Shown here piece by piece: positions 1 through 23,009 of a stretch of DNA of 23,009 nt (the first letter of the stretch is position 1; every line of letters starts with the position of its first letter). The stretch lies in the IMG/VR virus record IMGVR_UViG_3300006738_000095, positions 1 to 23,009 of that record; one strand, 5' to 3'. The notes under the pieces are model-generated. The model searched no databases. It saw only the letters and a list, made by a program, of their open reading frames with translations, and had not been told where the DNA came from. Position numbers and translations under genes: made by a program. The DNA comes from a virus.

Positions 1-45
1 CGGCTGTTGGAGCAACGGATCGAGTTCCTCGAGCGCAGGAGATAG
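1..45 (+). CDS. C-terminal end of an upstream gene (partial)
   Basis: An open frame enters the window from the left edge and ends at a TAG at 43-45; only 14 residues are visible (RLLEQRIEFLERRR). They are charged with a leucine spacing typical of an amphipathic helix. The next gene starts five bases after the stop and its Shine-Dalgarno (AGGAGA, 37-42) lies inside this coding end, which fits a co-transcribed late operon. Nothing can be said about the function from this fragment. Confidence 0.5.
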   Translation, partial: RLLEQRIEFLERRR

Positions 46-49
46 AGAG

Positions 50-415
50 ATGAACGTGAGCGACTACCTTGATCTAGCCATTCGGATGTCGATGATCGGC
101 ATGGGCAGCTACGTGCTTACCGGTCAGGTTTGCAAGCCAGCCATCCGAATGATCGCCAAATACATGGACGACGACGGAAAGCTATCGAAGGGAACGGAGG
201 CGTTTCTTCGCTGGCTGACCCGAGCCACGGCGATTGTTCTGGGCGGAGCTATGGGTGCGCTGCCTCTGTGGCCGGATACCCTCCAGGGCTCCTGGGGGCC
301 CATCTTAGGCCTCGTGGGCGGCTCGCTTGCCCCTGGCATCTACGCAGCAGTCAAAAAAGCCCTGCCAGCCGCTGTTGCTCGTTTGGTCTCCGGGAAGGGG
401 CTCAAGGACAGATGA
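50..415 (+). CDS. Small membrane protein, holin-like candidate
   Basis: The 121-residue product has an N-terminal hydrophobic/amphipathic stretch (about residues 8-35) and two stronger hydrophobic segments near residues 58-72 and 82-102, separated by a short W/P-containing turn, and it ends with a basic tail (KKAL...SGKGLKDR). Size, topology and position directly before another small membrane protein and a spanin-like lipoprotein suggest a holin or holin partner, which would form holes in the inner membrane at lysis. This is inference from context; I see no family-specific motif. The ATG at 50 has AGGAGA eight bases upstream. The stop overlaps the next start (ATGA, 412-415), implying translational coupling. 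Confidence 0.6.
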   Translation: MNVSDYLDLAIRMSMIGMGSYVLTGQVCKPAIRMIAKYMDDDGKLSKGTEAFLRWLTRATAIVLGGAMGALPLWPDTLQGSWGPILGLVGGSLAPGIYAAVKKALPAAVARLVSGKGLKDR

Positions 416-771
416 ACTCTGGTCTTGTCGTTTTGCTTGTGGTGCTGGCGCTTGCCCTTGGTGCGGCTGCGTGGAGGTTTCCGAGGCTGAGGGCTGGCCT
501 TGGGGTGGCCGCTGCTGCCGTTGCTGGGCTCGCCGCCCTGGTCGTAGCCCTCCTCTCTGCAAAGGGGAACGTGAGGGCAGCCGTTCGGCAGGTAAAGGCC
601 AAGCGCAAGGTCAAGAGGGCCCTGGTGGAACACAAGGAGGCGATGGCTGTAGAGGTCTCTGCAGTCGAGGAAGCTCAAGGGGAGCTCGAAAAGATCGTGG
701 AGAGCAACGAAGAGACCCCTGACTTGCAAGAGCTAGCCGACGCATTCAACGACAAGTTCTCGAAACTATGA
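412..771 (+). CDS. Two-segment membrane protein with charged C-terminal helix
   Basis: The chosen start is the ATG at 412, which overlaps the previous stop as ATGA; longer in-frame extensions would run through the upstream gene. The 119-residue product begins with two hydrophobic helices (about residues 3-20 and 28-48), then a basic segment (VRQVKAKRKVKRAL) and a Glu-rich, probably coiled-coil region to the end. It could be a second holin/antiholin-type protein or an inner-membrane spanin subunit (N-terminal anchor plus coiled coil); two anchors are unusual for the latter. The stop again overlaps the next gene by ATGA (768-771). Confidence 0.6.
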   Translation: MNSGLVVLLVVLALALGAAAWRFPRLRAGLGVAAAAVAGLAALVVALLSAKGNVRAAVRQVKAKRKVKRALVEHKEAMAVEVSAVEEAQGELEKIVESNEETPDLQELADAFNDKFSKL

Positions 772-1241
772 AGAAGATCGTCACCCTCTGGACTTGGTTT
801 TTCTGCTTCCTGGTGTGGGCGCTGACCTCTGGGTGTGCCCACTTCCCGGTCGGAAGCACGCTCTTTCCCGTTGACTTCCCTCGAGTGGACATTCCTGAGC
901 CCGAGGTTCCCGCTCCAGACGAGGGGTGGTGCGAGGAAGCTAAGCCTATCGGCCCTGGGTCGGATGTGGAGTGCATCGGAATCCTGACCCCGCCTCACAA
1001 GCTCAGCCTGCTGATGGCCGAGGGGGACATCCTTGACCAGACAAGGTCGGTCATTGAGACCTCCTACAAGGGTCGACAGGCGGACAGGGAATACGCGGCT
1101 TCAATTCTGCAGGCCAGAGACGAGCAGCTCAGGATTGCAAAGGAAAAACATCCCAAGCTATTTGGCCTTGGTTTGGGGATTGGCGGCGGTGTTACGATGG
1201 GATTCGTCGTAGGGATTCTTGCGGCAACCGGTTCCAATTGA
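768..1241 (+). CDS. Lipoprotein with C-terminal membrane segment, spanin-like
   Basis: The 157-residue protein starts with a lipoprotein signal: KK, a hydrophobic core (about residues 6-19) and a lipobox-like TSG-C with the acceptor Cys at 23, followed by Ala at +2, which favours outer-membrane sorting. A Pro-rich stretch follows (about 26-52, several acidic residues), then a charged helical region (about 65-128). The last 27 residues contain a Gly-rich hydrophobic segment (LGLGIGGGVTMGFVVGILAA) that looks like a membrane span. Outer-membrane lipid at one end and an inner-membrane helix at the other is the architecture of unimolecular spanins such as phage T1 gp11, which fuse the two membranes at lysis. 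The helical middle is unlike the beta-rich T1 protein, so the assignment is tentative. Confidence 0.6.
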   Translation: MKKIVTLWTWFFCFLVWALTSGCAHFPVGSTLFPVDFPRVDIPEPEVPAPDEGWCEEAKPIGPGSDVECIGILTPPHKLSLLMAEGDILDQTRSVIETSYKGRQADREYAASILQARDEQLRIAKEKHPKLFGLGLGIGGGVTMGFVVGILAATGSN

Positions 1242-1254
1242 GAAGACAATTCCA

Positions 1255-1386
1255 ATGAAGTACAAGAAGACAACGGTCGGCTCTGCTTACGGAAAGTCGC
1301 CCAAAAAGAAACCAAGGAAAAAGAAGAAGGTCAGTCGGCGTGGTCGACGCCCTGCACCGTCTTCCAGTAGGACTCGGAGTAGGTAA
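1255..1386 (+). CDS. 43-residue highly basic peptide
   Basis: This small frame starts at ATG 1255 and its TAA (1384-1386) shares the A with the ATG of the next gene, so it is probably translationally coupled. A GAGAAG sequence lies at 1240-1245. The product has about 20 Lys/Arg among 43 residues, with runs KKKPRKKKK and RRGRR and a Ser/Arg-rich end; it contains no acidic residue. Such composition suggests binding to nucleic acid or to an acidic surface. Position at the end of the late region, before two probable virion proteins, makes a DNA-packaging or virion-associated role possible, but this is a guess from charge alone. Confidence 0.55.
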   Translation: MKYKKTTVGSAYGKSPKKKPRKKKKVSRRGRRPAPSSSRTRSR

Positions 1387-1754
1387 TGGCGACAGCGACT
1401 ACAGCGAAGCAAGGGACTCCAATTGGAACCGTCCTGTTCACCCTGACAGAGACCTCCACCACGGCGTCTGCAGTGAACATGGACGGTGGCGGTGGCTCGA
1501 TCATCATGATTGAGATCGACAACTCGTCCAACACGGCTGCGGCCTACGTCAGTCTCTACGCCGCTGGCAGCGCCACGGTCGGTACGACAGACGAGGACTA
1601 CGTTTTCATGGCTCCCGCGTCGACTCGAATCACGTATGCCTGCCCCGAGGGTGCTGTATACACAACGGGCCTTACTGGCGCAATTGTGTCGGCTCCTGGT
1701 GGCTCTACCGGGCCTGGCGTCACCGTCACCGCATACATCCTATCCAATACCTAG
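1386..1754 (+). CDS. Probable virion protein, paralogue A
   Basis: The 122-residue protein is rich in Thr, Ser, Gly and Ala with alternating hydrophobics, as in small beta-sandwich phage structural proteins. It is clearly related to its downstream neighbour: both carry a (I/L)DNSxN segment, a LYxxxSxxxGTTD segment and an (A/V)xASTR segment in the same order and spacing. It starts one base before the end of the basic-peptide stop. A decoration, head-fibre or tail-appendage role would fit composition and context, but no named family was recognised. Confidence 0.6.
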   Translation: MATATTAKQGTPIGTVLFTLTETSTTASAVNMDGGGGSIIMIEIDNSSNTAAAYVSLYAAGSATVGTTDEDYVFMAPASTRITYACPEGAVYTTGLTGAIVSAPGGSTGPGVTVTAYILSNT

Positions 1755-1763
1755 GAGAACAAG

Positions 1764-2135
1764 ATGGCTGTTGCTGTTGCTAGCTCTGGAGTTTCGAGCC
1801 CATTTTCGGTTCGGTCTTTGGACATCGCAGACCTCGAGAACACGGGCCTGTCGGACTTTGTGAGTGCTTCTGCCACGGTGTACACCCTGGACTTGGACAA
1901 CTCTGCGAACGGCGCGATCACGTACTTCAAGCTGTACGACAGCGCCAGCCCAACGTATGGGACGACCGACCCCAATTTGATGATCTTGGTGGCTGCCTCC
2001 ACCCGTCAAGTGTGGTCCGTCGCCCAGGGCTTGTCGCTCTCCGCTGGGTTTTCCGTCGCCGCATCGGATGCGAACGGGCCAGACGCGGGGTCTAACCCCG
2101 GCTCGGCGTTCAACATGAGTGTGGTGCTGAGCTAG
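1764..2135 (+). CDS. Probable virion protein, paralogue B
   Basis: The 123-residue protein is a diverged tandem copy of the preceding gene, sharing LDNSAN, LYDSASPTYGTTD and AASTR blocks (about residues 45-81). AGGAGAAC at 1753-1760 precedes the ATG at 1764. It is the last gene of the rightward late operon; its stop (2133-2135) interlocks with the stop of the convergent leftward gene at 2132-2134, leaving no room for an intergenic terminator. It is probably an external virion protein, by inference only. Confidence 0.6.
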   Translation: MAVAVASSGVSSPFSVRSLDIADLENTGLSDFVSASATVYTLDLDNSANGAITYFKLYDSASPTYGTTDPNLMILVAASTRQVWSVAQGLSLSAGFSVAASDANGPDAGSNPGSAFNMSVVLS

Positions 2136-2347
2136 GCCCGAGGCAGCAGAGACGGCCAGTTCTCGGCCATCATCGGCATTAGAGCTCCGAGCCTCGCCTT
2201 GTCGTCTGTGATTTCCTCCCAGGTCACTTCCTGGTTGTGAATCGAGGCGATTGGGTTGTCTGCCAGGGCTTCTAGGGCGTAGGAGAACGCCTCGTCGGTG
2301 TCTTCACCGAAGCCAACTACGGGGATTGAGAAGCAGTACGCGCGCAT
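2132..2347 (-). CDS. Small conserved-looking protein, unknown function
   Basis: The 71-residue protein has the pattern VVGFGEDTDEAFSYALEAL near the N terminus, a layout common in short phage proteins in which a beta strand is followed by an acidic DEA helix. AAGAAGG lies just upstream of the ATG at 2347, inside the 3' end of the previous gene, which it overlaps by 31 bases. It is the last gene of the leftward early operon. No function can be assigned. Confidence 0.6.
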   Translation of the reverse strand: MRAYCFSIPVVGFGEDTDEAFSYALEALADNPIASIHNQEVTWEEITDDKARLGALMPMMAENWPSLLPRA

Positions 2348-2574
2348 TTTGCCTTCTTAGCTCTGATGAACCTGTAGATCGCACTGTGGCAGTCTCTGCA
2401 GATGACATCGTACCCGAGGTCGACACCGACAAGACCACCAGACTCTCTCACATAGACCTGTCCTGGGGCGCAAAAGTCTTTCCCGATGGGGTTTTTACAC
2501 CAGTCACACACCCCGTCCGCCCTCACGACAATGTCTGTGGCAATGCGCGCCAGCTGCTCTTTTGACGTAATCAC
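2317..2574 (-). CDS. Zinc-binding small protein (two CxxC knuckles)
   Basis: I place the start at GTG 2574 rather than the upstream ATG at 2661, because GTGA overlaps the stop of the preceding gene and GGAAGGGGG precedes it; the longer version would overlap that gene by 90 bases. The 85-residue product has C23-x2-C26 and C59-x2-C62, with an extra Cys at 35 and a His directly after the second pair, a treble-clef or HNH-like zinc site. The HNH catalytic residues are not convincing, so I call it only zinc-binding. Confidence 0.6.
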   Translation of the reverse strand: MITSKEQLARIATDIVVRADGVCDWCKNPIGKDFCAPGQVYVRESGGLVGVDLGYDVICRDCHSAIYRFIRAKKAKCARTASQSP

Positions 2575-2789
2575 CTGGCCCCCTTCCACATCTTCATAAA
2601 GCTGAAGCTCCTGAGCGGCTTTGTAGAGCTGCGGTAGTAGTGTTCGTGGCCACAGCTGCATCTCTGTATCCAGAACGGCTCAAGGCGGAGGCTTTTGATG
2701 TACTCCTCGTCTGGCAGATCGGAGTTGGGCCCCTGCTTGTGTAGCTTCCAGGCGCTGAACTGGTGTTGATGCCTTACTTTTTGCGCCAC
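2571..2789 (-). CDS. Small protein with a CSCGHEH motif, unknown
   Basis: The GTG start at 2789 has GCAGGAGT seven to eight bases upstream. The 72-residue product is rich in His, Lys and Arg and has a CxCGHEHYY motif near residues 44-52, which could bind a metal. Its 5' end overlaps the upstream gene by 16 bases and its TGA overlaps the next gene's GTG, so it sits in a chain of coupled genes behind the resolvase. Confidence 0.55.
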   Translation of the reverse strand: MAQKVRHQHQFSAWKLHKQGPNSDLPDEEYIKSLRLEPFWIQRCSCGHEHYYRSSTKPLRSFSFMKMWKGAR

Positions 2790-3022
2790 GGCGTAGACTC
2801 CTGCACCACGAGCCGCCAGTCATCCTCGTCCAGGCTCTTGAGCGACATTATGAGGGCCTTTAGCGCCTGTTCCCTGGTCCAGCCAGCCGGAAGCAGGGAA
2901 GACGTCCCACCGAGGTCATAGAGGGCCTCAATGATGGCGCCCCTTCTCTCCTGGTCCTTGGTCACCACAAGGGCGGTGCGAAGGATGTTGATCGCGTCCC
3001 TCTTGTGAATCATCTCTTTCAT
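2774..3022 (-). CDS. Small helical protein, unknown
   Basis: The 82-residue product is predicted largely helical by eye (for example REQALKALIMSLKSLDEDDWRL) with no recognisable motif. The ATG at 3022 overlaps the stop of the RuvC-like resolvase gene (ATGA), so the two are probably co-translated; a second ATG nine bases later could also serve. It may assist the recombination module because of this coupling, but nothing in the sequence proves it. Confidence 0.55.
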   Translation of the reverse strand: MKEMIHKRDAINILRTALVVTKDQERRGAIIEALYDLGGTSSLLPAGWTREQALKALIMSLKSLDEDDWRLVVQESTPWRKK

Positions 3023-3513
3023 TCCCCAAGAATCCTCCGGCAGTACTCAGCGATGCACCCAGCGTCAGCGATGTTGTCGTCTGGCTTCTTCTTTCGCCCT
3101 GGCGTCAGGTCGAGGGATGGAATCAGCCTTCGGCAGGCAGAGATGCTTCTGGGCTTTGGGTCTCCAGAGCCTGGACAAATCTCGGTCTGCCATCTCTTTG
3201 GTTGGACAATGTCGTATCGGCATCCAATGCCCGAGAGCCAGCCGTCCAGGCGACCCCAGTTCTTGCCCATCGTAATGGCCGAGCTCGCGCCCATCTTTGG
3301 TGCGGGTCTCGAGCCGAGGGCTTCTATGACGGCAACGACGCTGTCTGGGCTGCAGCCCTCGTCACAGCAGTGTCCATCCAGCCAAATGGTGAGAGTGGTG
3401 AGGTCCAGGTCTTTGCCGACGTGCGGCAGCTTCAGGGACGAAGCAAGAGAGCCGTCCCTCCGAAGAAGTACAGCTGCTCCCTGCTTGCCTGGGTCTACTC
3501 CGAGGTAAAGCAT
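3019..3513 (-). CDS. RuvC-like Holliday junction resolvase
   Basis: The 164-residue protein has the RNase H-fold signature of RuvC-type endonucleases: LGVDPGKQGA at residues 4-13 with the first catalytic Asp (D7), a strand ending in a conserved Glu (AVIEALGSRP, E64), and a C-terminal DDNIADA motif (D146 and D150) before a helix. The enzyme would cut four-way DNA junctions formed during replication and recombination, in keeping with the nuclease, ATPase and SSB genes just upstream. Length matches small phage RuvC-like enzymes. The ATG at 3513 has GGGGAGGG about seven bases upstream. A strong inverted repeat lies between this gene and the SSB gene. Confidence 0.8.
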   Translation of the reverse strand: MLYLGVDPGKQGAAVLLRRDGSLASSLKLPHVGKDLDLTTLTIWLDGHCCDEGCSPDSVVAVIEALGSRPAPKMGASSAITMGKNWGRLDGWLSGIGCRYDIVQPKRWQTEICPGSGDPKPRSISACRRLIPSLDLTPGRKKKPDDNIADAGCIAEYCRRILGE

Positions 3514-3532
3514 CGGCGTGCCCTCCCCGGAA

Positions 3533-3565
3533 CCCCGCCGTCGCCATACGAAACCGACGGCGGGG
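3533..3565. repeat. Perfect 11-bp-arm inverted repeat before the resolvase gene
   Basis: CCCCGCCGTCG (3533-3543) and CGACGGCGGGG (3555-3565) are exact reverse complements around an 11-base loop. In the leftward transcript the hairpin ends about ten bases before the Shine-Dalgarno of the resolvase gene. No U-run follows, so a classical terminator is unlikely; it could be a processing or stabilising hairpin or a weak attenuator between the SSB and resolvase genes. A second exact palindrome, CCTGCCGGCAGG, lies at 3602-3613 in the same 132-base gap, which otherwise holds no gene. Confidence 0.7.
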
Positions 3566-3645
3566 CCGGCTGTGCAAGCAGCCCCTCAAACCCCAAGGCT
3601 ACCTGCCGGCAGGCGGACCATTCCGCCCCCGGCACACACAACTTC

Positions 3646-4146
3646 CTAGAAGGGGATTTCTTCATCGTCGTTGAAGTCTGGTTCTGTGTTGGTGTCTTCG
3701 GGCTCCTTTGTGTCGTCAACGCACTCGTTGAAGTAGAAGACTGGATAGCCGTTCTTGTTCGTCTTTTGACGCATCTTGACGGTCTTGCCCTTCAACTCTC
3801 CCTGGATGGACCCAGCCTTGTTGTTCTCCTTGTCGAAGATGGCTGCAAAGGATGGCTTCTCTCCAGTCAACAGCACCACATCGCCGGCCAAGATCCCCAT
3901 AGAGATTTCGTTCACCTTCGTGAACTTCTCGATGTAGGAGCCCTTGCAGACCCCCTCAGTCACGCGAAGCCCCCACTTGTACCAGAGGACGCCCTTCCCC
4001 TCCCAATAGTTGAAGAAGACGACCCTCACGAGGTACTCGCCGTCTTCCAGCTCGGCCACCTCAGGAAGCGCCTGACCGTCAGGAGTGCTCCTGTCTTCTG
4101 GCTTTGCCTCATCCCACATCATCGAAAGTTCCTTCATCGTGCTCAT
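3646..4146 (-). CDS. ssb: Phage single-stranded DNA-binding protein
   Basis: The 166-residue protein ends in an acidic tail finishing DDEEIPF, the SSB-type C-terminal tip that recruits replication and repair partners. The body (about residues 25-135) alternates beta-type strands with WYKWGLRVTEG and KGKTVKMRQK segments, compatible with an OB fold, and resembles the phage DUF669-type proteins often found next to Sak4 ATPases. It would coat single strands for recombination and replication. The start overlaps the ATPase gene stop by ATGA (4143-4146), and GAAGGAG precedes it. Identification rests on the tail, size and neighbours rather than on a diagnostic core motif. Confidence 0.7.
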   Translation of the reverse strand: MSTMKELSMMWDEAKPEDRSTPDGQALPEVAELEDGEYLVRVVFFNYWEGKGVLWYKWGLRVTEGVCKGSYIEKFTKVNEISMGILAGDVVLLTGEKPSFAAIFDKENNKAGSIQGELKGKTVKMRQKTNKNGYPVFYFNECVDDTKEPEDTNTEPDFNDDEEIPF

Positions 4147-4898
4147 TTTGATTCTCCTTCTTTGTCTTCACCCGCATCGGGGCTGCTGAACGCCTTCTTG
4201 AACTCCGCTGCAAGCGCCGCGAAGCTCAACTCCATTGTTTCTGGAAGCGGCCTGCCGAGCTCACCTCGTTGACCGCACTCAATGTGAAACTCGTCGCTCA
4301 AAAACGGTGTTGTTCTGAGCTGTCGAGCCCCGCCCTCAACGACCTCCGCTCGAAAGATGAAGTCGACCGAGCCGTGCAACACCTTTCTTGCCGACCCGGG
4401 CAGGGCCGACGTGATGAAGGTTGTTCCTGCTCGCTTGCCGTTGTCGTCGATCTCCTTCTCCTGTCTCTCGTGGCTGACGAAGACCAACGCCATGTCCAGC
4501 GCACGGAGATTCGCAATCGCAGCAGACAGCTTCCGACGAGCCAGCTTGTAGCCCTTGCCAAAGCCCGGATCTCCGAGGTCGACCCAGCCGTTGGCGTTGC
4601 ACACGTCGTCTTGAAGAAACTCGTAGAGGTTGTCGACTGTGTCGACGACCACGGTCTTCCACCTGTGCTTCTGGTCTCTCAGGCCCTTCACTGTGTTTGT
4701 GAAGTCAGTCCACGAGCTGATCTGCATTTCTGCAGCCTCCATGGCCGCAGTCCCTGGCTCAGTGGCCAGGAACAAGGCGTCGTTCCACTGGTTCGCAAAC
4801 GTCGTCTTGCCGACCTTTGGCGGGCCGTAGATCAGCCAGACGTACTGCGACATTCGCCTCTTTGGCTTGTGTTTTTCTTTCGGGATTTTCACACCCAT
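4143..4898 (-). CDS. Sak4-like RecA-fold recombination ATPase
   Basis: The 251-residue protein has Walker A GPPKVGKT (residues 25-32), Walker B TVVVD (82-86) and a strand followed by SHE (142-144) as in RecA-like/Sak4 proteins. Phage Sak4 proteins are short RecA-core ATPases that promote single-strand annealing with help from a cognate SSB, and here the SSB gene follows with a four-base overlap. The last 40 residues are charged and probably disordered. AAGGAAGG lies ten bases before the ATG at 4898, in the 15-base gap after the nuclease gene. It probably works with the upstream nuclease in end-resection and annealing. Confidence 0.75.
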   Translation of the reverse strand: MGVKIPKEKHKPKRRMSQYVWLIYGPPKVGKTTFANQWNDALFLATEPGTAAMEAAEMQISSWTDFTNTVKGLRDQKHRWKTVVVDTVDNLYEFLQDDVCNANGWVDLGDPGFGKGYKLARRKLSAAIANLRALDMALVFVSHERQEKEIDDNGKRAGTTFITSALPGSARKVLHGSVDFIFRAEVVEGGARQLRTTPFLSDEFHIECGQRGELGRPLPETMELSFAALAAEFKKAFSSPDAGEDKEGESK

Positions 4899-4913
4899 GA
4901 AAATGTTCCTTCC

Positions 4914-5774
4914 TTAGTCCAGTTCGGGATGAAGTTTTTCTTCGACGGCGAACGACCCTCGGTCGAGCGCACCGCAACAAAGGTCCAGAAACCTGCATCG
5001 TCCGAACCTGCCGACACAACTCTCAGTGTTTCGGATGGCGAGTTTGCCAGCCTCAAGAGCCAAAATCCTCTTGTGAATCTCCCAGGCCTCCTGCCGCCAG
5101 AGGGTCATCTGAGCCTCGCTCCTGGTGAGGAGTTCCTCAAGGAAGTAGAACTCCGGTCGAGACCGGTAGTCGTTGACGATTCGTTCTCGGAACTCAACAA
5201 TGCTCTCCTTCTGGCGTTTTCTGATTCCTGGCTTTTTGATTACGCGATACGTCGCGTGCCGCACCGGCTGACCCTGAAGGACTGACGCTGCCTCCATGTA
5301 GGCCGAAACCTGGTAGTCGATCTCGAGCCTGTCGACGTAGCTCGCGTCGATTGAAGACGCTGTCTTGAACTCCCAGACCCTGCCAGGTGACAGCCCGTCG
5401 ATCTTTCCACCAAAAGAGTGAGCCCGGGAAGACCTTCCAGTTCGAGGGTTTTTCAGTGGGATTCGGAACTGGACCTCCCGCTCGCTTGGCCACTCCTTCC
5501 AGAGATCCAGAGCCCCGCTCACCATCGCAAAAACCGTGACCGCCGTCGTCTCAATGGTTCGCTTCTCCTCCGAGGTCCAAGCAGCCTCCGCCGACTCTCT
5601 GAGAAAATCTGCCGCAGCCTCAGCGCTCGACACCTCAATGCCATGATGGACCGCAGAGCCGATGTCGAGGGGAACCCGCCCGCCCCGTGCCCGCAGTCGC
5701 TCGATCTTCCGAAACGAGTACAGCTGCTCGCACTTGCCAAGCATCCGCAAACCCGATTGGGTGATGTCTCTCAT
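4914..5774 (-). CDS. PD-(D/E)XK nuclease with Cas4/AddB-like iron-sulfur cysteines
   Basis: The 286-residue protein shows the RecB/Cas4 nuclease core in order: GSAVHHG (39-45), GGKIDGL with D126, WEFKTA with E135 and K137, and a QxxxY motif (Q155, Y159). One Cys near the N terminus (C15) and a C-terminal cluster (C253, C260, C266, C267) match the split 4Fe-4S arrangement of Cas4 and AddB. It would resect DNA ends to give single strands for the Sak4-like ATPase and SSB encoded just downstream. It is the first gene of the leftward early operon, starting about 12-14 bases from the predicted transcription start, with GGAAGGAGAG as ribosome binding site. No cas genes or CRISPR array are present, so a CRISPR role is unlikely. 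Confidence 0.8.
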   Translation of the reverse strand: MRDITQSGLRMLGKCEQLYSFRKIERLRARGGRVPLDIGSAVHHGIEVSSAEAAADFLRESAEAAWTSEEKRTIETTAVTVFAMVSGALDLWKEWPSEREVQFRIPLKNPRTGRSSRAHSFGGKIDGLSPGRVWEFKTASSIDASYVDRLEIDYQVSAYMEAASVLQGQPVRHATYRVIKKPGIRKRQKESIVEFRERIVNDYRSRPEFYFLEELLTRSEAQMTLWRQEAWEIHKRILALEAGKLAIRNTESCVGRFGRCRFLDLCCGALDRGSFAVEEKLHPELD

Positions 5775-5792
5775 GCTCTCTCCTTCCTAAAC

Positions 5793-5822
5793 ATCATACA
5801 TTTGTGTTTTTCTTAAAGTCAA
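5793..5822 (-). promoter_or_regulatory. Leftward early promoter (sigma70-like)
   Basis: Reading leftward, TTGACT (5822-5817) and TATGAT (5798-5793) are separated by 18 bases, and TG precedes the -10 box (TGTATGAT). Transcription would begin near 5786-5788, only 12-14 bases before the nuclease ATG, so the Shine-Dalgarno is at the very 5' end of the message. The operator palindrome starts six bases upstream of the -35 box. Confidence 0.65.
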
Positions 5823-5825
5823 ATC

Positions 5826-5854
5826 TTGTCTGACAAAAGTCAGACCGCTATGAT
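5826..5854 (+). promoter_or_regulatory. Rightward early promoter (sigma70-like)
   Basis: TTGTCT (5826-5831) and TATGAT (5849-5854) are exactly 17 bases apart. Transcription would start near 5861, so the AGGAGG ribosome binding site (5862-5867) for the GTG at 5874 is again almost at the 5' end. The 18-bp palindrome covers part of the -35 box and the spacer, so a bound repressor would block this promoter. It drives the Cro-like, initiator and helicase genes. Confidence 0.65.
5828..5845. promoter_or_regulatory. Operator palindrome in the divergent control region
   Basis: GTCTGAC-AAAA-GTCAGAC is a perfect two-fold symmetric site with seven-base arms. It lies inside the rightward promoter and next to the -35 box of the leftward one. 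The gene directly downstream encodes a Cro-like helix-turn-helix protein, the obvious candidate to bind it and repress its own synthesis. A degenerate copy of the core occurs at 14875-14886. Confidence 0.65.
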
Positions 5855-5873
5855 CGCGACCAGGAGGTGCTTT

Positions 5874-6131
5874 GTGGACGAAAAAAGTTATACCGGAACC
5901 AGACTTTTGCGTGATTGGATCGCAAAGGAGAATCTGACAAGAAAGGACGCCTCAGACCGACTGAACTCTGGGCTTCCGACCCTAGACTCTTGGCTTCAGG
6001 GTCACCGAAGGCCTGGGCTCGCCGCAGCTCAGGTCATCGAGGCCGCAACGAGCGGCTTTGTGAAGGCAAACGACTGGCTTACCGAAGAGGAGGTGGCCTC
6101 AGTCCGCCTCGCCACGCACAGCTCGACCTGA
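5874..6131 (+). CDS. Cro-like helix-turn-helix regulator
   Basis: I choose GTG 5874 because AGGAGG sits six bases upstream; the in-frame TTG at 5826 would lie inside the predicted promoter. The 85-residue protein has a Cro/YdaS-type fold: a helix (TRLLRDWIAKENL), then a helix-turn-helix (about 21-47: TRKDASDRL-NSGLPTLDSWLQG), followed by an IEAATSG...DWL segment typical of Cro-like proteins. It probably binds the palindrome just upstream, controlling its own operon and perhaps the divergent recombination operon. Its TGA is one base before the GTG of the replication initiator. Confidence 0.7.
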   Translation: MDEKSYTGTRLLRDWIAKENLTRKDASDRLNSGLPTLDSWLQGHRRPGLAAAQVIEAATSGFVKANDWLTEEEVASVRLATHSST

Positions 6132-6132
6132 C

Positions 6133-7191
6133 GTGGCCCGAACCCGAACAATCAAGCCGTGCTTCTTCAGGCACGAGGGCCTTGCTTCCTGTAGTCCAAG
6201 TGCAAGGCTGCTCTTCGTTGGGCTGCTGCAACTGGCAGACAAAGAGGGGCGACTGGCTTGGGGTGCAGACGTCAAGGACCACTGCTTCCCCTACGAGGAT
6301 GTTGATGCTGTTGAGCTGGCTGAAGAGCTCATTGCTGTCGATTCCATCCGTGTCTACGCCGCTGATGAAAAGGTTTACATTCTTTTCACAAACTTCGCCA
6401 AGCACCAGAAAGTCCCTGTTTCTGAAAAGGAATCTGCCCTTCCGGCTCCGGATACGGGGTCCATGGCGACTTCTCTTTCTGAGGCCCTTGGCTTGCCGCC
6501 CAAAGAGAGGCCTGCTCCTAAGAAAAAGAGAAACCCTAAAGTATCACTCGAAGAAAACCCTAAGGTGATACATGAGGGTTCGGGGGGTTATGACGTCATA
6601 GATTCCGTGATACCCTCAGCCCGACGAACGGAGGGCTGTCTAGACTTAAGACAGTCTAGTTTGTCTATCCAGTTAGTCAGTCCTGTCCAAGAAGAACAAG
6701 ACTCTTGTCTTGTACTAGAAGACTTCTCAGATCTAGACCTTGGCGTTCGTCGGGTCTGGGCTACCTACCGGAAGTACCACCCTCGCAGCAGGACAACTCC
6801 TCCCAGGTCTTGGACAGAGATCGTAGAGTCTTGTCTTGCTGAGTACTCAGCTGACGACCTTTGCATCACCATCCGCTGGGCTAAGGAGTCCAGGGACTAC
6901 GCCTACATGCGTTCAAAGAACATCGACAAGCTCAACAACATCCTGGCCCCCACGAAGCTTCCTGGAAGGGTTGAGTCGGCTTTGGAGTGGGCAGGAATTA
7001 CGACCTCCATGGATTCGTTCCTCGAAAAGAACGCCCAAGCAGCTCTCCGCTACTTCGACGAGTGCGGTGCTTATGGGCGAGCCATGGGTCCCGGAACACT
7101 TATCCACTACATGGCTGAGTACGGACTCCCCGTCCCAAGCCCTGAGGTGGAAGACCAAGTCATCACCTGGCTGAAGAAAAGGAGAGAGTAG
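6133..7191 (+). CDS. Replication initiator (lambda O-like / replisome organiser)
   Basis: The 352-residue protein begins MARTRTIKPCFFRHEGL...ARLLFVGLLQLADKEGRL, the hallmark of phage replisome organisers with an N-terminal winged-helix origin-binding domain (about residues 1-95, ending NFAKHQKV). A low-complexity linker (about 120-215) is encoded by DNA full of repeats that may be the replication origin. The C-terminal part (about 215-352) would contact the helicase, whose gene follows immediately. The GTG start at 6133 lies one base after the Cro-like stop and has only a weak ribosome binding site, so coupling to the upstream gene is likely. The product would bind the origin and load DnaB. 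Confidence 0.75.
   Translation: MARTRTIKPCFFRHEGLASCSPSARLLFVGLLQLADKEGRLAWGADVKDHCFPYEDVDAVELAEELIAVDSIRVYAADEKVYILFTNFAKHQKVPVSEKESALPAPDTGSMATSLSEALGLPPKERPAPKKKRNPKVSLEENPKVIHEGSGGYDVIDSVIPSARRTEGCLDLRQSSLSIQLVSPVQEEQDSCLVLEDFSDLDLGVRRVWATYRKYHPRSRTTPPRSWTEIVESCLAEYSADDLCITIRWAKESRDYAYMRSKNIDKLNNILAPTKLPGRVESALEWAGITTSMDSFLEKNAQAALRYFDECGAYGRAMGPGTLIHYMAEYGLPVPSPEVEDQVITWLKKRRE
6531..6738. other. Candidate replication origin inside the initiator gene
   Basis: This stretch of about 200 bases codes for the linker of the initiator yet is unusually repetitive. AAACCCTAA occurs at 6531 and 6555; GTATCAC at 6541-6547 faces GTGATAC at 6565-6571 and again 6607-6613. There is a perfect 12-bp palindrome TATGACGTCATA (6589-6600), an inverted pair CTAGAC (6640-6645)/GTCTAG (6654-6659), ACAAGAC-TCTT-GTCTTGT (6696-6713) and the short palindrome AGAAGACTTCT shortly after. 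Iterons and inverted repeats within the O gene are how lambda and relatives place their origin. Assignment is by analogy. Confidence 0.5.
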
Positions 7192-8507
7192 TGAGGGCTA
7201 TGTACATCAAGACAGAGCGCTATGAGAGGGCTGTTATGGGAGCCGTTCTCTTGTCTGGCGAGACCGCCTATCACGAGGCGGAGTCAATGGGTCTTTCTGG
7301 GGACCACTTCGGTGTCCCCGTGTTGTCTAAGCTTTGGCGGGCAGTTGGGAAAGACATCCAGGAAGGAATTGTCCCCACTGCAGCGGTCATCTTCGAGCGC
7401 CATGCACCTTCGCTTAAGGAGGCCGGTGGGTACTCGTGGCTCATTGGGTTGATGGATGATTGTCCCTCTGCGGTTCAGCTGCCGACCTATGTAGACCAGC
7501 TCCTCGAGGGAGATAGAAAGAGAAGGCTTGTTCTCGCAGCGGAACAGTTGATAGAGGCAGCGAAAACTCCCTCGTCCAAAGCAGAAGAACTGGAAGCGAT
7601 AATCGAACGTGCCGTGGCTGATTCCGTCAGGGAATCTGGGGGCTCCGTCGAACTCGATACGGCAGCGACCATCGTTCAGGGTTGGCTTGACCATAAGCAC
7701 CGGGTTCTCCTTGGTGAGGTCCCCGACAACGAACTGAAGTGGGGGCTACGTGCGGTTGACCGGTTCGTCACCGCTGGGCCTGGCCACCTTGTGGTGATCG
7801 GGGGAAGGCCGAAGATGGGGAAGAGCCAGCTGGCGATGAGCCTGATGTCGAACATCGCCAGACACCATGGGCCCACCCTCTTCTGCTCTGCAGAGATGGG
7901 CAGAGAGGCTCTTGCGAGGAGAATTGCCTCGTCCTCCATGGACATAACCAACAGAGACCCGGAGCGCTTCCACGCAGCGTCTGCTGCCGTGTTCGACGAG
8001 TGGGCTGGCGTTCCGATGTTTTTCGACTACCGAGCCCGAACCGTTGGTGCAGTTGCTACATCCATCCGGTCGGCCCACAGGAAGTACGGGATTCAGGCAG
8101 CAGCGATTGACTACCTTCAGCTATTGGACATGGACGATGCGCGCACCGAGGAAGAGGAGATTGGTAGGGCTTCTAAGAGATTTAAGCTCCTTGCGGAAGA
8201 ACTCGAAATCCCGGTCGTCCTTCTTGTCCAGGTCAACCGACGCTGCGAAGAGCGAGCCGACAAGCGTCCCATTATGTCGGATATCCGTGGATCTGGTCGG
8301 GTTGAGCAGGATGCGGATGCGGTGGTCTTTGTCTATCGAGAGGTTTCCTACAACGAGAGGTTCCCAAGGCCGAACCAAGTAGAGCTGCTCATAAGGGCGA
8401 ACAGGCACGGTCCAAGCGGAACAGGAATCTCGTACTGGAAGCCAGGTGGCGGGTGGTTCCGAGACCCACAGCCGTGGGAGATCCCCAATCGAGAAGACCC
8501 CGGCTAG
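7191..8507 (+). CDS. dnaB: Replicative DNA helicase, DnaB family
   Basis: The 438-residue protein has the DnaB layout: an N-terminal domain starting ERAVMGAVLL, a linker, and a RecA-like motor with Walker A GRPKMGKS (205-212), FCSAEMGREALARRI (231-245), Walker B IDYLQLL (306-312), a QVNR motif (347-350), SDIRGSGRVEQDAD (363-376) and the terminal RANRHGPSGT. It unwinds the phage fork ahead of polymerase after loading by the initiator encoded just upstream. GTG 7191 shares the G of the previous TAG; an ATG at 7200 is an alternative. AGGAG lies six bases before the GTG. It is the last gene of the rightward early operon. Confidence 0.9.
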   Translation: MRAMYIKTERYERAVMGAVLLSGETAYHEAESMGLSGDHFGVPVLSKLWRAVGKDIQEGIVPTAAVIFERHAPSLKEAGGYSWLIGLMDDCPSAVQLPTYVDQLLEGDRKRRLVLAAEQLIEAAKTPSSKAEELEAIIERAVADSVRESGGSVELDTAATIVQGWLDHKHRVLLGEVPDNELKWGLRAVDRFVTAGPGHLVVIGGRPKMGKSQLAMSLMSNIARHHGPTLFCSAEMGREALARRIASSSMDITNRDPERFHAASAAVFDEWAGVPMFFDYRARTVGAVATSIRSAHRKYGIQAAAIDYLQLLDMDDARTEEEEIGRASKRFKLLAEELEIPVVLLVQVNRRCEERADKRPIMSDIRGSGRVEQDADAVVFVYREVSYNERFPRPNQVELLIRANRHGPSGTGISYWKPGGGWFRDPQPWEIPNREDPG

Positions 8508-8590
8508 CGCACTAACCGGGGCCGTCTCTGGAGGCGCCGCCCACTGGTTGCGGGCCGAAGCGGGGGCCCACACCGAGGGGTCGGGGTGTG
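8498..8590. terminator. GC-rich hairpins between convergent operons
   Basis: Between the helicase stop (8505-8507) and the end of the leftward gene at 8625 lie 117 GC-rich bases with stacked inverted repeats: CCCCGG (8498-8503)/CCGGGG (8516-8521), overlapping the helicase stop; GGGCC/GGCCC around 8552-8569; and CACACC (8569-8574)/GGTGTG (8585-8590). None is followed by a U-run, so these would be atypical or factor-dependent terminators for both directions. No gene is seen in the gap. Confidence 0.4.
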
Positions 8591-8624
8591 CCAGGGGCGG
8601 CGAGGCTAAGAGATGGTAGCGCTG

Positions 8625-8981
8625 CTATGGCTTGGCTACAAGCCTCCTTCTCACCCTGGCTGGCGGAATGCCCAGCCCGTTTCGGTACCTTCTAACCGTC
8701 TCGGGGGACATCAGGATGCCGCAGTGCCCAGCCTCTGTGGCCACGTCCTCGTCGGTTGCATTAGGTAGCACCCGAAAGAGCTCCGCGACAACCTCCTCCT
8801 TCCTTTCTTTGTCGGTCGACGCCGTCGGGATGACGGAGCCAAGTTCGGAACAGACGGGGCACAGGTCCCAGGTCTCCGTGCTGGACACGGCCTTCCTTCT
8901 CCAGCCGGTCGGGTAGCGAATTGGAAAGACAATCCAGTCTTCCTTTCTGCATTCGTCACAGCGGACGACGGTGAACCTCAT
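8625..8981 (-). CDS. Zinc-ribbon protein with possible HTH domain
   Basis: The 118-residue protein has C8-x2-C11 and C41-x2-C44, a zinc-ribbon spacing. The C-terminal half (about 70-115: NATDEDVATEAG...SPETVRRYRNGLGIPPARVRR) reads like a helix-turn-helix in which ETVRRYR would be the recognition helix. GAGAGGAG lies about ten bases before the ATG at 8981. It may be a DNA-binding regulator, but no family name can be given. It is the last gene of the leftward operon that begins at 14832. Confidence 0.6.
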   Translation of the reverse strand: MRFTVVRCDECRKEDWIVFPIRYPTGWRRKAVSSTETWDLCPVCSELGSVIPTASTDKERKEEVVAELFRVLPNATDEDVATEAGHCGILMSPETVRRYRNGLGIPPARVRRRLVAKP

Positions 8982-9005
8982 TAGCGCTTTACTCCTCTCA
9001 CCTCA

Positions 9006-9341
9006 TCACCCCCCTTGCCCAACCACTACGCCATACCGCTCAAGGATGGCCCTCTCCTTGTGGCTGGGTATCCCCCTCTTTGTCCTGGCCTCCCAGACGG
9101 CCTGAACGGAGACGCCAAGCTCCTCAGCAAGCACAACGTCTGGCACTATCCCGAGCTTCCCCCCGTAGTCCTTTCTCTTGACTCCCGGGGTGAGCCCGAC
9201 TCCGAATCTCTTCAGGGTTGCCCTGGCGGTTACGACGTGGATTCCCCACTTCTTCGCTAGCCCTTCGGTGCTTCCGAGCTGTTCAAAGTCAGCGAGAAAC
9301 TCGCTTTTCCTTTCGTCCGGAACGGCTCTTTGTCTTCCCAT
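9006..9341 (-). CDS. Double helix-turn-helix protein
   Basis: The start is placed at ATG 9341, preceded by AAGGAGAG; longer versions run deep into the methyltransferase gene, which it already overlaps by 53 bases. The 111-residue product has two HTH-like units: GSTEGLAKKWGIHVVTARATLK (about residues 22-43) and PDVVLAEELGVSVQAVWEAR (about 64-83, ending in RGIPS). The second matches the D..LA..LGVS...V...R..RGIP pattern of homeodomain-like phage regulators. It may control the surrounding operon or assist DNA modification; both are inference. Confidence 0.6.
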   Translation of the reverse strand: MGRQRAVPDERKSEFLADFEQLGSTEGLAKKWGIHVVTARATLKRFGVGLTPGVKRKDYGGKLGIVPDVVLAEELGVSVQAVWEARTKRGIPSHKERAILERYGVVVGQGG

Positions 9342-10401
9342 GACTGCTCTCCTTTTCTGAGTTGATGATTTGCTCTGCAATTCGTTGCGCCATGACTGGC
9401 GTGACGCTGTTTCCAATTTGTCTGTACTGGCTCGCCTTCGTTCCTTTGAACGGGTAGTTCGGCGGGTAGTCCATCAGGGTGGCGCACTCTTCAGTTGTTA
9501 GCCGACGTCGCTCGTCCGCAGGACCGTCGACCCAGGGCCCTGCGTTGCCGATACGAACCGCAGGGATGGTGGTACACGGCTCGTCCGTCAGGTCTCGATA
9601 GTTCCTCTTGTGTGCGACCTCTGCGGACTGCGGGTTTCTTCCGCCTCCGATCACTCGAAGCATCTGGTTGCCTTTGCCTCCGATGGTTGGAGCGGGCTCG
9701 TCTGTGCTGGCTGGTCGCTCCTGCCTGGGGTTGTTGTTCGAGTTGCGGCTGCCGCTGAGCTCGCCTGTCAGGCCTAGCGCCTCTCCAACCGTGTTCCACG
9801 GAAGAAGGTGTCCGTTGAAGAGCTCCGTCTTGTCGGGGTCTCCGTGGGTTGGGCGCGGCCAATTGATGTGGCGTGGTCCAGCGACGATGTAGACCCTTCG
9901 TCTGTGCTGGGGAACCCCAAAGCTCGAGGAGTTCAGGACGGCCCAGCCAACCCAGGCGAACCTCTTCCTCAGGTCGCCAAGGATCACCTCGTTGAAGTAG
10001 GCGTTTGGGCATAGCTCTTTCCCGACGCAGTGCCGCCCCTGCTTGCAGGCACCCTTGTGGTTGGTGAGTCCCAACACATTCTCTCCGACGAACCAGGTGG
10101 TCTCGGTAAAGTCGATGGCTTCGACTGTCCAGGGCCACCCGTTCCGCCCGTCTTGCGCCCCTTTCCTTTTGCCTGCAGTTGACCATGCCTGACACGGGAA
10201 AGACGCCCACAGGAGGTCTGGGACGGCCTCCTCGTACAGAGACAGGTCTCTGACGTCTGCCTGGAGCGCAGGGAGCCCAGCAGCTCTTAGAGTGGCGCAG
10301 GCGTCCTTGTCCTTCTCAATGCAGGCGATGTGGTGTAGCCCAGCTGCCTTGAGGCCGATGGCGGCCCCACCAGCTCCAGCAAATAGCTCAAGCACCTTCA
10401 T
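9289..10401 (-). CDS. C5 cytosine DNA methyltransferase
   Basis: The 370-residue protein carries the conserved C5-methyltransferase motifs in order: I (LFAGAGGAAIGL, 6-17, AdoMet binding), IV (SFPCQAWSTAG, catalytic C70), VI (ENV, 107-109), VIII (QHRRRVYIV, 165-173), a variable target-recognition part (about 185-310) and X (RQIGNSVTPVMA near 336-347). It transfers a methyl group from AdoMet to cytosine in an unknown target site. No restriction endonuclease is visible, so protection of the phage genome from host restriction is the likely role. AAGGAGAAG precedes the ATG at 10401. The basic C-terminal tail overlaps the next gene. Confidence 0.9.
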   Translation of the reverse strand: MKVLELFAGAGGAAIGLKAAGLHHIACIEKDKDACATLRAAGLPALQADVRDLSLYEEAVPDLLWASFPCQAWSTAGKRKGAQDGRNGWPWTVEAIDFTETTWFVGENVLGLTNHKGACKQGRHCVGKELCPNAYFNEVILGDLRKRFAWVGWAVLNSSSFGVPQHRRRVYIVAGPRHINWPRPTHGDPDKTELFNGHLLPWNTVGEALGLTGELSGSRNSNNNPRQERPASTDEPAPTIGGKGNQMLRVIGGGRNPQSAEVAHKRNYRDLTDEPCTTIPAVRIGNAGPWVDGPADERRRLTTEECATLMDYPPNYPFKGTKASQYRQIGNSVTPVMAQRIAEQIINSEKESSHGKTKSRSGRKEKRVSR

Positions 10402-10430
10402 CTTTCTTCTCCTTCTCTTTTGTGGCGCAC

Positions 10431-10718
10431 TTACTCGTCCTCGTCATCCACCTCAAACCAATCCCAATCGCTCGCGGACATCGTTGGATGCGGTATGTGT
10501 TCGTAGTCGAACTCGTGGGCGATATGTTTGATGTTGTTTGCGTCCATGACGTACGAGTTGGGGCCAACCAAGCTCTCTCCGAATTCGGCAAACACCCCGT
10601 GCTCGCATGAATCAAGCAAATGCTCGAGCGCCTTGTCGAACCTTTCCCCTTCGACCTCGTAGGTGACCCACACGTAGTGCTTTGCTTTGATCCGAAACCT
10701 CTTAACCTCGTTGTTCAT
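10431..10718 (-). CDS. Small acidic protein, paralogue of the 11850-12116 product
   Basis: The ATG at 10718 overlaps the Mom-like stop (ATGA) and is preceded by GGAGAAGGAAG. The 95-residue product shares a pattern with the gene at 11850-12116: (V/I)TY-V-x5-F-ALE-L in the N-terminal half, then GP-x-(S/D)-YVM, I and HE. A strongly acidic end (SDWDWFEVDDEDE) is specific to this copy and suggests nucleic-acid mimicry or protein binding, by inference. The two paralogues flank the Mom-like gene. Confidence 0.65.
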   Translation of the reverse strand: MNNEVKRFRIKAKHYVWVTYEVEGERFDKALEHLLDSCEHGVFAEFGESLVGPNSYVMDANNIKHIAHEFDYEHIPHPTMSASDWDWFEVDDEDE

Positions 10719-11533
10719 CTTCCTTCTCCTTCCCATCCAGCCTTCGGGTAGCCGAGCTGGCTTTTGGTTTGCACACCTTTGTCCAGTGTCCAGATGTAGA
10801 CATGGTTTCCCGGGTGCCTGACCTTCCTGAGAAGGCCATCGTTCGTAAGTCGAGACACGTACGAGACTCCGTTCTCGCCGTGCCGAATTGTTGGGGCTCC
10901 GCACCTAACGAGGGACCTGTAGGCCCCGTCGCCTCCGCGCTCGCCCTGACGTATCTTCGAGAGCGCCCTTCTGCTGACGAACTCCCCGTTAGGGGCAAAG
11001 TGGTGGGTGGACCTACCGGACCTACCCAGATACTTGCCGTTGTAGGCCTGGTAGATCGTTCCAATGTGCCCTGGCTTTACCAACCCATCGGGCGTTGTTC
11101 TCGGGATTGGATCTGCGTAAGAGAGGACAGCCTTCAGCTCTGGAGCGGACTTCCTTAGGAGCTTGAAGGCTCTAGAGAGGAACCAGGTCTCCCCGTTTGC
11201 CGGCACGTCGTCCAGGAGAACAAACCTGCCGAGCTCCACGCCCTCTGAGGGGTCTAGGTTGGGTGCGTAGCAGGGTATGGTTCGTATTTGGCATGGGACG
11301 CTGAAGACAGCGACACCCACAAGCCCGTCTCCGGCTCGATAGAGACCCATCCTCCGCCTAGCTGGCGGATACGAAGCACTGTAGTGGTGGGTGCAGACGA
11401 ACGACTTTGCGTCCATCTCCGGCATCTCCTCCACCCCGTACTTAGATGTGTCTATCGGCTCTCCCTTCGGCCTGTAGGAGGTTCTGTGCTGTCGCCACCG
11501 CTGACACATTCTCCGCACCCGCCTGGTGCCCAT
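10715..11533 (-). CDS. Mom-like GNAT-fold DNA adenine modification protein
   Basis: The 272-residue protein carries the pattern of phage Mu Mom-family proteins: HHYS (49-52), LVGVAVFSVP (71-80), ELGRFVLLDDVPANGETWFLSRAF (100-123), LSYADP (137-142) and GHIGTIYQAYN-x2-Y-x-G (155-170). Mu Mom converts adenine in DNA to a carbamoylmethyl form that blocks many restriction enzymes; the family is a divergent GNAT fold. The C-terminal extension beyond about residue 200 may aid DNA binding. The start overlaps the upstream stop (TGATG, 11531-11535; a GTG one codon earlier is possible) and the end overlaps the next gene by ATGA. It lies near the cytosine methyltransferase in the same operon, consistent with a genome-protection module. 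Confidence 0.7.
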   Translation of the reverse strand: MGTRRVRRMCQRWRQHRTSYRPKGEPIDTSKYGVEEMPEMDAKSFVCTHHYSASYPPARRRMGLYRAGDGLVGVAVFSVPCQIRTIPCYAPNLDPSEGVELGRFVLLDDVPANGETWFLSRAFKLLRKSAPELKAVLSYADPIPRTTPDGLVKPGHIGTIYQAYNGKYLGRSGRSTHHFAPNGEFVSRRALSKIRQGERGGDGAYRSLVRCGAPTIRHGENGVSYVSRLTNDGLLRKVRHPGNHVYIWTLDKGVQTKSQLGYPKAGWEGEGR

Positions 11534-11853
11534 CACTCACCCCCCATCTCGGCGGCGAAGGCGGCGGCTATAGCTGTCTGCTCGACGGCTTTGAGCCGGC
11601 CCCACCAGTGCGCGGCTTTGTCGTCGTTGTTCAGGTCAAGGCGCCCAGCGGGCTCCTCGACCGTTCCGTTGTCTCCATCACCTCCTCGCGGAGTGGGGTT
11701 GGTGGCGCCGCACTTGATGTTCCAGAGCCGCGTGTAGAGCTTGTCTGGGTTGCCGTAGTCGGCGGGCAGATGGCGGTGACAGGAGAGGCACTCAGCCACC
11801 TCGTCAGCGGTCCAGAACTCCAGGCCAGCAGGCATCGTTACGTTGGCGCTCAT
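11533..11853 (-). CDS. Cys-containing small protein upstream of the Mom-like gene
   Basis: The 106-residue product starts at ATG 11853, overlapping the previous stop by ATGA, with GGAAGGGGGGG upstream. It has a CLSCH motif (about 23-27) and a third Cys at about residue 48 in a WNIKCG context, perhaps a metal site, and an Ala-rich helical end. Its stop overlaps the Mom-like start. In phage Mu a small zinc protein, Com, is encoded in the same position and activates mom translation; similarity here is positional only and the sequence does not establish it. Confidence 0.55.
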   Translation of the reverse strand: MSANVTMPAGLEFWTADEVAECLSCHRHLPADYGNPDKLYTRLWNIKCGATNPTPRGGDGDNGTVEEPAGRLDLNNDDKAAHWWGRLKAVEQTAIAAAFAAEMGGE

Positions 11854-12116
11854 TCTTCCCCCCCTTCCTCGCTGTACACCCAGGACCGCTCTGTCCACTC
11901 GCGTCCAGTGGCAGACGGGTCGCCGCAGCATTCATGGTCAACAACCTCGATGCCCTCCCGTTCCATCACGTAGTCGCCAGGGCCGAAGGTGTTACGGCCC
12001 TGGTCTCTGAACAGATCCTTGTTGCACAACCTCTCAAGGGCCTCCTCAAAGGATGCCGCCTCAACCCTGTAGGTGATTTGCACCTCATGCCTCGCTTCTA
12101 TGTTGTAGATACCCAT
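11850..12116 (-). CDS. Small protein, paralogue of the 10431-10718 product
   Basis: The 88-residue product shares the ITY-V-F-ALERL and GPGDYVM...DHE pattern with the gene on the other side of the Mom-like locus. The ATG at 12116 follows GGAAGGATAGAG, and the TAG within that sequence is the stop of the previous gene. No function is known to me; duplication around the modification genes suggests a linked role. Confidence 0.65.
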   Translation of the reverse strand: MGIYNIEARHEVQITYRVEAASFEEALERLCNKDLFRDQGRNTFGPGDYVMEREGIEVVDHECCGDPSATGREWTERSWVYSEEGGEE

Positions 12117-12120
12117 CTCT

Positions 12121-12537
12121 CTATCCTTCCTTTTGTGGCGGCTCGAGGCCTGCCTTCACAGCGCCAGCGGGGAACTTGTACGTCCTCCCTGTGTCGACGT
12201 GTTCGCCCAACACGGTGTACTTCTTGCCCCTGGGCTTGATGCCTGAGACCCGGTACGCGCCGTTGTAGGTCTTGAATGTCTTCCCGTAGTCGTCGGGGCT
12301 AAGCCCGAACCTGGCGGCGTACTTCCGGAACTCAGTCTCTCTCGGGTTGATGGCATCGCCGCTTGCGGTTCTCTCGGGAACCACGAACTTGAACGCCACT
12401 GGGATCTCAGTCTGGGAGTACGTGCAGCTCTTCCTAGATACGATGATGCCGTGTTTCGTGGCGATGCGGCCCAGGGCCTCCTCCGCCTCATCAAGGAGTA
12501 TCTTCACAGTGCTTCGATCAACAAAATCAATAGTCAT
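12121..12537 (-). CDS. Protein of unknown function, 138 residues
   Basis: The start is ATG 12537, preceded by AAGGAAGGATAGAG. The product begins with a helical region (residues 5-25), then strand-rich segments (TEIPVAFKFVVP), a segment FRKYAARFGLSPDDYGKTF, and a C-terminal beta-type part (YRVSGIKPRGKKYTVLGEHVDTGRTYKFP) that resembles small phage proteins with an SH3-like end. Its stop lies inside the ribosome binding site of the next gene, so the two are tightly linked. No function can be assigned. Confidence 0.65.
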   Translation of the reverse strand: MTIDFVDRSTVKILLDEAEEALGRIATKHGIIVSRKSCTYSQTEIPVAFKFVVPERTASGDAINPRETEFRKYAARFGLSPDDYGKTFKTYNGAYRVSGIKPRGKKYTVLGEHVDTGRTYKFPAGAVKAGLEPPQKEG

Positions 12538-12562
12538 CTCTCTATCCTTCCTTTTGTGGTGA

Positions 12563-12760
12563 CTAGCTCGCCTTTCTCCTAACGACGAACTCGCCTCCGG
12601 TAAGTCCCGAAAGGGCAAGAACCGCCTTATGCGGTTTAGTCCTCGGTGGAACCATGACTGCCGTGTTCTTCTTTTCGTATGAGATCGAGTAGCCCGACCT
12701 CAGGTAGAGGAGGAGATCGCTAACGGTCATGGACGTTCGTTTGCAAACGATCTCCCCCAT
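12563..12760 (-). CDS. Small basic protein, unknown
   Basis: The ATG at 12760 overlaps the upstream TGA (TGATG), with GGAGGACGATGAG before it. The 65-residue product has a helical start (TSMTVSDLLLYLRSGYSISYEKK) that could be a small DNA-binding or dimerising unit, and a basic C terminus (VVRRKAS). No motif identifies it. It is coupled to the acidic protein encoded just upstream. Confidence 0.55.
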   Translation of the reverse strand: MGEIVCKRTSMTVSDLLLYLRSGYSISYEKKNTAVMVPPRTKPHKAVLALSGLTGGEFVVRRKAS

Positions 12761-12978
12761 CACTCATCGTCCTCCAGTATCTCGTCCATGATGTCTAGTA
12801 CCGTCTTCTTGACCATCGTCCTTAGGCTTCCGGTGTCGATCTCCGACGCCTCTATCAGGTCATCAACGAGCTGCATAATTTCGCTCGCAGCACGAGGCCT
12901 GTTCCCCGCCGCCGGGGTTAGGTAGTGGAAGAGGGTTTTGGCGGCCCTTGCTCGAGCTTCCGCCTTTCTGTTGTTCAT
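12760..12978 (-). CDS. Small helical protein with acidic tail
   Basis: The 72-residue product starts basic (NNRKAEARARAAKT) and ends acidic (MDEILEDDE), and is almost entirely helix-compatible. GGAGAGA lies upstream of the ATG at 12978. Charge separation suggests self-association or binding to the next, basic protein; that is inference. No family was recognised. Confidence 0.55.
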   Translation of the reverse strand: MNNRKAEARARAAKTLFHYLTPAAGNRPRAASEIMQLVDDLIEASEIDTGSLRTMVKKTVLDIMDEILEDDE

Positions 12979-13000
12979 CCCTGTCTCTCCGTGTGAGGGG

Positions 13001-13252
13001 TTAGTTTTGGGTTAGCTCGTAGGCGCGACTGACGAGAGACATCCAGTCATCCTCGTGGTCGTACCTGGCATAGACGGGGGCCCAGTCGTCGCTCCATGGG
13101 CTCAGCCCAGACTCGCGCACCTCCTTGAGCAGGATGTCTGCAACGGCGGAGGTCAAGGCGTGAAAGCCCTCGCTTCCTATCAGGGGCGACAGCCACTCCT
13201 CTACGTTGTGTCTGGACGTGAATCGTAGGGGCCTTGTGTTGTCGTCAATCAT
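13001..13252 (-). CDS. Small protein of unknown function
   Basis: The ATG at 13252 overlaps the preceding stop (ATGA) with AAGGAGAGAG before it, so I prefer it to a longer in-frame version inside the upstream gene. The 83-residue product contains HNVEEWLSPL and a Trp-rich region (SPWSDDWAPVYARYDHEDDWMSL). I recognise no domain. Confidence 0.6.
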   Translation of the reverse strand: MIDDNTRPLRFTSRHNVEEWLSPLIGSEGFHALTSAVADILLKEVRESGLSPWSDDWAPVYARYDHEDDWMSLVSRAYELTQN

Positions 13253-13530
13253 CTCTCTCCTTGCTGGTCTTCCATGAGCCACTCCATGGGGAGCCGGCTT
13301 TGGCCCAGTGTTTTGTCGCTCTCGTAGTTTCTTTCGGCTAACCGGATTACCCATTCGGGGCTTACGCCAGTCGACTCCGAGAGGTGCAACAGGTTGGTGA
13401 TTAGGTCCGGTATGGACTCCGAGTTTGGGATGCTTTCTATGTGGAACTCCGGGTATGCGAGGTCCTTGTGGGCGTGCAGAACCTCTTCCGCGTTTTCTAT
13501 GGCGACCCTTAGCCGCCCCTTGTTGATCAT
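13249..13530 (-). CDS. Small helical acidic protein, unknown
   Basis: The ATG at 13530 overlaps the previous stop by ATGA and is preceded by GAAGGAG. The 93-residue product is mostly helical, with AIENAEEVLHAHKDL and SPEWVIRLAERNYE segments. It is in a chain of three genes joined by four-base overlaps (13991 to 13001). No function is evident. Confidence 0.6.
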   Translation of the reverse strand: MINKGRLRVAIENAEEVLHAHKDLAYPEFHIESIPNSESIPDLITNLLHLSESTGVSPEWVIRLAERNYESDKTLGQSRLPMEWLMEDQQGER

Positions 13531-13991
13531 GGTTGCTCCTTCTTTGCCTTGGCCTTGATGTGGGTCACGTTGCCGTAGCCACGGCGTCGCCACTTGAGGA
13601 ACCGATTCTCATCTTCGATTGCGCTCCACTCCGCCGCAGTCTTTTTGTCGGTTTCGTCGTACTGGCTCCAGGGCCCCCAACTACTGATGTCGTGAAAGCC
13701 GTAGTCTGGGCGAAAGAGGACGAGGATCGCCTGGTCGCCCCGAGAGGCGTTCATGCTGTCCCGCATCCTCTCAAAGGAGTTAACCATCGCCGTGTTGTAC
13801 CCAAGGGTCTTTGGGTCCGACCCAACGTGAAGACGGGCGGGCTCCGCTACCTCCCCGCTGTGCCACAGATACACCAAGCCCCGTCGGTCGACCTCTATGC
13901 CGTCGGCAGAGCGGGTCATGTGGGCGGCTTCGTATCTGCGGGAAAGCTCCAGTCTCCCCTTCCTTCCAAATCCAATTGGCAGCTTGCTCAT
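13527..13991 (-). CDS. Protein of unknown function next to GP88 gene
   Basis: The start is ATG 13991, with AAAGGAGG just upstream, in a 16-base gap after the GP88-family gene. The 154-residue product has alternating strands and charged turns (GRLELSRRYEAAHMT, GLVYLWHSGEVAE, ILVLFRPDYGFHDIS) and a basic C terminus (KWRRRGYGN...KAKAKKEQP). The Trp/Tyr-rich block around 115-140 (SSWGPWSQYDE) is distinctive. I recognise no family; co-occurrence with the GP88 gene may be functional. Confidence 0.6.
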   Translation of the reverse strand: MSKLPIGFGRKGRLELSRRYEAAHMTRSADGIEVDRRGLVYLWHSGEVAEPARLHVGSDPKTLGYNTAMVNSFERMRDSMNASRGDQAILVLFRPDYGFHDISSWGPWSQYDETDKKTAAEWSAIEDENRFLKWRRRGYGNVTHIKAKAKKEQP

Positions 13992-14007
13992 GCTTCCTCC
14001 TTTTCCT

Positions 14008-14832
14008 CTATCCAATCCTCTGGACGAATCCAGTGGTGTCTCGAACGGCTGGGCCCTTCGCATAGAGGACCACCCAGTGGCCCTTGGGATCCCAGAATCG
14101 GATGTCGTCCTCGTCGCCAGAGACCACCGGGAACCCCATGAATGAGCCACTGTCGACCAGGGCCGCCGATGCGGCCTTGGACTCCTTCCGAGTCGTCCCG
14201 TCCTTGGACTGGACAACCACCGCCGCGTTGTGGCCGGCTCCCAGGTACTCCAGGGCTCTATCCATCGAGCCCCTGGCCTCGCTCAGGCTGTAGGTCAGGT
14301 GGTAGTTGGAGCCAGGCGTGCGCCTCTCGAGGGGGACCTTCGTGTAGTCGTATGCCTGGATTCCAGGGAACTCGTCAAAGACACCTGTCTTCTCCCAGAC
14401 GATGTCGCTCGTCCCGTTTAGACGAACCGCAGGGAGCATCCCCTTGACCCTCGCCAGGTGCTCGTGCTGACGGAGCTCCATCCGGAGCTGGGCTAGGAAG
14501 TCCTCCCTGAACAGCTTGTAGAACAGGGTCTTGGATATGCGAGCCCTCAGGCTTGAGTTGGTGACGAGCTGCCCAGTCTTCATGATACAGACCGAGGCGC
14601 AACTCGTTGAGAACGGACAGGTGTTCCATCCAGCCTCTGTTGACGGGCTCAGGTGCATGACCGCCGTCAAGACGTCGCGCCCCTCTCCCTTGCTGCACTT
14701 GTAGTTGTTTCCGAGAAGCCTTCTCAGCCTCCCGCTTTTGGTGAACTGAAGCCTATCCCTCAGGTCCCTGTCCTCCGGACGAACGCCCAGAAGACCCAGA
14801 GCAACATTCATACTCTCGGTAGTTCGCACCAT
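14008..14832 (-). CDS. GP88-family phage protein
   Basis: The 274-residue protein matches the family named after mycobacteriophage gene product 88: an NTCPFSTSCASVCI cysteine motif (residues 70-83; C72, C78, C82), then RLNGTSDIVWE (137-147), YDYTK (161-165) and NYHLTYSLSE (about 176-185). The biochemical role of the family is unknown to me; three clustered Cys could hold a metal or iron-sulfur cluster. It is the first gene of the leftward operon, with a consensus promoter, GGAAGGAGAGAG and a leader of about 18 bases. The first position in the operon suggests early, strong expression. Confidence 0.75.
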   Translation of the reverse strand: MVRTTESMNVALGLLGVRPEDRDLRDRLQFTKSGRLRRLLGNNYKCSKGEGRDVLTAVMHLSPSTEAGWNTCPFSTSCASVCIMKTGQLVTNSSLRARISKTLFYKLFREDFLAQLRMELRQHEHLARVKGMLPAVRLNGTSDIVWEKTGVFDEFPGIQAYDYTKVPLERRTPGSNYHLTYSLSEARGSMDRALEYLGAGHNAAVVVQSKDGTTRKESKAASAALVDSGSFMGFPVVSGDEDDIRFWDPKGHWVVLYAKGPAVRDTTGFVQRIG

Positions 14833-14855
14833 GACTCTCTCCTTCCACGGTTGTC

Positions 14856-14887
14856 TATATATACAACAATGCCCTGACCAATGTCAA
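14856..14887 (-). promoter_or_regulatory. Leftward promoter of the GP88/modification operon
   Basis: Reading leftward, TTGACA (14887-14882) is a perfect -35 box; a TATATA -10 box (14863-14858) lies 18 bases downstream, and alternative registers exist in the TATATATA run. Start of transcription would be near 14850. A short inverted repeat (GTTGT 14850-14854, ACAAC 14863-14867) surrounds the -10 region. It probably serves genes from 14832 leftward to 8625. Confidence 0.65.
14875..14886. promoter_or_regulatory. Degenerate copy of the early-region operator core
   Basis: TGACCAATGTCA matches TGACAAAAGTCA, the core of the palindrome at 5828-5845, in 10 of 12 positions and keeps both TGAC/GTCA arms. 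It overlaps four to five bases of the -35 box, a classic repressor position. The same Cro-like protein may control both operons. Confidence 0.45.
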
Positions 14888-14915
14888 GGCAAACAGATAA
14901 ATACTTTTTCTTCAA

Positions 14916-15329
14916 TTACAGAGACTGTGTCGCTTCATCCTCCTGTCCTGGCCAGATTACGGTGGGCTCTGCCGCGTAGGCCTTTCCGTTCCTAAACGAC
15001 CAGCGCCACCAGTCTTGGTCTTCGCCAACCATCTCGATAAAGGAACCGTGTTTTACGAACGGCGCAATGGCGCGCATAAGGACCTCGTCGTCCCCCAGCT
15101 TTTCTCCGTCGAACTGGATGCCGACAACGTTTCCGTCCTTGTCGAGATCGGCTCGCCATCTCCAGGCCAGGAGCCCGCCCTCGAGCTCCTCTGCTGTCGT
15201 GTACTCCTCCTCATCGACCCAGTCGTACCTGCTTTCTGCCTTGAGTGCCTTGATGGCATCCAGGGCCGCCTCCTTGTTCTCCTTATCTATGCGAAAGCGT
15301 TGGTCCACCTGGCTCATGTAGTAACCCAT
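14916..15329 (-). CDS. Protein of unknown function, 137 residues
   Basis: The start is ATG 15329 with GGAAGGAG upstream; longer in-frame versions run into the previous gene. The product begins MGYYMSQVDQRFRIDKENKEAALDAIKAL and contains GGLLAWRWRADLDKDGNVVGIQFDGEKLGDDEVLMRAIAPFVKHGSFIEMVGEDQDWWRWSFRNGK-type segments, summarised here as beta strands around an acidic centre with a Trp cluster (WWRW). This looks like the widespread phage/plasmid hypothetical family that has an FI-MVGEDG-WRW-F signature. No function is known. It ends the long leftward small-gene operon. Confidence 0.7.
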   Translation of the reverse strand: MGYYMSQVDQRFRIDKENKEAALDAIKALKAESRYDWVDEEEYTTAEELEGGLLAWRWRADLDKDGNVVGIQFDGEKLGDDEVLMRAIAPFVKHGSFIEMVGEDQDWWRWSFRNGKAYAAEPTVIWPGQEDEATQSL

Positions 15330-15342
15330 CTCGTTCTCCTTC

Positions 15343-15693
15343 CTAGAATTTCCCGAACTGCAGCGGCAGCTCAGGCGTTTCGCTTCCGAAGCCGTACCCT
15401 CCGTAGGTCTCGACCTCTCCTGTGTTGACGTCGACAATGAACACGCCAGCGTTTCCATGGCTACTTGGCCTTCCGTCCTCCGGCGTGTTGAACACTCCGA
15501 GAGACAGACCTCCTTCGATCTGCTCATGGCAATGCCCAACGAATCGGGCGCAGCAGTAACTCTCGTCGCCGTGCCTCATCCTGGGCGCAGCGTCAGCGAG
15601 TAGCTCGCCAACCAGGTGACCGTGCCAGTGTAGGTAGGTAGACGGGCTGTACCTGTCGCCACCCCTGAAAAGGACTAATGCTCGTTCTCCCAT
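15343..15693 (-). CDS. Protein of unknown function, 116 residues
   Basis: The ATG at 15693 follows GGAAGGAG. The product begins MGERALVLFRGGDRYSPSTYLHWHG and has Gly/His-rich segments, FVGHCHEQ and a C-terminal strand region GVFIVDVNTGEVETYGGYG. This resembles phage proteins that begin with a similar YLHWHG segment, which I know only as hypothetical. The gene follows a hairpin leader that contains the stop codon of the previous gene. Confidence 0.7.
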   Translation of the reverse strand: MGERALVLFRGGDRYSPSTYLHWHGHLVGELLADAAPRMRHGDESYCCARFVGHCHEQIEGGLSLGVFNTPEDGRPSSHGNAGVFIVDVNTGEVETYGGYGFGSETPELPLQFGKF

Positions 15694-15707
15694 CTCAATC
15701 TCCTTCC

Positions 15708-15719
15708 GGCCCTCAGGCC
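15708..15719 (-). repeat. Hairpin leader of the 15693 gene
   Basis: GGCC-CTCA-GGCC forms a four-pair stem directly 5' of the GGAAGGAG ribosome binding site in the leftward message. The TGA stop of the upstream gene (15713-15715) lies in its loop. It is one member of a set of sequence-unrelated hairpins in the same position. Confidence 0.5.
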
Positions 15720-16018
15720 ATTGATGCGCGGATGTGCGCCGTCTCGTCTCCGCCGCCACTGCCGGCTTGGTAGCGCGAGTAGTTTCGGATGGGAGAGTCT
15801 TCCTCGTACCTCTCCACGAACTCGGGCCGCCTGCCGTGCTTGTCCTGGTAGGCCCTGACGAAGATTCCCGCGTCGCAGTCCTCCTCTAGGTAGGCACTGT
15901 CGCCGCTCTGGTAGGAAAAGCTAGAGACGCTCCATTGGATGCCGAACTCCGCGAGCAGGGCCTTGGGGACCTCAAGCCATCCGTGGCCTGGGTCTGTATG
16001 GAATGTGAATGTATCCAT
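15713..16018 (-). CDS. Conserved-type phage hypothetical (GHGWLEVP...EEDCDA)
   Basis: The 101-residue protein shows GHGWLEVPKALLAEFGI (residues 11-27), FSYQSG (34-39) and YLEEDCDAGIF (43-53), a pattern I recall from many phage and plasmid hypotheticals; the biochemical role is unknown. GGAGGATGAG precedes the ATG at 16018. It starts one base before the end of the preceding gene region and ends inside a hairpin leader. Confidence 0.7.
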   Translation of the reverse strand: MDTFTFHTDPGHGWLEVPKALLAEFGIQWSVSSFSYQSGDSAYLEEDCDAGIFVRAYQDKHGRRPEFVERYEEDSPIRNYSRYQAGSGGGDETAHIRASMA

Positions 16019-16019
16019 C

Positions 16020-16283
16020 TCATCCTCCGTTCACAGGAAAGGTCCACTCGTCGCCGTCGCTTCCTTGTCCGAACAGCGCGCCTCCGTCGTTGCCTTCGTC
16101 GTCTTGCGACGGGAAGATCTGACTCCCGTCGTCGAGCTCGATCACGATGGGTCGGCTGTACCAACCCATGGCTTCCGCCTCCGGGACCGAAAACCAGCGG
16201 ACGGACTTGATAGTCCTCCCCACCAGTCGACCCTTTGCGTACTTCTCCCAGTGCTTCCTCTGCTCTGTTTTGTTCTTGAACAT
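16020..16283 (-). CDS. Conserved-type hypothetical with DDEGN motif
   Basis: The 87-residue product has GRTIKSVRWFSVPEAEAMGW (about 22-41), PIVIELDDGSQIFPSQDDEGNDGGALFG (about 45-72), a layout seen in many phage hypotheticals in which a small beta domain ends in DDEGN. The leader is a clean hairpin followed by AAGGAAGGAGAGAG. No function is known to me. Confidence 0.7.
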   Translation of the reverse strand: MFKNKTEQRKHWEKYAKGRLVGRTIKSVRWFSVPEAEAMGWYSRPIVIELDDGSQIFPSQDDEGNDGGALFGQGSDGDEWTFPVNGG

Positions 16284-16299
16284 CTCTCTCTCCTTCCTT

Positions 16300-16313
16300 G
16301 CCCGGTATCGGGC
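16300..16313 (-). repeat. Hairpin leader of the 16283 gene
   Basis: GCCCG-GTAT-CGGGC is a perfect five-pair stem with a four-base loop, two bases before GGAAGGAG in the leftward message and two bases after the stop of the previous gene. Confidence 0.55.
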
Positions 16314-16315
16314 GG

Positions 16316-16624
16316 TTAGCTGGATGCCCAGCCGAAAAACAGGAATCTCTTCATTCCCGAATCGCTATCTGCCCCGGTCTGAATACACCCAGCCGGACCC
16401 CACTTGTCGTCGACCCTGTGGTCGCAATCATCGATTAGTCCGCCAGCAAAGGCGGCGGCCTCCTCCCCCTCTGGGAGGGGAATCACCGTAAGGTTGCCCT
16501 TCTCCGCAATGGTCCCGGTGTAGCCACCGTGGCCATGCTCATAGCGAGCCCTTCGGACGGCTTCGTCGAAGGCTTCGTGAGCGGTCTTGCCGCTCGAGGT
16601 TGTAAAGAAAACTTCAGCACCCAT
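16316..16624 (-). CDS. Conserved-type hypothetical (GYTGTIAEK)
   Basis: The 102-residue protein has KTAHEAFDEAVRRARYEHGHGGYTGTIAEK in its N-terminal third, a pattern common to short phage and plasmid proteins (helix, then GYTGTIAEK). The C terminus (MKRFLFFGWASS) forms strands. GGGGAAGGAGAG precedes the ATG. Unknown function. A weak hairpin (ACAA/TTGT, 16643-16655) sits before the ribosome binding site, within the overlapping upstream gene. Confidence 0.7.
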   Translation of the reverse strand: MGAEVFFTTSSGKTAHEAFDEAVRRARYEHGHGGYTGTIAEKGNLTVIPLPEGEEAAAFAGGLIDDCDHRVDDKWGPAGCIQTGADSDSGMKRFLFFGWASS

Positions 16625-16841
16625 CTCTCACTCTCCTTCCCCACAATCGGGTTGTTTTCGACCACGCCGTCAGGGTCGGCAAGAAAGCCTCACCGGACCC
16701 GCCGCAGTCTGGGCATTCGTTGCCACGGCCCAAGACCCTCATTCGGCCTCGGTCTGCAACGCTCTTCGGCAACCGCCGACCCCACCCCCTGCATTGCTGG
16801 CAGGCTGAGCCTCTCCATTCGATCTCGGTGCGACCCACCAT
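16614..16841 (-). CDS. DnaJ-type CxxCxGxG zinc-finger mini-protein
   Basis: I place the start at ATG 16841, two bases after the stop of the upstream gene, with GAGGAG before it. The 75-residue protein has C14-x2-C17-x-G-x-G and C43-PDC46-GGSG, the two half-sites of a DnaJ-like zinc centre, separated by a basic linker and followed by a basic tail. It may bind nucleic acid or protein; as a lone zinc module without a J domain it is not a chaperone. It overlaps the next gene by 11 bases. Confidence 0.6.
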   Translation of the reverse strand: MVGRTEIEWRGSACQQCRGWGRRLPKSVADRGRMRVLGRGNECPDCGGSGEAFLPTLTAWSKTTRLWGRRVRDGC

Positions 16842-16843
16842 CC

Positions 16844-17146
16844 CTAGTACTCCTCTGGCAGCAGGAAGGTCGTTGCCGACCTGTTCCATTCGGTTATGAC
16901 CCACAGCTTGGTCCCGTCGTCGAGTTCGTAGACCGACATGATTCGCTCGTCCTGGTGTTCAGGCTTGAGTGACAGTCGCTGTATCTCAGCATCCTCGGGG
17001 TCCAGTGACCCCCAGTCTCCCGAGATGTGCCGCACCAACAGGCCAAACGAGCCCTTCTCGTTGCGCTCGAGGGCTTGGGTTGCGCCAGGGGTGGACACAA
17101 CCATCCCCGGTGTGAATAGCGTTCCTGTAATCGTTCCTTCACTCAT
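16844..17146 (-). CDS. Plasmid/phage conserved hypothetical (WVITEWNRS...LLPEEY)
   Basis: The 100-residue protein has the typical order of a widely distributed accessory family: PGMVVSTPGATQAL (13-26), a LLVRHISGDWGSLDPED segment (36-52), ERIMSVYEL (67-75) and the end KLWVITEWNRSATTFLLPEEY-like block. Members occur on plasmids, integrative elements and phages; no biochemical function is known to me. AAGGAGAAGAG precedes the ATG at 17146. Its presence supports a mobile-element origin for this region. Confidence 0.75.
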   Translation of the reverse strand: MSEGTITGTLFTPGMVVSTPGATQALERNEKGSFGLLVRHISGDWGSLDPEDAEIQRLSLKPEHQDERIMSVYELDDGTKLWVITEWNRSATTFLLPEEY

Positions 17147-17180
17147 CTCTCTTCTCCTTCGTTGTTAGTGTTTGCTCGGC

Positions 17181-17465
17181 CTACCAGTTGCCATGTGCCT
17201 CCTCGCGGGCTTCGTCGTCGTCCCCTGCATCGAAGACGGGTCCGGTGAGCGCAGCCTTGACATCGGCTACGGAGTAGTAGCCCCCATCTGGCGCATCCCA
17301 TCCGCCAAGCCCATCGTCAGTGTCGAGCCAGCCCACGGCGTGAACCCAGACGGACGGGGTGAGCGAGCAGCAGTAGGTGCGCTCGGGTTCGCCGTCGATG
17401 ATTCGGACAAAGCCGTACAGCGCGCCAAGGTGAACTCGCCGGTAGTCGTGTAGTTCGTCACTCAT
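17181..17465 (-). CDS. Small acidic protein, unknown
   Basis: The 94-residue product has an N-terminal DELHDYRRVHLGALYGF, central strands (RTYCCSLTPSVWVHAVGW) and an acidic end (DAGDDDEAREEAHGNW). GGAAGGAGAAGAG is preceded by a hairpin leader. No family was recognised. Confidence 0.65.
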   Translation of the reverse strand: MSDELHDYRRVHLGALYGFVRIIDGEPERTYCCSLTPSVWVHAVGWLDTDDGLGGWDAPDGGYYSVADVKAALTGPVFDAGDDDEAREEAHGNW

Positions 17466-17480
17466 CTCTTCTCCTTCCTT

Positions 17481-17494
17481 GCCCGCTAGTGGGC
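17481..17494 (-). repeat. Hairpin leader of the 17465 gene
   Basis: GCCC-GCTAGT-GGGC, a four-pair stem, ends two bases before GGAAGGAG. The stop codon of the previous gene (TAG, 17486-17488) lies in the loop, so a ribosome terminating there would open the hairpin. Confidence 0.5.
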
Positions 17495-17731
17495 GTTGAA
17501 GCCCCAGTAAAGCCGGGGCGAGTGCTGGAACATCAGAGACCCCTTGGCGCCGTCCGACCTTCGGCGGACGACGATGAAGGGAGCAGCGAAGCCGATGGCC
17601 TCGAAGTGCTCTCGCATCTCTTCAGTGTCATAGACGGTGCCGTGTCGCTCCTCCAGTTCCTGGCGCACGGTTGCGTTGTTGTTGATTTGACTCACTAGGG
17701 CTCGCCTAGTGGCTTCCGTTGGATCACCCAT
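17486..17731 (-). CDS. Conserved-type hypothetical (DTEEM...FIVVRRRSDG)
   Basis: The 81-residue protein has TVYDTEEMREHFEAIGFAAPFIVVRRRSDGAKGSLMFQHSPR-like order (residues about 32-73), a pattern I recall from many phage and plasmid hypotheticals: an acidic DTEE(M/L) helix, GFAAPF, VVRR-SDG and FQHSPR. Function unknown. It is preceded by a perfect five-pair hairpin and GGAAGGAG. Confidence 0.7.
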   Translation of the reverse strand: MGDPTEATRRALVSQINNNATVRQELEERHGTVYDTEEMREHFEAIGFAAPFIVVRRRSDGAKGSLMFQHSPRLYWGFNAH

Positions 17732-17747
17732 TCCTCTCTCCTTCCTT

Positions 17748-17762
17748 GCCCAATGACTGGGC
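17748..17762 (-). repeat. Hairpin leader of the 17731 gene
   Basis: GCCCA-ATGAC-TGGGC is a perfect five-pair stem with a five-base loop, two bases before GGAAGGAG in the leftward message and just after the stop of the upstream gene. Confidence 0.55.
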
Positions 17763-17764
17763 GG

Positions 17765-18004
17765 CTAAATCATTCCAATTGCGCGAAGCCAGCTTGGAGC
17801 TCCGTGTGGGCACGTCCCGTCAGGCTCCACCTGGCAACCGTCCAGTGCGTCACACACTGAGTCGTAAGCCCAGCCCCTTATCTCCTCATACGAGGGGGTC
17901 TCATGCAGTTCCCCCTTCCACAGGACAGCCTTCTGAATGCCGTCGTCCCTGGCGGGGATGGCGGCGTACTCGGCTTTGATGTCAGCCTTCTCTTGCTCAT
18001 TCAT
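17765..18004 (-). CDS. Conserved-type hypothetical (DGCQVEPDGTCPHGAPSWL)
   Basis: The 79-residue protein ends in a block of the form DGCxVEPDGxCPHGxPSWLxxxG(L/M)I (about residues 54-79), which I recognise from numerous phage and plasmid hypotheticals. The Cys and His could bind a metal. The ATG at 18004 overlaps the previous gene by eight bases and follows GGAAGGAGAGAG and a seven-pair hairpin located within the upstream coding end. Function unknown. Confidence 0.7.
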   Translation of the reverse strand: MNEQEKADIKAEYAAIPARDDGIQKAVLWKGELHETPSYEEIRGWAYDSVCDALDGCQVEPDGTCPHGAPSWLRAIGMI

Positions 18005-18227
18005 CTCTCTCTCCTTCCTTGATACGGAGCATCCCCGTATCGGCCAGCCTGTCGAAGCGAACCCGGATGTCTTCCATGTCCGGGTACAGCCTCTCGAGGT
18101 CGGACTTGTTGGTGTACGGACCACTCGGGGTCCGGAAGTCCCTGTTGTTGTCGAAGTCAGCCTGTGCATCCTCCAACGTCTCGTAGTCCCGGCCATAAGC
18201 CGGCATCAATGGCACCAGTCCAAACAT
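17997..18227 (-). CDS. Conserved-type hypothetical (AYGRDYETLEDAQADF)
   Basis: The 76-residue protein matches a common accessory family with YGRDY-x-(T/S)-x5-A-x2-DF-x5-DF followed by a conserved strand and a helix with a basic end. The start at 18227 (MFGLVPLMPAYGRDY) follows AGGAAGGAGAGAG. Its last codons carry the hairpin of the next gene's leader, so coding and structure overlap. Function unknown. Confidence 0.7.
   Translation of the reverse strand: MFGLVPLMPAYGRDYETLEDAQADFDNNRDFRTPSGPYTNKSDLERLYPDMEDIRVRFDRLADTGMLRIKEGERDE
18021..18041 (-). repeat. Hairpin leader of the 18004 gene, inside coding sequence
   Basis: GATACGG (18021-18027) and CCGTATC (18035-18041) form a perfect seven-pair stem. 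It occupies codons for DTGMLRI of the upstream gene, two bases before GGAAGGAG of the next one, so the hairpin position has been kept although it must also encode protein. Confidence 0.55.
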
Positions 18228-18286
18228 CTCTCTCTCCTTCCTATTGCGTCTTCCCATTCGTACTTCTTGATTGCTTCTTCGCTCAT
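18206..18286 (-). CDS. 26-residue leaderless-sized peptide (candidate)
   Basis: The ATG at 18286 overlaps the stop of the upstream gene (ATGA) and has GAGAAGAGAG before it. The product (MSEEAIKKYEWEDAIGRR plus eight residues) is acidic then basic, and its end overlaps the next gene by 22 bases. The coupling and ribosome binding site favour translation; without homologues it could also be a simple coupling peptide. Confidence 0.4.
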   Translation of the reverse strand: MSEEAIKKYEWEDAIGRRERCLDWCH

Positions 18287-18540
18287 CTCTCTTCTCCCTC
18301 TTCTCCCTTATCCGGTCGACGGATCGTCGCTGCCGGGTGGTTCTCTCGAAACCACCTCTGTGCGATGTCAACAAGAGCTTCGTTCGACTCGGGGGTTCCG
18401 TCCCCTCGAGCTATGACTTGTGGGGGGACGAACCCCGCATAGAGTTGGTTGGGCCACCAGTTGGCCCTACCCCAGCCCCAGTCGACGCAGATCGTCCCTA
18501 TGATGGAGCCGTCCGACCTTCGGTATTCGATTGTCGTCAT
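18283..18540 (-). CDS. Small protein of unknown function, 85 residues
   Basis: The product begins MTTIEYRRSDGSIIGTICVDWGWG and contains a Trp/Pro-rich middle (NWWPNQLYAGFVPP), a helix (NEALVDIAQRWFRENH) and a charged tail. GAAGGAGAGAGAG precedes the ATG at 18540, after the hairpin TGACCACTCGTGGTCA. I recognise no family. Confidence 0.65.
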   Translation of the reverse strand: MTTIEYRRSDGSIIGTICVDWGWGRANWWPNQLYAGFVPPQVIARGDGTPESNEALVDIAQRWFRENHPAATIRRPDKGEEGEER

Positions 18541-18559
18541 CTCTCTCTCCTTCTTTCTT

Positions 18560-18575
18560 TGACCACTCGTGGTCA
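18560..18575. repeat. TGACC-type palindrome, copy 1
   Basis: TGACCAC-TC-GTGGTCA is perfectly symmetric. It lies nine to ten bases before GAAGGAG of the 18540 gene, and the TGA stop of the upstream gene (18573-18575) is part of one arm. Three close relatives occur at 20098, 20131 and 20286. Confidence 0.65.
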
Positions 18576-18971
18576 GGGTTTATCTGGCACAAAGAATCCT
18601 TCCTTCACCAGCACGTCGAAGATCTTCTGGTCTTCCGGGCACAGGTGGAATGCGTTCCACCTAAGGGCCGAGGACACGACTTCCGACTCATCCCAGCCGA
18701 AGCCGTCCGAAAGCACGCCCTTGTGTTTCCATGCAACGCTCTCGCACTTGTCTGCGACCTGTTTCATTCGTTGGGTGAACTCCTCGTCGGACTCCTCCCA
18801 ATGGACGTCGGCAGCCTCATCCCCTCGGCATGTGTAGCAATCAAGGGCTCCGCAGAACCCGTCGCCGCAGCCCGAAACAGACGCCCGACGCTGCGGAAGC
18901 TCCTCCCGCATGTGCTCAGCCTCCGTCATGGGCCTGTCGTCGTCTTCGTAGCGGTAGTCCCTAGCGTTCAT
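18573..18971 (-). CDS. Cys-rich conserved-type hypothetical (SGCGDGFCG...CYTC)
   Basis: The 132-residue protein has SGCGDGFCGALDCYTC (about residues 33-48), four Cys in the spacing of a zinc or metal site, a motif I recall from phage hypotheticals. A helical acidic middle and a C-terminal segment (AFHLCPEDQKIFDVLVKEGFFVPDKP) follow. The ATG at 18971 overlaps the previous stop by ATGA, after AGGAGG. Function unknown. Confidence 0.7.
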   Translation of the reverse strand: MNARDYRYEDDDRPMTEAEHMREELPQRRASVSGCGDGFCGALDCYTCRGDEAADVHWEESDEEFTQRMKQVADKCESVAWKHKGVLSDGFGWDESEVVSSALRWNAFHLCPEDQKIFDVLVKEGFFVPDKP

Positions 18972-19273
18972 GCTTCCTCCTTTGTTGTTTCGTTGACCAG
19001 AGCCGTGGCTTTTGCGCCGATGTCGGTGATCACGGACACGAGCTCCTCCGGTGATGCTTCACCAGGGCTGCAGAGGAGCGCGGCGATGGTCTCGCTGGCG
19101 TCTGCCACCTCGTGCGCCAGGCTCAGCAACTCGGGCGCAGCCGCAATGAGTCGGGCGTTGGGGCAGTCGGCGGACTCCGATGGCGGCAGGTGGACGCCGT
19201 CGCTTCGGATAGTCCAGAGGCAGGGGTGCTGCCACTCCACGCTCCACGGTCCAGGTGTGTGTTCGTTGCTCAT
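18968..19273 (-). CDS. NARLIAAAPELL-family accessory protein
   Basis: The 101-residue protein has TPGPW (6-10) and NARLIAAAPELL (39-50), the signature of a very common small phage protein family. The rest is Ala/Glu-rich helix. Its function is not established to my knowledge. The ATG at 19273 overlaps the stop of the upstream gene (ATGA), with GAGGAGG before it, and its own stop overlaps the next gene likewise. Confidence 0.85.
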   Translation of the reverse strand: MSNEHTPGPWSVEWQHPCLWTIRSDGVHLPPSESADCPNARLIAAAPELLSLAHEVADASETIAALLCSPGEASPEELVSVITDIGAKATALVNETTKEEA

Positions 19274-19785
19274 GCTTCCTCCTCTGCATCCATCAATGCT
19301 CTGTGTTCCTCAAGGGCATCCACAAAGTTGTCCCTTGCTTGCTCTAGTGCTGACCATCCGTTGCCAGCAACCACCTCTTCGTCGTACTCCCAATCGCTAC
19401 CGTCCCATGCGATGCCGGTTACGATTACCTTGCTTATCCTTTCCCAAGGCTTGAGTTCTTCTGCCGCAAGTCGGTCCTTGTTTGAGGCCGAGTGGAACCT
19501 CCTGCCGTCACGCATCACAAGGAGCAAGCCGTCGTCGCAATACTTTTCAGTAGCTCTAAGGCATGAGCGAATGGGTGCCACACCAACCCAATCACAGTAA
19601 GAGTCAATGCTGTCATGCGCTGGCTCTAGGTGGTGCTTCTCGTAGCAGTCGGAGTCACCTATCTCGCCACACTTTGGACACTCAGGGCAGTCGCAGTTGT
19701 CTATGTGCTGGTGACAAACCTCGCACCCTTCTTCGTTCTGAGTGACGTATCTATCCCATGCTTCGCTTGGACATTCGATGCTCAT
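19270..19785 (-). CDS. Cys-rich zinc-binding protein, 171 residues
   Basis: The start is ATG 19785, overlapping the preceding stop by ATGA with AAGGAAGG upstream. Residues 21-50 hold seven Cys (C21, C24, C31, C33, C36, C39, C47) and GDSDCYEKHHL, a cluster that can carry two zinc ions and that resembles the C-x2-CG-x2-GDxxCY element seen in phage proteins. The C-terminal two-thirds have the layout of a small alpha/beta domain (RRFHSASNKDRLAAEELKPWERISKVIVTG). Unknown role, possibly nucleic-acid binding. Confidence 0.7.
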   Translation of the reverse strand: MSIECPSEAWDRYVTQNEEGCEVCHQHIDNCDCPECPKCGEIGDSDCYEKHHLEPAHDSIDSYCDWVGVAPIRSCLRATEKYCDDGLLLVMRDGRRFHSASNKDRLAAEELKPWERISKVIVTGIAWDGSDWEYDEEVVAGNGWSALEQARDNFVDALEEHRALMDAEEEA

Positions 19786-20078
19786 GCTTCCTTCCTTTCC
19801 TTGTTGGGCAACCCGTCGGGAAACCTGCCCAAGATCTCTACAAGGCTCTTGGCTCCCTCGTGGTCGTATTCCGTTAGACGCTCGAGCTCTCCTCTCATGG
19901 CGAAGACCAGGACGGCACATACGCCAGCCCAGTGGTCGTCGCTCATCGTTATCGTTCGCTCCATCTCAGTCTTGGATGTCGAACCTACGGCGCACTCGTC
20001 GCACTCCGTTGGGTGTGTCGAGTAGTACTCGGTACCGCACCCTTGGCAGCGCTTGGATTCAGTTGAATCTCTAACCAC
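19782..20078 (-). CDS. Zinc-ribbon protein, 98 residues
   Basis: The frame starts at GTG 20078, with GGGGTGAGAG upstream; a later ATG would lose the zinc site. C11-x2-C14 and C26-x2-C29 form a compact zinc ribbon, followed by a helical region (DDHWAGVCAVLVFAMRGELERLTEYDHEGAKSL, in pieces). It may bind nucleic acid. The leader contains a TGACC-type palindrome. The stop overlaps the next gene by ATGA. Confidence 0.6.
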   Translation of the reverse strand: MVRDSTESKRCQGCGTEYYSTHPTECDECAVGSTSKTEMERTITMSDDHWAGVCAVLVFAMRGELERLTEYDHEGAKSLVEILGRFPDGLPNKERKEA

Positions 20079-20081
20079 CTC

Positions 20082-20264
20082 TCACCCCTTCCTTTCTTGA
20101 CCGCTTGTGGTCAGCGCCAAAACCTTCCTTTGACCACTGATGGTCAGAGGCTGGACGGACTTCCGACCCTTGTTGATACTCCGGCTCATCTGCCGGTAGA
20201 GACGGAGCTTCCGCCTCTTCTCCAGCCATCTTGAAATGTATTTCAAGTAACTCATCATTCTCAT
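20082..20264 (-). CDS. 60-residue basic peptide reading through repeats (doubtful)
   Basis: ATG 20264 overlaps the previous stop (ATGA), which favours translation. The product is strongly basic (SRWLEKRRKLRLYRQMSRSINKGRK) but its start is encoded by a CTTGAAAT palindrome (YLKYIS) and its end by two TGACC-type palindromes (LTISGQ, LTTSGQ). Real gene overlapping control elements, or chance frame behind a coupled start: the sequence does not decide. Confidence 0.4.
   Translation of the reverse strand: MRMMSYLKYISRWLEKRRKLRLYRQMSRSINKGRKSVQPLTISGQRKVLALTTSGQERKG
20098..20113. repeat. TGACC-type palindrome, copy 2
   Basis: TGACC-GCTTGT-GGTCA lies upstream of AAAGGAAGGGG of the zinc-ribbon gene that starts at 20078 (leftward). 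It is identical to copy 4 at 20286-20301. Confidence 0.65.
20131..20146. repeat. TGACC-type palindrome, copy 3, next to an orphan ribosome binding site
   Basis: TGACCA-CTGA-TGGTCA is perfectly symmetric and is followed in the leftward sense by AAGGAAGG but then by no start codon of a gene; copy 2 comes 17 bases later. It looks like the remnant of a leader whose gene has been lost. Confidence 0.6.
20230..20247. repeat. CTTGAAAT palindrome, copy 1
   Basis: CTTGAAAT-GT-ATTTCAAG, perfect eight-base arms, lies 17 bases inside the 20264 frame and encodes YLKYIS there. It is one of seven copies between 20,230 and 22,623. Confidence 0.75.
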
Positions 20265-20479
20265 CCGGCCTTTCCTTCCGCCTTTTGACCGCTTGTGGTC
20301 AGTTCAAGTTGGTTTATGGGGAACGGAACCCCAGTGAACACGTTCCAGTACGACCCGCAGTCCTCTCCCGTCACAGTTGGGACGAGGTAGGTCTGACGCC
20401 TTTCTGGCTTCATTAGGTATCGGGCACAGGTCCCCTTCAGGGGGCACTCCGCCCCGTCGCATGCCGCGTAGTCGGCCAT
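20261..20479 (-). CDS. Cys-containing conserved-type hypothetical, 72 residues
   Basis: The start is ATG 20479, with AAGGAAGGAGAGG upstream; longer frames run through the palindrome-bearing leader. The product has CDGAECPLKGTCARYL (C7, C12, C18) and a fourth Cys at 41, a probable metal site of the kind found in small phage proteins. The last residues (LTTSGQKAEGKAG) are encoded by a TGACC-type palindrome and the region before the next start, so the end of the gene doubles as a leader. Confidence 0.65.
   Translation of the reverse strand: MADYAACDGAECPLKGTCARYLMKPERRQTYLVPTVTGEDCGSYWNVFTGVPFPINQLELTTSGQKAEGKAG
20286..20301. repeat. TGACC-type palindrome, copy 4
   Basis: TGACC-GCTTGT-GGTCA, identical to copy 2, lies in the coding end of the 20479 gene and upstream of GGAAGG before the ATG at 20264 (leftward). 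Confidence 0.65.
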
Positions 20480-20518
20480 GTCGACCTCTCCTTCCTTGAA
20501 AATGGGCTTTCCATAGCA

Positions 20519-20538
20519 ACTTGAAATACGTTTCAAGT
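20519..20538. repeat. CTTGAAAT palindrome, copy 2
   Basis: ACTTGAAA-TACG-TTTCAAGT has perfect eight-base arms with one inner change compared with the consensus. It lies about 40 bases upstream of the ATG at 20479 (leftward) and is followed by AAGCCCATTTTCAAGGAAGG, a block shared with the next leader upstream. Confidence 0.75.
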
Positions 20539-20562
20539 GACCAGCCCGGGTGAACACAGTTG

Positions 20563-20588
20563 GCCCCACGAACCTCCGCCCGTGGGGC
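20563..20588. repeat. Eight-pair GC-rich hairpin after the 20783 gene
   Basis: GCCCCACG (20563-20570) and CGTGGGGC (20581-20588) form a perfect stem with a ten-base loop, ten bases past the stop of the 20598-20783 gene in the leftward direction. No U-run follows, so it may be a 3'-protecting hairpin or an inefficient terminator. Confidence 0.55.
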
Positions 20589-20597
20589 GCACTCTAC

Positions 20598-20783
20598 TCA
20601 CCTCTTATTGGGAGGCCGGTAGCGGATGGCGACGACCTGGTCGCCCTTCCGAATTTCCGTCCGGGTAGGCGGGTGATGCCTTCTCCTTGGCTTCTCCGCC
20701 GACGCTTTGAACCCTGCCTGTCTAAGCTCGTCCGCTAGGGTCGGGCTAGAAGGCATTGTTCGTACAAAATGAACACTTCCCAT
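20598..20783 (-). CDS. Small basic protein, 61 residues
   Basis: ATG 20783 follows AAAGGAAGGATGCA. The product has a helix (TLADELRQAGFKASAEK), a basic Pro/His-rich linker and a C-terminal strand pair (EIRKGDQVVAIRYRPP) like a small SH3/OB-type unit. Unknown function. Two CTTGAAAT palindromes lie in its leader. Confidence 0.6.
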   Translation of the reverse strand: MGSVHFVRTMPSSPTLADELRQAGFKASAEKPRRRHHPPTRTEIRKGDQVVAIRYRPPNKR

Positions 20784-20816
20784 TGCATCCTTCCTTTCTT
20801 GAAATGGGCTTTTCGA

Positions 20817-20840
20817 CTACTTGAAATACATTTCAAGTAG
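20817..20840. repeat. CTTGAAAT palindrome, copy 3
   Basis: The arms CTACTTGAAAT and ATTTCAAGTAG are perfect over 11 bases with AC between them. It lies 34 bases before the 20783 start codon in the leftward direction. In the leftward RNA the half CTTGAAATG could alternatively pair with CATTTCAAG just before the ribosome binding site. Confidence 0.8.
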
Positions 20841-20853
20841 CTCTTGTTCGACA

Positions 20854-20873
20854 ACTTGAAATACATTTCAAGT
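20854..20873. repeat. CTTGAAAT palindrome, copy 4
   Basis: ACTTGAAAT-AC-ATTTCAAGT, perfect nine-base arms, centred 35 bases from copy 3; the two form a tandem pair in the leader of the 20783 gene. Confidence 0.8.
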
Positions 20874-21026
20874 AACTCCCAGAAGGCGCAGCTCTCCCTG
20901 CCCCTCCATGGTGGAGCTCAATCCGCGTTCGGGGACCGCCCCCTTGAGTCCTTACTTTCCTGGACGTTGGCGGGGGTAGTCCCCTCCGGAGACCGCCCCT
21001 TGCAAGCTTGTCCGATGCCCTCCTTT
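20874..21026. other. Gene-free stretch with short GC repeats
   Basis: No convincing gene is seen here. Two similar blocks, GGGGACCGCCCCCTTG (about 20930) and GGAGACCGCCCCTTG (about 20991), flank a segment with GGCGGGGGTAGTCCCC. At the 3' end (21011-21026) lies TCCGATGCCCTCCTTT, identical to 21332-21347. It may be a long structured leader for the 20783 gene or the remains of a lost gene; a 13-codon frame in the leftward sense ends at the TGA inside palindrome copy 4. Confidence 0.4.
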
Positions 21027-21056
21027 GAGCCCGTGGGGGCTCGGGCCTTTCAGCCC
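21027..21056 (-). repeat. Duplicated 3' module, copy 1 (two stacked hairpins)
   Basis: In the leftward RNA a GAAA-loop hairpin (GGGCT-GAAA-GGCCC, 21056-21043) is directly followed by GAGCCC-CCAC-GGGCTC (21042-21027). The stop codon of the 21256 gene lies in the first hairpin. The second copy at 21348-21377 has the same architecture with compensatory base changes. Confidence 0.65.
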
Positions 21057-21256
21057 CTCAAATTCTCTTCCTCCTCGATAGCCCACTCTAGGTAGAACAT
21101 TGCGGTCTTGTGATTCCCGCGCTTTTCTTCCCAGATAGCCTCTCGGAGGTTTCTCTCGATGTTCCTTCTAGATGGCGGCGGCGGGACAACCCTAGAGTTT
21201 CGTCTAGCCAAAATGCTGTCGCCTCCATAGGACAGGCCATCAATCGTTCGCCTCAT
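21050..21256 (-). CDS. Small protein with acidic helix, 68 residues
   Basis: ATG 21256 has a strong AAAGGAGGT five bases upstream, but this site can pair with CCTCCTTTG in the leader. The product has a basic Pro-rich part (RRNSRVVPPPPSRRN) then a helical region (REAIWEEKRGNHKTAMFYLEWAIEEEENLRG, in pieces). No family was recognised. Its stop lies inside the following hairpin module. Confidence 0.65.
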   Translation of the reverse strand: MRRTIDGLSYGGDSILARRNSRVVPPPPSRRNIERNLREAIWEEKRGNHKTAMFYLEWAIEEEENLRG

Positions 21257-21261
21257 GGCGA

Positions 21262-21308
21262 CCTCCTTTGTTGTGTGGATTAGTTCACGGGTTCAAAGGA
21301 GGGCATCG
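21262..21308 (-). promoter_or_regulatory. Ribosome-binding-site/anti-site pair in the 21256 gene leader
   Basis: In the leftward RNA CCTCCTTTG, part of the arm at 21308-21294, is exactly complementary to CAAAGGAGG (21270-21262), the ribosome binding site. The same arm is also complementary over 15 bases to CAAAGGAGGGCATCG further upstream (21348-21334). The two pairings exclude each other: the long one frees the site, the short one hides it. Confidence 0.55.
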
Positions 21309-21312
21309 AACT

Positions 21313-21332
21313 ACTTGAAATGTATTTCAGGT
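21313..21332. repeat. CTTGAAAT palindrome, copy 5
   Basis: ACTTGAAAT-GT-ATTTCAGGT has one mismatch between arms. It sits at the centre of a larger inverted repeat (arms 21294-21308 and 21334-21348, perfect over 15 bases, extended imperfectly outward to about 20). Confidence 0.75.
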
Positions 21333-21347
21333 CCGATGCCCTCCTTT

Positions 21348-21377
21348 GGACCCACGGGGGTCCGGGCTTTTCAGCCC
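21348..21377 (-). repeat. Duplicated 3' module, copy 2 (two stacked hairpins)
   Basis: In the leftward RNA GGGCT-GAAA-AGCCC (21377-21364) is followed directly by GGACCC-CCGT-GGGTCC (21363-21348). Compared with copy 1, two base pairs of the second stem are exchanged on both sides and a G-U pair of the first is A-U here, so pairing is kept. It begins at the stop of the 21598 gene. Confidence 0.65.
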
Positions 21378-21598
21378 TACTCAATCCAACACCTTGAGGC
21401 CGCCTCCCTCGCCTCTGCAAATTGGAGCGGAGAGAGGAGTTCGCTCAGGGGGAAGTCCGGCTGTTCGTCACGGTAATGCTCAAGTTCAAGGCGAATCACT
21501 CCCCTGTAGGAATCGTCTCCCATGTCGTCGTATGGAGACTGGAGGTGGGCGATAATTGCCAAGTCTTTCGAGGTAACTCCGTTACAACCTAGTGCCAT
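21377..21598 (-). CDS. Small protein of unknown function, 73 residues
   Basis: ATG 21598 follows AAAGGAAGGACAGC. The product has a helix-turn pattern at the start (GVTSKDLAIIAHLQSPYDD), acidic residues in the middle (DDSYRGVIRLELEHYRDEQPDFPLSELL, in pieces) and ends REAASRCWIE. No family was recognised. Its ribosome binding site can pair with an upstream CCTTCCTTT, and its 3' end carries the duplicated hairpin module. Confidence 0.65.
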   Translation of the reverse strand: MALGCNGVTSKDLAIIAHLQSPYDDMGDDSYRGVIRLELEHYRDEQPDFPLSELLSPLQFAEAREAASRCWIE

Positions 21599-21603
21599 GC
21601 TGT

Positions 21604-21657
21604 CCTTCCTTTCTGCCCACTGGGGGCTCAGAATCCGTCCGTGGATTCAAAGGAAGG
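21604..21657 (-). promoter_or_regulatory. Ribosome-binding-site/anti-site pair in the 21598 gene leader
   Basis: CCTTCCTTT (21657-21649, leftward) is an exact complement of AAAGGAAGG (21612-21604), the ribosome binding site. Between them lie two more hairpins, GAATCC-ACGGAC-GGATTC and GCCC-CCAGT-GGGC. Compared with the 21256 leader both partners have changed (CCTCC/GGAGG versus CCTTCC/GGAAGG), keeping the match. Confidence 0.55.
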
Positions 21658-21666
21658 CATCGAACT

Positions 21667-21686
21667 ACTTGAAATGTATTTCAGGT
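21667..21686. repeat. CTTGAAAT palindrome, copy 6
   Basis: ACTTGAAAT-GT-ATTTCAGGT is identical to copy 5 and shares with it a longer 41-base block (21646-21686 versus 21292-21332) that differs at a single position. Confidence 0.75.
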
Positions 21687-21702
21687 TTCCCGTTCCATCC
21701 GG

Positions 21703-21759
21703 AGCCCGAAGGCTGGGGGTGGACCCCCGTCTACCGGGGGAGACTAGCTCCCCCGGTAG
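21703..21759 (-). terminator. Three-hairpin cluster after the 22579 gene
   Basis: Leftward from the stop of the 22579 gene: a 12-pair stem (CTACCGGGGGAG 21731-21742 with CTCCCCCGGTAG 21748-21759, five-base loop), then GGGGG/CCCCC (21715-21728) and AGCC-UUCG-GGCU (21703-21714), a classic C(UUCG)G tetraloop. No U-run follows, so it may protect or attenuate rather than end transcription outright. Confidence 0.55.
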
Positions 21760-21772
21760 CCCGGTTTCAGTG

Positions 21773-22579
21773 TTAGCCGTCCGTTCCGGTAGCCTTGACT
21801 TCCGGAGTTACGACGGATTCGAGTGACACGCTGTTCAGGAGGGAGGCAATAACCTTCCCCTTGTCCTTTGGGTCTTTCTTGTCCAGACCGCGCGCCTCGA
21901 TAATGGCGTAGATGGCCTCGACGTCCGCCTCTTGCATCTTGCAAGAGAAGGAAACGAACCCAGCCTTGCGGTCTTTCTTCGATTGCGCTTCCCGTTCCGC
22001 GTCTGCCGCTTGCTTGTCTTTCTGGTCTTGTAGTACTTGCTTGACGGTGACTCCCTCGCCCAAATAGACGTGGTAGCCAGCCTTGATTCCAGCAATTATT
22101 TCAACAGCCTTGACGACTCGCGGATCCGACTTGTTGGTAGGAATCGCTCGCATGCGGTCCGTCTTTGTACAGGTAAGACGGAGTGGAATGTCCGCAGCAG
22201 CAAGGTCAGACCGGAGTGTAGAGTCTTTCTTCCCCGGTCCCCGGGGGAGAAAGCGCCCCATTCCGCTCCGCTGGGCACCGTACTTGTAGTCTCCCTCTTC
22301 CCGCGAGGCGGCAAGGTAAAGACTGCACTGGACCAGCTGGCCGACAATCTCCATTGGCGTGGCCAAGTGAATAAAGACCCGGTCCATTGAGACGGCATCC
22401 TGAAATCCCGCGCTGTTGACCCATCGGTCACCGGAGAAATCGGCGGACGGATGGAGATAACAAGGGACGTCCGATTTGCTGCTAGTTTCGGTTTTTAGAC
22501 CGACACCAAATTGCAACCCAAGGGCTGCGATTGCAGATTCCAGTCCCGCGATAACTTCTGAGCGTTTACTGATAGGCAT
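21773..22579 (-). CDS. 268-residue protein of unknown function
   Basis: ATG 22579 follows AAAGGGA. The N-terminal half has strands and an aromatic-rich region (CYLHPSADFSGDRWVN, DRVFIHLATPMEIVGQL) and the segment GAQRSGMGRFLPRGPGKKDSTLRSDLAAADIPLRLTC, in pieces, Arg/Lys rich; the C-terminal half contains a charged coiled-coil (QVLQDQKDKQAADAEREAQ) and a helical end. It could be a phage structural or DNA-transaction protein; I recognise no family. It is the largest gene of the accessory block, preceded by an elaborate structured leader. Confidence 0.65.
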   Translation of the reverse strand: MPISKRSEVIAGLESAIAALGLQFGVGLKTETSSKSDVPCYLHPSADFSGDRWVNSAGFQDAVSMDRVFIHLATPMEIVGQLVQCSLYLAASREEGDYKYGAQRSGMGRFLPRGPGKKDSTLRSDLAAADIPLRLTCTKTDRMRAIPTNKSDPRVVKAVEIIAGIKAGYHVYLGEGVTVKQVLQDQKDKQAADAEREAQSKKDRKAGFVSFSCKMQEADVEAIYAIIEARGLDKKDPKDKGKVIASLLNSVSLESVVTPEVKATGTDG

Positions 22580-22599
22580 ATAAATTCCCTTTCAACCGT

Positions 22600-22623
22600 T
22601 CACTTGAAATCAATTTCAAGTGA
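22600..22623. repeat. CTTGAAAT palindrome, copy 7
   Basis: TCACTTGAAAT-CA-ATTTCAAGTGA has perfect 11-base arms and ends 21 bases before the start codon of the 22579 gene (leftward). The central dinucleotide differs from the other copies. Confidence 0.8.
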
Positions 22624-22708
22624 CTACAGGAGCAAAGCCCCAGTAGCCTAGTACCTACCGGCCCCAAGGGACCGATAGGCACGTAGCTACCAGCCGTCGG
22701 AACGGCTG
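22624..22708 (-). ncRNA. Structured leader RNA upstream of the 22579 gene
   Basis: Reading leftward: CAGCCGT-TCCG-ACGGCTG (22708-22691, seven pairs, tetraloop); GTGCCTATCGGTCCC (22682-22668) against GGGGCCGGTAGGTAC (22665-22651), up to 14 usable pairs of which three are G-U; and CTAC-GGGGC/GCTCC-GTAG (22646-22624) with a three-base loop. The G-U pairs would be A-C mismatches in a rightward RNA, so the structure is specific to the leftward transcript. Riboswitch, protein-binding leader or small RNA are all possible. Confidence 0.5.
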
Positions 22709-22750
22709 TTAGCAGTCGAAAGGGAAACCTAAAATTCCTTGGCGCTTCGT

Positions 22751-22993
22751 CTAGGAAGGTACTCCGGAGCGGGTTTCGTGGCTGTTAGGCTCGCCCGTGG
22801 CTCCCTGTTTTGCTTCCCAGTACTGAAAGTCGGCGGACACCCTGAAAAATGCTAGGAACGGCTGCACTTGCGCCGAACCGCTTCCCGTTTGTACATGGCG
22901 AACCTGAGCCCGATACCGGACCGTACCCTTGAGAATTTCTAGCCTAGTCACGTTGGGCGACCCAACGTGAACGAGTAGACCGACTGCAAGCAT
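22751..22993 (-). CDS. 80-residue protein of unknown function
   Basis: The frame runs from ATG 22993 to a TAG at 22751-22753. The start has only GCGGGATGA before it. The product has a hydrophobic beginning (MLAVGLLVHVGS), strands (EILKGTVRYRAQVRHVQTG) and a polar end. It could be a real small gene or the window-edge part of a longer one if translation starts upstream outside the window. No family was recognised. Confidence 0.45.
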   Translation of the reverse strand: MLAVGLLVHVGSPNVTRLEILKGTVRYRAQVRHVQTGSGSAQVQPFLAFFRVSADFQYWEAKQGATGEPNSHETRSGVPS

Positions 22994-23009
22994 TCATCCC
23001 GCTTGCGAG

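Follow-up and report, generated by a model that had tools for sequence, protein, structure and literature searches.

Predicted anti-Shine-Dalgarno elements in the leaders and complementary elements in the trailers of two adjacent small phage genes

In phage T4, the long early transcripts of genes e, soc, 49 and I-TevI fold the Shine-Dalgarno sequence (SD) into a helix that hides it (PMC3014915). The aapA toxin mRNAs form successive anti-SD pairings during transcription, and a final pairing between the 5' and 3' ends closes the SD (PMC6733600). In the icaR mRNA of Staphylococcus aureus, the 3'UTR pairs with the SD and represses (PMC3868564). Cluster K mycobacteriophages carry SD-associated repeats, SAS and ESAS, whose function is given as unknown in the extracts of PMC3203893 considered here. 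The phage locus described below appears, by analogy, to mix features of all four systems and to be a member of none.

The locus lies in a window of 23,009 nucleotides, the whole stretch of DNA analyzed (positions 1 to 23,009 of IMG/VR virus record IMGVR_UViG_3300006738_000095). It contains two small ORFs on the minus strand. Gene 21598 (21377-21598) encodes 73 amino acids and is the upstream neighbor of gene 21256 (21050-21256), which encodes 68 amino acids and starts with an ATG at 21256-21254. Codon usage in both ORFs is coding-like and resembles that of the remaining genes of this phage (scores of 0.27 and 0.24 bits per codon, against -0.26 with a standard deviation of 0.24 for random frames). 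Protein family searches gave no known-family match for either protein, and neither has a hydrophobic look when judged by eye.

The two genes have a common layout, palindrome, A', SD, ORF, two hairpins and A (repeat families D11 and D12), and the element is confined to them. All features are on the minus strand. Gene 21598 is preceded by a 20-bp palindrome at 21667-21686, one of seven copies of ACTTGAAANNNNTTTCAAGT and differing from it by one half-site change. The anti-SD element A' follows (CGATGCCTTCCTTTG, 21648-21662) and includes a 9-nt exact complement of the gene's own SD (AAAGGAAGG, 21604-21612). Behind the ORF are two hairpins at 21349-21378 (GGGCU-GAAA-AGCCC and GGACCC-CCGU-GGGUCC) and then A, the anti-anti-SD (CAAAGGAGGGCATCG, 21334-21348), which is both the trailer of gene 21598 and the upstream arm for gene 21256. 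A second 20-bp palindrome, at 21313-21332, separates this A from the A' of gene 21256 (CGATGCCCTCCTTTG, 21294-21308), and the SD of that gene (CAAAGGAGG, 21262-21270) lies five bases 5' of the ATG. In the trailer of gene 21256, two hairpins (21028-21057), the first of which overlaps the stop codon, are followed by another copy of A (21013-21027). The trailer hairpins begin at the stop codon in both genes, and by sequence a GAAA loop can close the first hairpin in both copies. The segment from A through the palindrome to A' is a single near-perfect 65-nt palindrome with the operator-like palindrome at its center.

A preliminary description of this DNA had reported A, A' and the SD in that order upstream of gene 21256, with A' able to pair perfectly with A over 15 bases or with the SD over 9. 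The three segments are present exactly there, on the minus strand and with the palindrome between A and A', and the two pairings are mutually exclusive. Absent from that description were the recurrences around the two neighboring genes, of A' at 21662-21648 and of A at 21027-21013. A can pair with A', as described, but it is not a private arm of gene 21256, since it forms the trailer of gene 21598 and has an equal copy after gene 21256. No A lies upstream of the A' of gene 21598, and what the two genes share is therefore an A' ahead of the SD and an A after the ORF. Where the two cassettes meet, the tail of one and the head of the next form the A-palindrome-A' hairpin. The observation is confirmed, and the earlier reading was right on the exclusive pairings and incomplete on the architecture.

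The arrangement is not random. With its flanks, the A/A' inverted repeat covers 23 nt at 91% identity, and when the 3-kb region was put through 60 dinucleotide shuffles, none contained a perfect 15-nt inverted repeat whose arms were 60 nt apart or closer. Shuffling each 100-nt leader 20,000 times gave a 9-nt exact SD complement 18 times for gene 21256 (chance about 0.001) and 38 times for gene 21598 (about 0.002). The A-palindrome-A' hairpin has a folding energy of -34.6 kcal/mol (z = -7.9), and none of 200 shuffles folded as well.

We computed the cost of opening each SD on transcripts with varied ends, using equilibrium folding predictions. This includes the RNA folding of the leader that the preliminary description had proposed as a check, in which the SD is closed with A' alone and open with A present. 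Leaders with A' alone give a predicted opening cost of about 8-11 kcal/mol, and the cost is 1-3.5 kcal/mol with A upstream or downstream, or without A'. For gene 21256, RNAs that start at the palindrome or at A' are predicted to be closed (10-11 kcal/mol for shorter RNAs, 6-9 for longer ones) and to open, at 2.4 kcal/mol, once they reach the trailer A. With a start upstream of A, the predicted cost is 1-3 kcal/mol (open) for nearly all lengths and 6.0 kcal/mol at one very short 3' end; RNAs starting downstream of A' are open as well. The leader of gene 21598 is closed at 5-9 kcal/mol until the trailer A is included, when the cost falls to 3.5 kcal/mol. By maximal opening cost the two genes rank as the top two among 38 leaders; they lose the top places when leader length is fixed at 100 nt, which brings A into the leader of gene 21256.

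As physics, the exclusive pairings are well supported by these folding models. The preliminary description went further and saw the logic of a translational switch. In the predictions the exclusive pairings do decide access to the SD, but not as a balanced two-state switch. An A upstream on the same transcript outcompetes the SD for A' (at least 18 bp against 9); it wins outright, so that the start and end of the transcript set the outcome. Translational availability may depend on where the mRNA begins and ends, as predicted from sequence and folding.

Leaders and trailers also match within each cassette. Among the 1849 combinations of 43 leaders with 43 trailers, the own-gene duplexes of the two cassettes come top, at -63.9 and -61.4 kcal/mol. 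The crossed duplexes reach -54.0 and -53.4 kcal/mol, which makes the own pairs 8-10 kcal/mol better. Two neighboring positions at which leader and trailer differ in concert (GTG in one leader with CAC in its trailer, ACG in the other with CGT) account for part of this gap. The third-ranked duplex, at -61.2 kcal/mol, belongs to gene 8981, which is unrelated and GC-rich, and the argument therefore rests on long uninterrupted complementarity and not on energy alone. We rejected gene 8981 as a further case, as its duplex is an interrupted, gapped GC-rich match and inverted repeats are absent.

Comparison of the internal copies revealed a few paired changes. The A' copies of the two genes differ by one base within an 18-nt core, and the variant base makes the A' of gene 21598 an exact complement of its own SD, just as the other A' is of CAAAGGAGG. 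This matched change is a single event and may be luck, with a rough estimate of a few per cent. In the second trailer hairpin, three positions have changes on both sides among the copies, and a sliding control has none. The support from this covariation is modest, because 27 of 500 shuffles reached its paired-change value and the comparison comprises four sequences alone. The leader copy of gene 21256 has lost the second trailer-type hairpin. Elsewhere in the phage, several SDs, at gene starts 16283, 17465, 17731, 18540, 20078 and 20264, closely follow a short perfect hairpin of one of two related types (GCCC..GGGC or TGACC..GGTCA; families D8 and D10). A general rule of a hairpin before the SD was rejected for this phage, in which folding energy is not enriched relative to random positions.

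The sole other contig covering the region is IMGVR_UViG_3300037586_003304, which is 99.7% identical over 11.2 kb; all the elements are unchanged in it, and the closest difference lies at 21715. A search with the helicase gave near-identical relatives (L142-L146), of which this contig is one and the only one to span the region. Searches of annotated phages, of viral contigs and of bacterial and archaeal genomes yielded no diverged relative. Annotated phages gave no DNA match to 20000-22700, the 268-aa neighbor protein had no match in phages or in bacterial and archaeal genomes, and the element itself had none in bacterial and archaeal genomes. In viral contigs, 104 stretches matched the 15-nt element; these were rejected as true copies, being chance-like except in the near-identical contig and having no well-matched inverted partner. 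A search of Rfam returned nothing above the gathering score, only two sub-threshold matches to eukaryotic microRNAs, both to the long hairpin. Substitutions relative to IMGVR_UViG_3300037586_003304 cluster in two short blocks (17069-17142 and 22683-22709), a pattern that suggests recombination in contigs otherwise almost identical in sequence. In the relative L143, small minus-strand genes have been swapped or lost with respect to the window, at 9489-9532, 10419-10733, 13002-13254, 13541-13984 and 15342.

The palindrome extends beyond the two cassettes. Its seven operator-like copies (20229-20248, 20519-20538, 20819-20838, 20854-20873, 21313-21332, 21667-21686 and 22602-22621) are limited to the last 2.8 kb and lie near minus-strand gene starts. 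In viral contigs outside this phage the palindrome is single-copy, and no multi-copy occurrence was found there. Extra half sites, CATTTCAAG and CATTTTCAAGG, occur at 20783-20810 and 20479-20510, immediately 5' of the SDs of genes 20783 and 20479, where competition with the palindrome's own stem is possible. A candidate binder of the palindrome is a 101-aa protein (5826-6131) with weak matches to phage transcriptional repressors. The phage also encodes a C5 cytosine methylase and a Mom-like DNA modification protein near each other (9289-10401 and 10715-11536). Integron attC sites or transposon ends were considered by eye and rejected, with matching core sites absent and no clear target duplication, and the proteins searched included no match to an integrase or transposase. 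No sigma-70-type promoter was found in the region beyond chance.

We propose, at somewhat below an even chance, that A' acts as an anti-SD in the 5' leaders and A as an anti-anti-SD in the trailers of the two genes, and that together they regulate translation. On an RNA whose 5' end falls between A and A', perhaps at the palindrome or shortly after it, A' would pair with the SD once both were made and would block ribosome binding. The A' bases outside the SD helix, 6-9 nt, could serve as a toehold. The trailer A, transcribed about 300 nt later, would then displace the SD from A', opening the site and making the full-length RNA translatable. On read-through RNA from gene 21598, the upstream A would capture A' first and the SD of gene 21256 would be open. 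Translation would thus be governed by transcript ends. The analysis shows the sequence arrangement, its departure from chance and the computed energies; that RNAs with the required ends are made, that the distant segments pair inside cells and that the regulation is selected are inferences, as would be any ligand or any promoter or operator role for the palindrome. A stricter version, which we consider unlikely, makes the trailer a licence for full-length mRNA. Each gene's own trailer A would strip the anti-SD from the leader by toehold strand exchange, such that only completed or read-through transcripts would be translated. In tandem cassettes the trailer of one gene would then be a constitutive opener of the next, and the 5'-3' pairing would be an activator.

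A biological switch is plausible but unproven, because the region has just one further known copy, 99.7% identical, and because A' resembles an inverted copy of a module consisting of a hairpin and an SD. The restriction of the element to two genes, the broken trailer-type hairpin in the leader of gene 21256 and the lack of a sigma-70-type promoter beyond chance also count against it. Recombination alone could therefore have made A', and complementarity to the SD would be expected without selection. This is the main rival to regulation by A and A', and we regard it as a serious, if doubtful, possibility. Template switching at the palindrome, or a tandem duplication combined with gene replacement, would have duplicated and inverted a hairpin-SD leader module, so that inverted repeats now flank two genes. 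As the element would contain an inverted SD, complementarity to the SD would follow, and it might lower translation without being a selected switch. The trailer, which reads hairpin-hairpin-AAAGGAGG, indeed resembles an SD module without a downstream gene, and the 65-nt A-palindrome-A' palindrome is the outcome expected of template switching. Near-identical relatives likewise have small minus-strand genes swapped or lost, with several breakpoints at SD, start or leader sequences. Recombination leaves unexplained, however, the fit of the core change in the A' of gene 21598 to its own SD and the better match of own than of crossed leaders and trailers, and the pairing of the trailer hairpin has been kept despite changes on both sides.

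We consider two other readings improbable. The 24-bp A-palindrome-A' hairpin on read-through RNA could be a target of RNase III, whose cut would part the two genes, with trailer hairpins shielding the 3' ends and SD pairing secondary. The predicted stem is the long intercistronic double-stranded stem expected of an RNase III site, a near-perfect duplex at -34.6 kcal/mol, and hairpins start at both stop codons. This long hairpin is present at one gene junction only, however, the other two having A' or A alone, and processing does not explain the match to the SD. The palindrome might instead be the DNA operator of a repressor with several sites in one leftward operon, like phage stoperators, and A and A' would be its passive flanks. 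All seven copies fall within 20229-22621 and lie close to gene starts or at them; their 8-bp half sites are conserved and their center varies, and one copy lies within the start of an ORF (20264-20082). A change in two of the copies makes a C-A mismatch in the minus-strand RNA stem and keeps the DNA site near-symmetric. An operator accounts for the palindrome but not for A, A' or the match to the SD, and this reading is compatible with the anti-SD and anti-anti-SD explanation and not opposed to it.

Regulation by A and A', as modeled, would be a variant of known control by SD sequestration and 5'-3' mRNA pairing, with the predicted sign of the 5'-3' pairing opposite to that in aapA and icaR. 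As in T4 (PMC3014915), an upstream complement is predicted to sequester the SD and the transcript start to set access. In T4 the longer transcript is closed, whereas here the longer, read-through transcript is predicted to be open; in the folding, gene 21256 is open from starts upstream of A and closed from starts at A', and not closed on long RNAs and open from an internal late start. A trailer copy that releases the SD, predicted here, is not described for the T4 genes in PMC3014915. Like the hok and aapA mRNAs (PMC6733600), the two cassettes would combine co-transcriptional anti-SD pairings with a long-distance 5'-3' pairing after the 3' end is made. That final pairing closes the SD in hok and aapA but is predicted to open it here, and from the sequence we recognized no toxin-like protein or antitoxin RNA at this locus. 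The resemblance to icaR (PMC3868564) is a 3'UTR-5'UTR pairing within one mRNA that affects SD access; there the 3'UTR pairs with the SD, whereas here the SD-like trailer A would pair with A' and not with the SD. SAS and ESAS, as presented in the extracts of PMC3203893, resemble the locus in being repeats that accompany the SD; they have 17-bp inverted repeats and precede only some of the non-structural phage genes. Those extracts describe no anti-SD or trailer copy for SAS/ESAS, and the 13-bp SAS sequence they give differs from the elements here.

The bacterial 5'-3' mRNA pairings compared here, in aapA and icaR, repress translation. If the elements are only a recombination scar, the locus would show that inverted leader modules can accidentally create strong SD occlusion. 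If the proposed regulation is true, the 3' end of an mRNA would activate translation, in two genes and with an anti-SD that tracks the SD, and engineered toehold switches would have an equivalent in nature.
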